From assembly GCF_000336755.1 (NCBI RefSeq), contig NZ_AOLK01000018.1, positions 51,819 through 115,818 on the forward strand: 64,000 bases of DNA. Reading direction: 5' to 3'. The position numbers and the translations under genes were made by a program. Within the stretch, counting starts at the first letter, position 1. Each line of letters opens with the position of its first letter. Source of the DNA: Haloferax elongans ATCC BAA-1513. GTDB taxonomy: Archaea > Halobacteriota > Halobacteria > Halobacteriales > Haloferacaceae. This document shows positions 1 to 64,000 of the stretch, one piece after another. Below the pieces are notes generated by a model. That model ran no database searches and was not told the origin of the DNA. It saw only the letters and a program-made list of their open reading frames with translations.

Positions 1-255
1 GACGTGGTCTGTGTGTTCGTGGGTTGCGAGGACAGCGTCCGCCTCGGTCACGTCTTCGGGGTCGAACGGGACCGGGACCATCCGAACCGTCCGCGGTGGG
101 TCGCCGAGACCGACGTAGGGGTCGATGAACACCGTCGTTCCGTCGCTTCCCTTGAGAACGAAGCCGTTGCACCCGAGATACCAGATTGCGACTGTCTCCG
201 GGTCGGCCGACTCGACCGCGCGCGGAAGCCAGTCACTCCAGTCGCTTACCGTCAT
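1..255 (-). CDS. Metallo-beta-lactamase-fold hydrolase, UlaG-like (partial, N-terminal part)
   Basis: The first 85 codons of a gene that runs off the left edge. It starts at the ATG ending at 255 and begins MTVSDWSDWLPRAVES. The visible part has the strand motif IWYLGCNGFVLKG, then FIDPYV, and ends in ATHEHTDHV at the edge. That is the start of the HxHxDH metal-binding signature of the metallo-beta-lactamase superfamily, in the arrangement of the UlaG/L-ascorbate-6-phosphate-lactonase-like branch. The substrate cannot be told. No signal peptide is seen, so it is probably cytoplasmic. The frame is open to base 1 without a stop. Confidence 0.85.
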   Translation of the reverse strand, partial: MTVSDWSDWLPRAVESADPETVAIWYLGCNGFVLKGSDGTTVFIDPYVGLGDPPRTVRMVPVPFDPEDVTEADAVLATHEHTDHV

Positions 256-469
256 AGACACCAGTCTTCGCGCGGGGGGGCTAAGCGTTGCGCTCTCGTC
301 ACTCTCACCAGGTTCCGAAAGCCGCCGCATCCGAGTTGCGTCCCCGTATCGTCCGGCCCAGCCGTCGAACAAATATCCGGCGGACAATTGCCCAATTATC
401 CGTCCTGATACGGTATATCACAATAGACTACCCCTAGGTATTTGGAATATAAGGTGCTACCCGGATAAG

Positions 470-477
470 ATATTTAT
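470..477 (+). promoter_or_regulatory. TATA box of the small gene at 504
   Basis: The sequence atatttat lies 27-34 nt upstream of the ATG at 504. This is the spacing expected if transcription starts at or next to the start codon, the usual leaderless mode of haloarchaea. There is no Shine-Dalgarno sequence before that ATG, which agrees. Confidence 0.5.
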
Positions 478-503
478 CGTATACCAACGTCATGTAGTTC
501 ACA

Positions 504-626
504 ATGTCAGGCACTCACAAACGAACGGCGAATTTCTCGTCGATGGCTCAGGCGATGCGCGCGTGCGGGACGTGGGAGCCAGAGTCTCCGCTCGAAGACG
601 ACGCTCTCGGACGAGACGAGTACTGA
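504..626 (+). CDS. Small hypothetical protein, 40 aa
   Basis: An ATG-started frame of 40 codons ending in TGA. The protein begins MSGTHKRTANFSSMAQAMRA and ends in the acidic stretch EDDALGRDEY. It has one cysteine and no membrane segment, and I recognise no family. Support is indirect: a good TATA box at leaderless distance, an acidic tail typical of haloarchaeal proteins, and an otherwise gene-free gap (256-770) that it largely explains. Alternatively the transcript could be a small RNA. The rest of the gap shows nothing I can name. Confidence 0.45.
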   Translation: MSGTHKRTANFSSMAQAMRACGTWEPESPLEDDALGRDEY

Positions 627-770
627 CAGCCGCACCGACGCGACTCACGTCCCCGCATTCGTTACCCGCTTGTTCTCTCGATTTTCTCACGCCCGGGAGC
701 TTATGCTCTGGCGCAAAGTGCAGACGACCATGAACGCAGTCAGTGACCACTCACCGGACGGAGGCCAGTC

Positions 771-1226
771 GTGCGCGTAAGCGTCATCGGTGGCGGGTCG
801 ACCTCCGAGCATGCCGAAGAGATAGCGGTCGAAGTCGGGCGACGACTCGCTCAGCGCGGCCACACGGTCGTCTGCGGCGGGTTGGGTGGCGTCATGGAAG
901 CAGTGTGCCGCGGGGCGAAAGACGGCGGCGGAACGACTATCGGCATTCTTCCCAGCGAGCACCGAACCGACGCCAACGAATATATAGACGTGCCCATCGC
1001 GACCGGACTCCGTCACGCGCGCAACGCGCTCGTCGTGATGAACGGCGACGCCGTCATCGCCATCGACGGCGCGGGTGGCACGCTCTCAGAGATTGGCTTC
1101 GGCCACGTCTTCGACCGACCAATCGCCGGTCTCGAAACGCACGATATCGACGGACTCGACGGGTTTCAGACCTGCTCGACACCAGAAGAAGCGGTCGCAT
1201 ACGTCGAACAGGAACGTCGGAGCTAG
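771..1226 (+). CDS. LOG/TIGR00725-like nucleotide-binding protein
   Basis: 151 aa with a GTG start. The protein opens with a Rossmann-type strand and loop, MRVSVIGGGS, followed by GGLGGVMEAVCRGA (about residues 37-50) and GAGGTLSEIGFG (about 100-111). These are the phosphate-binding loops of the Lonely-Guy/lysine-decarboxylase-like superfamily. The short form without the classic PGGxGTxxE motif fits the TIGR00725 subgroup, sometimes called molybdenum cofactor carrier-like. Members bind nucleotides or cofactors; the true substrate here is unknown. It converges on the next gene with only four bases between the stop codons. Confidence 0.85.
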   Translation: MRVSVIGGGSTSEHAEEIAVEVGRRLAQRGHTVVCGGLGGVMEAVCRGAKDGGGTTIGILPSEHRTDANEYIDVPIATGLRHARNALVVMNGDAVIAIDGAGGTLSEIGFGHVFDRPIAGLETHDIDGLDGFQTCSTPEEAVAYVEQERRS

Positions 1227-1230
1227 CTCC

Positions 1231-2802
1231 TTAGTCGAGTTCCCGTTCCACGCAGTCACGAAGCAGGTCGTCGACGACTTCGTCGCGGAACGTCTCCCAA
1301 TCGGTCGTCTCCGCCCAGAGGCGGCCCGCGTCGGTCGGCTCGACGGCGTCGCGCCCCGCCTCACGCTCGACCGTGGTGACGTAGCCGTTTGCGGTCAGCG
1401 CTTCCAACGCGACGTCGAGACGCGCGCGAAGGTCGTTCGAGAGTCGTTTCTCGAAGCTCTCGCCTTCGGTGGCGTTGCGAGCGACACCGACACAGAACGC
1501 CTCGAAGGACGACTTCGGCCCGCCGTCACGGGCAGCAGCGACGATTCCGTGGTGTTCGGCCCGCTCGCGGAGTTCCGACGCGACCGCTCGGCGTGTTCGC
1601 GGGCGCGACCGAGGTGGGCCGGTCGAGAGTATCTTGAGGACGAGCGCTTCGAGGTCGTCGAGCGGCGCGAGCGTGTGCCGGTCTAGGGTGTACGTCCCCG
1701 ACCCGCGGGCGACACCGGACTCGTCGAGGGCGGCCAGTCGGTCTGACGCCGTGTCGGCACGTTCGTCGAGTTCTGCCATCCGCGTCGCAACCGATTCGTA
1801 CGCCGCACCGAGGTGTTCGCGCGCGTCGAGATACGCGTCGAGATGGCGTTCGAAGCGGCCCAGTGACTCGAACAGCGAGACGGTCGCTTCGTCTTCGAAC
1901 TTCCCGAAACGGGCCTCACAGCTCTCGCGGAACCGAGTGACCAGTTCACGCGGGTCTTCTTCGACGTCCGAAAGCAGTCCGATTTCGCTATCGACCCACG
2001 CCTCGATGGCGTCGAGGACGGCGTCCGGGTCGCGTGTCTCCGCCGGGTCTGGAATCTGCTGGTCGGACTCGACGAGGTCGGCAATTTGTTCGCGTGCGCG
2101 GCCGAGAACGGCGTTCAATCCTTTCTGACCCCGCCTCGGTGAGGGGCGCGCAGAACGAAGCTGGCGGGCTGTCGAGGTGTCGCCGCTCGCGTCGGCGAGA
2201 GAGATGCGGAGGTCTTCGAGCGCGATTCGGAGAGGTTCAACTACGGCGGCTGCTCCGGGGCCGTCAGCAACGCGCTCGAACCCGTCGAGCGCCGAGCGAG
2301 TCATCTCAACGTCGGCGACGACAGCCCGAAGGTCAGAGACTACGTCGAGGTCGAGCGACTCGGTCGCCGGGACGTGAAAGAGCGTAATCGCGTCTGTCTC
2401 GACGTCGCCAGCGTCGACGAGGGCGGTTCGGGCCGCATAGAACGCGGCCGCGACGTGCGGCGAGGCACTCGACAGGTTCACGTCGACAGTGCCGTCAGCC
2501 GCCAGTTCACGGAGGAGGTCTGTCGTCGCGGCGTACAACGCTGGGAACGACGAGTCGAACGGGAGTCTGACCTCGTCTATGGGAGCGTCGAGCGCGGTCG
2601 AGAGCGCTTCAGTTGCTGTGCGGGCGACACGAGCGTGTAGCTGTGGTGTGCCGGGAGCGCAGTCGTCCGGGTCGCGACCCTGCTCGGGGTCAGACTCGGC
2701 ACGGACCAGACGAACACGGTCAGCGTCGAAGTCGCCATCTTCGAGCGGGGTGACGACCCGCTGGACGTCGCGTCCGAGGATGGAGAGGTGGGTCGTCGGC
2801 AT
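1231..2802 (-). CDS. Probable CARF-type regulator of the HFX_2341/DUF6293 kind
   Basis: 523 aa from the ATG ending at 2802; a GTG nine bases upstream is possible. The N-terminal ~150 residues resemble a Rossmann-like CARF sensor: a first strand with HLSILGRDVQRVV, a strand-turn giving VRLVRAE, and a Ser-rich ligand loop VNLSSASPHVAAAF (about 115-128). The middle is long, acidic and helical (about 190-370). The C-terminal part has short predicted helices and a hairpin, ALTANGYVTTVER, like a winged helix. The family link is by motif shape only. If right, it would sense a small nucleotide or similar ligand and regulate transcription. There is no CRISPR array nearby. Confidence 0.5.
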   Translation of the reverse strand: MPTTHLSILGRDVQRVVTPLEDGDFDADRVRLVRAESDPEQGRDPDDCAPGTPQLHARVARTATEALSTALDAPIDEVRLPFDSSFPALYAATTDLLRELAADGTVDVNLSSASPHVAAAFYAARTALVDAGDVETDAITLFHVPATESLDLDVVSDLRAVVADVEMTRSALDGFERVADGPGAAAVVEPLRIALEDLRISLADASGDTSTARQLRSARPSPRRGQKGLNAVLGRAREQIADLVESDQQIPDPAETRDPDAVLDAIEAWVDSEIGLLSDVEEDPRELVTRFRESCEARFGKFEDEATVSLFESLGRFERHLDAYLDAREHLGAAYESVATRMAELDERADTASDRLAALDESGVARGSGTYTLDRHTLAPLDDLEALVLKILSTGPPRSRPRTRRAVASELRERAEHHGIVAAARDGGPKSSFEAFCVGVARNATEGESFEKRLSNDLRARLDVALEALTANGYVTTVEREAGRDAVEPTDAGRLWAETTDWETFRDEVVDDLLRDCVERELD

Positions 2803-2862
2803 CTGTCTCACCGATTCTCGGTAGATGCCGTCAATGTTGTGGTGAATTGTTCCGGGCGAGCG

Positions 2863-3426
2863 TCAGGACCGCGATTCGTAGATTTTCTGACCGAGAACGC
2901 CCAGTCCGAGGGTGTTCGCGATGAAAAGCACGAGTCCACCGAGGAACGGGATAGCGGACAACACGCCGGTGATGAGTGCGCCGACTACGAGCGAGATGCC
3001 GAGTGACGGCGAATCACTGGTCGTCATGCCGACCACGAGCGACCCGATGAGCACTGTCGCGATGCCCCCAGCGACGATTGCGAGGATGAAGAACGCGATG
3101 AATCCCGGAATCGCCACGATGAGACCGATGATGGTAACGGCGAGGATGAGGAGCACGATGAGGCCGCCAATTCCGACGAGGAGCCCCCAGATGAACGACT
3201 CACCGGGGTCAGACCGTATCTCGTCGATGATGTTTCGCGTGAACTTTGGGGCCGCAGCGACGAGCAGGCCGCCGACGACGAGGTTGAAGGCGAACGACCC
3301 GGCCGCTTGAACCACAGGAGAGAACTGTGGGGTCGATTCGACGGACTGTGCGGAGGCGACACCTGAGAGGGCGAGCACGCTGAGGAGCGTCAGCCCTATC
3401 GAGGTCGATTTTCGAGGGGGGACCAT
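2863..3426 (-). CDS. Exported multi-pass membrane protein of unknown function
   Basis: 187 aa from the ATG ending at 3426. I prefer this start to an upstream in-frame codon because MVPPRKSTSIGLTLLSVLA makes a clean signal peptide ending near VASAQS. Behind it come about four hydrophobic segments rich in Gly, Ile, Val and Leu (roughly residues 45-65, 85-110, 112-140 and 150-175), with a short charged loop FTRNIIDEIRSDPGES. The pattern resembles the C-terminal membrane part of some haloarchaeal polymer-forming (bactofilin-like) proteins, but no bactofilin repeat is present. Function unknown. Confidence 0.7.
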   Translation of the reverse strand: MVPPRKSTSIGLTLLSVLALSGVASAQSVESTPQFSPVVQAAGSFAFNLVVGGLLVAAAPKFTRNIIDEIRSDPGESFIWGLLVGIGGLIVLLILAVTIIGLIVAIPGFIAFFILAIVAGGIATVLIGSLVVGMTTSDSPSLGISLVVGALITGVLSAIPFLGGLVLFIANTLGLGVLGQKIYESRS

Positions 3427-3636
3427 AGGTAGCCTAGCAGATTCAGGCGACAAAGGTTTTCTGAACGACAGTTCTCGGATTGCGGGCGGCAGCGTTCCGG
3501 CCAGAGACGTAGTAAAACGAGTCTGCAAACGTACCTAAAACGAGTACGCAAAGAGAGACGCCACCCGCGTGGTGTCGCGAAGAGAGAGTTCGAGAGTGAA
3601 GAGAAGAGAGTTCGAGAGTGGGGAGTCGGCGGCGCG

Positions 3637-4671
3637 TTACCAGGTTCCGTGGAAGGTGTCGAACGAGAGCGAGTCGAGGGGTTCGTCGCCGACGGCGATG
3701 CGGTACTCCTGCGGCGTGAGCATCGGCTTGTGGAAGCGCGGGCCGTCGTCGGTCGTGATGCGCGGACAGCCGGTGTTGACGAACGCGTCCATGTCGAAGT
3801 TGCGCAGGCGGTCCGGCGTCACCTCGTCCATGGTGATGAGATAGGCGTTCTCGTTGTCTTCGAGAATCTTCTCGGCGATTTCCATGCGTCCCTGCCCGAT
3901 TTTGGTACAGAAGATGACGCCCCATTTCTCGGCGTCCATCGCCTTGTGAACCGAGGCGTAGCGCTGTTTCATGAACTTGCGCGTGTCGGCCAGCGTGACG
4001 ACGTTGTTGACGGGGTCGGCGATGATGACGTTCTTTTCGGGGTGCTCCATCGCGAGGCCGAGCGGGTGGAATTTGCCGCCGCCGACGTAGAGGACGTTGT
4101 CGGCAGGAATGTCCGCGGAGGCGTAGTTGCAGCCGAGGACCTGCCCCTCGTAGGTGAGACGGTCGTCACCCTTCCGCGTCTGGACGGTGTAGCCGCGCTC
4201 TTCGAGCCAATCGCACATGTCCTCGAAGCGGTTCATGTGCTGGGCGGTGGTGACGAGTCCGACTTCGTCGCCTTCGATTTCGTCGAGGGCGTCCTCCATG
4301 ATGGGGAACGGGTCGACGTTGGAGAACAGCGGGACGTAGATAATTTTGTCAGACTCCTTCATCGGGGAGTGACCGAAGTGGACGAACACGTCCGTCCGGC
4401 GCATGAGGTAGGTGTCGAGGTCGCACGCGCCGTAACACGGCTGTCCCGAGAGCATGAACGTCACGTCGTCGTCACAGAGTTCTCGGAGGTCGTCTGCGAC
4501 CGCCGGGCCGCGGCGCTTGAGGCCTTCAGGGAACTGGAGGCCGACGCGCTTGGCGTCGCGCTCTTCGATGGCGTCGACGATTTGTTCGAGTTCGTAGTCC
4601 CACTCCCGGTCGTGCTTCAGCGACATCCCGGTGTTTCGAAGGTCCCCCTCCGAGGAGGCGTCCTGACTCAT
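3637..4671 (-). CDS. dph2: Diphthamide biosynthesis enzyme Dph2
   Basis: 344 aa from the ATG ending at 4671. It catalyses the first step of diphthamide formation on the conserved histidine of elongation factor 2, moving the 3-amino-3-carboxypropyl group of S-adenosylmethionine by a non-canonical radical mechanism. The three cysteines that hold the 4Fe-4S cluster in archaeal Dph2 are recognisable in SGQPCYGACD (Cys79/83), VLGCNYAS (Cys181) and NTGCPRIT (Cys302). The length is usual for the archaeal homodimer. The frame could be extended upstream, but that part is Cys/Arg-rich, unlike the acidic protein, and crosses the promoter region shared with the divergent gene at 4866. Confidence 0.95.
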   Translation of the reverse strand: MSQDASSEGDLRNTGMSLKHDREWDYELEQIVDAIEERDAKRVGLQFPEGLKRRGPAVADDLRELCDDDVTFMLSGQPCYGACDLDTYLMRRTDVFVHFGHSPMKESDKIIYVPLFSNVDPFPIMEDALDEIEGDEVGLVTTAQHMNRFEDMCDWLEERGYTVQTRKGDDRLTYEGQVLGCNYASADIPADNVLYVGGGKFHPLGLAMEHPEKNVIIADPVNNVVTLADTRKFMKQRYASVHKAMDAEKWGVIFCTKIGQGRMEIAEKILEDNENAYLITMDEVTPDRLRNFDMDAFVNTGCPRITTDDGPRFHKPMLTPQEYRIAVGDEPLDSLSFDTFHGTW

Positions 4672-4865
4672 TGGACCACCCTTACCGATGGAGATGTATA
4701 ACGACGGCGCTTCCCCACGCTTGGGCGTCACATACCCGCACACGCGGCGAATTTTCGGCCTTCGACTGTCGGCTCCACACCTCAAATCGCTACCCCGTCG
4801 CCCCTTGTGCGCCAGCCTCACCAAGCCCCGGAGTGCCTTCCCGGCGAGAGCGTCTAGCGAAATCC

Positions 4866-5180
4866 ATGGCAGACAATACCGACACACACGACAGCAGCGA
4901 CCACCACGACTACTACGGACACAACGAACCCGCAGACCACCACGAACACAGCCACGGACACAGCCATGAACACAGCCACGAACCGGCAGACGAAATCGAG
5001 TTGACCGAGTGTCCCGGCTGTGGTGAACCAATCAGAGGTGCAGACGACATCGTCCGCGGCGACTCGGTGCCCGAGATTCGGTCGATTAGGAAACGGAGCG
5101 TGATGGTCGGTAGACAACCGAACGACCTCTGGCTGTGCAAAGGGTGCGGCGCGACACTGGGTGTCCGAGTTCGAGACTAG
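4866..5180 (+). CDS. His-rich zinc-ribbon protein, 104 aa
   Basis: It starts at ATG 4866. The N-terminal ~40 residues are a His/Asp/Glu repeat tract with HSHGHSHEHSHE (about residues 27-38), a pattern used for nickel or zinc binding in metallochaperones. The C-terminal half carries two Cys pairs, CPGCGEPI and CKGCGATLG, forming one zinc ribbon of the CPxCG type common in haloarchaea. Cytoplasmic, with no membrane segment. It is divergent from dph2, with about 195 nt between starts. The partner or metal is unknown; a role in metal handling is an inference from the His tract. Confidence 0.75.
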   Translation: MADNTDTHDSSDHHDYYGHNEPADHHEHSHGHSHEHSHEPADEIELTECPGCGEPIRGADDIVRGDSVPEIRSIRKRSVMVGRQPNDLWLCKGCGATLGVRVRD

Positions 5181-5252
5181 GCAGTCCTGCTGTCACCCGG
5201 TTACCCTCCTGTCACTCGTGGATTGAAGCGGCGCGACCGCCTAGCGGCAGGT

Positions 5253-5906
5253 ATGTCTGACCTCCCGCTCGAACACGTTCACGTCGAGCCATCCGAACCG
5301 ACCGAGGAACCGGCACCGGCCGTCGTTCTCCTCCATGGTCGCGGGTCGAACGAACAGGACCTCCTGCAGATTGCACGCGAGTTCCCACCGCACCTCCACG
5401 TCGTGAGTCTCCGCGCGCCAGACCGCCTACAGGGCGGTTACACGTGGTATGACCTCGACCTGTCGGGCGGCGGGCTCCACCAAAGCCAACCTAACGCAGA
5501 ACAGTTCGAGCGGTCGCGAGACCTCGTCCGAGAGTCCATCGAGGCCGCCATCGACGAGTACGACCTCGACCGCGACCGAATCGGACTGCTCGGCTTTAGT
5601 CAGGGGGCGATTACCAGTCTCGCACTACTCCTCGACGACCCGGACGACTACGCGTGGGTCGTCGCGCTCCACGGCTACCTCGCCGAGTCGCACGCGGGCC
5701 ACAGGCCGGACGGCATCGCCGACAAGCCGATTTTCGTCGGTGCGGGCTCGATGGACCAAGTGATTCCCGCGTCCCGAGCAGAGCGTGCTGCAGACCGTCT
5801 CGAAGAACTCGGTGCCGGCGTGACGTTCCAGACGTACGAAGTCCCACATGGCGTGGGTCCAGACGAGTTGGCCGACGCCGTCGAATTCGTCGACAAACAC
5901 GCCTGA
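5253..5906 (+). CDS. Phospholipase/carboxylesterase-type alpha/beta hydrolase
   Basis: 217 aa from ATG 5253. The oxyanion-hole motif VVLLHGRGSNEQD is at about residues 24-36, the nucleophile elbow GFSQG at about 118-122, and the catalytic Asp and His are probably in GSMDQVIP and VPHGVGPDE. This layout matches the small carboxylesterase/phospholipase family (YpfH/acyl-protein-thioesterase-like). No signal peptide, so it is intracellular. The natural ester is unknown. A 66-nt gap separates it from the YlbF-like gene on the same strand. Confidence 0.9.
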   Translation: MSDLPLEHVHVEPSEPTEEPAPAVVLLHGRGSNEQDLLQIAREFPPHLHVVSLRAPDRLQGGYTWYDLDLSGGGLHQSQPNAEQFERSRDLVRESIEAAIDEYDLDRDRIGLLGFSQGAITSLALLLDDPDDYAWVVALHGYLAESHAGHRPDGIADKPIFVGAGSMDQVIPASRAERAADRLEELGAGVTFQTYEVPHGVGPDELADAVEFVDKHA

Positions 5907-5972
5907 GTCGCGGCGGGACGACCGAGTTCCCCGTTCGGCAGGTTGAAATCGCTCGATTCCCAAGGCGAGAGC

Positions 5973-6347
5973 ATGAGCACGCAGACGACGCGGCTCGAAG
6001 AACTCGGCCGCGAACTTGGCGAGGCCATCGCCGACCACCCGAAGTACGAAGCCTACGAGGAGGCGAAGGCGGCGGTCGAGGCCGACGACGAAGCCCAAGC
6101 GCAGATTTCCGAGTTCGAGCAACTCCGCGAGGAGTTCAACGTCGCCCGACAGATGGGCGAGGCGTCCAAAGCGGACCTCCAGAAGGTCCAAGAGGCACAA
6201 GAAGAACTCCACTCGCTTCCCGTGATGGAAGAGTTCCTGCTCGCGCAAGCCGAGATGGTCGGCGAACTGGAGAAGGTAAACGAAGCCATCTCCGAGCCAC
6301 TCGCAGTCGACTTCGGCGGCGAGGCTGGCGGGTGCTGTAACGACTGA
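5973..6347 (+). CDS. YlbF-family protein
   Basis: 124 aa from ATG 5973. Almost entirely helical and acidic, with heptad-like stretches such as DHPKYEAYEEAKAAVEADD and ISEFEQLREEFNVARQM. These match the YlbF/YmcA (Com_YlbF) helical-hairpin fold. The tail GEAGGCCND adds a Cys-Cys pair, which could hold a metal or an Fe-S cluster; in Bacillus the related Y-complex carries Fe-S clusters. The archaeal role is not known. Cytoplasmic. Confidence 0.8.
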   Translation: MSTQTTRLEELGRELGEAIADHPKYEAYEEAKAAVEADDEAQAQISEFEQLREEFNVARQMGEASKADLQKVQEAQEELHSLPVMEEFLLAQAEMVGELEKVNEAISEPLAVDFGGEAGGCCND

Positions 6348-6456
6348 CGAGCACGCTGGAGACGCGGGCGGATGGACGGACGCACGGACGGACGCGCCGA
6401 CAACACTCGTTTTCGCGGGCGCAGGTTCAAGTACCAAGACAGGACCAGCCCCGCAT

Positions 6457-7059
6457 ATGTTGGCAATCGCGGGCGGCAAAGGCGGCAGCGGCAAGACCAC
6501 CACGACACTCGGATTAGCGCAGGCGTTCGACGGTGACGTCCTCGCCGTCGACGCCGACCGCGACATGCCGAATTTACACGCGATGGCTGGCGTGGAGCGA
6601 CCGACTGACGACATCCCACCAGTACAGTCGCACCCGAACGACCCATCGGTCTCGGTCGCACCCGCCCCGCGAGGGGTCGACGACGATGCCTTCGAGCGGT
6701 GGTTGCAGTCGCTCGCCAGCGACGACCGTCTCGCTCTCGTCGACTGTCCGGCGGGTGCCGGGCCGGACGCCGCAGCACCGCTCCGCGCCGCTGACGCAGT
6801 GCTCGTCGTCACACCGTTGTGTACACCAGCGCTCCGAGATGCCGCGAAGACGGCCGCGATGGCGAGGGCGCTCGGCACGCCAGTCGTGGGCGGCGTCGTC
6901 TCCCGTGCGCGAGTCGCCCCGGATGCCGTCGGCGACGTGCTCGACGCGCCACTGCTCGGCACCATTCCCGATGGGACCTCGCCAGTCCTTACAAATCCGA
7001 CAGTAAAAGCCGCGTATCGGCGGCTTGCAGACGGTATTCGGGGGGAAGGTCTATTATGA
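6457..7059 (+). CDS. minD3: MinD/ParA-family ATPase (MinD3-like)
   Basis: 200 aa. The deviant Walker A motif GGKGGSGKTTT opens the protein (residues 6-16). Switch I-like AVDADRDMPN follows, and Walker B-like LALVDCPAG lies near residue 95. These are marks of the MinD/ParA/Mrp family, which dimerise on ATP and position other molecules. The protein is shorter than bacterial MinD and has no clear amphipathic membrane-targeting helix at the C-terminus. It is 21 nt ahead of a KaiC-like gene, probably one transcript. The symbol rests on recalled synteny with H. volcanii minD3, which lies just before the FKBP gene. Confidence 0.85.
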   Translation: MLAIAGGKGGSGKTTTTLGLAQAFDGDVLAVDADRDMPNLHAMAGVERPTDDIPPVQSHPNDPSVSVAPAPRGVDDDAFERWLQSLASDDRLALVDCPAGAGPDAAAPLRAADAVLVVTPLCTPALRDAAKTAAMARALGTPVVGGVVSRARVAPDAVGDVLDAPLLGTIPDGTSPVLTNPTVKAAYRRLADGIRGEGLL

Positions 7060-7080
7060 CTGACTGTCGTAGCACGTGGT

Positions 7081-7704
7081 ATGAATCGGCTGGCGACGGG
7101 CATCGATATCCTCGACCGGCAACTCGGTGGGGGTATCCCGGCAGGGAGCGTGGTTCTGCTCACGGCAGACCCGGCCAGCCAGTCGGAACTCTTCCTCTAC
7201 GAACTGACGTCCACCCGAGGGACGCTGTGGCTCACGACCCTTCGCTCTGAGGTCGCCGTCAGAGATGCGCTCGACCGGTGTCCGATGCCGACCGGGAATC
7301 CGACGGTTCGAGACGTCGGCGGCGACGCACCGCTCGACGTGGCGAACAAACTCGTCCGCGACCTCCCAGAGGGTGCGAATCTCGTCATCGACGTCGTCGA
7401 TATGCTCGAACGAGCCGAGCCGCCTCGCTTCAGAAAGTTCCTCAACGACCTCCAGACCCATATGGTCAACACGCGAGGGCTGACCGTTCTCCACGGCCTG
7501 AAAGGCGAGTCAGTCCCGGAGAACCGTGACCTGACAGAACACATGGCCGACATCGTGTTCGACCTCGACACGAAGATAGACGGGTCGGAGATAGAAAATC
7601 GGCTGGCAGTGCCGAAGTTCCGCGGTGGACAGGCGCTCGACGAGACGATCAAACTCCGGCTTGCCGAGCGCGTCTCGGTCGACACCAGTCGCGACATCGC
7701 CTGA
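7081..7704 (+). CDS. KaiC/RecA-like protein with a degenerate Walker A
   Basis: 207 aa. The start MNRLATGIDILDRQLGGGIP is the typical opening of KaiC/RadA-like RecA-fold proteins. The following loop reads LLTADPASQSELF instead of GxxxxGKT/S, so the ATP-binding loop is lost. A Walker B-like strand NLVIDVVDML remains at about 97-106, and the C-terminal part has strands ending KLRLAERVSVD. It is therefore probably a non-hydrolysing partner or sensor. Its position right behind the MinD-like gene (21 nt) suggests that the two act together. Confidence 0.75.
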   Translation: MNRLATGIDILDRQLGGGIPAGSVVLLTADPASQSELFLYELTSTRGTLWLTTLRSEVAVRDALDRCPMPTGNPTVRDVGGDAPLDVANKLVRDLPEGANLVIDVVDMLERAEPPRFRKFLNDLQTHMVNTRGLTVLHGLKGESVPENRDLTEHMADIVFDLDTKIDGSEIENRLAVPKFRGGQALDETIKLRLAERVSVDTSRDIA

Positions 7705-7743
7705 ATCACACGCCGTCGCGAACAGGGAAAACGCAGTAGCCTG

Positions 7744-8010
7744 TTAGACGACGAAGAAGCCGAACGTGCCGAGCGTGATAGCGACGATGAGTCCCATCCA
7801 CGTGCGGCCACCGAGACCCGCACCACGGCTAAAGACGTACGCGAAGTAGGGAGCGAGGGGTGAAAGGCGGTAGACGAACGAAACCTCGACGCCGGCACCG
7901 TATTTGAGCGCCAGCGTCAGTCCAACGGTACAGACACCGGCGACGAGTGCGACGTGCAGGTCTGTCGCGTCACGCAACTCGAGCGCCGAAGTGTCGTCTG
8001 ACGAAGCCAT
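7744..8010 (-). CDS. Small membrane protein, 88 aa
   Basis: ATG ending at 8010. After an acidic N-terminus there are about three hydrophobic stretches (roughly residues 18-38, 45-62 and 68-88), the last running to the C-terminus (GTFGFFVV). No catalytic motif and no family recognised. It faces the KaiC-like gene tail to tail, and its start lies about 70 nt past the stop of the FKBP gene on the same strand, so it may be read from that transcript. Confidence 0.65.
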   Translation of the reverse strand: MASSDDTSALELRDATDLHVALVAGVCTVGLTLALKYGAGVEVSFVYRLSPLAPYFAYVFSRGAGLGGRTWMGLIVAITLGTFGFFVV

Positions 8011-8078
8011 CGCTACGAAGCGGTCTGGAGGCGAGTATCAAGAAGCCGCCGATTCGAGAGAACCGACGGGAGGCTCGC

Positions 8079-9014
8079 TTATTCTTCGTCCGCGTCGAGT
8101 TCGGCAGCGAGTTCGTCGGCGTCGATGTCGACGTCCTCGATAGCTTCCTCGATGTCAGCGCCGCCTGCGCCGCCCATCATGCCGCCGAGGCCGCCCATGC
8201 CGCCCATGCCGCCCTCGATGGTCTCCTGGACGATAACGCGGTCGAGGTCGAGACGCTGCATGACGTCCTGTGCAATCTGCTGCTTGGAGAACAGCCACTG
8301 CTGGTTCATCGTCATCTGCGGCGTCGCCTCGATGTAGAGCGTGTCCTTCTCGACGGTGACGAGTTCCGTCTCGGGTTCTGCGTCTTCGTCTTCCTCGTCG
8401 TCGTCAGATTCGACGACCTGCTCTTCTTCGACTTCGTCGGTCTGGACCCAGACCTCAGGAGCCTGCTGGAGGTACATTCCGAGGAGGCCGGAGGCCTGCT
8501 CTTCGCGGTCGTCGACGACGTCGAGGACTTCGTACTCGTATTCGAGGTCCTTGCCCGCGAGCGGGTGGTTGAAGTTGACGCGGGCGCGGCCGCCGATGAT
8601 GGTCTCGAGACGACCCTGGTCGCCGTCGATGGTGACCTGGGCACCGGGGTAGCGGTCGTCTTCCGGAATCTTGTTGGCGCTGACCGTGCGCACTTCGTCC
8701 TCGTCGTACTCGCCGAACGCTTCGGCGGCCGGAATCTCGACGTCGCCCTCGTCGCCGACTTCGGCGCCGATGAGTTCGTCGTCGACGGCGGGGAAGACGT
8801 GACCCGCACCGACGATGATGACTCGGGGTTCGAACTCGTAGCCTTCGACGTCAATCTCGGCCTCTTCGGCCACTTCCTTACTCGTAGTGTCGACGACGTC
8901 GCCGTCCTCGACCGTGCGAACCGTGTACGCGAGGCGGACGAAGTCGCCGTCCTGAATACCGGACTCGACTTCTTCATCGACCTGCTCGGCCTCCGCCTGC
9001 TGTTCGTCGCTCAT
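8079..9014 (-). CDS. slyD: FKBP-type peptidyl-prolyl isomerase, SlyD-like, with long C-terminal extension
   Basis: 311 aa from the ATG ending at 9014. Residues ~20-180 form an FKBP domain with an insert-in-flap: DGDFVRLAYTVRT, the GAGHVFPAVDDELIG loop, the flap with IPAAEAFGEYD, and FNHPLAGKDLEYEYEV typical of SlyD/archaeal FKBP26. It acts as a prolyl isomerase and holdase. The second half is unusual: an acidic linker DDDEEDEDAEPE, a ~70-residue mixed domain, then a Gly/Met-rich run GGMGGMGGLGGMM and an acidic tail. The start was chosen at MSDEQQAEAE because upstream codons are basic and cross the promoter. Confidence 0.9.
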   Translation of the reverse strand: MSDEQQAEAEQVDEEVESGIQDGDFVRLAYTVRTVEDGDVVDTTSKEVAEEAEIDVEGYEFEPRVIIVGAGHVFPAVDDELIGAEVGDEGDVEIPAAEAFGEYDEDEVRTVSANKIPEDDRYPGAQVTIDGDQGRLETIIGGRARVNFNHPLAGKDLEYEYEVLDVVDDREEQASGLLGMYLQQAPEVWVQTDEVEEEQVVESDDDEEDEDAEPETELVTVEKDTLYIEATPQMTMNQQWLFSKQQIAQDVMQRLDLDRVIVQETIEGGMGGMGGLGGMMGGAGGADIEEAIEDVDIDADELAAELDADEE

Positions 9015-9142
9015 ACACCCTACGTGATTCGTGCGACCCTTAAGAATCACGTTTCGCCGGTGCGAGATGTTCCGTCGGACGTACCCCCGAAACTCGGGCA
9101 CGACAGACGATATCCGTCGAATCGTTTATGTTACTATCACGG

Positions 9143-9149
9143 TTTATAG
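9143..9149 (+). promoter_or_regulatory. TATA box of the membrane operon starting at 9168
   Basis: The sequence tttatag lies 19-25 nt before the ATG at 9168. A second AT-rich element, tttatg, lies 18 nt further upstream. The distance fits a leaderless or near-leaderless transcript. Confidence 0.45.
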
Positions 9150-9167
9150 TAATAGAGGTGTGTCAAC

Positions 9168-9629
9168 ATGGCTCAGACAGAATTGTTCCTTGGGTTCGTC
9201 GTTGGGGTGGTACTACTGGCGTTCGTCGTGGCGTACGTCGGTCGCGGGTGGCGACAGTACACGGTCAGTGCACCCGTCGGTGGCGGTGGCTCGGGTGGCG
9301 GCAGTGGGGAAACGAGCAGTACCATGTCGAACTGGACCGAGGACCCGACAGTTCTCTCGCTCGCGTTCCTCCTCCTCGCACTCGGGTTCGGCCTGATAGC
9401 TGTCCTCTTCGTCGGCGGCGGGGGCGTGTCCGAAGAGATGACTAACACCGCTGGTGCAGTCCTCGTGGCAGCCACGGTCCTCGTCGTCGTCGCCTACCTC
9501 TTTCACGGGACGTACCATGCCGCCCGGAGTTGGGGCCTCGAACGGTCGCAGGCGGCGCTTCTCGGGTCGTGGGTACTCGGCCTGTTGTTCATCGTCGCCC
9601 TCTCCTTGCGACTCCTCGGCTTCCTCTGA
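9168..9629 (+). CDS. Membrane protein of unknown function, 153 aa
   Basis: ATG 9168. One N-terminal hydrophobic segment (residues ~6-25), then a Gly/Ser-rich external-looking linker (VGGGGSGGGSGETSS, about 37-51), then three more hydrophobic segments (~62-83, 92-111 and 128-150). No known catalytic motif. It is the first gene of a probable operon with the 464-aa membrane protein (86 nt later) and a zinc-finger membrane protein, lying between the FKBP gene and the cytochrome oxidase cluster. A link to respiration is only suggested by position. Confidence 0.65.
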   Translation: MAQTELFLGFVVGVVLLAFVVAYVGRGWRQYTVSAPVGGGGSGGGSGETSSTMSNWTEDPTVLSLAFLLLALGFGLIAVLFVGGGGVSEEMTNTAGAVLVAATVLVVVAYLFHGTYHAARSWGLERSQAALLGSWVLGLLFIVALSLRLLGFL

Positions 9630-9715
9630 GATGTGGGAGATATGCGAGACGTGGACGGCGCTGAAAGACGGGACGTGACCGCCTCTGGAAGGCGACTCAC
9701 CACAGTCACCGAACG

Positions 9716-11110
9716 ATGAGTTTCCAACGTCTGCTGGGCCGCGTCCGCCGCACCCTCGTCGCACTGGCAGTACTCACTGGTAGCCTCGCGGCTGCGACAC
9801 GGCCAGTGGTAGCCCACGCCGGGTCGCTTGGCGGGTCGCTCCAGTCGGTTCCGGCACCGTTCTGGCTGGTGGTCGTCTCCGGGGGCGGTGTCGTCGGCGT
9901 CTCCTTTCTCGTCTCGGCGTTCGTGACCGACGACGAGACACTCGGCGCGTTCGCCCGCCGGAGCGTTGCGCTCGGTCGCCCCGTCGAACTCGTCGGAAGA
10001 GGACTCCAAATCGGCGGCGTGGTTGGGTTGGGTACGGTCGTCGCAGTCGGCTTTTTCGGGCCGAAAGCCGCGATTGCGAATCTCGGCGTGCTCCTCGTCT
10101 GGGTCGGCTGGTGGGCCGGGTTCACGATGCTGACCTACCTCGTCGTGGACGTGTGGCCGCTCGTGAATCCGACGCGGACGCTGGGCACAGCAGTCCGGTC
10201 GCTCGGGGAGTTTCCGACGCGCACCATCCCGGAGGCAGTGGGGTCGTGGCCGAGCGTCGTGGGCCTGCTCGCGCTCGTCTGGGTCGAGGTCGTCAGTCCG
10301 CTTTCGGCCAATCCGCAGGCGCTTGCGGTCGTCGTACTCGGGTATTCAGTCGTGACGGTCGCGGGGGCCGTCGTCTTCGGCGACGCGTGGTTCGACCACG
10401 TCGACCCCGTCTCCCGGGTGTTCCGACTCTACGGCCTGCTCGCACCGGTTCAGCGAACTGACGATGGGTTCTCGGTGTCGTTCCCCGGAGCGGGGTTGGC
10501 CCGCGTCGAGGCGGCGATGGACACCGACGACGTTGCCTTCGTCATCGCCCTCTTGTGGGTGACGACGTACGACGGCCTCGTCTCGACCGTCGCGTGGGGG
10601 CGCGTCCTCGACGCGCTCGCTCCAGTTCCCTCGTGGGTAGTGAACCTCGTCGGCGTCGTCGCCGGCTTTCTCGTCTTCTTCGTCGTCTACCATCGCGCAG
10701 CCGATTCGGCCCGCAAGACCGCCGAGACGTACGTCACCGGCGACTTCATCGCCGGATGGTTCGCACCCGCGTTGGTTCCAATCGCCGCAGGCTACCATCT
10801 CGCCCATTTCGCGGGCTACGTCGTCGGTCTCGCGCCCGCGCTGGCGACAGTCGCATTCGACCCTCTCTCGCCACCGGCGAACATCACGGTGTTAGCTATC
10901 CCGGAGTGGTTCGGTAGTCTACAGCTCGTGTTCGTCGTTCTCGGGCATCTGCTGGCCGTCTGGGTAGCACACACGCGGTCGTTCGACGTGTTTCCGGGGC
11001 GACTGCAACCGCTTCGGAGCCAGTACCCGTTCGTCGTCGTGACCATCTGCTATACGGCGTCGAGTCTCTGGGTCGTCGCGCAGCCGACTCTCGGAGGTGT
11101 CGCGGGATGA
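9716..11110 (+). CDS. Large polytopic membrane protein of unknown function, 464 aa
   Basis: ATG 9716. The N-terminus has a signal-like segment ending near RPVVAHAGSLGG, followed by about eleven hydrophobic segments. Conserved-looking polar features inside the membrane are VYHRAADSA (about 324-332) and GYHLAHFAGY (about 358-367). Histidines in such places often bind haem or copper, but no family motif can be named; a CtaG/CopD-like copper role is a weak guess from the AHA start after the signal. The stop overlaps the next gene by four bases (ATGA), so the two are translationally coupled. Confidence 0.7.
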   Translation: MSFQRLLGRVRRTLVALAVLTGSLAAATRPVVAHAGSLGGSLQSVPAPFWLVVVSGGGVVGVSFLVSAFVTDDETLGAFARRSVALGRPVELVGRGLQIGGVVGLGTVVAVGFFGPKAAIANLGVLLVWVGWWAGFTMLTYLVVDVWPLVNPTRTLGTAVRSLGEFPTRTIPEAVGSWPSVVGLLALVWVEVVSPLSANPQALAVVVLGYSVVTVAGAVVFGDAWFDHVDPVSRVFRLYGLLAPVQRTDDGFSVSFPGAGLARVEAAMDTDDVAFVIALLWVTTYDGLVSTVAWGRVLDALAPVPSWVVNLVGVVAGFLVFFVVYHRAADSARKTAETYVTGDFIAGWFAPALVPIAAGYHLAHFAGYVVGLAPALATVAFDPLSPPANITVLAIPEWFGSLQLVFVVLGHLLAVWVAHTRSFDVFPGRLQPLRSQYPFVVVTICYTASSLWVVAQPTLGGVAG

Positions 11111-11406
11111 GCCGACTGAGAGAACACAAGATGACGACGCCGACCCCCGAGACGAGCGTCCCCGAGGGAGAACAGCCAGTCGCGACGTGTCCCTACTGCG
11201 ACCGACCGTTCCGCCGGGAGCGACTCCGAGACTTGCACGTCGGTGACGTGCACGAGGAGTGGACAGAAGCAGAACGGGAGGCATACGAGGTGGCCGTCGA
11301 AGCCGAGTCCGAAGACCTGTTTCAGTACCACCTGAAGGTCGCGGGGGCACTCGGGGCGACCTACGCGGTGCTGTTCTTGCTCGCAGTGGTCGGATTCAGC
11401 CTGTAA
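11107..11406 (+). CDS. Zinc-finger protein with a C-terminal membrane anchor, 99 aa
   Basis: The start overlaps the previous stop as ATGA. Residues ~28-50 contain CPYCDRPFRRERLRDLHVGDVH, a C2H2-like finger (Cys-x2-Cys, His-x4-His). A charged helix rich in Glu follows (about 52-70), then one hydrophobic segment (LGATYAVLFLLAVVGFSL) ends the protein. It is therefore probably a tail-anchored membrane protein with a cytoplasmic zinc finger. The coupling suggests that it is a subunit or regulator of the 464-aa membrane protein. An IS-type end begins directly after its stop codon. Confidence 0.7.
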   Translation: MSRLREHKMTTPTPETSVPEGEQPVATCPYCDRPFRRERLRDLHVGDVHEEWTEAEREAYEVAVEAESEDLFQYHLKVAGALGATYAVLFLLAVVGFSL

Positions 11407-11410
11407 ACTA

Positions 11411-11460
11411 CCCCACCCTACTTCCTCGGCGCATACGCGCCTCGGTCCTTGAGGGTGGGG
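11411..11460 (-). ncRNA. 3'-end stem-loop of the TnpB element, candidate omega-RNA end
   Basis: ccccaccct (11411-11419) pairs perfectly with agggtgggg (11452-11460), and an inner hairpin ggcgc/gcgcc (11428-11432 with 11437-11441) has an atac loop. In TnpB elements the 3' end of the transcript forms the structured guide RNA (omega-RNA), and sense-overlapping transcripts at this place are known in Halobacterium. The guide would lie just beyond the stem at the host junction (bases just below 11411). Expression is inferred. Confidence 0.5.
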
Positions 11461-11482
11461 CTTTGATGTGGACTCCCGGCAA

Positions 11483-12733
11483 TCAGTCGCCAGCAATAGG
11501 CTGGTGACTCTCGCCGTTCAACGTCCCACCATTTATACGCAGGTCTACTTCTGCGTCTCCGCTCCCCGACGTGGGCGAGGAACGGAGTTTGTGCATCCGC
11601 TTTCGAGCGTAGCGTAGCCCGATATTCTTCGCACCGTTGTAATCCGCGTTCACCTCGTACCCGCACTTCTGGCACTTGAAGCGTTCTCCGTGGCGGTTGT
11701 CCTCGTGCGTGAACCCACAGTCCGTCCGAGAACAGCGTTGGGACGTGTGGTTCGGTTCGACTTGCTCCACGGAGACACCCCGCTCAGGTGCCTTGTAGGA
11801 GACGTACTCGTAGAGGCGTCGGAACGCCCAGACGTGGTGCCACTTCGCCTGCGGAAGCCGCTCACGAATGTCGGTCAAGTCTTCGAACACGATAACATCA
11901 CAGTCGTGTTCGACGGCTTCCGTGACAAGCTCGTTGGCGAGCGTGTGGATGTACTGCTTTCGCCACGCTTCTTCGCGCTTCCCGAGTCGAAGCAAGGCGT
12001 TGTGTGCGGCTTGCGTGCCGCGCTGTTGCATCTCTCCACGCCGCTTCTCAAACTCGCGGCACCAATGGTCGTACTCGTCTCCCTGCCAGAACGTGCCGGT
12101 CGAGGAGACGGCGAGTGAGTTGACGCCGAGGTCGATACCGAGGACCGTTTGGTCGGGGTGCCCGGTATCTGCCGGAACCTCTGCGTCGTCGCCGTCTGTC
12201 CGCCGAGTCGAGAGTTGGATGTAGAACTCGTCATCCACCGCGTCGTACCGAACCGTACTCTCGCGGAACTCGTAATCCTCGGAGAGAACGTATCGCTCGT
12301 AGGGCGTCGGACTGTCTGCCGGGAGAATGAACGACGGTTCGACCCGGCCCTCGACAGTTGCCAGCGACACCTTTTTTCGGTAGAACGTCGCGCTCCGTGC
12401 GTCGTAGTCCATCGTTTCGGCGGTGAACGTCGGACAAGAGACACGCTGTCCCTTCTTCCACCGTTCGACAACGCCCTTGACGGCTTCGACAGCGCGTTTG
12501 ATGGCGGCTTGAACGAGTTGTGCCTGTAGGTCCGTCTCCTCTCGAAGTTCGGAGTAGAGTGCGTCACGAACCTCTCGCTTGTTGGTCTTACACTCGCTGT
12601 AGGAGGTGTCGGACCAACAGTAGTCAGCGGTTCGGTTCGCGCAGTACAGGTATTGCTCGGCGGTTCGGTGGAGTGCGTCGCGTTGCTCGTCGGAAAGGTC
12701 GAGTTTCACGACGGCGGTTCGACGCACGCCCAC
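11483..12733 (-). CDS. tnpB: RNA-guided endonuclease TnpB
   Basis: 416 aa from a GTG. The RuvC nuclease motifs are complete: LGIDLGVN (Asp201), VFEDLTD (Glu284) and NADYNGAKN (Asp364). A four-cysteine zinc finger lies between the last two (Cys334, 339, 354 and 357). The N-terminal ~190 residues are the usual wedge/REC-like part. The full catalytic triad suggests an active nuclease. TnpB cuts DNA next to a target-adjacent motif with an omega-RNA and helps the element persist. A TATA box at 12756-12763 puts the transcript start at about the GTG. Confidence 0.95.
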   Translation of the reverse strand: MGVRRTAVVKLDLSDEQRDALHRTAEQYLYCANRTADYCWSDTSYSECKTNKREVRDALYSELREETDLQAQLVQAAIKRAVEAVKGVVERWKKGQRVSCPTFTAETMDYDARSATFYRKKVSLATVEGRVEPSFILPADSPTPYERYVLSEDYEFRESTVRYDAVDDEFYIQLSTRRTDGDDAEVPADTGHPDQTVLGIDLGVNSLAVSSTGTFWQGDEYDHWCREFEKRRGEMQQRGTQAAHNALLRLGKREEAWRKQYIHTLANELVTEAVEHDCDVIVFEDLTDIRERLPQAKWHHVWAFRRLYEYVSYKAPERGVSVEQVEPNHTSQRCSRTDCGFTHEDNRHGERFKCQKCGYEVNADYNGAKNIGLRYARKRMHKLRSSPTSGSGDAEVDLRINGGTLNGESHQPIAGD

Positions 12734-12755
12734 ACTTCAGAGAAGACTCGACGGT

Positions 12756-12763
12756 ACTTATAC
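12756..12763 (-). promoter_or_regulatory. TATA box of tnpB
   Basis: On the minus strand the sequence reads GTATAAGTA, 23-30 nt before the GTG start at 12733, so the tnpB transcript is likely leaderless. Confidence 0.5.
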
Positions 12764-12819
12764 GTCCGGGAGTCGGCCGGTCGGAGTATGCCGGTTGTGT
12801 CGTACCGTGTCGGTTTCCT

Positions 12820-12872
12820 CTCCGGCCTACTCGCTCCCTTCGCTACGCTTCGGTCGCTCCTTGAGGCCGGAG
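12820..12872. repeat. Inverted repeat at the 5' side of the TnpB element
   Basis: ctccggcct (12820-12828) and aggccggag (12864-12872) are perfect inverted copies 35 bases apart. They may be the subterminal hairpin of the element's left end or a transcription-end signal of the oxidase cluster that reads toward it. Confidence 0.45.
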
Positions 12873-12889
12873 GCTCCACCTTGCATTAC

Positions 12890-12912
12890 GCTGACGGGAC
12901 TTCGCCGTCAGC
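12890..12912 (-). terminator. Stem-loop just after the oxidase-cluster gene ending at 12914
   Basis: gctgacgg (12890-12897) pairs with ccgtcagc (12905-12912) around the 7-nt loop gacttcg. It begins one base after the stop codon of the small membrane gene, so it probably marks or stabilises the 3' end of the cox transcript. It lacks the T-run of a typical archaeal terminator. Confidence 0.4.
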
Positions 12913-12913
12913 G

Positions 12914-13129
12914 TCACGCGTGGCCGTGTTCGTGGTCGCTGTCGGAATCAGCCGGCTCAGGTAGTCGCATCACGACCGCAGTGAGAACGGCGACGCCGAG
13001 AATCGCAACCGCACCGCCCGCAGCGATGACAACTTCGCCCGCGCCGACCGCCTCCGCGACGAGCAGAATGACGAGTCCGAGCACGACGCCGACGAACGAG
13101 ATGCCAAGCTCGACCGAGTGTTCAGCCAT
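12914..13129 (-). CDS. Small membrane protein of the oxidase cluster, 71 aa
   Basis: ATG ending at 13129, chosen over an upstream GTG because it starts MAEHSVELGI just before the first hydrophobic segment. Two membrane segments (about residues 8-30 and 35-58) are joined by a short Gly-rich turn. The C-terminus is acidic and His-rich (DSDSDHEHGHA), which could bind a metal. It is the last gene of the cox cluster, 60 nt after the preceding small membrane gene. Function unknown. Confidence 0.65.
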   Translation of the reverse strand: MAEHSVELGISFVGVVLGLVILLVAEAVGAGEVVIAAGGAVAILGVAVLTAVVMRLPEPADSDSDHEHGHA

Positions 13130-13189
13130 GCACAATGATACCACACCAGTCGTCAAGAAGGTATGCCCGAAGACCGTCTCGCAAGCGAC

Positions 13190-13462
13190 TCAATTCGTTG
13201 CGTTCTCGCCGCTTCTGGCCGCGACAACGACGAGAGCAAAGACGGCAATACCGAGCAAGAGTCCTGGGCCGACGACGAGCGGCGTGGTGAGACTGCCGGG
13301 AACGACGCGAGTCATCATGACAGTCACGCCGACGCCGACGGGGACCGAAAAGAGGAGCGCGTAGGCGACAGCCGTGCGTAGCGAGGGGCTGTCGCTAACC
13401 GCGGGGGCAGGGCCAGAGTCGGCCTCAACGTCGGCTGTCGAATCTGAACGCGTCACGGTCAC
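13190..13462 (-). CDS. Small two-segment membrane protein of the cox cluster (DUF6684-like)
   Basis: 90 aa from a GTG that overlaps the coxD stop by four bases (GTGA). An acidic, Ser/Thr-rich N-terminus of ~28 residues is followed by two hydrophobic segments (about 30-52 and 58-82) separated by RVVPGSLTTPLV. The place in the operon and the shape match the small cox-cluster proteins annotated in haloarchaea. A direct role in oxidase assembly or as a minor subunit is an inference. Confidence 0.7.
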   Translation of the reverse strand: MTVTRSDSTADVEADSGPAPAVSDSPSLRTAVAYALLFSVPVGVGVTVMMTRVVPGSLTTPLVVGPGLLLGIAVFALVVVAARSGENATN

Positions 13463-13719
13463 AGGAGCGAGTACGACGCTGCGACCGTGAGCGCCAGTGC
13501 TGCCACGAGGCCGATGCCGACCAGATACGTCAGCGACCGCGGCTCCCAGCGGAGGTGCTGGAAGTACGCCGCGACCAGCACGGCCTTCGCCGCCGAGAGG
13601 ACCATGATGATGCCGAAGGCAGTCCAGTAGGCTAACCCCGCGAACTCGACGAGGACCTGCACCGTCGCCGAGACGAACAATACCACGTAAATCGCCGTAT
13701 AGAATTTTGTTGATACCAT
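13459..13719 (-). CDS. coxD: Cytochrome c oxidase subunit IV-type protein
   Basis: 86 aa from the ATG ending at 13719. A Shine-Dalgarno-like GAGGTGA lies five bases upstream and decides against the in-frame GTG at 13728. Three hydrophobic segments (about residues 8-28, 32-52 and 62-83) carry the hallmark KAVLVAAYFQHLRWE of the bacterial/archaeal COX4 (CtaF) family. It is a small accessory subunit that stabilises the haem-copper oxidase. It follows the coxAC gene and shares a four-base overlap with the next small gene. Confidence 0.88.
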   Translation of the reverse strand: MVSTKFYTAIYVVLFVSATVQVLVEFAGLAYWTAFGIIMVLSAAKAVLVAAYFQHLRWEPRSLTYLVGIGLVAALALTVAASYSLL

Positions 13720-13729
13720 CTTCGTCACC

Positions 13730-16312
13730 TCACAGGATGTAGAACAGCGGGAAGAGGAACAACCAGACGATGTCGACGAAGTGCCAGTAGAGGCCGAAGT
13801 ACTCCACCGACCGGTTGTCTTCGAGGTACGCGCCTCTCCATGCGCGTGCGGTCAGATACAGTGCGATGATGAGCCCCGCGATGACGTGGGCCGCGTGCAG
13901 CCCCGTCGTGAGGAAGAACGTCGATGTCCGGACGTTCGTCGAGAGCCACAGCCCCTCGTGGAAGAGGTGCTGCCACTCCAACGCCTTGTTGACGAGGAAG
14001 CCGATGCCGAGGACGAAGGTGGCACCGAGGCTCGTGACGAGCCCCAGTTTGTGCTTCTTCTCGGCGGCGACGAGCGCGAGGACGACGGTGAAACTGCTCG
14101 TCAACAGGATGTACGTGTTGACGAGGCCGGGAATCGGGTCGTCCGGGACGGGTTGCCACCCGGTCCATCCGAAGGCGAATCGCGTGAAGATGTACGCGCC
14201 GAGGAAGCCGCCGAACAGCACCACGTCGGACGCGAGGAATATCCACATCCCCACCTTACCGTTGTCGATGCCGGAGAACGGCCACGCCTCGCCCTCGTCG
14301 AAGACCGGACCGTGGAACGGTTCGAGGCCCATCGCGATGAGCGACCCGAGCGTGACGCCGAACCCCGCGACTGCAGTCGTCGCGTAGGCGGCCCCCATCA
14401 TCCCCTCAGGGAACGCAGCGTCTTGCAGCGGGGAGATACCGAGCAAGATGAGGAACGCGCCCAGTGAGAGGACGAACGGCCAGATGCTCGCGTGGCTCGG
14501 CCCTTCGACCTCGGTGGCCTCGACCGTCGGCTCGTACTCTGTCGTGACTGCGGTGTGTGGCGACGTAGCCACGCCGCCGCCTGCGGTTGCACCCCCACTG
14601 CCGTCGGCAGCCGTTGCACCGCCTGTCACGTCAGACTCTCTGTCGAGGATGAATGACAGGTGGCCGTCGCGGTAGGTCGGCGTGCCCTCGAAGTTTTCGA
14701 GCGGTGGCGGCGACGAGACGGCCCACTCGGCGGTGGTCGCGTACTCCCACGGGTTGTCGGAGACGGGGTCGCCCGTGAAGGCGCTCTTGAACAGGTTGTA
14801 GAACATGATGAGGAACGACAACCCGAGGACGAACCCACCGATTGTGGCGAGTTGGTGCCACGGCGCGAGTTCCGGTGCGTAGTCGAAGACGCGGCGCGGC
14901 GTCTCCCACGCGACGAAAAGCGGGAAGTACAGCAGATTGAAGCCGACGAAGTAGGCCGCGAAGTGGACCTTCCCGAGGAACTCGTCGTACATCCGGCCGG
15001 TAATCTTCGGGAACCAGTAGTAGAGGCCCCCGACGAGCGCCGTCACACCCCCGACCATCACGTAGTGGAAGTGCGCGACGACCCAGTAGGTGCCGCGGAA
15101 CTCGTAGTCGAGGACGACAGCACCGAGGAAGACGCCCGTGATACCGCCGATGATGAACAACAGGAGCGCCCCGAAGACGAAGAGGAAGGGCGTCGTGAAG
15201 CGTATCTTCCCCTTCAACATGGTGTAGATGAGCGCGAAGACCATCAGGTCGAACGGCAGCGAGATGCCGATGGTCGTAATCATAAAGAGCGTCTTCACCT
15301 GGAGGTTGATGCTCGTCAGGAACATGTGGTGCATCCAGACGACGAAGCTCTGAATCGCCACGAGCACCATCGCGATGATGAACCACTTCCGCCCGACGAT
15401 GCGGCGGCCGGTGAACGTCTGGAACACCTCGGCCATGACGCCGAGCGCCGGGAAGAACACGATGTACACCTCGGGGTGGCCGAAGAACCAAAAGAGGTGT
15501 GTCCAGAGGAGTGCCCCCGCTGGCGACTCCATCGCGAAGTAGGTCGTCCCGAGCAGTCGGTCCGCCGAGAGGACCATCAGCGCGGCGAGGAGCGCCGCGA
15601 AGGCGAAGAGCATCATCCAGACGGTGAGGAGAATCGTCCAGCTAAACAGCGGCATATTGCGGAGTGTCAGCCCCTCCGCCCGCATGCGATGCATCGTCGT
15701 CAGGAAATTGACCGACGAGACGGTGACGGAGGCGACGAACAAGACGAGTGCCAACACCGCCGTCGACGCCCCAACGTCCGGTGTGAACGTCGGGACGTTT
15801 AGCGGGGCATACATCGTCCACCCGCCGGAGAAGGTGCCGCCTTGGAAGAACGAGACGCCGAAGAGGATGCCAGAAAAGAGATAGAGCCAGTAGGAAAGCG
15901 CGTTCAGTCGGGGGAACGCGAGGTCTTTCGCGCCGAGTTGGAGCGGGACGATGTAGTTCGCAAAGCCGAACGCGAACGGAGAGAGGAACCAAAACACCAT
16001 CAACAGCCCGTGGGCCGAGACGGCCTGATTGTACGCGACCGGGGCGAGAATCGTCTCACCCGGTGCACGCGGTGCCCACAGTTGGATGCGCATCAACCAC
16101 GCGAGGACGCCGCCGAGGACGAGGAAGAAAAGCGATGTGACGATGTAGAGGATGCCGACGTCTTTGTGATTCGTCGTGACGAACCAGCGCTTGATACTGC
16201 CCGTCCCCGGGAAGTCGTGACCGTGGTCGTGGTCGTCCTCGTGGCCGCCTGCGACGACTTCACTCCCGACTTCTGTGCCACCGTCTGTCCGTTCTGGGTC
16301 CGTGTCGCTCAT
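13730..16312 (-). CDS. coxAC: Haem-copper cytochrome oxidase, fused subunits I and III
   Basis: 860 aa, a CoxA-CoxC fusion. Residues ~35-560 are subunit I with twelve membrane segments: [17 protein letters not shown] (CuB His and cross-linked Tyr), HHMFL (CuB His pair) and [14 protein letters not shown] (haem ligands). [13 protein letters not shown] is the D-channel entry, so this is a type A proton pump. After a variable linker (about 560-640), [14 protein letters not shown] begins subunit III, ending with the [14 protein letters not shown] helix. It reduces O2 to water at the cell membrane. Its start overlaps the coxB stop (ATGA). Confidence 0.97.
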
Positions 16313-17067
16313 GCTGGTCGTGCCTCCACGAATGCGGTCTGGTTTTCGGTGCTCACACTTTCGCTACTCCCGTTCCCGGTGCTTTCGTACCACTCCTCGT
16401 ACTCGTCAGGAGGCATGACGATGACCTCCGCGGACATGTACGAGTGGCCAGCGCCACACAGTTCGTAACACTGGGCAGTGTACGTCCCAGTCTCGTTGGC
16501 GACGAACCACGTCTCGGTCTCCTGACCGGGAATTGCGTCGGTCTTGACGCGCAACTCTGGGATACCGAAGTTGTGGAACACGTCGGCTGACGTCACTTGC
16601 AACCTGACTGGCTGTTCTGCCGGGATGCGAAGGACGCCGTCGGTCGTGTGGCCGTTCGGATAGGTGAATCGCCATCCGAACTGGTAGCCTTCGGCTTCGA
16701 TATCCAACGAGTTGTCCGCCGACGGACCCTCTTCGACGTACAGAAGCGTCAGGTAGGTCCACGAAATCAGCGAGACGACGATAATCATGCTCATGAAAAA
16801 CGACGTGGCAAGTTTTCTCCCGCCCCCACTGCCCGTCGGAAGCTCGCCCAGCACGGGGCGGTCTCCGACCTCCTCGTCTCCCTTTGTAGCCCCGGAGCGA
16901 TACTTGTAGGCGTTGTACAGCATATAGCCGATGACCACCACCCCGACGAGCGTCCCGAGGAGCAGGAACACCTCGAAGATACTCTCGAAGACGATGATGC
17001 GCGACCCCCGCGGGACGAGACCCGACTGGAGGAAAAGCGGGCTACTGCCGACGAGTGTTGTGCCCAT
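16309..17067 (-). CDS. coxB: Cytochrome c oxidase subunit II
   Basis: 252 aa from the ATG ending at 17067; a GTG/ATG pair lies 9-12 nt upstream. A signal-like N-terminus is followed by two membrane helices (about residues 25-48 and 85-105), then an outside cupredoxin domain. The CuA ligands are present: [13 protein letters not shown] (first His) and [13 protein letters not shown] (Cys-x3-Cys, His, Met). It takes electrons from a halocyanin-type or cytochrome donor and passes them to haem a. The donor gene is not in the window. It heads the coxB-coxAC-coxD order. Confidence 0.95.
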
Positions 17068-17207
17068 TGATAACATCACCCACCCATGTTAATTAACGTT
17101 CATGATAATCACTGTTTCGGCGAACGGCGGTCACTTGGCGCTAGGTGGCAAAAACAGGAAGAATGTGGGTTGTGGTGGCTACCAGCGGTGGCCTGTTTCG
17201 AAGCCGA

Positions 17208-17726
17208 CTAGACCTGGTGTTGTGGAATCTCGGCCACGAAGTCGAGCGTGTACCCGAGTGCGAGGCCGTAAATCCAGTGTGCGGCCAGCGAGAACACGAG
17301 GAACGACGCGAGGACGGCGAGGTCCGTCCCCGGCCAGAACGCCGGTACGAAGCCGAGCCAGTACAGTGTCGCAAACGAGACACCCCGAAGGTATTCGGGC
17401 GACTCCGGTGGGAGGAACGCACCGACGACCACGAACGTCAACGGGAGGACGATGACACCGCCGATACCGAACAGTAAGACCCCAAGGGTAACCGTCGGTT
17501 CGAACCCGAAGAACAGCGCGAACCCGGCGAACCGCGTCACCGGTTCGGTGACGAACAGCCCGAGTGCCCCGGGGATGCCGACGAGGACCGGCAACATCAG
17601 TATCGTCCCGATGAGACCGCCACCCATCGCCGCCGCGATGACGCGCCCGGTTATCTCCGGTTCGAGCGTCTCGCCTGCTGGTTGTTCTACCCCACCCACG
17701 GCCGGATTCGGTGTCTCTTGGCTCAT
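17208..17726 (-). CDS. DUF6789-like membrane protein upstream of coxB
   Basis: 172 aa from the ATG ending at 17726. A hydrophilic N-terminus of ~28 residues is followed by four hydrophobic segments (about 30-50, 72-100, 112-128 and 135-160). Motifs are AAAMGGGLIGTILMLPVLVG and HWIYGLALGY. The arrangement is that of the DUF6789 family, which often sits by haem-copper oxidase genes in haloarchaea. It lies 140 nt upstream of coxB on the same strand. Its role, perhaps in oxidase maturation, is unproven. Confidence 0.7.
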   Translation of the reverse strand: MSQETPNPAVGGVEQPAGETLEPEITGRVIAAAMGGGLIGTILMLPVLVGIPGALGLFVTEPVTRFAGFALFFGFEPTVTLGVLLFGIGGVIVLPLTFVVVGAFLPPESPEYLRGVSFATLYWLGFVPAFWPGTDLAVLASFLVFSLAAHWIYGLALGYTLDFVAEIPQHQV

Positions 17727-17910
17727 CGTCTCCTCGTATTACGATAGCCCCCACGATAAAGGGTAACAACTGACATAGCAGAAATACGTAGTGTTCCGTT
17801 TCGGACGATGGAGCTCCAACACGCCCAATGTCAACCCAAACATATTTTCTCGTTTCCACCACTCTCGTGAGTCACCGACGTTTTTGTCGCGCGACCCTAC
17901 CTTCCGGTCG

Positions 17911-18468
17911 ATGTACGAAGTCGAGGTCAAGGTTCGCGCCAACCACGAGGCGGTCAGAGAGCGCCTCGAAGCGACTGGGGCCGAACAGGTCAATCGCGTC
18001 ACACAGACCGACACCTACTACGACGCACCGCACAAGGACTTCGCCGAGACCGACGAGGCGCTGCGTCTTCGCCGTGAGAAACGATACGAGGGCGACGAGG
18101 TCGTCTCCGAGACGACCCGACTCACCTACAAAGGGCCGCTCGTCGACGAATCGTCGAAGACTCGCCGCGAGTACGAGACGGATGTCGACGACGGCGAGAC
18201 GATGGACGCTATTTGCGGCGCAGTCGGCTTCGAACCGGCAGCGACCGTCGAAAAGGAGCGCGAACGCTTCGCACTCGACGGCTACACCGTCTCTCTCGAC
18301 GCCGTCTCCGGCCTCGGTGAATTCGTAGAGGTCGAGGTCGAAGTCGAGACCGGCCTCGACGACGCCCGCGACGGTGCCTTCGACGTGCTTCAGAAACTCG
18401 AACTCGACCCCGACGACCAGATTCGAACCTCCTACCTCGGGATGTTACTCGGCGCGCCCGAAGAATAA
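17911..18468 (+). CDS. cyaB: CYTH-domain protein (class IV adenylate cyclase/thiamine-triphosphatase fold)
   Basis: 185 aa from ATG 17911. The metal-triphosphate signature ExExK is at the very start (MYEVEVKVRA). Further tunnel residues sit in LRLRREKR, RLTYKGP, KTRREYE and FVEVEVEVE. These define the CYTH triphosphate-tunnel fold. Archaeal members are usually called CyaB-like; they may make cAMP or hydrolyse inorganic or thiamine triphosphate, which cannot be told from sequence. Cytoplasmic. The polyphosphate kinase gene is only two genes away, which makes a triphosphate-related role attractive but unproven. Confidence 0.88.
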   Translation: MYEVEVKVRANHEAVRERLEATGAEQVNRVTQTDTYYDAPHKDFAETDEALRLRREKRYEGDEVVSETTRLTYKGPLVDESSKTRREYETDVDDGETMDAICGAVGFEPAATVEKERERFALDGYTVSLDAVSGLGEFVEVEVEVETGLDDARDGAFDVLQKLELDPDDQIRTSYLGMLLGAPEE

Positions 18469-18562
18469 CGGCAACCGTTGCCACCCTGATACCCCATAGT
18501 AATACACGTTTGAGGCAAGGTTTCCGCAAGTTATAGAACGGCCCGCTGGGTACGTCTGGCCA

Positions 18563-19783
18563 ATGAGCGACCGAAACATCCGCCTCGAATCCGCCGACAA
18601 GCGGGCAATCGAGGACCAAGAGGTCGAAATCGTCGAACGAAAGGGAATCGGTCACCCGGATTCTATCTGCGACGGTATCGCCGAAAGTGTCTCTCGTGCG
18701 CTGTCGAACCTCTATCTCGACCGCGTCGGCAAAGTCCTCCACTATAACACAGACGAGACGCAGCTCGTCGCCGGCACTGCCGCCCCCGCGTTCGGTGGCG
18801 GTGAAGTCATCGAGCCGATTTACCTCCTCATCGTCGGCCGGGCGACGAAGAAGTACGTGAAAGACGGCGAGACGCTTCAGCTTCCCGTCGACTCCGTCGC
18901 CCTTCGCGCGGCGCGCGAGTATCTGGCTGAGAACCTCCCCGAACTCGACGTTGGCACCGACGTTATCGTCGACGTCAAACTCGGCGAGGGGTCCGGCGAC
19001 CTCCAAGACGTCTTCGGCGAGGAGACCCAGGAAGTCCCGATGGCGAACGACACCAGTTTCGGTGTCGGTCACGCCCCGCTCACCGAGACCGAGCGAATCG
19101 TCCACGAGGCGGAACGCGCCCTCAACGGCGCACGCTACGGCGACGACCACCCCGAACTCGGACAGGACATCAAAATCATGGGCAAGCGCGAAGGCGACGT
19201 TATCGACGTGACCGTCGCCGCCGCCATGGTCGACGCCTACATCGACGGCATGGAAGACTACATCGACGCCGTCGAGGACGTTCGTGAGTTCGTTTCGGAC
19301 CTCGCAACCGAGTACACCGACCGCGAGGTCAACGTCGAGGTCAACACCGCCGACGACTACGAAGAAGGCTCTATCTACCTCACGACGACCGGCACCTCGG
19401 CCGAGCAAGGTGACGACGGGTCTGTCGGCCGCGGCAACCGCGCCAACGGTCTCATCACGCCGAACCGCCCGATGAGCATGGAAGCGACCTCAGGCAAGAA
19501 CCCCGTCAACCACATCGGGAAGATTTACAACCTGCTTTCGACCCACATCGCCGAGACGGTCGTCGACGAAGTCGACGGCATCCGCGACCTGCAGGTCCGT
19601 CTGCTCTCCCAAATCGGTCGCCCCATCGACGAACCGCACGTCGCCGACGCGAAGGTCGTCACCCACGACGGCGTCACCATCGCCGACATCGAAGACGACG
19701 TCGTCGCAATCATGGACCGCGAACTCGCTGACGTGACCGACATCACCCGTCGCACTATCGAAGGCGAACTCAGCACGTTCTAA
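18563..19783 (+). CDS. mat: Archaeal S-adenosylmethionine synthetase
   Basis: 406 aa. It forms S-adenosylmethionine from methionine and ATP. The archaeal-type enzyme shares only short motifs with bacterial Met[19 protein letters not shown] (about residues 26-43), the acidic strand [14 protein letters not shown], and a [14 protein letters not shown] loop (about 284-297). Length and motif order match the archaeal family. It supplies methyl and aminocarboxypropyl groups to enzymes in this window such as FlpA and Dph2. It stands alone, with about 95 nt to the CYTH gene and convergent with ppk. Confidence 0.96.
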
Positions 19784-19861
19784 GAAGACGAGTCGGCGCA
19801 GCACAGCGCTGTTCTCTCGTTCGAACCGTGAAAATATGGAGTCGACCAGTGGAAAAACCGG

Positions 19862-22471
19862 TTACTGCGCGTCCGAACCGTAGTACTTCGTGAGAAGCTT
19901 CGCGGCCGCCGCTGCGGTCTTGCGGTAGTCGCGGTCGCCCTCGGGTGTCCGAACGGCGTACTCGTAGTGGTTGCTCTTCGGGACGTACCACTTCTCGGGG
20001 AAGCGGTCGAGAATCGCACGCGGGTCACCGTTCTCGGAGGCGACCGCCTCGGTTGCCTCACCGCTTCGGGACTGGTCCGATACATCGTCGAGTGGTTGTC
20101 CCGATTCGTCGACGAGAGTGGGCTCTGAGGCGGCCGTATCACTGGACACTTCCATCGGCCGTAGAGAACCGTTCTCGATATCGGCTGTTAGCTGGTCTGT
20201 GTCCTCTCGGGACGTCATAAACGTCGGGTTCGACTCGACGAGAAGCGTCTCGGGGACGTTCGGGTGCAACGCTGGCATTCCCATGGGAAGTTCCGATTGC
20301 GTGTTCGCGGCGAGCGCCTGGCCCATCAGTATCGACTGCATTCTGACTTCGGGGTCGTCGCCCGGCGTCAGTTGGTCGTACGTGCCATCGGTGTTCATCT
20401 CCCACGCCTTACGGTTGTCGGCGAACCCGAGTTCGAGGATGAATCGGAGTTGTTCGCGGATATCGTGGTCTTCGACCGGAGCGATGGCCTCGACGCGCTT
20501 GTCGAGGTTGCGAGTCATCCAGTCCGCAGAGCCGATGTAGTAGTCCGGGTCGCCGGCGTTCTCGAAGTAGAAGATACGGGAGTGTTCGAGGAAGCGGTCG
20601 ACGACGCTTCGGACCGTCACCGTCTCCGAGAGCCCGTCGATCCCGGGACGAAGGCGGCAGATGTCGCGGACGAGCAAGTCGATATCGACGCCCGCCATCG
20701 ACGCCTTGTAGAGTTCTTCGACGATACCGGGGTCTTCGAGCGCGTTCATCTTCGCGACGATTCGGGCGGGGCGGCCCGCCCGAGCGTGCTCAGCCTCACG
20801 CCGGATGCACTTCGTGAACTCGTTGCGCATCGTCACCGGTGCGATGAGGAGCTTGCGGAACTCCTCGTCGAGCGAGGGACCGGTGAAGAAGTTGAACACC
20901 TTCACGAGGTCCTGTCCGATGTCGCGGTCGGCGGTGAGCATACCGAGGTCGACGTACCCCTTGGCAGTTTCAGAGTGGTAGTTTCCGGTCGCGACGTGTG
21001 AGTAGAGACGCACGCCGTCTTCCTCCTCGCGGACGACGAGCGCCGTCTTCGTGTGCGTCTTCAGCCCGATAGTTCCGTATGCGACGTGGATACCCTCCTC
21101 TTCGAGCTTGCGAACCCATTCGAGGTTGTTCTGCTCGTCGAACCGGGCTTTGAGTTCCACCATCGCAGCGACCTGCTTGCCGTTGTCGGCGGCGTCGATG
21201 AGCGCCTGAATGACCTTCGAGTCCGAGGCCGTCCGGTAGATGGCGGCCTTGATAGCGAGGACGTTCGGGTCGTTCGCCGCGGCGTCGAGGAACTGCTGTA
21301 CCGTGTCACCGAACGAGTGGTACGGGTGGTGCAACAGCACGTCCTTCCGGCGAATTTCGTCGAATATCGTCTCCTTGTCGGTTTTGAAACCAGCCTCGTT
21401 GCGACCCAAGTCGTGCAGTCGCGGGTGCGGTTGCGGCGTCCACGAGTCGAGTTTGAGGTCCGGCCTGTCGAGGTCGGTGAGGTCCATGAACTCACGGTAG
21501 TCGAGCGGGCCGGGGAGCGAGAAGACCTCTCGCTCGTCGAGGTTTAGCTGCTCGACGAGGAGGTCTTTCACCGAGTCGGGCGCGTCGTCTTCGATTTCGA
21601 GACGCACCACGGTCGCGAACCGGCGCTGTTCGAGCACCTCTTCTATCATGTCGATGAGGTCCTCTGCGACCTCCTCGTTGCGCCTGACTTCGGCGTTTCG
21701 CGTCAGCTTGAACACCGCAGTGTCGAGCACCTCGACGTTCGGAAACAGTAAGTCGAGGTTCGCACGGATGACTTCTTCGAGGAGCACGTACCGGATCTCG
21801 TCAGTGTCGGTGTCGACTTCGACGAGTCGAGGGCGGTTCTGCGGTATCTTCACGCGAGTGAACGTCGGTTCGTCGTCGTCACCGCTCGTGAGGACCGCCA
21901 TCGAGAGCGAGAGATTGGAAATGAAGGGAAACGGGTGCGCCGGGTCGAACGAAAGCGGGGTGAGCGTCGGCAGCACGGACATCTCGAAGTAGTCGCGCAT
22001 CTCGGACTGCTCGTCGGCCGTCAACTCGTCGTAGTCACAGATGTGGATGCCCTCGGCAGCGAGCGCCGGCAGTATGTCCTCGCGGTAACACGCCGCCTGC
22101 TGTTTGAACATCGGACGAGCCTTGTCGATGGCTTCTTCCCACTGTTCGCGGGGAGTCCGCCCGTCTGTGGTTCGCTCTGTCACCCCAGCGTCGATTTGCT
22201 GTTTCAGCCCGCCGATACGCTTCATGAAGAACTCGTCGAGGTTCTTCGTGAAGATGGCGAGGAACCGGACACGTTCGAGAAGCGGATTTCTATCATCGAG
22301 CGCCTCGTTGAGGACTCGTGACTGGAACGCCAGTTCGCTCAGCTCGCGGTTGAGATAATACTGCGGGTCGGAAAGGTCGATATCGGCAGGCGACTCGTTG
22401 GTCATAGCATCGTTGGGTAATGGCGACTTGCGAACCGTCGCGGCGTCGTCGACACTGTCATATGACAACAT
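19862..22471 (-). CDS. ppk1: Polyphosphate kinase 1
   Basis: 869 aa from the ATG ending at 22471; another ATG ending at 22405 (847 aa) is equally compatible with the family. It reversibly makes polyphosphate from ATP. Domains in order: N-terminal helical domain (YYLNRELSELAFQSRVLNEA), head domain, then two PLD-like C-terminal domains. The phosphohistidine region YSHVATGNYHSETAK and RFDEQNNLEWVRKLE fit PPK1. The last ~150 residues contain a Ser/Thr/Glu-rich, low-complexity stretch not found in bacterial PPK1, followed by WYVPKSNHYEYAVRTPEGDR. Cytoplasmic or membrane-associated. Confidence 0.95.
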   Translation of the reverse strand: MLSYDSVDDAATVRKSPLPNDAMTNESPADIDLSDPQYYLNRELSELAFQSRVLNEALDDRNPLLERVRFLAIFTKNLDEFFMKRIGGLKQQIDAGVTERTTDGRTPREQWEEAIDKARPMFKQQAACYREDILPALAAEGIHICDYDELTADEQSEMRDYFEMSVLPTLTPLSFDPAHPFPFISNLSLSMAVLTSGDDDEPTFTRVKIPQNRPRLVEVDTDTDEIRYVLLEEVIRANLDLLFPNVEVLDTAVFKLTRNAEVRRNEEVAEDLIDMIEEVLEQRRFATVVRLEIEDDAPDSVKDLLVEQLNLDEREVFSLPGPLDYREFMDLTDLDRPDLKLDSWTPQPHPRLHDLGRNEAGFKTDKETIFDEIRRKDVLLHHPYHSFGDTVQQFLDAAANDPNVLAIKAAIYRTASDSKVIQALIDAADNGKQVAAMVELKARFDEQNNLEWVRKLEEEGIHVAYGTIGLKTHTKTALVVREEEDGVRLYSHVATGNYHSETAKGYVDLGMLTADRDIGQDLVKVFNFFTGPSLDEEFRKLLIAPVTMRNEFTKCIRREAEHARAGRPARIVAKMNALEDPGIVEELYKASMAGVDIDLLVRDICRLRPGIDGLSETVTVRSVVDRFLEHSRIFYFENAGDPDYYIGSADWMTRNLDKRVEAIAPVEDHDIREQLRFILELGFADNRKAWEMNTDGTYDQLTPGDDPEVRMQSILMGQALAANTQSELPMGMPALHPNVPETLLVESNPTFMTSREDTDQLTADIENGSLRPMEVSSDTAASEPTLVDESGQPLDDVSDQSRSGEATEAVASENGDPRAILDRFPEKWYVPKSNHYEYAVRTPEGDRDYRKTAAAAAKLLTKYYGSDAQ

Positions 22472-22658
22472 GCCGCTCTGGTCGTATCTACAAACAGTAC
22501 ACGGCCGGTTTCGTATTAAGCGGTTTATATTGGTTCGACCACTGATTACAGTTCAGTAAAGGGTACTATGTGCAACTATATAACTATATTATCACTGTTG
22601 ACACGACATCTGACGAGCGGAACGAGACGCTGAAGCGTGGTGACCGAGAAGCGGGCGT

Positions 22659-23819
22659 GTGAACGAGACGGCACACGTCGTCCTCGTCGGCTACGGCGAG
22701 GTCGGAACGAAGAGTTCGAGCGTCCGAGCGAAGATGGAGGAACGCCTCCGAGAGAACCTTCAGGCGGTACTCGACGACAGAGACCTCTCGGGCCGCGTCG
22801 AACGAACGTGGTCTCGGCTTCGCGTCGTCGGCGCCGACGACCCCGAGACAGTCGCCGCCGCGTGTGCCGAGGTCCCCGGCGTCGTCTGGGCCAGACCGAC
22901 TGTCGAGTGCGACCCGACGCTCGATTCGATGGTCACGGTGTGCCGCGATTTCGCTGCAGAGCACCCAGACGGTGCGAGTTTCGCCATCGACGCCGACCGA
23001 ATCGGTCCCAAAGAGAATCACGGCTTTTCAGTCCGCGATATCGAGCGCGACGCGGGCAGCGCCGTCGTCGAAGCCACCGACGCGCCCGTCGACCTCGACA
23101 ATCCAGCCCACACCTATCGCGTCGAGTGCAGAGAGGACACTGCATACGTCTCGATTCAGAAATTCGATGGCCCGGGCGGTATTCCACTGGGAACACAGGG
23201 GAAGGCCGTCGCGCTCATCTCTGGCGGCATCGACTCGCCCGTCGCGATGTGGGAGCTGATGCGCCGCGGGTGCGAAATCGTCCCCGTCTACGTGGACCTC
23301 GGCGACTTCGGCGGTGCCGACCACCGAGCACGGGCCGTCCAGACTGTCCGAACTATCGGACGCCGCGCGCCGAACTTCGACATGCGCGTCCACGTCGTCC
23401 CCGGCGGCGACGTGGTCGAGCGCCTGATGGACACCATCGACGACACCCGGATGCTCTCGCTTCGCCGGGTGATGCTCGCAATCGCCGCCGAAGTCGCCGC
23501 CGACGAGGACGCCCACTCCATCGTGACCGGTGAATCACTGGCCCAGAAATCGAGTCAGACCGGCGAGAACCTCGCCGTCACGTCCGCTGCGACCGAGTAC
23601 CCGGTTCACAGGCCGCTTTTGACTCGCGACAAGACCGATATCGTCGCCGAAGCGCGCGAATTGGGCACCTTCCACGACTCCACGCTTCCGGTGGGGTGCG
23701 AGCGCGTCGCTCCATCGTATCCCGAGACGAATGCGTCTCTCGCCGCCGTCGAGCGGGCGGAACCGGACGACCTTTTCGACCTCGCGGCCGAGGCGGCGCG
23801 AAACCGGACGCGAACCTGA
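22659..23819 (+). CDS. thiI: tRNA 4-thiouridine synthetase ThiI
   Basis: 386 aa from a GTG. The N-terminal ferredoxin-like and THUMP domains cover about residues 1-165 (GYGEVGTKSSSVRAKMEERL near the start). The PP-loop ATP-pyrophosphatase motif ALISGGIDSPVAMWELM is at about 185-201. It adenylates U8 of tRNA so that sulfur can be inserted. There is no C-terminal rhodanese domain, as in many archaea, so sulfur must come from another donor. Lys/Asp motifs TRDKTDIVAEARELG and the Cys in LPVGCERV near the end are family features. About 190 nt divergent from ppk1. Confidence 0.95.
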   Translation: MNETAHVVLVGYGEVGTKSSSVRAKMEERLRENLQAVLDDRDLSGRVERTWSRLRVVGADDPETVAAACAEVPGVVWARPTVECDPTLDSMVTVCRDFAAEHPDGASFAIDADRIGPKENHGFSVRDIERDAGSAVVEATDAPVDLDNPAHTYRVECREDTAYVSIQKFDGPGGIPLGTQGKAVALISGGIDSPVAMWELMRRGCEIVPVYVDLGDFGGADHRARAVQTVRTIGRRAPNFDMRVHVVPGGDVVERLMDTIDDTRMLSLRRVMLAIAAEVAADEDAHSIVTGESLAQKSSQTGENLAVTSAATEYPVHRPLLTRDKTDIVAEARELGTFHDSTLPVGCERVAPSYPETNASLAAVERAEPDDLFDLAAEAARNRTRT

Positions 23820-23916
23820 ACCCGGCTCTTTTCTTGGTGATGTTAGAGCGCCGGAACCTCCTGACGGTACCAGAGTATCGGAACCGCTTTACCGCATCCA
23901 TACCGTCCTCTCCGAC

Positions 23917-24369
23917 GTGACGCAGGTCTGTATCGTCGGGTCCGAAGACGTTCACCTCCAGTACGAGTTGCTGTCGCGAGAGACCGCCCGCGCGGCGCTC
24001 TCGACGTACGACATCACCGAGCCGTTCGAGAACTCGCTGTGCGTCGAGACGGTAAGCATCGGCGCGGCGGTGTCGCTTCTCAACGACCTCAACTGGTATC
24101 TCGTCCGATTCGCAGACGCCTGCCTCGTCCTCGAACCCTCCATTTCAGCCGACGAGTGGCTCTCTCGCGACCTCGCCCGCGACGTTCGAGACGGTCACGT
24201 CTCGCCGGAAGAGACGGGCGACCACCTCGCAATCTACGGCGTCGAAGACGGCCGTCTCGTCGAACCGATGTACGTGACGCGAGTCGATGGGTCGGTCCCC
24301 TCCTACGACCTTCGAGACGTCGAAGAGACGGTGGTCGTCCGCGTCGGTGAAGACGAATTCGGCCGATAG
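23917..24369 (+). CDS. Haloarchaeal protein of unknown function (DUF5804-like), 150 aa
   Basis: GTG start at 23917, chosen because MTQVCIVGSEDVHLQYELLS starts a strand-helix domain, whereas the upstream frame is Arg/Pro-rich and not acidic. The protein is soluble with mixed alpha/beta pattern; motifs are LVLEPSISADEWLSRDLA and GVEDGRLVEPMYV. No catalytic motif recognised. The start is about 95 nt past the thiI stop on the same strand, so it may be cotranscribed. Resemblance to DUF5804 is from memory. Confidence 0.65.
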   Translation: MTQVCIVGSEDVHLQYELLSRETARAALSTYDITEPFENSLCVETVSIGAAVSLLNDLNWYLVRFADACLVLEPSISADEWLSRDLARDVRDGHVSPEETGDHLAIYGVEDGRLVEPMYVTRVDGSVPSYDLRDVEETVVVRVGEDEFGR

Positions 24370-24402
24370 CGACACTGCGACCGAAACAAACTGTAGAAGA
24401 CG

Positions 24403-25335
24403 TCAGTCGAACATTCCGGTCGACATGTATCGCTCGCCGGAGTCCCAGAATACCGTGACGACGAGCGGTTGCTCAGATTCGGGAGCAGCAGGCTCCGCGA
24501 TACGCTCGGCGACGCGTTTTGCGGCGAGCAGCGACGCACCCGAGGACTGGCCGACGAGGATACCCTCCTCGCGGGCGAGTCGTCGACACTCGGCTTCGGC
24601 GTCTTCGACCGCGACGATTTCCACGTCGTCGAGCAGGTCGGTATCGAGGTTGGGACTGACGAATCCCGGGCCCATCCCCTGAAACTGGTTGTCGCCGACT
24701 TCGTGGCCCGAGAGGACGGCGCTCTGTTCGGGTTCGACGCCGACGACGGTCATCGACGGGAACTCCTCTTTGAGGCGGCGGCCGTTCCCCGAAATCGTCC
24801 CACCGGTGCCGATACCGGCGACGAGGGCGTCGATTTGTCGGTCGCCGATTTGGTCGAGTATTTCCTCTGCGGTCGTTCGGTAGTGGGCGTTCGGATTCGC
24901 CGGGTTCTCGAACTGCCGGAGTTGGTACATTCCCTCTTCGGCTTCGAGTTCGTCGGCGCGGTCTTTCGCGTCGGAGATGCCACCCTCGACGAGTTCGATT
25001 GTCGCACCGTAAGCGCGCATAATCTCTCGACGCTCGGGAGACATCGATTCGGACATGACGATAGTGAGGTCGTAGCCCTTCGCGGCCGCGACCACCGACA
25101 ATCCGATGCCTGTGTTCCCGGAGGTCGGTTCGACGAGTTCGTCGCCGGGTTCGATGTCGCCTGCGTCTTCCGCCGCCTCGACCATCGCCAGCGCGGGGCG
25201 GTCTTTCGCCGACCCGCCGGGATTCTTGGACTCGATTTTGGCTGCGATGGTCGACCCGGCGGGCGAGTCGACGCGGACCAAGGGGGACCCGATAGCGTCG
25301 AGGATACTGTCGTCCATCGCTCTCCGGTTCGCCAT
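24403..25335 (-). CDS. PLP-dependent cysteine synthase family protein
   Basis: 310 aa from the ATG ending at 25335 (a GTG lies six bases upstream, another ATG 18 bases in). It makes cysteine from O-acetylserine or O-phosphoserine-type substrates and sulfide. The Schiff-base lysine is in NPGGSAKDRPAL (about residue 44), the substrate loop is EPTSGNTGIGLS, the phosphate loop is GIGTGGTISGNG, and the C-terminal GQSSGASLLAA matches the CysK/CysM fold. Which acceptor it uses is not clear. It is divergent from a WCGDC thioredoxin gene, with a shared ~135-nt promoter region. Confidence 0.92.
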   Translation of the reverse strand: MANRRAMDDSILDAIGSPLVRVDSPAGSTIAAKIESKNPGGSAKDRPALAMVEAAEDAGDIEPGDELVEPTSGNTGIGLSVVAAAKGYDLTIVMSESMSPERREIMRAYGATIELVEGGISDAKDRADELEAEEGMYQLRQFENPANPNAHYRTTAEEILDQIGDRQIDALVAGIGTGGTISGNGRRLKEEFPSMTVVGVEPEQSAVLSGHEVGDNQFQGMGPGFVSPNLDTDLLDDVEIVAVEDAEAECRRLAREEGILVGQSSGASLLAAKRVAERIAEPAAPESEQPLVVTVFWDSGERYMSTGMFD

Positions 25336-25470
25336 GCGCACCTAAACGACTGGCGGAGCCGGACGATTCGGCCACTGTCCGGTGGCTGTCGCGAGGAGGA
25401 CACCAATTCGACTGTGGCGAACCCCGCCGCGAGCGCACCCGTTAAATCCGCGCGTTCGTTAGTCCCGCCC

Positions 25471-25851
25471 ATGGCACAGGCGGAGACGCTGGAGACGATG
25501 CAACCGAACCCCGAGTGGGACGCAGACGGATACGAGGACGCCGTTGCGACCCTCGGCAGCGACGACTACACGTTCAAAGTCTGGGGCGGCGACTGGTGCG
25601 GCGACTGCCAAGACCAACTGCCGGACTTCGGCGCGGCCCTAGACGCCGCTGGCGTCGATTCCGACCGCATCGAACACTACCCGGTCGAGAAAGCCGACGA
25701 CGGGTCGAAAATCGGCCCCCGCGTCGAGGAGTACGGCATCGAGTACATCCCGACAGTCGTCGTCGAACTCGACGGCGAGGAAGTCGCCCGATTCGTCGAG
25801 GAAGAAGCCGATCCAATTGCGGTCTACCTCGCAGCGCAGTTGTCGAACTGA
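25471..25851 (+). CDS. Thioredoxin-like protein with WCGDC active site
   Basis: 126 aa from ATG 25471. The thioredoxin fold is seen from YTFKVWGGDWCGDCQDQLPDF (active-site Cys-Gly-Asp-Cys at about residues 43-46) and the cis-proline motif YIPTVVVELDGEEV (about 93-106). CGDC instead of the usual CGPC should alter the redox potential. No signal peptide, so cytoplasmic. It is divergent from the cysteine synthase gene, which suggests a role in thiol or sulfur metabolism. Confidence 0.88.
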   Translation: MAQAETLETMQPNPEWDADGYEDAVATLGSDDYTFKVWGGDWCGDCQDQLPDFGAALDAAGVDSDRIEHYPVEKADDGSKIGPRVEEYGIEYIPTVVVELDGEEVARFVEEEADPIAVYLAAQLSN

Positions 25852-25921
25852 GTCGCAGTCGATTTCTCTCTGTTTTACGGTGTCGGTGGACTGATACGAG
25901 ACGGCCGAGTACGCCGACCAG

Positions 25922-27169
25922 ATGAGACGACGACAGGTCCTCGCGTCACTCGGTGCCGCCGCCCTCGCGGGGTGTAGCACCTCGAACCTCTGCGGCCCAC
26001 GAGACACCGAGCCCCTCCCCAACGAAGACGCCGGCTGGCCCCAACAGGGACCCACGCCCGCGAACCAGCGCCGTGCTCCGTCGGTTTCAGTGACCGACCC
26101 AACCGAGACGTGGCGTATCGAGAACGACGGTCCAGTGACGACACCGGCTGTATCCGGGGACACCGTGTATCTCTCCGCCGGAGTACGTGACGACGAGAGC
26201 GACCAGTTCCCCGTTGGGGCGCTCTTCGCCTTCGACCGAGAGACGGGAGCACAACGATGGCGAACCGACTTCGGCGACCCGCATGGGGCGTACGCCGGGT
26301 GCCCGCCGGTCGTCTACCGCGGGACGGTGTACGTCGGCGACGCAGGGCACTACAGCCTCTATGCGGTGAGCGCCCGAACCGGAGCGATTCGGTGGCACGC
26401 GCAACTCGGTGGGTCGGTGAATCGCCCGGTTGTTGCCGCGGACGGCGTCATCTGTCTCGCACAGCAGGACCACGTCATCGCGTTCGACACGATGGGCGAG
26501 GAACTGTGGCGCTACTCGAAGCCGGGACACGTCTTCTTGACGACGCCGACTATCGTCGATGGCACGGTCTACGTCGGCTCAGTCTTCAGCCCAGACGGCG
26601 AGAACGACGAAGCGGAAGACGACCACGCGTCCGTCGTCGCGGCGCTCGACCTCCACACGGGCGACGTGGTGTGGGAAGCCGCCCGCGGCGAGAACATCAA
26701 CCCGATTACCGCCGCGGACGGGACGCTCTATCTCTCCGGTGCGAACGCGATTCACGCCCTCGAAATGACCGACGGGAGTCGCGTCTGGGAGCAACCAACC
26801 GGCGACCATCGCTTCGGCCGCCTCGCCGTCGACGACGAACGCGTGTACGCCACCGGCGGCACACAAGCAGTCGCATTCGATCGCGACGACGGCGACGTTC
26901 GCTGGCGCTACGACGCCGACACGTACCTTCGTTCCCATCCCATGGTGACTGCGAACTCGGTCGTCGCCGCGACAGACAACCCCCAGAGCGGCGATGCTGC
27001 GGTCGCCTACGCCCTCGACAGGGCGACTGGCGAACCGCGGTGGTCGGTCGAACTCGACGGGAAGATGGGCTTTGCGCCCGTTGCCGGTGAGAATCGGGTG
27101 TATCTGTCGTCGTACCGGGCGGGCGAGGGCGGCGACGTGGTCGGCGTCGAGTCCACCGAGACGGCATGA
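25922..27169 (+). CDS. PQQ-like beta-propeller lipoprotein
   Basis: 415 aa from ATG 25922. The N-terminus MRRRQVLASLGAAALAGCST combines a twin-arginine-type signal with a lipobox (Leu-Ala-Gly-Cys), so it is likely Tat-exported and lipid-anchored outside the cell. The rest is a series of about seven blades with Trp-docking repeats such as GALFAFDRETGAQRWRTDF, RTGAIRWHAQ, HTGDVVWEAA, DGDVRWRYD and RATGEPRWSVE. PQQ-type propellers of this class usually act as scaffolds or in outer-face assembly; no PQQ enzyme domain is present. Confidence 0.9.
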   Translation: MRRRQVLASLGAAALAGCSTSNLCGPRDTEPLPNEDAGWPQQGPTPANQRRAPSVSVTDPTETWRIENDGPVTTPAVSGDTVYLSAGVRDDESDQFPVGALFAFDRETGAQRWRTDFGDPHGAYAGCPPVVYRGTVYVGDAGHYSLYAVSARTGAIRWHAQLGGSVNRPVVAADGVICLAQQDHVIAFDTMGEELWRYSKPGHVFLTTPTIVDGTVYVGSVFSPDGENDEAEDDHASVVAALDLHTGDVVWEAARGENINPITAADGTLYLSGANAIHALEMTDGSRVWEQPTGDHRFGRLAVDDERVYATGGTQAVAFDRDDGDVRWRYDADTYLRSHPMVTANSVVAATDNPQSGDAAVAYALDRATGEPRWSVELDGKMGFAPVAGENRVYLSSYRAGEGGDVVGVESTETA

Positions 27170-27181
27170 GGAGCAGGCGAG

Positions 27182-29290
27182 TCAGGCGTCCTGTCCCGCC
27201 GTGAACCACGCCAACGCCTCGTCGATGTCGTGAGTCGGCGCGGAGCAGGTGAAGTTCTCGCAGGCGTAGACGGTCGGTTCGCCACCGTCTGCTTCGCGGG
27301 CGGCCCAGATGGGCGGTGCCTCGTCCAATTCGAGTTCGTCGAGCCACGCGTCCAGTTCGTCGTCGGTGGCTGGCCGGGGGGCGACGACGAGTCCCGGCAG
27401 GTAACGCGAGGCGAGCGTCTCCCGCCACTCGGCGGGTATCTCGTCGGCTGCGATGGTGAGTTCTGGAACTCCACTGGCGGCTTTCTCGGCCGCGAGCGCG
27501 AGCGAGACGTGTTCGAGCGGGCTGCCGCGGATGCGGTTCGCGTGGGTTTCGAGGACGGCGTCGGCGGCCTCGCCGAAGCCAGCGTCGGGCGCGAAGTGTT
27601 CGAGGTCGAGGAACAGCGAGGTGGCGACGCCGAGACTCGACGGCGTGGACTGGTCGGTGGCTTCCTGCGGGCGCGTTACGAGAGCTTCGCCGCTTTCGGG
27701 CGTGAAGTAGAGCGTCCCGGCCGCGTCGTCGTAGAACTCGCGGTGAATCGCCCGGCCGAGGTCCAGCGCAAAGGCGAGTGGTTCGACGTCGCCGGTGGCC
27801 TGATACAGGTCGAACGCGCCGCGGGCGAGGAAGGCGTAGTCTTCGAGGTAGCCGTCGCCTTTGACCTCGCCGTTCATCACGCGCCGCGAGAGGTGTTCCG
27901 CATCCGCGTCCCAGAGATGCTCGCGAATGAAGTCGAGCGCGCGGCGAGCGTCGTCGGCGAGCGAGTCGTCTTCGAGGGCGACTGCGCCCTGCGCGAACGC
28001 TGAAATCATCAGGCCGTTCCAGCCAGCGATGATTTTCTCGTCGCGGGCGGGGCGCTCTCTGCCCGAGCGAGCGGCGAAGAGGGCTTTCCGAGCCTCTGCG
28101 AGTTTGTCCTCGACCTCGTCTTCCGAGAGGTCGTACTCCTCGGCGAGGTCGGAGACGGTCGCCGAGACGTTCAGCACCGTCGTCTTGTTCTCGAAGTTGC
28201 CGCCGGGCGTGATGCCGTAGCGGTCACAGAAGAGGTCGGCTTCGAGTTCGGGAAGGAGACTACGAACCTCGTCGGGTGTCCAGACGTAGAACGTCCCTTC
28301 CTCGCCGCCGGACTGGGCGTCGAGCGTGGCGAAGAAGCCGCCGTCGTCGTGGGAGAGTTCTCTGCGGACGAATTCGAAGGTCTCGACCGCAACGTCGGCG
28401 TATGCCTCGGTTCCGGTAAGTCGGTAGGTGTCGAGATAGCGAGGAACGAGTCCCGCCTGGTCGTACAGCATCTTCTCGAAGTGCGGGACAGTCCAGTCTT
28501 TGTCCACGCAGTAGCGGTGGAAGCCGCCGCCGAGGTGGTCGCGCAGGCCGCCGTTTGCCATCGCGTCGAGCGATTCGACCGCAACGTCGAGAGCTTCGCG
28601 GCGACCGGTGATTGCATAGCCTCGAAGGAGCGAGTCGATGCGGCCGGGTTGCGGGAACTTCGGGCCGCCGCCGAAGCCGCCGTCGTCGCGGTCGGCAGCG
28701 CGAAGGGCCGCCTGAACCGTCTGGTCGAGAATCTCCGAACCGGGTGCTTCGCCCGGCGTGTCGGGTGTGTCTTCGAGTTGGTCGTGGATAGCGCTGGTCC
28801 ACTGCTGGGCGCGGTTTTCTATCTCGTCGCGGTCGGTCTGCCACGACTCGGCGAAGCTTTCGACGAGGTCTCGGAATCCGGGCGCACCGCGTCGGGGTTC
28901 CGGCGGGAAGTACGTCCCGACGAAGAACGGTTTGCCCTGTGGAGTGAGCCAGACCGAAAGCGGCCACCCGCCGCCGCCGGTGACGAGCTGGCAGATAGTC
29001 TGGTAGATGCGGTCGAGGTCGGGTCGCTCCTCGCGGTCAACCTTGACGGGGACGAAGTGTTCGTTGAGCGTCTCGGCGATGTCGGGGTCCGAGAAGCTCT
29101 CGTCGGCCATGACGTGACACCAGTGACACGCCGAGTAGCCGATAGAGAGGAAGATGGGTTTATCCGCTTCGCGGGCGGCTTCGAGCGCCGTCTCGTCCCA
29201 CGGTTGCCAGTTGACGGGGTTGTCCGCGTGCTGGCGAAGATAGGGACTCTGTTCGTCGTCGAGTCGGTTGCGTCCCACCGGGTCGGTCAT
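27182..29290 (-). CDS. YyaL/SPATA20-type thioredoxin-domain protein
   Basis: 702 aa. The N-terminal ~170 residues are a DUF255 thioredoxin-like domain ([25 protein letters not shown] with a CxxC pair, and [13 protein letters not shown]). The remainder is an (alpha/alpha)6-barrel resembling N-acyl-glucosamine epimerase/glycoside hydrolases ([24 protein letters not shown]). A late Cys motif [10 protein letters not shown] is near the end. The family is widespread, with a proposed redox or sugar-related role but no firm reaction. It converges on the PQQ lipoprotein with a 12-nt gap. Confidence 0.93.
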
Positions 29291-29460
29291 GTCTCGAAGT
29301 CGGGACCCCGTGAACTAAAGCGGCGTGGAGACGGCCGATTGCAACGCGTCTCCCCGAGTCCGCAAGAGAGTGAGACATCAGCACTCAATAACCACAATCA
29401 TGCATATTTCATTGTAGTAGAAGAGCAATCTTTACACTCCCGTGCGCAGGGTATGCGAGT

Positions 29461-30747
29461 ATGAGCGAGACCGTCCTGCTGGTCGGTGGCGGCGGCCGCG
29501 AGCACGCGATTGCCCGCGCGCTGGCCCCCGACTGCGACCTGTACGCCTGTGCGAGCAACCGAAACCCCGGTATCGCGGAGTTGGCCGCGGAGTTCGAAAC
29601 CATCTCCGAGACGGCCGCCGACGACATCGTCGCCTACGCCGAGTCCGTGGACGCGACGCTGGCAATCGTCGGCCCGGAAGCGGGACTCGCCGCGGGCGTC
29701 GCCGACGCGCTCGACGAGGCGGGTATCTACACCTTCGGCCCGCAGGCGGCCGAGGCCCGCATCGAGACGGACAAGGCGTTCCAGCGACGGTTCATGCGCG
29801 ACGAGGACATTCCGGGGAACCCGGACTTCGCCACCTTCGACGACATGGAAGCCGCCTGCGACTACATCGACGAGTACGACGGCGATCTCGCGGTCAAGCC
29901 CGCCGGGCTGACCGGCGGTAAGGGCGTGAAAGTCATCGGCGACCAGGTGACGCCCGAGGAAGCCAAGGCGTACCTCCGCGACTCCGACTACGAGCGCGTG
30001 GTCCTCGAAGAGCGCCTCGTCGGCGAGGAGTTCACCATTCAGGCGTTCGTTGCCAACGGCGAGTTCCGCGTCACGCCCGCCGTGCAGGACCACAAGCGCG
30101 CCTACGAGGGCGACGAAGGCCCGAACACCGGCGGCATGGGCAGTTACACCGACGTGACGCCATCGCTCCCGTTCATGGAAGACGGTGACTACGAGGCCGC
30201 AGTCGAGGTCATCGAAGCCGTCGTGGACGCGCTGCCCGACTACAAGGGAATCCTCTACGGTCAGTTCATGCTCACCACCGAGGGACCGAAGGTCATCGAA
30301 TTCAACGCCCGCTTCGGCGACCCGGAAGCGATGAACACGCTTCCGGTCCTCGAAACACCGTTCCTCGACGTGCTCGTCGCGGCGCGTGAAGGCGAGTCGC
30401 TTCCGGAACTCGACTTCGCCGACCAGGCGACCGTCTGCAAGTATGCTGTCCCCGAGGGCTACCCGACCGACCCGAAGGCGGGCGCGAAGATAGAAGTCGA
30501 GGTGGACGAGGACGCCGGTGCGCTCCTCTACTACGCGAGCGTCGACGCCCGCGACGACGGCCTGTACACGACGACCTCTCGGTCGTTCGCCGTCGTCGGC
30601 GTCGCAGACAGTATCTCCGGTGCGGAAGAACTCGCCGAGGACGCTCTCGCCGCCGCTGGCGACGGCTTCCACATTCGCCACGACATCGGTACCGAGGCGC
30701 TCGTCCAGCAGCGCATCGACCACATGGCCGACCTCCGCGACGAATAA
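29461..30747 (+). CDS. purD: Phosphoribosylamine-glycine ligase
   Basis: 428 aa from ATG 29461. It makes glycinamide ribonucleotide, the second step of purine synthesis, from phosphoribosylamine, glycine and ATP. ETVLLVGGGGREHAIARAL is the N-domain, followed by IVGPEAGLAAG, the ATP-grasp core with KPAGLTGGKGVKV (about 142-154), NTGGMGSYTDVTP and EFNARFGDPEAM (about 280-291), and a C-terminal domain. The length is standard. Upstream is an AT-rich promoter stretch (about 29385-29430) shared divergently with the YyaL-type gene. Confidence 0.96.
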   Translation: MSETVLLVGGGGREHAIARALAPDCDLYACASNRNPGIAELAAEFETISETAADDIVAYAESVDATLAIVGPEAGLAAGVADALDEAGIYTFGPQAAEARIETDKAFQRRFMRDEDIPGNPDFATFDDMEAACDYIDEYDGDLAVKPAGLTGGKGVKVIGDQVTPEEAKAYLRDSDYERVVLEERLVGEEFTIQAFVANGEFRVTPAVQDHKRAYEGDEGPNTGGMGSYTDVTPSLPFMEDGDYEAAVEVIEAVVDALPDYKGILYGQFMLTTEGPKVIEFNARFGDPEAMNTLPVLETPFLDVLVAAREGESLPELDFADQATVCKYAVPEGYPTDPKAGAKIEVEVDEDAGALLYYASVDARDDGLYTTTSRSFAVVGVADSISGAEELAEDALAAAGDGFHIRHDIGTEALVQQRIDHMADLRDE

Positions 30748-30868
30748 CAGCCCAGCAGGCCGGGACGAGAACGGCCCAGTAGGCTGCGGCGGGTGACACC
30801 CCAGCAGCCCCGCGATTTTTCCGACGGACGACGGTGCCACTTTTACCATTGCCACCGAACCGACTGGC

Positions 30869-31414
30869 GTGACCGACGACGACACCCCTCGACACGACCG
30901 CATCGACCACCATCCAACACCCGGACCGCTGAACTCGCTGCAGTACTGGACCGACGCGAAGCCAGTCTGGCGGGTGATGCTCAACTACGTGTTCGTTCTC
31001 GTCGCCCGCATCGCCCCATCACTTCGGATTCGAAACTGGGCGCTCCGGCAAATCGGCGTCACGGTCGGAACGGGCGTCTCGTGGGGATTAGAGGCGACAC
31101 CGGACGTGTTCTGGCCGGAGTTAGTGACTGTCGAAGACCACGCGATAATCGGCTACGACTCAGTCATCCTCTGTCACGAGTTCCTGCAAGACGAGTACCG
31201 AACCGGCGAGGTGGTCGTCGGCGAACGGGCGATGATTGGTGCAAAAGCGACGATTCTCCCCGGTGTCGAAATCGGCGAGGGCGCGCAGGTGGCCGCGAAC
31301 TCACTTGTGACGCGCGACGTGCCGCCCGGTGTGACCGTGGCGGGCGTTCCGGCGCGACCGATGTCGGAGGGAACGAACCGAGCGGACGAAGCGAACGAAC
31401 CAAACGACGAGTAA
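30869..31414 (+). CDS. Hexapeptide-repeat acyltransferase
   Basis: 181 aa from a GTG. After a polar start, a hydrophobic region WRVMLNYVFVLVARIAPSL (about residues 34-52) may touch the membrane. Then left-handed beta-helix repeats follow: IGVTVGTGVSWG, VTVEDHAIIGYDSVILCHEF, GEVVVGERAMIGAKATILPGVEIGEGAQVAANSLVTRDVPPG, and finally VAGVPARP. This is the pattern of LacA/WecB-like O-acetyltransferases that use acetyl-CoA. The acceptor, perhaps a sugar of surface glycan, is unknown. No glycan genes are next to it. Confidence 0.88.
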   Translation: MTDDDTPRHDRIDHHPTPGPLNSLQYWTDAKPVWRVMLNYVFVLVARIAPSLRIRNWALRQIGVTVGTGVSWGLEATPDVFWPELVTVEDHAIIGYDSVILCHEFLQDEYRTGEVVVGERAMIGAKATILPGVEIGEGAQVAANSLVTRDVPPGVTVAGVPARPMSEGTNRADEANEPNDE

Positions 31415-31429
31415 CCCTGCGAGCAGCGG

Positions 31430-32461
31430 TCACTCGGTCGGGTCTTCGTCTGCGACTTCGAGGCGAAGACAGAAGACCGCGCCTTCGTCGTCGTTGTCCT
31501 CGACCCAGATGTCGCCGTTGTACGACGAGATGACACTGTCGGCGAAAAAGAGGCTGATACCCGTGCCATGGTGGAGTTGGTCGTACTCTTCGCGGCCGAA
31601 GATGAGGTCACGCTGGTCTTCGGGGACGCCCGGACCGTTGTCGGCGACACGAACCACGACGTCGTCGCCGTCGCGTTCGACCCCGACTTCGACGGTCGCG
31701 GTCTCCTTGTCGTTGTGTTCGACGGCGTTTTCGAGGAGACATTCGAGTGCTTCACCGAGCAAGTCGTCGCCGACGACCGAGAGCGTCGGAACCTCGCCGA
31801 ACTCGAACTCCGCATCAGTGAACTCTATCATGGCATCGACGACTGCATTTTGGAGGACCACGTCGAGTCGAACCGGTCTATTCGACGAGCCGTGAGATCG
31901 TTCAAGTAGGTCTCGAAGGTTACGGGCACGCTCCGATTTGTGGACGATATCGAGCACCCGGTCTTGGACCAGTCGGAGCTCTTTGAGTGCCTGTTCGTCT
32001 TCGACTCGGTCTTCGATTTGCTGTGTATAGCCGTAGATGACGTTCAACTCGTTACGCAAGTCGTGTCGCAAAAGGCGGTTGAGGACCTCGGACGTGCTCT
32101 CGTACTGCTGTTGCTTCGTGTTGTCGAGAAAGAGCGCCAGAAACCCTCTGACCTCGTCGTCGACGACGATTGGAGTGGCGAACCCGTTTCCGTAGATGAC
32201 ACGGTCGTCGCGTCTGCAGACGACGAACTCACCGGACCACGTCTCCCCGGCGGCGAGTTCCTCGACGATTTGGTGGTACGTCTCGGTATCGCCGGCGATG
32301 ATGCCGACCGACTCCCCGACGATTTCGTCGTACTCGTAGCCGAGGAGGTCGAGTCCGGCAGTGTTGATATCCCGGAACATGAAGTTCGTGTCCGTAATCA
32401 GCATCGGAACGCCCGTGCTGTGAAAGACTTCGTGATACAGCCCCGGATTGTGGTCCACCAT
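31430..32461 (-). CDS. Soluble PAS-domain histidine kinase
   Basis: 343 aa from the ATG ending at 32461, chosen because a TATA box at about 32491-32500 places the transcript start just before it. Residues ~5-115 are a PAS sensor domain (GVPMLITDTNFMFRDINTAG). The H-box is LLRHDLRNELNVIYGY (His133). The ATPase boxes are ECLLENAVEHND (N), VADNGPGVPEDQ (G1), HHGTGISLFF (F/G2). There are no membrane segments, so the signal is internal. No response regulator is adjacent, which is usual for haloarchaea. Confidence 0.92.
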   Translation of the reverse strand: MVDHNPGLYHEVFHSTGVPMLITDTNFMFRDINTAGLDLLGYEYDEIVGESVGIIAGDTETYHQIVEELAAGETWSGEFVVCRRDDRVIYGNGFATPIVVDDEVRGFLALFLDNTKQQQYESTSEVLNRLLRHDLRNELNVIYGYTQQIEDRVEDEQALKELRLVQDRVLDIVHKSERARNLRDLLERSHGSSNRPVRLDVVLQNAVVDAMIEFTDAEFEFGEVPTLSVVGDDLLGEALECLLENAVEHNDKETATVEVGVERDGDDVVVRVADNGPGVPEDQRDLIFGREEYDQLHHGTGISLFFADSVISSYNGDIWVEDNDDEGAVFCLRLEVADEDPTE

Positions 32462-32490
32462 GCTGTTCCTGCGATACGATTGCCCCACCA

Positions 32491-32500
32491 ATACTTATTA
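32491..32500 (-). promoter_or_regulatory. TATA-like element before the histidine kinase
   Basis: The minus strand reads AATAAGTATT around 32491-32500, about 30 nt before the ATG ending at 32461. This supports that ATG as start and separate expression from the upstream helical-protein gene. Confidence 0.4.
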
Positions 32501-32530
32501 TCAGCGGTGGTTCAGATGGTGAAAATAATG

Positions 32531-33235
32531 TCACCTGTCTCTCAGGTCGAAGATAGCCTGATAGTACGTGGCGACGATATCGAGAGCCGAACCGACTTCC
32601 TGATGGACGTCTCGGCGCGCCCACTCGTCGTGGCGTTCTGCGCCAGCGACGAAGTACTGGGCGAGCGTCTCGATGGTGTCCGTATCTGCTGCTGGAACCA
32701 TGCAAGCGAGTTTGATGCGGTGCGCACGACGAGCGGCAGCACGCCATCCCTCGCGTTTCTGTCCGTGCATCCGCCAAAAACGGACGTGAAGCGTGGCGTA
32801 CTCGGGGTCAATACCCACCTCATCACACGCCGCTTCGAGGAGTCGCTCGCAGTCTGCCCACCGAGCGTCGTCGTCGATACTGGTCTGGACCATCGCCTCC
32901 ACGTCGGAGACGAAGACGTCGTCGGGAACCTCGTGGGTAAAACACTGAGTGAACGACTCCTGATTCTCGATTTCGTCCTGCACGAAGAGCGCACGCATGA
33001 ATAACTCGCCTGCTCGGTCCGCCCTCGCCGCTGGAGCGTCCGGGAATTCGAAGCGGAACGCCCGAGACATGTGTGCTTCGGCGCTCTCGGCGGCCGCTCG
33101 CGCCGCATCGAACTCGCAGTTAGAGAGATGCGTCTCGCGGAGGTCCTGATGGTAAAACCCCAAAAGGACGGACTCAGCCGCGTCGAGAGCGCGGGTCGTT
33201 GGAGGCGACGCATCGAGAGTCGGCAGTTCTGTCAT
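32531..33235 (-). CDS. Helical protein of unknown function, 234 aa
   Basis: ATG ending at 33235, with a second in-frame ATG directly before it. The protein is acidic, soluble and predicted mostly helical, with several Cys and aromatic clusters such as VLLGFYHQDLRE, HVRFWRMHGQKREGWRAAARRAH and DIVATYYQAIFDL. No motif is recognised. It is 69 nt upstream of the histidine kinase on the same strand, but the kinase seems to have its own promoter in that gap, so a functional link is not certain. Confidence 0.65.
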   Translation of the reverse strand: MTELPTLDASPPTTRALDAAESVLLGFYHQDLRETHLSNCEFDAARAAAESAEAHMSRAFRFEFPDAPAARADRAGELFMRALFVQDEIENQESFTQCFTHEVPDDVFVSDVEAMVQTSIDDDARWADCERLLEAACDEVGIDPEYATLHVRFWRMHGQKREGWRAAARRAHRIKLACMVPAADTDTIETLAQYFVAGAERHDEWARRDVHQEVGSALDIVATYYQAIFDLRDR

Positions 33236-33350
33236 CATCGAATTCAGGGATTCCGATATGACTGAATCGGCGGTACCGCTCTAAACTGTTGTGGTGCTGA
33301 AATGAAACGACAATCCGCCGACGAAATTAGTCAAAAACGCCGAGGGAGCG

Positions 33351-34163
33351 TTACCTGATGCGTCCGACGCCCGTGTCGAAGACGCGGGCGTTCGGCACGA
33401 TGTATTCCTCATCTTCGGACTCGATGCGCGTGACGAAGACGTCGAACTCTTGGACGACACCGCGAACGTCGCCGACGACGATTTCGTCACCGATGGTGTA
33501 GGGCTGTGAAAACAGCAGATACGTCCCGGCCGCACCGGACCGAAGGAGGTCACGGAACGCGACGGCGCTGAGGACGATGAGACCCAGCAGGTACCCACCG
33601 AGGAGGACGACGAGAGCGAGCGTCGCGACGCCGACCTGCGAGAGTGCCACCAGTGCCGCGAGGAAGAAGATGGTGTACTTCGCGAGCGACGGCAGGATGT
33701 TCACCTGTGGGAGTTTCACGCCGCGGAACCGCTCGGCGACGAGGAGTTCCACCTTATCGCCGACGACGATGCCGATGATAAGGACGATGATGGCGATGAA
33801 CAGCTGCGGGAGGATGGCGATGACGAGGTTCCAAAACCTGTCTGCGTAGTTAACACCCGCAAAGGAGAGTGCGGCGAAGATGGTGACGCCGAGGAGGAAA
33901 TACCGCGTCAACCACGAGAGGATTTCGACGGTCGAAGTCTCGAAGTCGCGGGCGGTCCGTTCGAACGCCGTGCCCTCGATGGCGTCGGGAAGGCCGACGC
34001 GAACCAGGAGTCGCTGGACGGCTGTCCCGGTCGCGTAGGCCAAGATGAGCCCGACAAAGAGGACAGCCAGCACGCCGATGAATCGCAGGCCGACCAACTC
34101 GACAATTCGTGTGACGATGGTATCGGCCGGTTGGAGTGGGAGGGGCGCGACGAACCCCGTCAT
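33351..34163 (-). CDS. MscS-family mechanosensitive channel linked to dacZ
   Basis: 270 aa. Four hydrophobic segments (about residues 25-48, 85-108, 118-142 and 155-200) are followed by the short beta domain of MscS: LLFSQPYTIGDEIVVGDVRGVVQEFDVFVTRI (about 222-253), ending in VPNARVF. The C-terminal cytoplasmic vestibule is cut short compared with E. coli MscS. The channel would release solutes on hypo-osmotic shock. It starts one base after the dacZ stop, so it is cotranscribed with the c-di-AMP synthase, which suggests control of or by c-di-AMP. Confidence 0.9.
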   Translation of the reverse strand: MTGFVAPLPLQPADTIVTRIVELVGLRFIGVLAVLFVGLILAYATGTAVQRLLVRVGLPDAIEGTAFERTARDFETSTVEILSWLTRYFLLGVTIFAALSFAGVNYADRFWNLVIAILPQLFIAIIVLIIGIVVGDKVELLVAERFRGVKLPQVNILPSLAKYTIFFLAALVALSQVGVATLALVVLLGGYLLGLIVLSAVAFRDLLRSGAAGTYLLFSQPYTIGDEIVVGDVRGVVQEFDVFVTRIESEDEEYIVPNARVFDTGVGRIR

Positions 34164-34164
34164 T

Positions 34165-34974
34165 TCAGTAATCCTCCGGGTCGATTTCGAGAATCATCTT
34201 GCCACCCTTGAACGCGCGAACTAGTCCGTCAGACTCCGAGAGGACGATTGCAGTCGCGTTCGTGTCGCGGGTGATTGCGCCGCCAGCCATGTGGCGCGCG
34301 CCGAGGCCTTTCGGGATGTCCACGCCCTCGGCGGAGGGTTCGAGATAGCGGTAGGCGGAGACGATTTTCCCCGAGTCGGAGATGACGAACGCGCCGTCGA
34401 GACGCGAGAACTCCTTGAGCATGACGTTCACGATGGGGTCGCCGACGTAGACGTGGGACTTCTCGAAGGGGTTGTACGAAAGCGGGCGGGACTTGTTCAT
34501 CACGTTCCCCGCGTCGCCGACGATGAACAGCGCGCCGACGGGTTCGCCCTTCTGTCCTTTCTTTCCGAGTTCGATAGCGACCTCGAACACGTCACGGATG
34601 ACGCCGGGGTCCGCGCGGGAGTTGGCGAACAAGTCGTAGATGCCCGAGCGCATGTTCTCTTCGACGCGAACGCGGACCACCGAGTCGGGGTCGCCGCCGA
34701 AGATGCCGACGTTGCACGCGATGTCGTCACCCGCCTCAACGATGCTCTGTTCCATCGCACCCTCGACCCCGAATCGGATGCGGTCTTTCACATTTTGGAA
34801 TTGGAGCGGGAGTTCGACGAACGGCTCGGCCTCGACTGTGTTCTCCGGGGCGATGACGACCGTCGGGACATCGAGGTCGTCGAACCGCTCGTAATGCGAG
34901 TGGCTCGGCGTGAAGAGAAACAGCCCGTCGACATCCGACACGAGGTCGTCCAATATTTCGGATAGCGCCACCAT
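34165..34974 (-). CDS. dacZ: Diadenylate cyclase DacZ
   Basis: 269 aa from the ATG ending at 34974 (a GTG lies 12 bases upstream). It joins two ATP into cyclic di-AMP. The DAC domain is C-terminal (about residues 120-265) with the catalytic SRLDGAFVISDSG (Asp-Gly-Ala) and the LGARHMAGGAITRDT phosphate-binding motif, where RHM replaces the RHR of DisA, as in archaeal DacZ. The N-terminal half (VDGLFLFTPSHSHYERFDDL) is the archaeal regulatory domain. In H. volcanii DacZ is essential and dosage sensitive. A MscS gene follows in the same operon. Confidence 0.96.
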   Translation of the reverse strand: MVALSEILDDLVSDVDGLFLFTPSHSHYERFDDLDVPTVVIAPENTVEAEPFVELPLQFQNVKDRIRFGVEGAMEQSIVEAGDDIACNVGIFGGDPDSVVRVRVEENMRSGIYDLFANSRADPGVIRDVFEVAIELGKKGQKGEPVGALFIVGDAGNVMNKSRPLSYNPFEKSHVYVGDPIVNVMLKEFSRLDGAFVISDSGKIVSAYRYLEPSAEGVDIPKGLGARHMAGGAITRDTNATAIVLSESDGLVRAFKGGKMILEIDPEDY

Positions 34975-35050
34975 TGGTGGAGACACACGCCGGGTGAGAA
35001 AAAGGGTTGTGTCGTGTCTGACGCTTGTCGTGCGCCCGGCCGACGCTATT

Positions 35051-35413
35051 TCACTGATTGAGAATTGGGGCGCGAAGCGCTTCTACTTCCTCGAGAATCG
35101 CTGCCCGATTCGACTCGGAGACACCATTGTCTCGGAGGGCCACTTCGAGGTGGTTGGCGATGGCGTCGAAATCGTCGCCCGTGAGGCCGAGGTGCGCGTG
35201 TGCTTCGCGCATGTCTTCGCCGTCGTACTCGACTGGCCCACCGGCGACGGCGCTGATGAACTGCACCTGGTGAGCGTGTTGCTTCGCCATGTCCGTGTCG
35301 TCGAAGTAGTGGGCGACAGACTCGTCGGCGAGCACGCGGTCGTAGAAGTCCGATACGACTGCGTCGACGGCCTCGTGGCCACCGATTTCACTGTAGAGGG
35401 ACTGGTCTTGCAT
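35051..35413 (-). CDS. Truncated haemoglobin (group I)
   Basis: 120 aa from the ATG ending at 35413; the frame extends upstream, but that part has no globin features. The sequence begins MQDQSLYSEIGGHEAVDAVV, the standard opening of 2-over-2 globins. VAHYFDDTDMAKQHAHQVQFI contains the helix-E region, and HAHLGLTGDDFDAIANHL holds the proximal histidine (His86-88 region). It binds O2 or NO through haem, probably for NO detoxification or oxygen sensing. The upstream gap of ~180 nt carries an AT-rich promoter stretch around 35500. Confidence 0.92.
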   Translation of the reverse strand: MQDQSLYSEIGGHEAVDAVVSDFYDRVLADESVAHYFDDTDMAKQHAHQVQFISAVAGGPVEYDGEDMREAHAHLGLTGDDFDAIANHLEVALRDNGVSESNRAAILEEVEALRAPILNQ

Positions 35414-35595
35414 CCATCGGTGGGTTGTCCATCGCACCAGTAAGTTTGACTCCGAACAAATTCGGGGTGCTTTTGAGTAATGACGAAAACAGGTATTTAA
35501 ATGATGATTGGTATCATACCACATATTTGGCTGTAGGTGATTCAGAATTCGGAATTCCAGTTCGGGTGTGCACGCGTCGCTGCTGGCGACAGTGT

Positions 35596-35922
35596 TCAGT
35601 CCCGGACGTCGTCACTACCGGGGAGTCGGCGGACAACCTTCTCCCATCTGTCTTTGGCCGCCTGTCCGGGGTCTGCAAAGGGGTCGTAGGTGATATCCTC
35701 CGCAGTACCGAGGTGGCTACCTCCATCGCTTCCGGTCGCCCGCCGCCACATCCCGAACACCACCGCGAGAGTGATGGCTCCGAATAAGAGTCCTAACACG
35801 ACGTTGGCCGAACTATCGAGCGGGAACACGACGAAGCCGAGGGCCAGCAGAACCGCGACCAGTTGGGACACATACAGCACGAGAATGAGCGGGTTACCCG
35901 AAATCTCGAATGTCCGGCCCAT
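35596..35922 (-). CDS. Small membrane protein, 108 aa
   Basis: ATG ending at 35922. It begins MGRTFEISGNPLILVLYVSQ, and two hydrophobic segments (about residues 10-32 and 38-56) are followed by a cytosolic acidic tail with HLGTAEDITYDPFADPGQAAKDRWEKVVRRL. No family recognised. The upstream frame continues but is Arg/Ser-rich and non-acidic, so it was not used. Upstream, 35923-36159 shows no gene. Confidence 0.65.
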   Translation of the reverse strand: MGRTFEISGNPLILVLYVSQLVAVLLALGFVVFPLDSSANVVLGLLFGAITLAVVFGMWRRATGSDGGSHLGTAEDITYDPFADPGQAAKDRWEKVVRRLPGSDDVRD

Positions 35923-36159
35923 CGTTCGTTTCAGTCGATGGACGACAGACGAATGAGTTTTGGCACCATCGGTCGCCGGGTGTCGTCGACTTCGGTCCGA
36001 TAACGAGGAACGAAGCGGGAAGCTCGTCCCTATGTCGAAGTTCTCCCGCTTCACGAGGATGGGCGTGCGGGTCGGTGATAGTCCTGTTGGCAGATGAGCC
36101 ACGAGTTTCGCCCTCGCTGTCGCTCACGGCGTCGCCGTTCGTGGTGTTCAGACAGAAAA

Positions 36160-36182
36160 TGCGCGGGACAGGGTTCGAACCA
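36160..36182. repeat. Direct repeat, copy 1 (tRNA-Leu 3' end)
   Basis: The 23-bp sequence from atgcgcggga to ggttcgaacc is identical to 36261-36283 in the same orientation, with starts 101 bp apart. It equals the T-loop/acceptor end of tRNA-Leu, the usual crossover site (att) of archaeal integrases. Confidence 0.75.
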
Positions 36183-36231
36183 CGGTCACAACTCTCCGAG
36201 TTGCTCCCTGATTCGAATCCTTTGGCGCGCA
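36160..36231 (-). pseudogene. Degenerate tRNA-like sequence sharing the 3' end of tRNA-Leu
   Basis: The stretch 36160-36182 repeats exactly the 23 bases of the tRNA-Leu 3' end at 36261-36283 (T-loop strand plus acceptor). The rest does not make a normal cloverleaf: the acceptor pairs only at its outer five positions and the T-stem loses three pairs. A hairpin CAACTC/GAGTTG with a 3-base loop and a second TTCGAAT element are present. This looks like a remnant of an integration at the tRNA gene or a decayed tRNA copy. Confidence 0.55.
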
Positions 36232-36260
36232 GACACGTCTCTCACGGTGTTCGAGACGGT

Positions 36261-36283
36261 ATGCGCGGGACAGGGTTCGAACC
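36261..36283. repeat. Direct repeat, copy 2 (inside tRNA-Leu)
   Basis: This is the copy within the intact tRNA-Leu gene, identical over 23 bp to 36160-36182. Confidence 0.75.
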
Positions 36284-36344
36284 TGCGAAGGTCTATACCA
36301 CAGCGTCCTAAGCGCTGCGCCTTTGGCCACTTGGCTACCCGCGC
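36262..36344 (-). tRNA. tRNA-Leu (UAG anticodon)
   Basis: 83 nt read on the minus strand. The seven-base acceptor stem GCGCGGG/CCCGCGC is perfect with discriminator A. The D-arm begins TAGCCAAGTGG, the anticodon stem is CAGCG/CGCTG with loop CTTAGGA (anticodon TAG, reading CUA), a long variable arm TGGTATAGACCTTC follows, and the T-arm is GCAGG TTCGAAC CCTGT. The long variable arm marks class II Leu. CCA is not encoded and there is no intron. Confidence 0.93.
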
Positions 36345-36424
36345 GCATCTTCGAGTAACTCCATCCGGCCTATCAAGTTGTCGTTCGCCGTCGGGGTTAT
36401 GTACGCCCGGCCGCAACGCCGAGT

Positions 36425-36733
36425 ATGTACAGCGCCCGAGACCAACGAGACAACGAAGAGTGGCTGGCCAACATCGACGCCGCGGCCGACAGTCTCGAAC
36501 TCGGTAGCGAAGCCCGGTCGTTCGCCTCGGACCTGTTTCTCTCGCAACTCCCCGACGAAGACCGCTCGAAGAACGCCGTCGCCGCGGCGAGCCTCTACGC
36601 CGGGGCGCTCATCGCTGGCGACGAACGCTCCCAAAGCGCTGTCGCCGACGCGATGGACGTGTCGCGACTCAGTATCCAACAGCGGTGGAAAGACCTCCTC
36701 CGCGACGCCGGGTTCCGGCCGCCGAGTTGGTGA
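36425..36733 (+). CDS. Single-cyclin-repeat TFB-like protein
   Basis: 102 aa from ATG 36425. Residues ~45-95 (KNAVAAASLYAGALIAGDE, then QSAVADAMDVSRLSIQQRWKDLL) match the second cyclin repeat of the full TFB at 45098 position by position. There is no zinc ribbon, no B-reader and no first repeat. It may bind DNA through the cyclin helix-turn-helix and modulate transcription, or be a domesticated fragment. It lies about 80 nt from tRNA-Leu, divergently. Confidence 0.75.
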   Translation: MYSARDQRDNEEWLANIDAAADSLELGSEARSFASDLFLSQLPDEDRSKNAVAAASLYAGALIAGDERSQSAVADAMDVSRLSIQQRWKDLLRDAGFRPPSW

Positions 36734-36776
36734 AGCGATAAGACAGCGCGCCGTGCTCGACCCCCGGCAGCACGAC

Positions 36777-36986
36777 TCAGTCCGTCTTCTCTACGACGGG
36801 AGCCACTTTCCGCGTGGGAATCGCATAGGCGACGGCCACGCCGACAACGCCAGCGACGAGACCGGTGGGAATGCCGACGAAAAGCGAGAAGGCAATCCAT
36901 CGGGACGCGACTTCCGTGACGCCGATGCCGACCACGAAAGCCGAGATGAGGCCGACCGCGAAGCTGGCGAAAAGCGGGTGACGCAT
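36777..36986 (-). CDS. Small membrane protein, 69 aa
   Basis: ATG ending at 36986, begins MRHPLFASFAVGLISAFVVG. Two hydrophobic segments (about residues 5-24 and 32-57) flank VTEVASRWIAF; a short charged tail ends EKTD. Family not known. The upstream frame (to 37178) is basic and Cys-rich and overlaps the hydrolase, so it was not used. Confidence 0.6.
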   Translation of the reverse strand: MRHPLFASFAVGLISAFVVGIGVTEVASRWIAFSLFVGIPTGLVAGVVGVAVAYAIPTRKVAPVVEKTD

Positions 36987-37092
36987 GGATGACACTACGA
37001 AAGGGTGGCAGAAAACGTCTCTGTTGAAACCAACCTTGTCAGACAGCGCTACTGCAACATGCAGCACGAGGATATAGCAAGCACGTGCCAGT

Positions 37093-37908
37093 CTACTCGA
37101 CTTCGATTTGGGTTCGGTTCGTGAGAAACGCGCGAATTGTGCTGTTGAAGAACTCCGGGTTATCCCACGGAGATGCATGGCCTGCGTCGGGGACTTCCTG
37201 GACGGTCAAGTCAGGTATTCGGGCAGAGAGTACCGGCACATGGCGGCTGATTACGGAGGGTTCGTGTTCGCCGTAGAGAACGAGCGTCGGGACGGTAATC
37301 GAGGTGAGGTCGATATCGGTAGTGTGGAAGCCGGCGGCTGCCTTGAGGGAATTTACGGCATCGACAGTCTCCATATCCGGGAAGCCCTCGGGTCGGAGAC
37401 TTGTCGTCTGGTCCCGCTCTAGTTTCCGTCCAAACCACAGCAGAATCCCCTTCGCGCGGTTGTACCCCACAAGTCGAATGAGTCCCGCCATGGCGTTCAC
37501 CAGACTGAATCGCTCGATGCGGTCGCGCCAACCGAGGAACGCTGGGGAGAAGGTGTCGGCGAGCACGAGGGCACGAAGCTGATTCGGATACCGGCTTGCG
37601 TAAACTTGCGCGACCATCCCGCCCATCGAGACCCCACAGAGAACCGGGTTCTCAAGACCCAGTTCGGTGATGAACGCGTGGAGGTCCGCTGCCAACAAGT
37701 CGATTGAATACGGTTCGTGCTTCGGGTTTGCGGTGCTTCCGTGACCCCGAAGGTCGTATGCAGTGGCAGAGTACGCGTCGCTGAACGCCGCTAACTGTCG
37801 TACTGCTGCTGAGTGGTCGGCCAGTGCGCCGTGGATGAAGATGATAGGTGGACCAGTTCCACGCACCTCGTAGAAGGTCTCGATGTCGTTCGTCTGAACG
37901 GTCGGCAT
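37093..37908 (-). CDS. Alpha/beta-fold hydrolase, 271 aa
   Basis: ATG ending at 37908. The oxyanion-hole motif IIFIHGALADH is at about residues 22-32, the nucleophile elbow GVSMGG at about 92-97 (Ser94), and a catalytic His in VPDAGHASPWDNP near 246. The acid is probably Glu or Asp in VLYGEHEPSV; the common GxxD is not seen. The pattern and length match the MhpC/haloperoxidase-like family (esterases, lactonases, haloperoxidases). Substrate unknown. Confidence 0.88.
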   Translation of the reverse strand: MPTVQTNDIETFYEVRGTGPPIIFIHGALADHSAAVRQLAAFSDAYSATAYDLRGHGSTANPKHEPYSIDLLAADLHAFITELGLENPVLCGVSMGGMVAQVYASRYPNQLRALVLADTFSPAFLGWRDRIERFSLVNAMAGLIRLVGYNRAKGILLWFGRKLERDQTTSLRPEGFPDMETVDAVNSLKAAAGFHTTDIDLTSITVPTLVLYGEHEPSVISRHVPVLSARIPDLTVQEVPDAGHASPWDNPEFFNSTIRAFLTNRTQIEVE

Positions 37909-38023
37909 CCCCCTAGCAATAGACTAGCACACGAGATGAAGTTGCCGTCGGAAGCCACGACAAGAGCCGCAGGCCGCCAGAATTCCACGATATCCGTTCC
38001 GTTACAGAAGTGCACCGAGAAAA

Positions 38024-38527
38024 CTATTCGTCGGTGCTTGGTGGGGTTCGGCCGCGGCCCTCTCGGTCGGGTGTGAGGTTCCCGTGGCGGTCGATTTCGC
38101 CCATGACGATTCGGGTCGAAGAGATACGTTCGCCGTCATCGGCGGGGAGGTGGTCGACGACCTCGATTTGGAGGGGCTTCAGTCCGCGTTCTTCACGAAT
38201 CTCGTTGACCTTCTCGCCGCCCTCGCGGGTCTCAGGTGAGACGATGAGAACGTCGAATCCGGGTTCGGTTGCGATGCCGGTGGGAACGTCCAGTTGTCGA
38301 ACCTCGAACTCGCGGCCGTGCTCCTCGGCCAGTGGTTCGAGTTCGGCTTCGAGGTCCGCCTTCCGGTCTTCGAACGGCCGAACGTAGCGGTCGACGTGGC
38401 GGGTCTTCGGCGCGAGTTCGTCACTCGTGAGTCCAACCGTAACGTCGCCCAACTCGAACGCGCGCTCGAAGAGCGCGAGGTGTCCATCGTGGACAGGGTC
38501 GAACGTCCCGCCCAGCGCGACGTGCAT
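38024..38527 (-). CDS. coaD: Phosphopantetheine adenylyltransferase (archaeal type)
   Basis: 167 aa from the ATG ending at 38527. The nucleotidyltransferase motif GGTFDPVHDGHLALFERA (about residues 6-23) and the second signature ISSTRIV (about 143-149) are intact. It adenylates 4'-phosphopantetheine to dephospho-CoA. The C-terminal ~20 residues are a polar, Asp/Arg-rich tail. The start is decided by the first ATG followed directly by the beta-1 strand HVALGG. Upstream lies the winged-helix regulator on the same strand, about 95 nt away. Confidence 0.94.
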   Translation of the reverse strand: MHVALGGTFDPVHDGHLALFERAFELGDVTVGLTSDELAPKTRHVDRYVRPFEDRKADLEAELEPLAEEHGREFEVRQLDVPTGIATEPGFDVLIVSPETREGGEKVNEIREERGLKPLQIEVVDHLPADDGERISSTRIVMGEIDRHGNLTPDREGRGRTPPSTDE

Positions 38528-38620
38528 ACACTCGGGGTAGAGGCCCCGCAACTTAAGCGGGTCGGGTTACTGGAGTGAAATTTGCTGGAGTTTACGCACG
38601 ACGGGAGGAGAGTGCGTGAC

Positions 38621-39085
38621 TTACTCTTCGCGGACGGTAATCGAGACTGGCTCGGTCTCGTCAGAGCAGTCGGCACCGAGACGGCGGTCGATGTTGAACA
38701 CCGCGTTCAGTTGCTCTTGGACCTGTCCGACGGCACCATGCACGAGTTCGCTCGGTGGGATGGCGACGTACTCGTAGGGGTTGTTCCCCGCGCCGGAGTT
38801 CTTTCGCTTTCGTCGGTCGACCGTCTCGTCGTCGGCGAGTTCGGCGAGTGCCTCGCGGACGGTACTCGGGTAGAGACCGGTTCCTTCGGCAACCTCTTCG
38901 CTCGTCGAGTGGGGGTTCTTCCGGAGGTACACGTAGATGCGCGCCCGCGTTTCCGTGTCGAGAATCCACGCGAGTAGGTCCACCAACCCGTCGTCGAATT
39001 CGGAGACAGCACGGTCCGCCGCGCTGTCGTCCTGTTTCTCGTCCGTCGACTCTGCGTGCTTCCCGGTGGGCTGATTCGCAGGCAT
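38621..39085 (-). CDS. Winged-helix transcription regulator
   Basis: 154 aa from the ATG ending at 39085. After a polar N-terminus (~30 residues), a winged helix-turn-helix is seen: LLAWILDTETRARIYVYLRK, HSTSEEVAEGTGLYPSTVREALAELADDETVDRRKR (about 50-100), with wing residues NPYEYVAIP. A helical dimer-like segment ELVHGAVGQVQEQLNAVF follows, then a short strand with Cys. The family is the ArsR/TrmB-like haloarchaeal HTH group. Effector unknown. It may regulate the gshA or coaD neighbours. Confidence 0.85.
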   Translation of the reverse strand: MPANQPTGKHAESTDEKQDDSAADRAVSEFDDGLVDLLAWILDTETRARIYVYLRKNPHSTSEEVAEGTGLYPSTVREALAELADDETVDRRKRKNSGAGNNPYEYVAIPPSELVHGAVGQVQEQLNAVFNIDRRLGADCSDETEPVSITVREE

Positions 39086-39173
39086 TTGTGCTACGGAAAA
39101 GGACAAAACACAGGCGGTAAAAAATGTTTCTCGTCAGACCCGCCGTTTGGACCCTCCACCCGTAGAATTTCGG

Positions 39174-40250
39174 CTATTCGAGAGTGAGATACTCACACAG
39201 AGCGTCGAGTCCTTCTTCGGCGTGGATACGCCGCTGAATCTCGGTCCCGGACTCGGCATCGAGAAGGTTTCTGAGGGCTGAGGTACCGAGGCGGTCGGAT
39301 TCGGACGCGACGAACGATTCGAGAGAGACGACGCCCTCGCCGTCGGGCGCGATAAAGCTCGCGTCGCGGCCGTAGCGCGTGGCTCGCCACTTGTTCTCGT
39401 CGAGGAGTTCACGACGGATGTCGTGGCCGTCTTCGCCGGACTCGTATCGGTCCGCGAGGTCCATGACGAGCGCGTGAACGTACTCGACGAAGTCCGCAAC
39501 TCGGTCGGGGTCGGTCTGGGCATCCGGGGTGCGAATCTCCACCGAGCCGTGGCCGGTGTGGGGGCGCACGTCGTACCAGAGTTCGCCTCTGTCGTCGATA
39601 GAGCCGTGTTCGACCATCCGGCGCTCGAACGTCTGGAAGTCCGCGAAGTCGTCGAACGCAGTCGGCATTCCCGTGTTCGGGAGGTTCTCGAAAATCTTGG
39701 CCCGCGCCGAGGCGAGGCCGGTGTCGAAGCCGTTCCAGAAAGGTGAGTTCGCAGAGAGCGCCAAGAGCGGGGCGATATACCAGCGGAGTTCGTTGGCAAT
39801 CCAGATGGCCTTGTCAGCGTCGTCGACGCCGACGTGGACGTGCAGGCCAGCGGTCGTGTTTCGGTGCTGTGGATACTGGATTCGGTCGAGTTGTGCCTGA
39901 TACCGCGGCTTCGTCGCGTGGTCGAGTTCGCGCCACTTCGCCGCCGGGTGGAGGCCCGCCGCGGCGATGCGGTAGCCCTGATTCGACGCGTGTTCGACGA
40001 GCGCCTCGCGGACTGTCGTTATCGCGTCGGCAGCCTCCGCGGGGTCCTCGATAAGTGGCGTCTGTGTCTCGATAGTGAACTGAAACAACTCGTGGTCGAT
40101 GCGGTCGGCGAGCGGCTCCGGCGGTGTCGGACCGTAGACGAGGTCTTCAGTTCCCGACACCGGCCGGCCGTCGGCATCGACGATGTAGAACTCCTCTTCG
40201 ACACCGAGTGTACCCATCCGTTCGAAGGCGTCCGCCGACCCAAGTTCCAT
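39174..40250 (-). CDS. gshA: Gamma-glutamylcysteine ligase
   Basis: 358 aa from the ATG ending at 40250. It joins glutamate to cysteine with ATP to make gamma-glutamylcysteine, the main low-molecular-weight thiol of halobacteria. Motifs are [17 protein letters not shown] (about 14-30), HLHPAAKW-like [25 protein letters not shown] (metal/substrate site, about 138-149) and [21 protein letters not shown]. This is the YbdK-like, carboxylate-amine branch characterised as GshA in H. volcanii. Cytoplasmic. A glutathione synthetase is not in the window. Confidence 0.94.
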
Positions 40251-40363
40251 CGAAACGCGGTTAGAGTCGCCGAATTAAAAACGTCGTGGACCCCGGCGAA
40301 CCGTTCGCCTAACCGCAACCGGTCTGACCACCAGTGAAACGGGCGGTCGTCTCCCTCGGCGGC

Positions 40364-41002
40364 CTACTTCGGCTGAGCGACGATACCGAGGTGGTCAGCG
40401 TGGAATCGGTCCAATTGCGCCGTCTCCAGAATCTCGTACTCGGCTTCGAGGTCCGAAACCACGTCGTCGAACACGTCGTCCGGCTCGGCAGTCACGTCCT
40501 CGCTGCGGGCTTTCACGGCCATCAGCAACCGGCCGTCGTCGGCCAAGAATTGCTTGTTGCGGATGGCGACCGTCGCCTGTCCCCGCGTCGCGACGTCCAT
40601 CACCAGACAGTCTACGTCAGCTTCGACGACATGTGCGTACGACGAGGGGTCGCGCGCGTCCTTCAGAAGCGGGAAGAGATTGTCGCGGTCCTCGGCGACG
40701 CCGACGAGGTCGCGGACGGGACGCGGTGCGAACTCGACGGCGTAGGTCGGACCGGCGAAGTCGGCGACGTGCGAGACGGTCGTCCCCGACGCGGCACCGA
40801 GGTACAAGACCGTCTCGCCGCCGTCGAGACCGGTATCCATATCGAGTTCGAGCATCGCACCGAGCTTCGACCGCCCGGCGTCCCACGCCCGCCAGCCGTC
40901 CGAATCGGTTGGTTCGCCGTACACCGGTTCGCCCTGCGTGGCGAGTCGCTCACGGCCGTCGTAGGTCCGGCGCTCGACGCCCGCTGGAAGGTCGTTGCTC
41001 AT
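40364..41002 (-). CDS. flpA: Fibrillarin-like 2'-O-methyltransferase
   Basis: 212 aa. It is the methyltransferase of box C/D sRNPs that methylates rRNA and tRNA at 2'-OH. AdoMet-binding is seen in VLYLGAASGTTVSHVADF (about 76-93) and YAVEFAPRPVRDL, the catalytic KDKK-like residues lie in NLFPLLKDARDP (Lys), MDVATRGQ (Asp) and VKARSEDV (Lys). Its start overlaps the stop of nop5 (ATGA), so the two subunits of the complex are made together. Confidence 0.95.
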   Translation of the reverse strand: MSNDLPAGVERRTYDGRERLATQGEPVYGEPTDSDGWRAWDAGRSKLGAMLELDMDTGLDGGETVLYLGAASGTTVSHVADFAGPTYAVEFAPRPVRDLVGVAEDRDNLFPLLKDARDPSSYAHVVEADVDCLVMDVATRGQATVAIRNKQFLADDGRLLMAVKARSEDVTAEPDDVFDDVVSDLEAEYEILETAQLDRFHADHLGIVAQPK

Positions 41003-41838
41003 TCGTCTCCCTCCTCGGCGCGGGCGCGAATCGTCTCGATTCTGTCGGTGAGTTCGGCGTGAACCTCCGGGCGGTAGTCGCCGGAGTAGTGGTCAATTCG
41101 GGCAGCGATAGAAAGCTTTCCGGCGAAGGCACGCGCGGCCGAGCCGCGGTCTTCGGGTCTGGTCCCGTTGACATACTCGTGGGTGAAGATGACGCCGTGT
41201 TTCGGCGACGACGCGCGGCCGCTCAAGTGCGCGAAGAGGGCGTCTTCGGCACCGAGTACCTGCACGGTTCCGCTGGGTACCTTGGCCAGTTTGTCGAGCC
41301 CGCCAGCCAGCGAGATGAGTCGGGCGGCGAGGACTGGACCGGCCATCTCGGCGAGGTTCGGCGCGGCCGACGGGGCGCGTTCTTCGATGAACGCCCGCAG
41401 TTCGTCGCGCTCGTCGAGCAGGTCGACCGCACGAGTCGCGTACGAGACGACCCGTTCTTCCGCGGGGGTCGTCGGGTCGCGGTCGGCGATATCGCGGACA
41501 CCGTCGAGTCCGCGTGGGACGTCCTCGTAGAGCGTTCCCGCCCACTCGACGACGCGCTCGGCGAGTTCGTTGGCGGTTCGCTCGGCGTCGTCCATGGCGC
41601 GAACCGCGTGTGTGAGTTGTACGTCGTCTGCACCCTCGCGTTCGGCGACTTCGTCGCTCGCGGCTTCGATAGTCGCCTCCCGGAGACGCTCGTAATACTC
41701 GGATTCGTCGGCTACGAACCCGCTTTGGACGGCCTCGGCAGGCCAGTCCGCGGGGGCGTCTGCGCTCCCCTCACGGACCCCTGTCGCTCCTGCAGCGGGG
41801 TCATCTGGGTCCACACCGGCGAACCATGCGTCTGTCAT
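40999..41838 (-). CDS. nop5: NOP5/NOP56-family box C/D sRNP protein
   Basis: 279 aa from the ATG ending at 41838. A scaffold that holds fibrillarin and L7Ae on the guide RNA. N-terminal domain about 1-100, coiled-coil region about 100-150, and the Nop domain with APNLAEMAGPVLAARLISLAGGLDKLAKVPSGTVQVLGAEDALFAHL (about 160-210; seen in three blocks) and PKHGVIFTHEYVNG. It lacks the Lys-rich tail found in eukaryotes, and ends acidic. Four-base overlap with flpA. Confidence 0.95.
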   Translation of the reverse strand: MTDAWFAGVDPDDPAAGATGVREGSADAPADWPAEAVQSGFVADESEYYERLREATIEAASDEVAEREGADDVQLTHAVRAMDDAERTANELAERVVEWAGTLYEDVPRGLDGVRDIADRDPTTPAEERVVSYATRAVDLLDERDELRAFIEERAPSAAPNLAEMAGPVLAARLISLAGGLDKLAKVPSGTVQVLGAEDALFAHLSGRASSPKHGVIFTHEYVNGTRPEDRGSAARAFAGKLSIAARIDHYSGDYRPEVHAELTDRIETIRARAEEGDE

Positions 41839-41947
41839 GGTGGCGGGTTGTGTCCGGTCCACGTAAAAGGACTCGGACCGAGGGCCGTCCCACTCCTTTG
41901 TTCACCCGTGGTAAGGTTTAACACATACCACTTCCAACGAGTATTCG

Positions 41948-42082
41948 ATGGAACGGGCATCGTACGTCTGTCGGAACTGTCGGACAACGGTGAGTGCGTC
42001 GTCGTACCGAGCGAACTGTCCGGATTGCGAAGGAGAACTACGGCCCGGGTCGGCGACGAACCGCCACCCAGCAGGTGGGTGA
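41948..42082 (+). CDS. Rubrerythrin-like small zinc protein, 44 aa
   Basis: ATG 41948 to TGA 42082. MERASYVCRNCRTTVSASSY is followed by RANCPDCEGELRP, two Cys-x2-Cys knuckles of a rubredoxin/zinc-ribbon type. Such tiny double-CxxC proteins are common in haloarchaea and influence growth, motility or stress traits, but their partners are mostly unknown. Its stop overlaps the GTG of the next gene (GTGA), so the two are translationally coupled. Confidence 0.78.
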   Translation: MERASYVCRNCRTTVSASSYRANCPDCEGELRPGSATNRHPAGG

Positions 42083-42501
42083 GCGGTCCGCGAACGTCGT
42101 CGGACCCGACTGATATCCGCTCGCTTGCAGTAACGACTGACGACCTCGTAACGGCGCTCGAAGCGAACCAGCGAAGCAGCCAAACGGCCGTCCTTCGGGT
42201 GACACCGCCGTTTTACGGGCGGATGCGAGCGCGGATTCACCTCGCCGGTGGAGAGGCAAGCGACTACGGAGAGCCATCGCCGCTGCATCTCTCCCCAGAG
42301 AACTTTCTCGCCGAAACGGCCCCGCCATACCCAGAGACACACGAGACGCGCCCCGAACCGTACGACGTGGAGACCCACCACGAGCGACACACAGCGGCTG
42401 TCTCGGAGTGGCGAACAGCAGTGCGCGACCACCTTCGAGACAGCATTTCGATTCCGACGCAGTCCGGCGCTCACGAAGTCGCGGTGAAGTATCTCGGCTA
42501 G
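42079..42501 (+). CDS. Haloarchaeal protein of unknown function (DUF8009-like), 140 aa
   Basis: GTG 42079, overlapping the TGA of the zinc protein by four bases. Soluble, with the motifs TTDDLVTALEANQRSSQTAVLRVTPPFYGRMRARIH, LHLSPENFLAE and a His/Glu-rich stretch YDVETHHERHTAAVSEWRTAVRDHL. No catalytic signature can be named. The upstream frame runs back to 40633, but it lies opposite flpA/nop5 and is composition-biased, so the coupled GTG is the better start. Confidence 0.7.
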   Translation: MSGPRTSSDPTDIRSLAVTTDDLVTALEANQRSSQTAVLRVTPPFYGRMRARIHLAGGEASDYGEPSPLHLSPENFLAETAPPYPETHETRPEPYDVETHHERHTAAVSEWRTAVRDHLRDSISIPTQSGAHEVAVKYLG

Positions 42502-42570
42502 CCAGCTTCGTGTGCGTGACAGTCATTCTCGAACGAACCACTTTTTCGATGCCAGCGAGACGGTCAGGAC

Positions 42571-42942
42571 ATGAGCACCGACGAGTACCGCCGCGGGCGG
42601 GCGGTCGAACGCGAACGTGAGAAGAAGCAACGGGCGGTTCACGGTCGGTATCGCGGTGTACTGCCGGTCATCTACGGCATCGGACTGGTCATCTTCGTCG
42701 TCGTCTCGCTCTTTATGGGCCCCGAACCGGCGTTCGCAGTCTATCTCGTCACGCACCTGTTCTACGCTGGGCTCATCCGAGCCGACATCAAGTCACTCCG
42801 AAGCCAGGGACTCGACTGGGGATTCTCGCGGCACATCTGGTTCGGTGCGGCCTTCGCGCTCCCGTTTGTCGCACCGGCGTACTACCTCTACAGTCGTCGC
42901 GTCATTCGCCGCGAAAACGAGTCGCGTGACGTCGCGGAGTGA
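42571..42942 (+). CDS. Small membrane protein, 123 aa
   Basis: ATG 42571. A basic N-terminus EYRRGRAVEREREKKQRAVH is followed by three or so hydrophobic segments (about residues 29-50, 53-70 and 88-108) and a charged tail RRVIRRENESRD. The positive-inside rule puts both ends in the cytoplasm. No family recognised. Confidence 0.65.
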   Translation: MSTDEYRRGRAVEREREKKQRAVHGRYRGVLPVIYGIGLVIFVVVSLFMGPEPAFAVYLVTHLFYAGLIRADIKSLRSQGLDWGFSRHIWFGAAFALPFVAPAYYLYSRRVIRRENESRDVAE

Positions 42943-43028
42943 GTCGCTGACTCCTCTTGGCCTGACATTTCAGGGTCTCACAGTGTCCAGCCACCGAACT
43001 TATACACCACGGCACGGAACGACCGGTG

Positions 43029-43685
43029 ATGAGTACCAAACGTTTCGCAACTGTCGCTGCACTCGCGTTGCTGGTGGTCACAAGCGGGTGTCTCGGTGTC
43101 CTGACAGGCGAGGAAGCGCTGAAGTTGTCGTCCGAACCTGCGGCCGCAGACGCGACAGTGGCCGCTGACGCCGGATACAAAACGAACGGCACCCAGACCC
43201 TCGAAGTCAACCGCTCGTTTTCTGTCGCCGGACAGGAACGCAAAGTAGTCGCGAGCAACCACGTCACGACCTACGAGAAATCGCTCGACCTCGGGCTCTT
43301 CGGTGACGTGAAACTCGGTGTGTTCAGTGTCATCTCCACACCGGCGGTCGAAGTCGCTGGCGAGACGCTGAACCCCATCGGCGACTACTCGAACGACCAG
43401 TTAGTCGGACTCATTCAGAGTCGCTACCAGGGTCTCAGTGACGTCGAGCAGGTGAGTTCGCGGAACGTTCAGGTTCTCGGTGAGACGGCCAACGTGACGA
43501 AGTACAGCGCCACTGCGCGCGTCAAGGGCCAGACGCTCGACGTCTACGTCCACGTCACCAAGGTCCGCCACAACGACGACTTCATCGTCGCACTCGGCCT
43601 CTACCCGCAGCAGCTTGGGGACGAAGAAAGTAATATCCTCGAACTGATGCGCTCTGTCGAACACCCGGCGGAAGCAGAAGGCTGA
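43029..43685 (+). CDS. DUF6517-like lipoprotein
   Basis: 218 aa from ATG 43029. The signal peptide ends in a lipobox LVVTSGC, so it is a lipid-anchored exported protein. The mature part is Ser/Thr-rich and beta-strand-rich, typical of the haloarchaeal DUF6517 family (EVNRSFSVAGQERKVVASNHV, FSVISTPAVEVAGETLNP, TLDVYVHVTKVRHNDDFIVALG). The role is unknown. It is followed by a frameshifted small membrane gene. Confidence 0.82.
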   Translation: MSTKRFATVAALALLVVTSGCLGVLTGEEALKLSSEPAAADATVAADAGYKTNGTQTLEVNRSFSVAGQERKVVASNHVTTYEKSLDLGLFGDVKLGVFSVISTPAVEVAGETLNPIGDYSNDQLVGLIQSRYQGLSDVEQVSSRNVQVLGETANVTKYSATARVKGQTLDVYVHVTKVRHNDDFIVALGLYPQQLGDEESNILELMRSVEHPAEAEG

Positions 43686-43736
43686 AACCCCGTTACTGAG
43701 CGAGACTTTTTCTCGTCGCCGCCGGTCGGTGTGTCT

Positions 43737-43890
43737 ATGAGTCGCATGCGAAACGTCGGAGTAGCCGTGACGGCCCTCGGGGTGGTCGGCTACGGGAGCG
43801 GCGTCTTCGTTCGCGTATCCCGGGCGTGCGTTCTCCCTAACCGCGCTCATGATCGGTATTACACTCTGGGCCATCGGAGGCGACACGTGA
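43737..43890 (+). pseudogene. Small membrane protein gene broken by a +1 frameshift
   Basis: ATG 43737 opens MSRMRNVGVAVTALGVVGYG followed by SGVFV, but after about 43810 the reading frame turns basic. One frame over, the sequence reads AYPGRAFSLTALMIGITLWA then IGGDT and stops with TGA at 43888-43890. That TGA overlaps the GTG start of corA as GTGA, the usual operon join. A single extra T in gtt/cgcg (43809-43811) explains everything; removing it restores a ~50-aa two-segment membrane protein. It could be a real mutation or a sequencing error. Confidence 0.75.
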
Positions 43891-44870
43891 TATCCGCGCT
43901 CGTCTACGGCGATGGCGGCGTGACCACCTACCCGGCCGAAGAGCTGGCTGCGGCCCGCGACGCCGACGGGACGACGTGGGTCCGAGCGACCGCCGAAGCC
44001 GACTTCGACCGGGTCGCCGACAAGTTCGGAATTCATCCGCTCTCGGTCGAAGACATCCGCAACGACGCCCGGCCGAAGACCGAAGAGTATCTCGACTACA
44101 CCTTCGTTCTGGTTCGAATCGCGACGTTACGAAAGGGAGACCAGCCGTTCGAAGAAGAGGTTCTGACCAGACCTGTCGGCCTCTGCTTTGGCGACGACTG
44201 GCTCGTCACGTTCACGCGGCGCGAACTCTCCCCAATCGACCACGTGTGGGATGCAATCGAACGCGAAGAACAGCGGATGCTTCGCTTCGGTCCCGACTTC
44301 GTCGCGTCTCGTGTCGTCGACCGTATCGTCGACGGGTACTTCGACCTGTTGGACGAGGTCGGCGAAGAGATAGAGACCATCGAGGACGCCGTCTTCGAAG
44401 GGACCGACCAATCGGTCTTAGAGGGGTTGAACGCCGTCAGACGCGACCTGCTCTCGTTTCGAAAGACGGTTTGGCCGACTCGCGAAGCGGCCGCAGTGCT
44501 CGCTCGCGGCGACCCTGAATTCGTCAGACAGCCGACCGAGAAGTACTACCGCGATGTCTACGACCACCTCGTCGAACTGGTCGACCTCACAGAGACGTAC
44601 CGTGACCTCGCTCGTGGCACCCGCGAGATGTATCTCAACACGCTCTCGCAGTCGACCAACGAGGTGATGAAGACACTGACCGTGGTTGCGACCATCATCC
44701 TCCCGCTCACATTCGTCGTGGGCGTGTACGGCATGAACTTCGACCCTGCCGCGTCTTCGTTCAATATGCCGGAACTCGGCTGGCGATACGGGTACCTCGC
44801 CACGATGCTCGGGATGGCCGGGGTCGCAGGCATCCTTCTCGTCTACTTTCGACGGGAGGGATGGCTGTAG
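43887..44870 (+). CDS. corA: CorA-family magnesium transporter
   Basis: 327 aa from GTG 43887. A cytoplasmic funnel domain (about residues 1-255) with helices such as DEVGEEIETIEDAVFEG and VRRDLLSFRKTVWPTREA is followed by two membrane helices. The pore signature GMN occurs as VVGVYGMNFDP (about 283-293). It takes up Mg2+ or Co2+ as a pentamer. The frame extends upstream in phase with the broken membrane gene only because of the indel, so the GTG coupled to its stop is preferred. Confidence 0.93.
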   Translation: MISALVYGDGGVTTYPAEELAAARDADGTTWVRATAEADFDRVADKFGIHPLSVEDIRNDARPKTEEYLDYTFVLVRIATLRKGDQPFEEEVLTRPVGLCFGDDWLVTFTRRELSPIDHVWDAIEREEQRMLRFGPDFVASRVVDRIVDGYFDLLDEVGEEIETIEDAVFEGTDQSVLEGLNAVRRDLLSFRKTVWPTREAAAVLARGDPEFVRQPTEKYYRDVYDHLVELVDLTETYRDLARGTREMYLNTLSQSTNEVMKTLTVVATIILPLTFVVGVYGMNFDPAASSFNMPELGWRYGYLATMLGMAGVAGILLVYFRREGWL

Positions 44871-44985
44871 TCTGAACGAAAGTATTAACATATTCCGTGG
44901 ACCGCAGGCCGGTCGCGATTCACGTCCGTTTTGAGCCAACACAACGGCTACCTCGTTCGATTTCTCCTCTCACAACGTAGAAAGA

Positions 44986-44993
44986 TTTAAATA
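44986..44993 (+). promoter_or_regulatory. TATA box of the TFB gene
   Basis: tttaaata with upstream purines (gaaaga) gives a BRE/TATA arrangement. It lies about 110 nt before the ATG, which implies a leader of ~80 nt, unlike the leaderless genes around it. Confidence 0.5.
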
Positions 44994-45097
44994 CTTTTCG
45001 AACTTACTACTGGTAAGGACACGTCCCCCGCCGGAGTATCCTCTTTCGTCTTCTTCATTTCAACCGGCCGAGACGTGTCCGCGCCCTCCGACCCATA

Positions 45098-46093
45098 ATG
45101 ACTGACACCACCACCCGAACGTACAGCAAAGACGCGACGGCTCGAGACGTAATCGAGCCCGAGCGAGACGAATCGCAGCGAGTAGACGACGAAGAACAGG
45201 TCTGCCCCGAATGTGGTGGCAACCTCGTCCAAGACAACGAACACGGCGAGACCGTCTGCGGTGAGTGCGGACTCGTCGTCGAAGACACCGTGGTCGACCG
45301 CGGTCCCGAGTGGCGTGCATTCGACGCCGCCGAGCGCGACAGCAAGTCTCGCGTCGGTGCGCCGACAACCAAGATGATGCACGACAAGGGTCTGTCGACC
45401 AACATCGGCTGGCAGAACAAGGACGCATACGGGAAGTCCCTGTCGCCGCGGCAGCGCGAGCAGATGCAACGCCTCCGCACGTGGAACGAGCGGTTCCGCA
45501 CCCGAGACTCCAAGGAACGCAACCTCAAGCAGGCGCTCGGCGAAATCGACCGCATGGCCTCGGCCCTCGGCCTCCCGGAGAACGTCCGTGAGACCGCCTC
45601 GGTCATCTACCGCCGCGCCCTCAACGACGACCTGCTCCCCGGCCGCTCCATCGAGGGCGTAGCGACGGCGTCCCTCTACGCCGCCGCCCGCATGGCCGAT
45701 ACCCCACGGTCGCTCGACGAACTGGAGAAGGTCTCCCGAGTCGAGAAGATGGAACTCACGCGGACGTACCGCTACATCGTCCGCGAGCTGAAGCTCGAAA
45801 TCAAGCCCGCCGACCCCGAGCAGTACGTCCCACGATTCGCCAGCGAACTCGGACTCTCCGACGAAGCAGAGCGACAGGCGCGGGAGCTGCTCCGCGGGGC
45901 GAAAGAAACCGGCGTCCACTCCGGGAAGTCCCCGGTCGGACTCGCAGCGGCCGCTGTCTACGCCGCCGCGCTCCTCACCAACGAGAAGGTGACCCAGAGT
46001 GAGGTCTCTGAGGTGGCCGACATCTCAGAGGTGACCATCCGCAACCGCTACAAGGAACTGCTCGAGGTCCAAGACAGCAACATGCTCGCCTAA
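45098..46093 (+). CDS. tfb: Transcription initiation factor TFB
   Basis: 331 aa. It bridges TBP-bound promoters and RNA polymerase. The N-terminal zinc ribbon is EQVCPECGGNLVQ...CGECGLVVED (two CxxC pairs at about residues 34-56), then the B-reader with WRAFDAAERDSKSRVGAPTT, and two cyclin repeats (about 130-220 and 225-325; the second ends VTIRNRYKELLEVQD). Full length for an archaeal TFB. Haloarchaea have many TFB paralogs, so which one this is cannot be settled here. Confidence 0.96.
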   Translation: MTDTTTRTYSKDATARDVIEPERDESQRVDDEEQVCPECGGNLVQDNEHGETVCGECGLVVEDTVVDRGPEWRAFDAAERDSKSRVGAPTTKMMHDKGLSTNIGWQNKDAYGKSLSPRQREQMQRLRTWNERFRTRDSKERNLKQALGEIDRMASALGLPENVRETASVIYRRALNDDLLPGRSIEGVATASLYAAARMADTPRSLDELEKVSRVEKMELTRTYRYIVRELKLEIKPADPEQYVPRFASELGLSDEAERQARELLRGAKETGVHSGKSPVGLAAAAVYAAALLTNEKVTQSEVSEVADISEVTIRNRYKELLEVQDSNMLA

Positions 46094-46152
46094 GCGTTCG
46101 TGGTGGACCCGGTGGACGAGCTACTTCTTTATTGTGCGAATTCGTAACAAGA

Positions 46153-46158
46153 TTTATC
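46153..46158 (+). promoter_or_regulatory. TATA box before the zinc protein at 46183
   Basis: tttatc lies 25-30 nt before ATG 46183, the leaderless distance. Confidence 0.45.
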
Positions 46159-46182
46159 CGCGCTCCCGGAGCATATCGGGGT

Positions 46183-46362
46183 ATGGTCGAAGCATTCGTC
46201 CGACTCTTGTGCCCCGAATGTGGAAAGGACTGGGAGACTACTCCGACCGACCTTCCTCCTCACCGTGACAACTTCTCGTGTCAGGGGTGCGGAACGACAC
46301 GGCGAACTGCGGAATTCATGCGGACGGAGCGTGATCTTCAGACACTCAAGCAGTTCGAGTAA
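46183..46362 (+). CDS. Small double-CxxC zinc protein, 59 aa
   Basis: ATG 46183. The two knuckles are LLCPECGKDW and SCQGCGTTRR, with a helical tail RTERDLQTLKQFE. It is a zinc-ribbon-type small protein common in Halobacteria. It lies 90 nt after the TFB gene with its own TATA box, converging on aIF2-beta. No known role. Confidence 0.78.
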   Translation: MVEAFVRLLCPECGKDWETTPTDLPPHRDNFSCQGCGTTRRTAEFMRTERDLQTLKQFE

Positions 46363-46385
46363 AAGCGCCGCGATCAGGACAGTTT

Positions 46386-46802
46386 TTAGATATCAGGAAT
46401 CGCCGAGAGCGCGCCGCACGCATCGCACTTCATCACTTTCGCACCTTGTTCGGTGACGAATCGCGTGTCGGGAGAGCCGCACTCGCTACAGCGAACGAAC
46501 GACTCTACGTACTCGTCGAGGGCGTCGGCGACGCGGCGCTGTTTGAACGAGCCGGTGAGTCGCGCGCGACCCGCCGCATCTATCTGGGCACTCGTTCCCA
46601 TTTCAGTCTGGAGGAACTTCAGCACGTGATTCGGCTCTCGCGCCAGCGTGTCGTGTGTGTCTGCGAAGTTCTCGTAGACCGTGGCGTTCCCTTCCTGGCG
46701 GACGACCGGGTCCGGGACGGAGAATCGGTCACCTCGCTCGGCAGTGTCCGGCGTCTCAGAGAGCGCCCGGTCGAGGTGGTCTTCGTAGCCCATATCTGAC
46801 AT
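46386..46802 (-). CDS. eif2b: Translation initiation factor aIF2, beta subunit
   Basis: 138 aa from the ATG ending at 46802 (an alternative ATG ends at 46793). It is part of the factor that brings initiator tRNA to the ribosome. Features are GYEDHLDRALSETPD at the N-terminus, the central alpha/beta domain with NHVLKFLQTEMGTSAQID, and the C-terminal zinc finger RCSECGSPDTRF...MKCDACGALSAI (Cys-x2-Cys twice). The upstream codons are rich in Cys and Arg and not conserved-looking, so they were not used. Confidence 0.93.
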   Translation of the reverse strand: MSDMGYEDHLDRALSETPDTAERGDRFSVPDPVVRQEGNATVYENFADTHDTLAREPNHVLKFLQTEMGTSAQIDAAGRARLTGSFKQRRVADALDEYVESFVRCSECGSPDTRFVTEQGAKVMKCDACGALSAIPDI

Positions 46803-47046
46803 ACTCACAGCGCCGCCTAAAACATTCACGCCAACTGCGCGAGAGAGCGCGCGGTACATATTGGTATAAAGGGCTCCGGAGATTTCGACGGGGTTTTCCG
46901 ACAGAATCCGAAAACAGGAAACTAATTGGAAGATTATTAACACTTAATTTTGCCTGAAACGCCGATAATCGGGCGTTTAAGAAAGTTGCATGCTAACGTG
47001 ACTCAAGATAATACTATATCCCTCCGGTTTCAAGCCAGCGTTGCTC

Positions 47047-47283
47047 ATGAAGAAGCAGGAACTCATCCACCTGCACGGCCTGCTCGCCGAGGTACACACG
47101 CAGATGGAAGCATGGGAAGATGAAGAGATTGAACTCGTCGAATACAATTCTCTTGGTGTCCGACCGACATCTATCCATAAATCCAAAACTGACCACAAGG
47201 CAGCCGTGTTTAAGTTAGCAAAGGGAATCACTGGAGCGATGGAAGCAGCCGAACCGGAACCCGTCGCCCCACAAGCAGACTGA
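47047..47283 (+). CDS. UPF0058 family protein, 78 aa
   Basis: ATG 47047. MKKQELIHLHGLLAEVHTQM is the standard start of UPF0058, a small archaeal helical protein with a conserved N-terminal KKQELIHLHxLL motif. A Lys/His stretch SKTDHKAAVFKLAKGI follows and the C-terminus is acidic with a Pro tail. Role unknown. The stretch upstream (46803-47046) is a promoter region for this gene and the divergent aIF2-beta gene, and no other gene is seen there. Confidence 0.85.
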   Translation: MKKQELIHLHGLLAEVHTQMEAWEDEEIELVEYNSLGVRPTSIHKSKTDHKAAVFKLAKGITGAMEAAEPEPVAPQAD

Positions 47284-47431
47284 ATCGAAGGCAACGACTA
47301 CGCGTTCTCCTCCACGAAGTTACGACCCACCAGCGAGTGTTCTGTGTCGATAGTGTTCTAGAAATAACCGCGAGCGGCAGCAGGCCCCACTAATCGAACC
47401 GACGAGTCTCGACGGCGAGCGTCGAAGGGTC

Positions 47432-47851
47432 TTAGTCGTCTTCGACGAGGTCGTCGAACTCAGGGATGAGGTCGGAGTCGCCGTCGCCGTTTCCGTCTGT
47501 CTTCGTCTCTTCTTCGACTTCGAGACGGTCCACAGAGAGGACTTTCAGTGGGACGTTTTCGAGGCGCTGCCCGATTTCTTTTCGAGCGATGCGGGACGCG
47601 TGTTCTTCCTGTTCGACGTTGAACACAGTCATCTCCAGTTGGAGGGCAACGAGGGCCTCGTCTGCGGCGATGAATGCCGGGGGTAACTCCTCGCCGCCGG
47701 GAGTGATTCGCGTCCCCATGTTGATTTCGACGTAGTTGAGGTCCGGGTTGAGCATCTCACCCGTCTTCGAGATGGCGATGCGAATCGCCTCGTCTTCGTT
47801 CTCGACGTCGTACACCGGGACCGCGGCTTCGACGACGACTCTGCAGTCCAT
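47432..47851 (-). CDS. UPF0212 (DUF555) family protein
   Basis: 139 aa from the ATG ending at 47851. The sequence MDCRVVVEAAVPVYDVENED, INMGTRITPGGEELPPAF and ARKEIGQRLENVPLKVLSV is typical of DUF555/UPF0212, a soluble euryarchaeal family with no known function. The tail is acidic (EFDDLVEDD). It is 60 nt past the start side of the glycosylase gene's stop on the same strand. Confidence 0.88.
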   Translation of the reverse strand: MDCRVVVEAAVPVYDVENEDEAIRIAISKTGEMLNPDLNYVEINMGTRITPGGEELPPAFIAADEALVALQLEMTVFNVEQEEHASRIARKEIGQRLENVPLKVLSVDRLEVEEETKTDGNGDGDSDLIPEFDDLVEDD

Positions 47852-47910
47852 GATTGGTACGAAGTTGTAGCGCGAAGGGTATCAACCTTCTTGCCAGATG
47901 AAAAACGGAC

Positions 47911-48825
47911 TCACTCGCCGCCAGAGCGCAAGTAGTGGAACACGTAGGTCTGGGTGTATCCCGCGTACGAACCGCCGAGGCGCTCGCGTATGGCTCGTGA
48001 CGTATCCGTGTAATTTCCGCGGTCGCAGTCGGGGTAGTGGTCGGCGATGGCCGAGCGAATCCACGTGTCGAGTGGCACCGCTTCGAGGTAGTCAAGCGAG
48101 AACAAAAGCACGCAGTCGGCCACCTTGTCGCCGACGCCGACGAACGAGGTGAGGAATTCACGCGCGCTCTCGTAGTCGCGCCCGCGAGCGTCCGCTGGGT
48201 CCGCCTCGCCCGTCGCGACCATCTCTGCGGTCCGCTGGACGTAGGGCGCACGGTACCCGAGACTGAGGTCGCGGAGTTCGTCCTCGGAGGTTTCGGCGAG
48301 TCGCTCGGCGGGCGGATACGCGTAGTAGGTGTCTCCGTCGAACTCGACTGCCTCGCCGTAGGTTTCTCGGAGGCGCTCTTGCATGCCGAAGATACGAGAG
48401 ACGCGCATCTGCGCCGAACAGATAAACGAGATGAGACACCCGAACGGCGGGTCACGAACGAGTCGCATGCCGGGGTAGGCGTCGTACGCGCGCTGGACCA
48501 GTGGTTCGTCGGGCATTGCGTTGCGAATCGCGTCGAGGTCGTCGTCGAGGCGGAGCAGATGCGTCAAAATCGGGACCGCGTCGGTCGTCGATTTCCACTC
48601 CAACTGGCCGTCTCGTTGGCGAACCCGGACGACCGCTGTCTCGTCCGAGACGCCATCGAGCGGCGGCACGACCGTCTGATACCACGCGTCGCCGCCGTAG
48701 GCCGCGTCGCGTTCGTACATCCGGCCGTCCGGCCGGTCCCAGAGGTACGACTGGCCACTCTCCAGCGTCGATTGGAGGTCGAACGCGCCGTCGAGGTCCG
48801 CGAGGTCGATGACACCCGTCTCCAT
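47911..48825 (-). CDS. ogg: OGG-type 8-oxoguanine DNA glycosylase/AP lyase
   Basis: 304 aa from the ATG ending at 48825 (a GTG lies nine bases upstream). It removes 8-oxoguanine. The N-terminal domain has FDLQSTLESGQSYLWDRPDG, an OGG-like half with a DNA-reading hairpin. The HhH-GPD motif FVGVGDKVADCVLLFSLD (Lys about 240) and the catalytic Asp in AVPLDTWIRSA match OGG1. The place of both residues implies bifunctional glycosylase/lyase activity. Confidence 0.92.
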   Translation of the reverse strand: METGVIDLADLDGAFDLQSTLESGQSYLWDRPDGRMYERDAAYGGDAWYQTVVPPLDGVSDETAVVRVRQRDGQLEWKSTTDAVPILTHLLRLDDDLDAIRNAMPDEPLVQRAYDAYPGMRLVRDPPFGCLISFICSAQMRVSRIFGMQERLRETYGEAVEFDGDTYYAYPPAERLAETSEDELRDLSLGYRAPYVQRTAEMVATGEADPADARGRDYESAREFLTSFVGVGDKVADCVLLFSLDYLEAVPLDTWIRSAIADHYPDCDRGNYTDTSRAIRERLGGSYAGYTQTYVFHYLRSGGE

Positions 48826-48920
48826 CGCTTCCACCTTGGGCGCGGGGGATTTGCGGGTTTCGATGCCGGGGCGGGTCCGAACCGTACCCCACTCGTGACT
48901 CGGGAGTACGTGCCCGACTC

Positions 48921-49865
48921 TCAGCGGTTGCGCCCCACGGGGAACTGGACACGCTCCGGGTGGTCGGTGAGTTCAGAGAGGATACGCTCGTACAGACGGT
49001 TTCGAACGCGTTGGCCCCGGGTCGGCGGGACGAGCACCCGAAGTCTGAGGACGACCCACGACTCCTCCTGTGCGAGGTTGACCGTCGGACCGTCCGCCAC
49101 GTCCAACTCGAGTGGCGAGTTGTCGAGTCGGCGGCTATACCGCCGCAAGGCAGCCCGCATGTCGTCGCCGAGTTCCGCTTCGGCCACGTCCAACATCACC
49201 TCGCGGGCGAACGCGAGGTCCGTCTCATAGGCGACCTGCACGGGGACTTCGGCCCAAACCCGATTAAACAGGTCCCCGTGGTTGACGACTTCCGACGAGA
49301 GGACGAGCGAGTTCGGTACGGTGACCGTCCGGCCGGTCGGTTGGTTCGACGCGAGTTGGCCGCCGGCTTCCCAGAGCGTCGTGACGAGGAAATCGACTTC
49401 GGCCACGTCGCCGGAGACGCCCGCAACCGTCACCCGGTCGCCGACGGCGTAGGGGCGCTTGATGACGATGTAGACCCAGCCGATAAGCGAGAGAATCGGT
49501 TGCTGAAGCGCAAACGTGATTGCGAACCCGATGACGCCGAACGAGACGAGGACGCCGAGCCACTGCTCTGTGAACGCGCCGAGGACGCCGACGAGCGCGA
49601 CGAGACCCAAGACCAATCTGAGGATATTCCGGGCGTCGTGGGCGCGGCGTCTATCGGAGAGGCGGTCGACGAACACGGTTATCAGGAGACGGTAGATGCC
49701 GTACGTCACGAGCGCGACGGCGAGCGCGGAGAGTGCCTTCGAGAAGAGCACGTCTGCGTTCGGAATCGCGAAATCCGAAAGCGGCGTCGTCGCCCGTACA
49801 ACTCCCGCGAGGACAGCGGCTAGGAGACCTGCGACGAAGGCACCGAGACCCAGACGGCGAGACAT
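48921..49865 (-). CDS. MscS-family mechanosensitive channel (second in window)
   Basis: 314 aa from the ATG ending at 49865; upstream in-frame codons are non-family. A signal-like first helix (SRRLGLGAFVAGLLAAVL) and further hydrophobic segments at about 30-60, 95-130 and 130-150 precede the beta domain: KRPYAVGDRVTVAGVSGDVAEVDFLVTTLWEAGGQL (about 147-180; seen in pieces), and TVPNSLVLSSEVVNHG. The C-terminal alpha/beta part is longer than in the dacZ-linked channel. A GerW-like gene is next, divergent in role but on the same strand. Confidence 0.88.
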   Translation of the reverse strand: MSRRLGLGAFVAGLLAAVLAGVVRATTPLSDFAIPNADVLFSKALSALAVALVTYGIYRLLITVFVDRLSDRRRAHDARNILRLVLGLVALVGVLGAFTEQWLGVLVSFGVIGFAITFALQQPILSLIGWVYIVIKRPYAVGDRVTVAGVSGDVAEVDFLVTTLWEAGGQLASNQPTGRTVTVPNSLVLSSEVVNHGDLFNRVWAEVPVQVAYETDLAFAREVMLDVAEAELGDDMRAALRRYSRRLDNSPLELDVADGPTVNLAQEESWVVLRLRVLVPPTRGQRVRNRLYERILSELTDHPERVQFPVGRNR

Positions 49866-49934
49866 ACCGTCGCCGTCGGGTGGGTACATGAAAAAGATGT
49901 GGCCGGACCACGGCTCCGAGAGCGCGTTTTGGCG

Positions 49935-50378
49935 CTATCGCCGGAGCAGCCGACCGAGGAGGAGACCGAAGGCGACACCGACCGCGAGGATTTTGGCGAG
50001 TCGACCCCGGTCGGCAAATCTGACGAACTTCGTCTCGTCTTGGGTCACTTCGACGACGCCGAGTGGGGTGGCCTGTGCACCGCCGCCACCACCGAACCCT
50101 TCACCGCCTTCTGCGCCGGATTCGTCGGTTCCCGACCCACCGCCCATACCGACTCCGAACGCAACGCGCGCGACGGGGATGACCGTCTTCTCGCCCACGG
50201 TGACAGGGTCGCCGTAGACAGTTCGGGCGTCGGTTCGAACGATTGATTCGAGTGGCGAGAGCAGACGTCGGTGGGTCGTTTCGATGTCTATCTCGTGTGC
50301 ACCGGTCTCGGCTGGTGGTGCGTCGGCCTCGGTTGGCGGCACGTCGACTGTGCTCGGAATCCCTTCGTCGGAGTCCAT
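49935..50378 (-). CDS. GerW/YtfJ-like protein
   Basis: 147 aa from the ATG ending at 50378. TVYGDPVTVGEKTVIPVARVAFGVGMGGG is the core of the GerW/YtfJ family, followed by a Gly-rich loop (GEGFGGGGGAQATPLGVVEV) and a C-terminal hydrophobic segment (KILAVGVAFGLLLGRLL). Bacterial members have spore-related roles, but archaea do not sporulate, so the function is unknown. The last helix could anchor it. About 70 nt before the MscS start on the same strand. Confidence 0.82.
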   Translation of the reverse strand: MDSDEGIPSTVDVPPTEADAPPAETGAHEIDIETTHRRLLSPLESIVRTDARTVYGDPVTVGEKTVIPVARVAFGVGMGGGSGTDESGAEGGEGFGGGGGAQATPLGVVEVTQDETKFVRFADRGRLAKILAVGVAFGLLLGRLLRR

Positions 50379-50544
50379 ACGATAACGTAGGTCGGCAATC
50401 CGGATAATTACCGCTGTGAGCCTCGTAAACCGAGCGTTTCGGAATTTCTGAGACTCGTTGGAAAAGGCACGTTCCGCAGAAAGTGTCAGTCGGTGGTCGA
50501 CTATCTAATAAGAATTTAGTGTGTTTCTGAATTCCCTCTCGCAT

Positions 50545-50751
50545 ATGACATCCACAAGCAGTGGGGGAGTGGCCATTACATTCTGGACAGTTGCAGCAGC
50601 CACCATGCTCGTGGGGCTTGCGGTCGAGATTCCAGCGGCGCTATCCGGCAAGCCAAATTGGGCGTTGCTCGTCGCACTGGCTGCCGGTCTCGTCACTGTG
50701 GTACTACACCGGTATCCACATCTCGACGTTGAATTGCTCGACCTGTCGTGA
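50545..50751 (+). CDS. Small membrane protein, 68 aa
   Basis: ATG 50545. MTSTSSGGVAITFWTVAAAT starts the first of two hydrophobic segments (about 8-31 and 38-55), ended by HRYPHLDVELLDLS. Unlike its neighbours it is not acidic. It lies alone between the divergent GerW gene and the convergent malQ gene. Nothing recognised. Confidence 0.5.
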   Translation: MTSTSSGGVAITFWTVAAATMLVGLAVEIPAALSGKPNWALLVALAAGLVTVVLHRYPHLDVELLDLS

Positions 50752-50865
50752 TACGCTGCACGCGACACTGCGTGGTATCTCACTCGTACTGACCTGTTTC
50801 GCCAAAGCGTCGCTGGCGAGAGTGATTTCGACGGGGCCAGAGGTTCGGAAAAGCAGGCTTCCAGC

Positions 50866-52356
50866 TCAGTTCCGAATGTGAAGGTCCGTCAGGTCGGCGA
50901 GACGGGCCGCGACATCGTCGCCGAGGCCATCGCGAGTGACGCGCCACTCCCAGTTGCCGTCCTGCGTGCCGGGCGTGTTGAACCGGGCGTGTGAGTCGAG
51001 GCCGAGGAGGTCCTGCATCGTCGTAAACGCGAGGACGGACGCCGAGTTCCAGACGGCGTCGATAATCGACCACTCGATTTTCGAGCCGTCGGCACCGATA
51101 TTGTAGTGCAGACAGTCGCGGGTGTGGTCGTCGAGAGACTGGTAGTAGCCGACGAAGGTGTCGGTGTCGTGTGTCGATGTGTAGGCGACCGAGTTTTCGG
51201 GGTAGTGCATCGGTTGGTACATGTCGCCTTCGCGGCACCAGTCGGCGTACTGCGGGACGCGCATGCCGGGGAAGGCAAAGCGGTCGCGGAGGTCCACGAG
51301 CGAGGGGTCGAGGAAGCCGAGGTCTTCGACGATAAAGGGGAGTTCGCCGAGTTCGCGGTCGACCACCTCGAAGAAGTCGTGGCCGGGGGCGTCTCGCCAC
51401 TCGCCGTCTGCGGGGTCGTCCGAGTCGGCGTCGATAGCCCAGTACTCGTCGAAGCCTTTGAAGTGGTCGATGCGGGTCACGTCGACGAGGTCGAACAGGC
51501 GACGAAGGCGGTCGAGCCACCAGCCGTAGCCGTTCTCACGGAGATAGTCCCAGTCGTAGAGGGGGTTGCCCCAGCGCTGGCCCGAATCGTTCGGATTCGG
51601 CGGGACGCCCGCAACGACGGCCGGTTCGTGGTCGTCGTTCAGGTCGAACGCTTCCGGGGCGGCCCACACGTCTGCACTGTCGAGCGCGACGTAGATTGGG
51701 AGGTCGCCGACGAGCGTGACGCCCTGCTTGTCGGCGTAGGCGGCGAGGTCGTGCCACTGTTCGTCGAAGCAAAACTGGACGAACTTGCGGTAGCGAATCT
51801 CGGCGGCGTGTTCGTCACGGGCGCGTTCGAGCGCGTCTGAGTCGCGGGTTTTCAGTTCCTCGGGCCAGTCTATCCACGCGCCTTCGAACTCGTTTTTCAA
51901 CGCTGCGAAGAGGGCGTAGTCGTCGAGCCATCCGGCTTCGCACTCGCAGAAGTCCTCGAACGCAGCGTGGTCGTCTTCGGACGCTTCCGCCTCGAATCGG
52001 TCGAAGGCGGCCCGAAGGCGCGAGCGTTTGTAGTTGCCGACGCGTTCGTACTCGACGGCGTGGTCGTCGAAGTCGGGAACGGGTTCGAGGTCGTCGTCGG
52101 TCAGCCAACCACGGGGTTCGAGGTCCGTAAGGTCGATGAGAAGTGGGTTTCCGGCGAACGACGACGAGGACTGATAGGGTGAGTTCGCGTGCGCGGGCGA
52201 GGTCGGCCCAAGGGGACAGAATTGCCACATCGACTGCTCGGCGTCCGCGAGGAAGTCGACGAACTCGCGGGCACCGTCTCCGAGGTCACCGATGCCGTGT
52301 GCGCCGGGCAGCGAAGTGACGTGCATGAAGACGCCGCTCTGTCGGGTGAATCGCAT
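50866..52356 (-). CDS. malQ: 4-alpha-glucanotransferase (amylomaltase)
   Basis: 496 aa. GH77 enzyme that transfers maltosyl/glucosyl segments between alpha-1,4-glucans. MHVTSLPGAHGIGDLGDGA opens the barrel, then VTLVGDLPIYVALDSADVWA, the nucleophile in RIDHFKGFDEYWAI, the acid in FIVEDLGFLDPSLVDLRD and the transition-state Asp in YTSTHDTDTFVGYYQ. Bacterial-type length without extra domains. Cytoplasmic. No glycogen genes are close. Confidence 0.95.
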   Translation of the reverse strand: MRFTRQSGVFMHVTSLPGAHGIGDLGDGAREFVDFLADAEQSMWQFCPLGPTSPAHANSPYQSSSSFAGNPLLIDLTDLEPRGWLTDDDLEPVPDFDDHAVEYERVGNYKRSRLRAAFDRFEAEASEDDHAAFEDFCECEAGWLDDYALFAALKNEFEGAWIDWPEELKTRDSDALERARDEHAAEIRYRKFVQFCFDEQWHDLAAYADKQGVTLVGDLPIYVALDSADVWAAPEAFDLNDDHEPAVVAGVPPNPNDSGQRWGNPLYDWDYLRENGYGWWLDRLRRLFDLVDVTRIDHFKGFDEYWAIDADSDDPADGEWRDAPGHDFFEVVDRELGELPFIVEDLGFLDPSLVDLRDRFAFPGMRVPQYADWCREGDMYQPMHYPENSVAYTSTHDTDTFVGYYQSLDDHTRDCLHYNIGADGSKIEWSIIDAVWNSASVLAFTTMQDLLGLDSHARFNTPGTQDGNWEWRVTRDGLGDDVAARLADLTDLHIRN

Positions 52357-52516
52357 ACCAATTGCACGGGGTGCAACCCAGTTGGTCCTTTGGGTCGGGA
52401 CAGGTCATTCACACGTTCCAATATTCGGTACCAAATAGCACGGATTCGGCCGCGTAAGCGCGTTTCGCGCGCCCGTCTCAACAACACTTATTCTCCCCCG
52501 TCGGTTTCGTGCGCGT

Positions 52517-54448
52517 ATGAGTGATATCGCTGTCATCCTCCCAGACGGAACGGAACTCTCCGTCGAGGAGGGTGCGACGGTGCGAGACGCCGCGTTCGAA
52601 ATCGGCCCCGGCCTCGGCAAGGACACCGTAGCCGGCGTCGTCGATGGTGACCTCGTGGACAAGGAGACGCCGCTCCACGACGGCGCGAATCTCGTCATCG
52701 TCACCGACCAGTCTGATGAGTATCTCGACGTGCTTCGCCACTCTGCGGCCCACGTCTTCGCACAGGCACTCCAGCGGCTCTACTCCGAGGCCAAACTGAC
52801 CATCGGCCCGTGGACGGACGACGGCTTCTACTACGACGTGACGAACGTCGACCTCGAAAAGGAGGACCTCGAAGCCATCGAAGACGAGATGCGGAACATC
52901 ATCGAAGAAGGCCTCGACATCGAGCGCACCCTTATCGACCGCGAGGAAGCACTCGAAAAGTACGCCGACAACCCCTACAAGCGCGACATCCTCGAAACCG
53001 AGGCCGCCGGGGACGACGAACTCTCGTTCTACGAACAGGGCGAGTTCGAAGACCTATGTAAGGGTCCGCACGTCGAATCGACGGGCGAAATCGGTGCTGT
53101 CAAGCTTCTCAACATCTCCGCGGCCTACTGGCGCGGCGACGAAGAAAACGACACCCTGACGCGCGTCTACGGGACGGCTTTCGAGTCCGAATCCGACCTC
53201 GAAGAGTTCCTCGAAATGCGCGCCGAGGCCGAAGAGCGCGACCACCGCAAACTCGGACAGGAACTCGATCTGTTCTCGATTCCGAGCGTCACGGGGCCGG
53301 GCCTGCCGCTGTATCACCCCAACGGGAAGAAGGTCCTCGACGCGCTGGAAAACTACGGCCGCGACCTGAACGACGACTACGGCTACGACTACGTCGAGAC
53401 GCCACACCTCTTCCGGACGGAACTGTGGAAGCAGTCGGGCCACTACGACAACTACCAGGACGACATGTTCCTCCTCGACGTGAACGACGAGGAATACGGC
53501 CTGAAGCCGATGAACTGCCCGGGTCACGCGACCATCTTCAAGCAGGGGAGTTGGAGTTACCGCGACCTGCCGGTTCGCTACGCAGAAAACGGGAAGGTCT
53601 ACCGGAAAGAGCAGCGCGGCGAACTCTCCGGGCTCTCGCGCGTCTGGGCGTTCACCATCGACGACGGCCACCTGTTCGTCCGCCCCGACCAAATCGAACA
53701 GGAAGTCGAGGACATCATGGACATCATCCTCGAAGTCCTCGAAACGTTCGACCTCGACTACGAAGTCGCGCTCGCGACGCGCCCCGAGAAGTCCGTCGGC
53801 TCCGACGAAATCTGGGAACAAGCAGAATCCCAGCTCAGGTCCGTCCTCGACGCCTCCAAGATGGACTACGTCGTCGAATCCGGTGACGGTGCCTTCTACG
53901 GCCCGAAAATCGACTTCGCGTTCGAAGACGCCCTCGGCCGCAAGTGGGACGGCCCGACGGTCCAACTCGACTTCAACATGCCCGAGCGGTTCGAACTGTC
54001 GTACACGGGCGAGGACAACGAAGAACACCGCCCGGTGATGATTCACCGCGCCCTCTACGGCTCCTTCGAGCGCTTCTTCATGGTCCTCATCGAGCACTAC
54101 AACGGCAAGTTCCCCTTCTGGCTCGCCCCCGAGCAGGTCCGTATCCTGCCTATCTCGGACGACCAAATCGGCTACGCGAAGAAGCTCAAGCACGAACTCG
54201 GCGACTTCCGCGCCACCATCGAAGACCGCTCGTGGACGCTCGGCCGGAAGATTCGCGAGGCGCAGACCGACCGCGTCCCGTATATGGTCATCGTCGGCGG
54301 CAACGAGGAAGAAGCCGGAACCATCTCCGTGCGTGACCGCAAGGAACGCGAGGAACAGGACGTGACCGTGGAGGAATTCCGCGACCACCTCGAAGGCGAA
54401 GCAGCCGAAAAGCGCCCCGAGCCTGACTTCCTCGCCGACGAGGAATAG
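52517..54448 (+). CDS. thrS: Threonyl-tRNA synthetase (bacterial-type editing domain)
   Basis: 643 aa. Domains in order: TGS (1-60), editing SAD domain with [11 protein letters not shown] (HxxxH, about 75-85) and LCKGPHVES (about 180-188), catalytic core with class II motifs ([47 protein letters not shown]), and anticodon-binding C-terminus ([16 protein letters not shown]). Most archaea have a D-Tyr-deacylase-like editing domain instead; this enzyme has the bacterial/eukaryotic kind. It starts about 160 nt after the malQ start, divergently. Confidence 0.96.
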
Positions 54449-54479
54449 GCACGGCGACTCTCACCTCTAGCGCTGGTTT

Positions 54480-55913
54480 TTAGGCGGTTACTCGGGGGTG
54501 TTCGCCCTGTGCAGCCGCCCCGAGTTCCCGTCTGACGGTCTGTTGGAACTCGTCGCCGCGAATCAACTTCGAGAGGACGCCGAAGTGGCCACAGTTCCAC
54601 TGGCGTCGGTTCTGCGTCGGCACGCCCCACTCGTCGAGGAGGATGCGCGCCGTCCGCGACGGGGCCATCTCGTCTCGGGTGCCGATATACGAGAAGATAC
54701 GTTCGGGAGCGATTGCTGGCTCTTTCGGCGGATTGAGAAGCGGTGCAAACTCGTGAAGCGTCTCGCCGGTCCAGCCGGCGGCGTCGAGGACGGTATCGAT
54801 GCCGAGGAGCTTCGTGAGTTCGCCCGAAAGGAGGGTCTGGTCGACTGCACCCGGCATTCCAACGGGGAACAGCAGGTCCGGTCGCATCGACTCCGGCCAG
54901 TCGTCACAGCGACCGCCGACGTGGAGGGCGGTTATCCCACCCAAACTGACGCCACCGACACCGACAGCGGGTGCGCCCTCGGTTCGCGCCCAATCGACGA
55001 GGACGCCGGTTTCGAGCGCCGCGGCCGAGTAGAGCGTGAACAACCCAACGGGTGCGCGAGCGATGTACGGTTCGCCGCTGTAGTATCCCGAGAGTTCGCG
55101 CCAGCCGTGCCACGGTGCATCCGGGAGGATGACGCGGAATCCCTCCGGAGCGAGCGTCCGTCCGAGGTACTCCTCTTCGGGCCAGTAGACGAGTTGGTCG
55201 TCGAACATCCCCCAGCCGGAGTGGAAGATGAGCGTCGGCAGGTCGCCGTCTGCGTCGTCCGGTTCGTACACCCGCGCAGTCGCCTTGTCGCCGAGGTGCG
55301 GCGATGGCGACGTGAACCTGAGAAGGTACTCGACAGTGTCCGGTCCGCGAACGGTCGCAGAGCGTTCGACCCGGGGGAACTCCTCTGTCACCCGCGCTTC
55401 AGCGAAGCCGTAGAGACGCTCCGGCTCGGCAAGTTCGTGGTGCCATCGAACCTTCGCAGCCTCCGGGTCTGGCGTCTCGAACTTGACCGGCGGCACGAAG
55501 TGGTCTTTCGAAAGGAACCCGAAGACGTCACTCGGTTTCGCACGCTGTTGTGAGATTTCGCGGCGTTCACGTTCGATAGCGACACGCTCGTCTGGGAGTG
55601 ACTCGTAGTCTCCCCAGAAGACGCTGTTCCAGCGTTCCATAGTCTCGTCGTAGGCGTCCCGAATACGGGCGTACTCGGCGAGTGCGCGCTCGATTCTGTC
55701 GTGGAGGTGCGGTGCAGGTGGGGCATCGATCTCTCGGAGGAAGGCATCCGGCCCCGCGCTGAGTGCGACGTCGGCGGCAGCGCGGGCGCGGACGACACTA
55801 AATTCGCGCGGCAGCGTCCGCGTCTTGAGCGCCTCGAAGGGGCGAGACGTGAATAATCGCCCAGCGGGAGAGGTCAGCAGTCGATGCACCGCGGACGTTT
55901 CGAGGTGGTCCAT
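54480..55913 (-). CDS. Large alpha/beta hydrolase-like protein, 477 aa
   Basis: ATG ending at 55913 (a GTG lies 21 bases upstream). The first ~220 residues are helical and charged (DRIERALAEYARIRDAYDETM) with no known domain. The C-terminal ~250 residues are an alpha/beta hydrolase: LIFHSGWGMFDDQLVYWP, the nucleophile elbow GGVSLGGITALHV, and a His in NCGHFGVLSK. The second half resembles esterase/peptidase S9-like proteins. The N-terminal domain is unexplained. No signal peptide. Confidence 0.75.
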   Translation of the reverse strand: MDHLETSAVHRLLTSPAGRLFTSRPFEALKTRTLPREFSVVRARAAADVALSAGPDAFLREIDAPPAPHLHDRIERALAEYARIRDAYDETMERWNSVFWGDYESLPDERVAIERERREISQQRAKPSDVFGFLSKDHFVPPVKFETPDPEAAKVRWHHELAEPERLYGFAEARVTEEFPRVERSATVRGPDTVEYLLRFTSPSPHLGDKATARVYEPDDADGDLPTLIFHSGWGMFDDQLVYWPEEEYLGRTLAPEGFRVILPDAPWHGWRELSGYYSGEPYIARAPVGLFTLYSAAALETGVLVDWARTEGAPAVGVGGVSLGGITALHVGGRCDDWPESMRPDLLFPVGMPGAVDQTLLSGELTKLLGIDTVLDAAGWTGETLHEFAPLLNPPKEPAIAPERIFSYIGTRDEMAPSRTARILLDEWGVPTQNRRQWNCGHFGVLSKLIRGDEFQQTVRRELGAAAQGEHPRVTA

Positions 55914-56047
55914 GGGTTGTGATACGCGTGACACGTTAATGACCCTAGGCCCGTGTTGTCACAAGGCGAGAACTGGACGGAAAACGAAGTAGCGTCGTTC
56001 AGATGGATGTCAGCCAAGCGTCTGAAAACGACACGAGAGGGAAAAAT

Positions 56048-56692
56048 TCAGAGTTTGACCGGGTCGCCGTCGTCTCTGCTCGCTAACTGTTGGGGCATGT
56101 TCAGAATCACAGGTGTCGTGCCGCCGTTTCGACTCGTTACTTCGAGCGTGAGTTGGTCACCCGTCGAGAGCCCCTTGTCGTCTGCTGCGCCGTTAGTTCC
56201 GGTTTCGACGTCTGAGGCGGCGATTGTGATGGTGTAGCGGTCACCCATCGTGTTCAACACACCGAAGGTGCCATCGTCGGCAGTCACTTTCTCGATTGCG
56301 AACTCGTTCGCGTCCGGGGTTTGTGGAGTCCCGTCGTCACCCCCGGTCGTGCTCTGATTCGTCAGCGTCTGAACCGACGTAGTGCTGATATACTTAATCG
56401 TCGTGGTGTTGAGGTCTACGCTTCCAGACCCCGCAGCGAGTCGGAGATTCATCTTGATATCCTTGATGTTGTTTGCAGTCCCGACCACGCCGTGTGCGTT
56501 GAGCACCTCGACTCGGTTTGTTATCTTGTTCACACTCTGCTGTCCGGCATCTTCCGCAGTCGCTTGCAGGAACCCGGCAGTGTTCACGAGAACACCCGCC
56601 GCGATTGCAGCGACCAAAACCATCGCGATGAACACGATGAGTGTCCCGATACCGACTTGACCACGGCCGTCGTTGCGAAGTGATTCGAACAT
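56048..56692 (-). CDS. Archaellin (orphan flagellin subunit)
   Basis: 214 aa from the ATG ending at 56692. The class III signal peptide MFESLRNDGRG is followed by the hydrophobic archaellin core QVGIGTLIVFIAMVLVAAIA (cut in front of the Gln by the prepilin peptidase PibD), then AGVLVNTAGFLQATAEDAGQ. The C-terminal beta domain has many Thr/Asn/Gly (NTTTIKYISTTSVQTLT) and possible N-glycosylation sites (Asn-x-Ser/Thr). Adjacent genes are not archaellum genes, so it is an orphan locus. Confidence 0.9.
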   Translation of the reverse strand: MFESLRNDGRGQVGIGTLIVFIAMVLVAAIAAGVLVNTAGFLQATAEDAGQQSVNKITNRVEVLNAHGVVGTANNIKDIKMNLRLAAGSGSVDLNTTTIKYISTTSVQTLTNQSTTGGDDGTPQTPDANEFAIEKVTADDGTFGVLNTMGDRYTITIAASDVETGTNGAADDKGLSTGDQLTLEVTSRNGGTTPVILNMPQQLASRDDGDPVKL

Positions 56693-56948
56693 GTGTTGTG
56701 AATCGTTTGGTCGGTCCCTCATCCTCTTGGCAGAATGAAAGAGACAGTGGCGCTTACAATACAATCGAGTAACATAATTCTAGGGAATTCAGAATCAATA
56801 ACGATAATGTAATACTCATAACTCAACCACCATAGAACCGCATCCAAACACCATCTACTGTGGTTTAGCACAAATACACTATCATCTGCTATCGCTTTCT
56901 AGAATAAGAATCGAGAATAGGGCGTGCGATAGCAACAGAAGAATGTTA

Positions 56949-56957
56949 TATTTATAA
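56949..56957 (+). promoter_or_regulatory. TATA box of the sugar isomerase gene
   Basis: atttataac lies 25-33 nt before ATG 56982, consistent with leaderless transcription. Confidence 0.5.
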
Positions 56958-56981
56958 CTAGTTTGCTACTAGGTACCGACC

Positions 56982-57785
56982 ATGTCCGTCCGACAAGGGT
57001 TCCTCGTCTCGTGGGCAGACTCGCCCGAAGAGTATCGACCAGTGTTCGAAGACGCTGCTGCGGCCGGTTTCGACTACGTCGAACTCAATATGGAAGGAGC
57101 GTTCCACCGAACTCGAATCGACCCCACGTCGGTCCGTGAGGCCGCAGCGGCGAACAATCTGGACCTCACGGTCCACCTCCCGTACCGGTTCGACATGTGT
57201 TCGCCCCACGAGCACGTTCGCGACGGGGCGTGTCGGGAGTTGGAGGCGGCGATAGATGTAGCGGTTGAGATGGGCGCAGAGAAGGGCGTCATCCACGCTG
57301 ACTCCCTAGCGAGACCGGGTCGAATCGGGGAAGAACCGATTCGGGAGGGAATCCGAAACACGGTCCGCCGAATGACAGACTACGGTGCCGAGCGAGGGTT
57401 CGAAGTCGTCACCGAGAATCTGAAGGGGCTCGTCGATGCGGCCGAACTCCCAGAACTCCTTGCGGACGCCCACCCCGAAGCCAAGATGTGTCTCGATACG
57501 GGCCACGCATTCGTAACGGGGGTCGACGGGGGCGAGCAAGCCGAGCTGCTACGCGACCACGGCGACCGAATCACCCACATCCACCTGAACGACACCCGAA
57601 TCGAATCGGACGACGAGCACTTGCCTGTCGGACTGGGACGGGTCGATTTCGAACCGCTCGCTGCCGCACTCGTCGACACCGACTGGACGGGAACCTGTAC
57701 GCATGAGGTGTTCACCTTCAACTACTCGCGAGTCCACCGCGGGAATGGAAAACCGTACTTCGACGAGTTGCTGGCGAGGGACTGA
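56982..57785 (+). CDS. Sugar phosphate isomerase/epimerase-like TIM barrel
   Basis: 267 aa. The AP-endonuclease-2/xylose-isomerase-like fold has metal-binding motifs GFDYVELNMEGAF, VHLPYRFDMCSP, EKGVIHADSL, FEVVTENLKGLVD (Glu), CLDTGHAFV (Asp/His), HIHLNDTR (His-x-Asn-Asp) and CTHEVF (Glu). These are the divalent-metal site of the family. The substrate may be a sugar or a similar ketose. It follows the orphan archaellin divergently, with 289 nt of AT-rich DNA between them. Confidence 0.9.
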   Translation: MSVRQGFLVSWADSPEEYRPVFEDAAAAGFDYVELNMEGAFHRTRIDPTSVREAAAANNLDLTVHLPYRFDMCSPHEHVRDGACRELEAAIDVAVEMGAEKGVIHADSLARPGRIGEEPIREGIRNTVRRMTDYGAERGFEVVTENLKGLVDAAELPELLADAHPEAKMCLDTGHAFVTGVDGGEQAELLRDHGDRITHIHLNDTRIESDDEHLPVGLGRVDFEPLAAALVDTDWTGTCTHEVFTFNYSRVHRGNGKPYFDELLARD

Positions 57786-57967
57786 CTCGAAGGAGTGTGC
57801 GCTGCGAGAGCGGCGGTGAAACCGTCGACGTGCTATTTCTCGGATAATTGGGGACCGGATAGCATCAACTGTGAATTTGCACGAAGACTAATAGATGAAC
57901 TTATTATCGCTATATCAAATGGTGCTGGCGTCACCTGAAAACGACGAACAGTACCACTGCAACAATC

Positions 57968-58476
57968 TCACTCCTCGAACCGCCAGCGTGTCGCGTCCGT
58001 CGGGAAGTCAGCCCACGCCAGCACGCGCTGTGGGCGAACTCGAAACACGGGCGTACCGTGACGAACGTCGTACTTCGCTTCGTACGCGTCGTCGATTCGG
58101 GTGAGTGTCTTTTCGGTGGCTGTCTCAGTGTCGGTTCGTTCCGCGCCGAGTCGCTCGGCGACACCTTCGAGAATGACGACCTCGGTTCCGCTTTCGGTGT
58201 GAACCGTGAGCCTCGGGTTCGTGTCGAGGTTTCGGACCCACCGTGTCTGCTCACCACCGCCGCAGTGGAACGCGCCGTCGACCCAGACGCCCCACACTGG
58301 GCGTGCGTGTGGACGCCCGTCCGGCCGCGTCGTCGATACCAAAACACCCGCTCGCGGTCGAACGTCTGCTCGACTGTCGACCACTCGATGAGGCCCGACT
58401 CCCGCTTTGGAATCCCGTAACTTGGCTCTGTCACCGGCCGGTCACGTATCGGTGTGCGCGTTGGCTCGTCAGTCAT
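57968..58476 (-). pseudogene. Pyridoxamine-5'-phosphate-oxidase-like protein gene broken by a -1 frameshift
   Basis: The frame from the ATG ending at 58476 (MTDEPTRTPIRDRPVTEPSY, then GIPKRESGLIEWSTVEQTFD) holds until FW near 58343. The frame that runs to the stop at 57968 continues with VSTTRPDGRPHARPVWGVWV, HCGGGEQTRWVRNL and TVHTESGTEVVILEGVAERL, the split-barrel flavin/haem-binding (PPOX/Rv1155) fold. Adding one base in tacc-aaaa (58339-58341) joins the two into a ~170-aa protein of normal family length. A single-base deletion or a sequencing error. Confidence 0.8.
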
Positions 58477-58524
58477 GCACACCGTACGGCAGGAGAAGAA
58501 TTAACTACGAAGTCAGGGCCAGAC

Positions 58525-59832
58525 TCACCACTGTCCGAGCGCGCCAGTCCCGTGGGACCACACGAGCACGCCGAGGAAGGAGAGGACACCGGTGAGAGCC
58601 GACCCACCGCCGACGTAGAACACCCACTCCATCCCCACGTCGGTCATGAGGTAGCCGCCGAGGAGGGGTGCAACGACGCTGCCGGGTCGCCACAGCAACT
58701 CGCGAATACCGAAGCTGCTGGCGACACCTGCGCCGTCAGAGCCTTCGTCAGCGAACAGTGCCATACTGGCCGGTTCGCGGATACTGTCCGCGATTCCGAG
58801 GAGGCCGGCGAATCCGACGAGAGGCAGAAACGCAGGCGAGAGTGGACCGAAGACGGGAAACATCGACGGAAGCCCGAGCGCCTCACCGATGGCGGGCGAG
58901 AATGGAACGGCGAGCGCGACCAAGCCGTAGAGGCCGCCGCCGACGAAGACGAATCGGGCTCGGCCATAGGTGTCTGAAGCCCGGCCGGTGAAGGGCTGAC
59001 AGAGCATATTGGTGAACTTCTCCGCGACGACTGTGGCCGCGACAGCAATCCCACCGTATGCGAGGCCGCCCGACGCGGCAGCGACGCCCGCGTAGATAGG
59101 AACCCACGTGCGGACGAGTGTAACAGAGACGGCGTACTGCACCCGGAACGTCGCCATCGTCAAGATACGCTCGTTGAGCGCGAGGTCGGTGAAGGGAAAG
59201 CCGTGGACTGTCGTCTCGTCCGGTGGGAGGAACACCCAGATACCGATGGTTGCGACAGTCATCAAGACCGTGATGACGACGAAGGTAGGCGTGAATCCGA
59301 ACGCGTCGTAGAGGAACCCCGCGCTGAGACTCCCGAGAATCGACGCCGCGAATCGGGCGGCATTCGCCTTACCGATGTGATTCGCACGAGTGCCCTGCGA
59401 CGCGAGTTCGCCGACGAGCGCGAGCGACATGAGACCAGCACCGGTGACAGCAACCCCCTGAGCGGCACGTGCGACGACGAACGAAAGGCTCGAATCGACG
59501 AGCGGGAAGGCGGCGTAGACGACAGCACCGACGCCGACCGTTCCAGCGAGAACTAACCGTTTGTCGTAGCGGTCGCCCGCCCACGCAAGTGGCACGACGG
59601 CGACAGTCTGTGCGAACGTGAACCCCGTCGTGTACATCCCGATGACGAATCCGCGCGAGAGCGTTGCGCCGCCGAGAACGACGCTTCCGACTGCGATTTC
59701 GGGGAGCACTAACGCGGTCGGGTCTAGCTCGTTGATGTATTTCGGGAGGAGTGTGACGAGGGTAATAAAACCGAACCCGCCAGCGAACCGAGTGAAGTAC
59801 AGCGCCCAGAACCTGAGGCGGGTGCGGTCCAT
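58525..59832 (-). CDS. Major facilitator superfamily transporter
   Basis: 435 aa with about twelve hydrophobic segments. The first half has FWALYFTRFAGGFGFITLV at the start and the loop AWAGDRYDKRLVLAGTVGVG (the MFS D-R/K-R motif between segments 2 and 3, about residues 82-101). A second copy, GRASDTYGRARFVFVGGGLY, follows in the second half (about 278-297). The central loop is polar. The substrate cannot be told; an ability to export drugs or import sugars/acids is possible. Upstream is the small leaderless gene at 59955, divergent. Confidence 0.92.
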   Translation of the reverse strand: MDRTRLRFWALYFTRFAGGFGFITLVTLLPKYINELDPTALVLPEIAVGSVVLGGATLSRGFVIGMYTTGFTFAQTVAVVPLAWAGDRYDKRLVLAGTVGVGAVVYAAFPLVDSSLSFVVARAAQGVAVTGAGLMSLALVGELASQGTRANHIGKANAARFAASILGSLSAGFLYDAFGFTPTFVVITVLMTVATIGIWVFLPPDETTVHGFPFTDLALNERILTMATFRVQYAVSVTLVRTWVPIYAGVAAASGGLAYGGIAVAATVVAEKFTNMLCQPFTGRASDTYGRARFVFVGGGLYGLVALAVPFSPAIGEALGLPSMFPVFGPLSPAFLPLVGFAGLLGIADSIREPASMALFADEGSDGAGVASSFGIRELLWRPGSVVAPLLGGYLMTDVGMEWVFYVGGGSALTGVLSFLGVLVWSHGTGALGQW

Positions 59833-59921
59833 ACGTCGTCTCTAGGTATCGACCGAAAAGATATTTCGAAACTGTCGCCGGCGTGAGGACGCTGGTAAAT
59901 GCACTCTGTATTGTGGCCAGG

Positions 59922-59930
59922 TATTTTATT
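59922..59930 (+). promoter_or_regulatory. TATA box of the small gene at 59955
   Basis: tattttatt lies 25-33 nt before ATG 59955, as expected for a leaderless gene. Confidence 0.45.
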
Positions 59931-59954
59931 TGAGCCGTGTCTAGACATGCTAAC

Positions 59955-60206
59955 ATGAGTCAAAGTGGTGGGAGCAAGCCGGCCGAGCGAGCCGAAACAC
60001 GGCGTGTTAGGGTGGAACGGGAGATGAACGACCATCGAGCAATGACTGTCCGCGTAGTCGATTCCGGTGAATGCCGTACACTGGTGGGGTACGGGTCACC
60101 GAGTGTTCGTCGTGCACTCGAACGGACAGCAGCGGGAGAAACGGTGACGCTCACGCTTGCGCCGACGCCAGGACGCGGAAACACGTGGCTCGCGCTCGAT
60201 TGCTAG
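59955..60206 (+). CDS. Small haloarchaeal hypothetical protein, 83 aa
   Basis: ATG 59955. The N-terminal third is Arg/Glu-rich and likely disordered (SKPAERAETRRVRVEREM). The rest forms strands and a helix: RAMTVRVVDSGECRTLVGYG, SPSVRRALERTAAGETVTLTLAPTP and GNTWLALDC, a compact alpha/beta domain. Family unknown. Its stop overlaps the stop of the convergent membrane gene. Confidence 0.65.
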   Translation: MSQSGGSKPAERAETRRVRVEREMNDHRAMTVRVVDSGECRTLVGYGSPSVRRALERTAAGETVTLTLAPTPGRGNTWLALDC

Positions 60207-60433
60207 GGTCCGAGTAGTATCTTGGCACCGCCGACGAGACCAGCGAACAGAACGACGAGAACCGTCCCCGCGATGACGTCGCTTCCGAACAAGACGGCGA
60301 AGTCTGGCGTGAGCGACACGAGAAACCGGTCTGCCCGAAAGTGGTCGGGGATGCCAACCGCGAGCCCAAAGACGCCAGCGACGAGGAACGTCATGAAGAC
60401 GAGGATGAGTCCGGTCCGGTCGCTCTTGGGCAT
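60203..60433 (-). CDS. Small membrane protein, 76 aa
   Basis: ATG ending at 60433. MPKSDRTGLILVFMTFLVAG starts the first of two or three hydrophobic segments (about 7-27, 38-50 and 52-74), separated by PDHFRADRFLVSLTPDF. Convergent with the 83-aa gene, overlapping by four bases. No family known. Confidence 0.6.
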   Translation of the reverse strand: MPKSDRTGLILVFMTFLVAGVFGLAVGIPDHFRADRFLVSLTPDFAVLFGSDVIAGTVLVVLFAGLVGGAKILLGP

Positions 60434-60526
60434 GAGACCATCCACACCGTCGTGTGGTATAAGTTATCGGGAACGTCCTACGTATCGAGACGCTCGGCTC
60501 TCGAGGGCATTGTTTCGGAAAGGAAG

Positions 60527-60600
60527 TGGGCCGGACGCGATTTGAACACGCGACCGTCTGATTAAGAGTCAGACGCTCTGCCTAACTGAGCTACCGGCCC
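60527..60600 (-). tRNA. tRNA-Lys (CUU anticodon)
   Basis: 74 nt on the minus strand. Acceptor stem GGGCCGG/CCGGCCC, D-arm GCTCAGTTAGGCAGAGC, anticodon stem TCTGA/TCAGA with loop CTCTTAA (anticodon CTT, reading AAG), T-arm GCGTG TTCAAAT CGCGT. The discriminator is A. No intron; CCA not encoded. Confidence 0.94.
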
Positions 60601-60754
60601 TGCGCTTCCTCGTAACCCCCGGTTGGTAAAATGACTTTCCTTTCTGTACGGCAACGGCAGAGAGACGCACACGGCGAAGGGGTGGTGTCCGGGTGCCGTC
60701 CATGAGAGAGAACGGTGGGTGTTAAGTGTCGGCCCACCGGAGTAGCCGCCAACG

Positions 60755-62212
60755 ATGAGTGCAGGGGTTACAGTCTCCTCGATGTCCACCTACGCGATTC
60801 TCGGCTGCGGGAGCGTCGGGCACGCGGTGGCCGAGGAACTGACAGACGAAGGGAAAGACGTCCTCATCCTGGATAAGGACGAAAGCCGCGTCGAAGCCCT
60901 GCGCGACCAGGACCTAAACGCGCAGACGACAGACATTGCCGACGAGGAAGTCGCCGACGCCGTCGCCGGCCGAGACGTCATTCTCATCCTCGCGTCGGAT
61001 GTCGAAGCGAACAAGGCGGCTGTTTCGGCCATCCGCGAGCGCAACGACGACCAATTCATCGTCGTCCGCGCGTCCGACCCCGTCTCCGAGGACGAACTCA
61101 CGAAACTCGGGGCCGACGTGGTCATCAACCCCTCGGAGGTCATCGCCGACTCCGCGCTTCGAAGCGTCGAATCCGGCGAACTCGAATACAAAGCGCGCCA
61201 GTTGGCAGACCTCCTGCGCGAGACGGACCACGGAATGGCGATTCTCACCCACGACAACCCCGACCCGGACTCACTCGCCTCGGCTGTGGCGCTGCAAGCC
61301 ATCGCCGACGAGTACGACGTCGACGCCGATATTCTCTATTCGGGCGACATGGGCCACCAAGAAAACCGGGCGTTCGTGAACATCCTCGGTATCGAACTCA
61401 CGCCGCGCGGAGACGCGAAAGCGCTCGACGAGTACGGTGCCTTGGCGCTCGTCGACCACATGAAGTCGGGGCTGCCGGACATCGGAGATGCGGACATCGC
61501 CGTCTTTATCGACCATTTCGAACCCGACGAGGGCATCGACGCGCAGTTTACCGACGTTCGGCCGAACGTCTCGTCGACGTCGACCATCCTCACGAAGTAC
61601 ATCCAGGAGTTCGACCTCAGCCCCTCGAAGGCGGTCGCCACAGCACTCCTGTACGGCATCCGTGCTGAGACGCTCGACTTCAAACGCGATACGACACCCG
61701 CGGACCTGACCGCGGCGGCGTACCTCTATCCCTTCGCCGACCACGACATCCTCGAAAAAGTCGAGTCGCCGTCGATGTCGCCGGAGACGCTGGACGTGCT
61801 CGCCGAGGCGATTCAAAACCGAGACGTTCAGGGGTCGCACCTCGTCTCGAACGCCGGGTTCATCCGCGACCGCGACGCCCTCTCGCAGGCCGCACAGCAC
61901 CTCCTGAATCTGGAGGGCATCACCACGACGGCCGTCTTCGGCATCGCCGACGACACCATCTACCTCGCGGCGCGGTCGAAGGACATCCGCATGAACATCG
62001 GGAAGATTCTCTCGGACGCCTTCACGGGAATCGGCGAAGCGGGTGGCCACTCCACACAGGGGTCCGTCGAGATTCCGCTCGGCATCTTCACGGGTATCGA
62101 GTCCAGCGACGACAACCGCGATACGCTGTTGCAACTCACCGAAGAAGCGGTAAAGCGGAAGCTCTTCCGTGCGATGGGTGTCGAAAGCGGGGAGAGCGGA
62201 AACGGTAGCTAA
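60755..62212 (+). CDS. TrkA_N-DHH-DHHA1 phosphoesterase, candidate c-di-AMP phosphodiesterase
   Basis: 485 aa; an in-frame ATG at 60782 is also possible. Residues ~10-125 form a TrkA-N/RCK NAD-binding domain (YAILGCGSVGHAVAEEL). The DHH part (about 150-330) has the metal motifs LTHDNPDPDSLASAVALQ (His-x-Asn-x-Asp), YSGDMGHQEN and FIDHFEPDEG (Asp-His-x-Glu in place of Asp-His-His). The DHHA1 part ends with GGHSTQGSVEIPLG. In archaea with DacZ this architecture is a candidate c-di-AMP phosphodiesterase, which is not tested here. RecJ-like proteins differ by lacking the RCK domain. Confidence 0.88.
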   Translation: MSAGVTVSSMSTYAILGCGSVGHAVAEELTDEGKDVLILDKDESRVEALRDQDLNAQTTDIADEEVADAVAGRDVILILASDVEANKAAVSAIRERNDDQFIVVRASDPVSEDELTKLGADVVINPSEVIADSALRSVESGELEYKARQLADLLRETDHGMAILTHDNPDPDSLASAVALQAIADEYDVDADILYSGDMGHQENRAFVNILGIELTPRGDAKALDEYGALALVDHMKSGLPDIGDADIAVFIDHFEPDEGIDAQFTDVRPNVSSTSTILTKYIQEFDLSPSKAVATALLYGIRAETLDFKRDTTPADLTAAAYLYPFADHDILEKVESPSMSPETLDVLAEAIQNRDVQGSHLVSNAGFIRDRDALSQAAQHLLNLEGITTTAVFGIADDTIYLAARSKDIRMNIGKILSDAFTGIGEAGGHSTQGSVEIPLGIFTGIESSDDNRDTLLQLTEEAVKRKLFRAMGVESGESGNGS

Positions 62213-62518
62213 TCAGACAGCCAGCGACTCTTCGTCTTCGTCGGGCGTCTTCAGGCGCTCGATAACGTCGTTGATGAGAATGACGTCGCCGACGGCGCGA
62301 ACCCAGCGATACGGGATGAGAACTCCCTTCCCGGGTTCGATTTGTCCGCGGAACAGTTCTTGATTCAGTTCGGTCAGTGCCATTCCAGTGACTGACTCGT
62401 GGTCCAAGTCGAGACGGACGTCTTCGACTTCACCGACGAACATACCGCTGTTCGAGTAGACCTCGCGGCCGACGAGCGTCGTAATCTCTTCGGGCGTCCC
62501 GTCCATATCCGCCATCAT
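62213..62518 (-). CDS. cdpB1: PRC-barrel cell-division protein CdpB1
   Basis: 101 aa from the ATG ending at 62518 (the adjacent ATG ending at 62515 is as good). PRC-barrel motifs are TTLVGREVYSNSGMFVGEVEDVRLDLD and the second half LIPYRWVRAVGDVILINDVIERLK. In H. volcanii CdpB1 works with CdpB2 and SepF in FtsZ-based division. It also fits a general PRC-barrel RNA-binding protein if synteny is wrong. The stop directly abuts the stop of the DHH gene (no gap), a tight convergent pair. Confidence 0.85.
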   Translation of the reverse strand: MMADMDGTPEEITTLVGREVYSNSGMFVGEVEDVRLDLDHESVTGMALTELNQELFRGQIEPGKGVLIPYRWVRAVGDVILINDVIERLKTPDEDEESLAV

Positions 62519-62633
62519 GAGATGCCGGGCCTTAATTGTTCGTAGCCCCCCGCAATCGACGCAGACGCATGGCTGACGGGCGTCAGACGGCACAACAGAT
62601 GAAGAGCTGACAGGGGGCTGAAAGAGTCGGAGA

Positions 62634-62739
62634 AGTCGGGAGATGTCGGTGGAAGTCGGGAGAAGTTGGTGCAGTCGGGAGAAGTTGGTGCAGTCGGGAG
62701 AAGTCGGTGAAGCCGGGGGAAGTCGATGGAGTCGATAGG
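62634..62739. repeat. 19-bp tandem repeat array
   Basis: Units starting at 62654, 62673, 62692 and 62711 are about 19 bp each. The first two (agtcgggagaagttggtgc) are identical, the third differs at two places, and the fourth differs at about four. A 20-bp relative starts at 62634, and a partial unit starts at 62730. The array lies directly after the stop codon of the Fe-S protein gene (62744, reading leftwards) and before cdpB1, so it would be in the Fe-S transcript's 3' part. Confidence 0.8.
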
Positions 62740-62743
62740 CGGC

Positions 62744-64000
62744 TTACCGACTCGGTGCGACGAGTTGCACCGGATGTTGGGTCGGCCGACTGAGGAGCGA
62801 ATCGAGTTGTTCGAGACACGACGTCCCGCTGGCGACCACAGTTCGGTCGCGCGTTTCGTCGGTCTGGAACTGTGACTTGAGTTCCGAGCCGACGTCCATG
62901 CTCAGTTCGTAATACTCGGACTTGTAGCCGAACGAGCCAGCCATCCCACAGCACTCCACATCGGAGGTCGCCACGTCGAAGCCGAGGTCTGACAGGACGG
63001 CTTCGGTGTAGCCTTCGAGACCGAGGGTACGCTGCTGGCAGTGGCTGTGGTAGGCCACTTCGTCGCCGTCGACGACCGAGAGCGCGTCGGCATCGGCCCC
63101 GTTTTCGAGCAGTCCGAACACGTACTCCATAACCTCGTAACTGCTGTCGGCGATGCGTTCGAAGGACTGTTCGGGGAGGAACTTCTCGTATTCGCCTCTG
63201 AACATCGCGAGGTCCGACGGCTCGATGACGACGATATCGTGGCCAGCGTCGATGTACTCGGAGAGGCCGGCGTACACGTCGTGAGCGTGGTCTTCGGCGG
63301 TCGAAATCATGCCCTGCGAGAGCGGGGCGCGACCCGACGACCGAACGTCGGGAACGACGACCTCGACATCGAGGGCTTCGAGGGCGCGGACGGCGGCTTT
63401 GCCGCGTTCGACCTGCACGTGGTTGGTGTACACGTCGGGGTAGAGGACGGCAGTTCGCGTCGGATTCTCGACGCGCGACCCCCGAGCGTCGAACCACTCG
63501 ACCAGCGTCTCGCGTTGGAATGCCGGGAGTTCCCGGCGCGCGTCGATGCCGAGGAAGCGCTCCATGAGATTTCGCGAGATGGACGACTGGGCGACCCAGT
63601 TAGAGACGGGCGCGAAGAAGCTCCCGACCTTCGCGGCCGTCTCGAAATTGCCGAAGAACCGCTTTTGGAAGCTGACTCCGCCGGGTTCCTCGTCGGGGGT
63701 GAGACCCTCGACCAGCCAGTCAAGTTCCGAGACGTCGCCACGGTTGACGCGGTCGCGGACGACTGTGTTTATCCACGGGATGTCGATTTCGACGGGACAG
63801 GCAGTGGTACACCGGCTACAGCCGGTACAGAGGTCGTTGAACTCGGCCGCGGAGTCGAGTCCTTCGACGCCCGCTTCCCACCCGGTTCCGATGCCGCCGG
63901 AGTAAGTCTCGCCGCCGAAGGCGTGTCCACCGACGTGCTGGAAGTTGGCGCAGACGTTCGAACACGCCGAACACCGGATACAGTAGAGCGTCTCGCGCAA
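62744..64000 (-). CDS. LutB/GlpC-like Fe-S protein of lactate/glycerol oxidation type (partial, C-terminal part)
   Basis: The 5' end lies beyond the right edge; the 418 codons seen are the C-terminal part. Two 4Fe-4S motifs come first: YCIRCSACSNVCANFQHVGG and CTGCSRCTTACPVEIDIP (about residues 7-80). Then come two CCG-type cysteine domains with HSHCQQRTLG and DVECCGMAGSFG (about 315-355). This is the LutB C-terminus fused to a LutA/GlpC/HdrB-like domain, as in haloarchaeal LUD-domain proteins. It passes electrons from lactate or glycerol-phosphate oxidation to quinones. The substrate oxidase would be upstream. Confidence 0.85.
   Translation of the reverse strand: MRETLYCIRCSACSNVCANFQHVGGHAFGGETYSGGIGTGWEAGVEGLDSAAEFNDLCTGCSRCTTACPVEIDIPWINTVVRDRVNRGDVSELDWLVEGLTPDEEPGGVSFQKRFFGNFETAAKVGSFFAPVSNWVAQSSISRNLMERFLGIDARRELPAFQRETLVEWFDARGSRVENPTRTAVLYPDVYTNHVQVERGKAAVRALEALDVEVVVPDVRSSGRAPLSQGMISTAEDHAHDVYAGLSEYIDAGHDIVVIEPSDLAMFRGEYEKFLPEQSFERIADSSYEVMEYVFGLLENGADADALSVVDGDEVAYHSHCQQRTLGLEGYTEAVLSDLGFDVATSDVECCGMAGSFGYKSEYYELSMDVGSELKSQFQTDETRDRTVVASGTSCLEQLDSLLSRPTQHPVQLVAPSR

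Follow-up and report, generated by a model that had tools for sequence, protein, structure and literature searches.

It is proposed here, with somewhat better than even confidence, that P464, a 464-aa ten-helix membrane protein, and the DUF7410 protein encoded next to it form a copper-supplying or copper-inserting membrane module that serves the aa3-type oxidase encoded alongside. The P464 family as a whole lacks a Pfam model, occurs in both archaea and bacteria, has invariant histidines and counts copper enzymes among its gene neighbours; it is best read as serving the copper supply or the assembly of the oxidase and of other copper enzymes. Cox11 and Caa3_CtaG, the two known factors of the CuB type, were found in none of 59 haloarchaeal genomes (0/59, controls working), leaving a gap that P464 could fill and making it a testable candidate for copper insertion into haloarchaeal oxidases; SCO1 was present in 48 of the same 59. 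If true, the proposal would connect the assembly of oxidases with the way in which methane-monooxygenase-type enzymes are loaded with copper, a process that is poorly understood.

The P464-DUF7410 gene pair and its surroundings

The following features were found in the window, that is, the whole 64,000-nucleotide stretch of Haloferax elongans DNA that was analysed:

9168-9629, + strand: TM153, a 153-aa four-helix membrane protein of the cox cluster (34 profile matches)
9716-11110, + strand: P464, a 464-aa ten-helix membrane protein with a predicted signal peptide; H364, H411 and H419 invariant; no Pfam or NCBIfam match
9716-9814, + strand: predicted Sec signal peptide of P464, residues 1-33, with the cut between ...PVVA and HAGS (A33-H34 conserved; judged by eye)
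11107-11406, + strand: DUF7410 protein, with CPYCDRPF...LHVGDVH and one C-terminal TM helix (PF24166, E 9.5e-14)
11483-12709, - strand: TnpB-family gene of an insertion element, outside the system (NF040570, 2.1e-50)
13459-13719, - strand: cox4, cytochrome c oxidase subunit IV (PF03626, E 1.3e-12)
13730-16312, - strand: coxAC, fused oxidase subunits I and III (PF00115, 6.7e-133; PF00510, 6.9e-18)
16309-17079, - strand: coxB, oxidase subunit II with CuA (TIGR02866, 4e-63)

The three plus-strand open reading frames that the initial annotation had placed here are present, and they are not chance ORFs because their proteins are conserved in many genomes. TM153 is separated from P464 by 86 bp, and the stop of P464 overlaps the start of DUF7410 in an ATGA (11107-11110), in agreement with the coupling proposed for the 464-aa and zinc-finger genes; a 4-nt overlap also occurs in 21 of the 36 relatives that have DUF7410 downstream. 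The DUF7410 protein has 99 aa, or 91 aa if started at 11131. Downstream of the pair, cox4, coxAC and coxB lie on the opposite strand, and the TnpB-type insertion separates DUF7410 from cox4. In H. larsenii, which among named relatives is the closest (its P464 is 95% identical), the genes are arranged in the same way (L012), and the TnpB element is absent from the equivalent site. Two small membrane proteins are encoded between the insertion and cox4 (12914-13129 and 13190-13462) and are conserved in other Haloferax, the first having a His-rich C-terminal tail (DHEHGHA). Elsewhere in the window, at 4866-5180 and adjoining a Dph2-like gene, a small His-rich protein with CxxC pairs (EHSHGHSHEHSHE...CPGCG...CKGCG) looks metal-binding from its sequence.

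Among 40 P464 regions used as the neighbourhood set (L090-L129), DUF7410 follows P464 on the same strand in 36. The window's 99-aa protein is a member of this family (51.4 bits against a curated cut-off of 27.5 for PF24166), containing a single CxxC...HxxxxH finger and one C-terminal hydrophobic segment. The description of the 153-aa protein as four-segment agrees with a low-confidence model of TM153 (pLDDT 67), which has four helices. TM153 is missing from most cases of the second cox architecture described below, and a homologue adjoins coxB in coxAC clusters that have no P464 (L178, L179, L183; genera g2 and g4). Of the three-gene unit first described, the P464-DUF7410 pair is thus constant, whereas TM153 is variable and occurs beside cox genes without P464, so the set is better seen as these two paired genes within a cox cluster.

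Other Haloferax have a DUF7546 gene (PF24412) between TM153 and P464; it is missing at the present locus, and a distant copy is found elsewhere in the same genome. DUF7546 also adjoins or lies close to the CtaA/CtaB fusion of second-layout haloarchaeal cox operons (L101, L105, L107, L118), and is a further candidate assembly protein. DUF7410 and DUF7546 are both families without an assigned function, and a literature search on DUF7410 or the coxAC2 neighbourhood found nothing useful.

Linkage to oxidase genes in Halobacteria

P464 was found in 207 of 292 Halobacteria genomes (56/77 genera) and DUF7410 in 178 of 284 (50/76 genera). COX1 is nearly universal (280/284 genomes), so its co-occurrence with P464 is uninformative, and linkage was measured by position instead. 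Taking the best P464 per genus (n = 38), 32 genera have cox genes no more than about 9.5 kb away, whereas control positions on the same contigs, mostly 100 kb off, have them in 2 of 38 (Fisher p about 9e-13); the query was the cox-linked copy, which favours cox-linked paralogues, and genera are not fully independent. Regions L128 and L129 were excluded from the 38 because they had been chosen for cox genes already seen there. The layout of the window (coxAC-cox4-coxB) accounts for 13 of the cox-linked cases. A second layout accounts for 17, in which cox3 is a separate gene adjoining or close to P464; several of them also have CtaA/CtaB, coxB and cox1 around. The position beside the oxidase cluster, to which the initial annotation gave weight, is therefore meaningful: it recurs across genera and in two cox layouts. 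The co-occurrence with coxAC that it suggested examining is upheld as positional linkage, and not as strict co-occurrence, since coxAC is present without P464 in Halorubrum-like genomes (a presumed label for genus g2) and in several others. P464 is thus not generally required for the oxidase.

The same neighbourhoods bear on two other explanations. According to one, to which only a very small probability is given, P464, together with TM153, belongs to the structure of the oxidase complex as an accessory subunit; the genes are tightly placed, and COX3 is often immediately adjacent, as it is in Mycobacterium gallinarum too. Against this, P464 also occurs without an oxidase nearby in six haloarchaeal regions (L094, L095, L103, L117, L125 and L127), a signal peptide is predicted for it, it has a coupled partner of its own, and bacterial copies accompany pMMO-type genes. 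Within the regions without a nearby oxidase, L103 has P464 near a heavy-metal ATPase, L125 has it near a Tp34-like lipoprotein, and L095 (8494-13228) has the P464-DUF7410 pair near a copper nitrite reductase (NirK) and a halocyanin.

According to the other, P464 would carry or insert haem A or B for the oxidase via its transmembrane histidines. The second-layout clusters L101 and L112 (also L128 and L129) contain CtaA/CtaB for haem-A synthesis, coxB, cox3, P464, DUF7410 and sometimes cox1, and clustering with the CtaA/CtaB fusion is frequent (also L105, L107 and L118); moreover, the invariant intramembrane histidines resemble haem sites, membrane His pairs being able to bind haem. Nevertheless, copper enzymes without haem and copper carriers (pMMO type, CopC, PCu(A)C, NirK and a cupredoxin partner) are encoded beside relatives of P464, which makes haem handling quite unlikely. 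Copper is preferred because it is common to cox, NirK, pMMO-type enzymes, CopC, PCu(A)C and the cupredoxin, haem being shared only with cox. Of the metal or haem delivery first suggested for this locus, the metal part is accordingly retained, as copper, and haem is the less likely part.

Conserved histidines and bacterial relatives of P464

An AlphaFold2 model of mature P464, built from archaeal alignment rows only, is confident (pLDDT 90.3, pTM 0.90), its first 12 mature residues being unreliable. Ten TM segments with an N-out/C-out topology are predicted from the helices and charge (13 K/R inside, 2 outside). H364 in TM8, H411 and H419 in TM9, and T447 are identical in all 62 P464 sequences compared, from archaea and bacteria, and Y360 is kept in 61 of the 62. 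Of the two intramembrane His motifs highlighted in the initial annotation, the first (H326, in YHRAADSA) is mostly R or W in relatives, whereas in the second H364 alone is invariant; H411 and H419 had not been noted there, and neither had H34, which is widely conserved.

H34 occurs in all ten bacterial relatives and in most archaeal ones, and stands just behind an A-x-A-like site with which the predicted signal peptide ends. If cut at the predicted site, mature P464 would begin with His34; histidine-brace copper proteins start with His. In one clade, which includes the paralogue of the same genome and some cox-linked copies, Ser-Asn replaces this position.

A comparison of P464 and 72 relatives with Pfam, NCBIfam and PDB sequences gave no match. 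The two halves of P464 show no internal repeat (hhalign E 0.17). The model had no clear match in the PDB (Foldseek best E 0.048; VIA best Z 5.1, rmsd 5.5, 114 aligned), which does not prove that the fold is new. A likeness to nucleoside or phosphate transporters (Foldseek E about 0.05, TM about 0.2) was taken as noise. Actinobacterial relatives are, presumably, sometimes named 'fenitrothion hydrolase'; a literature search for this name returned no usable sequence or evidence, and the name was set aside.

A search of a plasmid collection, the only source of the bacterial sample, found relatives in Mycolicibacterium, Rhodococcus, Pseudonocardia, Nonomuraea, Rhizobium, Sulfitobacter, Sagittula and Variovorax. 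Directly upstream of P464, seven of the ten bacterial loci encode a small protein with an invariant HxH, usually a later His and, in several, a lipoprotein-like signal. It is considered cupredoxin-like because its profile matches oxidase subunit 2 in the CuA domain (E 1.8e-4), with weaker matches to laccases, Cu nitrite reductase and nitrosocyanin; a cupredoxin fold is probable, its certainty being limited by two designed immunoglobulin-like proteins that scored slightly above the CuA matches. The M. chubuense and M. dioxanotrophicus copies adjoin methane/ammonia-monooxygenase-type (pMMO-type) genes, that of Sulfitobacter adjoins PCu(A)C, and that of Mycobacterium gallinarum has CopC on one side and COX3 on the other, a CsoR-type repressor and Caa3_CtaG also being close by.

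The second copy in the window's own genome (C19, L054 5067-10696) lies on one strand with its neighbours, the order being a Tp34/DUF7350-like lipoprotein, DUF7410, the P464 paralogue and a heavy-metal P-type ATPase. This ATPase scores 496 bits with the Cd/Zn-type model and 426 with the Cu-type, both above cut-off, and the lipoprotein is of the Tp34/iron type. These neighbours count against copper for the whole family: the paralogue clade may deal with a different metal, which would fit its loss of H34. Widespread occurrence without cox genes, which the initial annotation regarded as evidence against an oxidase role, is seen in part, in the haloarchaeal subfamily with heavy-metal ATPases and in most sampled bacterial copies, which are off-oxidase and mostly beside copper proteins. 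The subfamily with P-type ATPases and Tp34-like lipoproteins, together with the many bacterial copies that adjoin no oxidase, would suit a general metal importer or exporter in homeostasis, placed near the oxidase merely through the clustering of copper genes and having no contact with it. This explanation is nevertheless judged unlikely, as P464 is conserved within complete cox operons of two layouts; its ten-TM model also lacks a clear likeness to a solved transporter, although that search is weak evidence.

Proposed route of copper and comparison with known systems

Copper supply to the oxidase by P464 and DUF7410 remains the preferred reading, and binding and movement of copper by P464 are suggested by its gene neighbours and conserved histidines. 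In the proposed route, the signal peptide would export P464 so that the new N-terminus, His34, is predicted on the outer face. Copper would then be captured on the outer side, the partner cupredoxin doing this in bacteria and His34 or another donor in haloarchaea, and would pass to the intramembrane H364 of TM8 and H411/H419 of TM9, residues whose conservation is observed and whose copper binding is presumed. From there it may be delivered to the oxidase, where a site embedded in the membrane, such as CuB, is the most plausible recipient. DUF7410, with its finger in the cytosol, might regulate or anchor P464, which is the weakest step. The sensor role first suggested for the zinc finger is a conjecture that the single finger motif and TM helix do not specifically support. 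A more specific and rather doubtful version is that P464 represents a new family of intramembrane copper insertases, defined by an N-terminal His and three invariant membrane His, which replaces Cox11/CtaG for CuB in haloarchaea and, in bacteria, together with the partner cupredoxin, loads further copper enzymes, membrane-bound or secreted, for example those of the pMMO type.

Like P464, Cox11/CtaG and Caa3_CtaG are membrane-bound and encoded in or beside cox operons, and the role proposed for P464 in copper assembly resembles theirs; Caa3_CtaG even occurs near P464 on the M. gallinarum plasmid. A sequence relation was not found: Pfam searches gave no match to Cox11 (PF04442) for P464 or the 72 relatives (E 1 or 0.5) and none to Caa3_CtaG (PF09678) for P464, with hhalign against one CtaG at E 0.75. 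SCO1/SenC and PCu(A)C are copper chaperones of the CuA site and thus supply copper to the oxidase, as proposed for P464, but they are soluble or single-anchor proteins with a thioredoxin-like or beta-sandwich structure, unrelated to it in sequence. With CopC-CopD (PF04234, PF05425) the resemblance is functional, an outer-face copper-binding protein or N-terminal His being combined with a polytopic His-bearing membrane protein. P464 had no Pfam match to CopD (hhalign against a haloarchaeal CopD, E 0.11 over 20 columns), whose domain has about 105 residues, compared with the ten helices of P464; CopC itself adjoins P464 in M. gallinarum.
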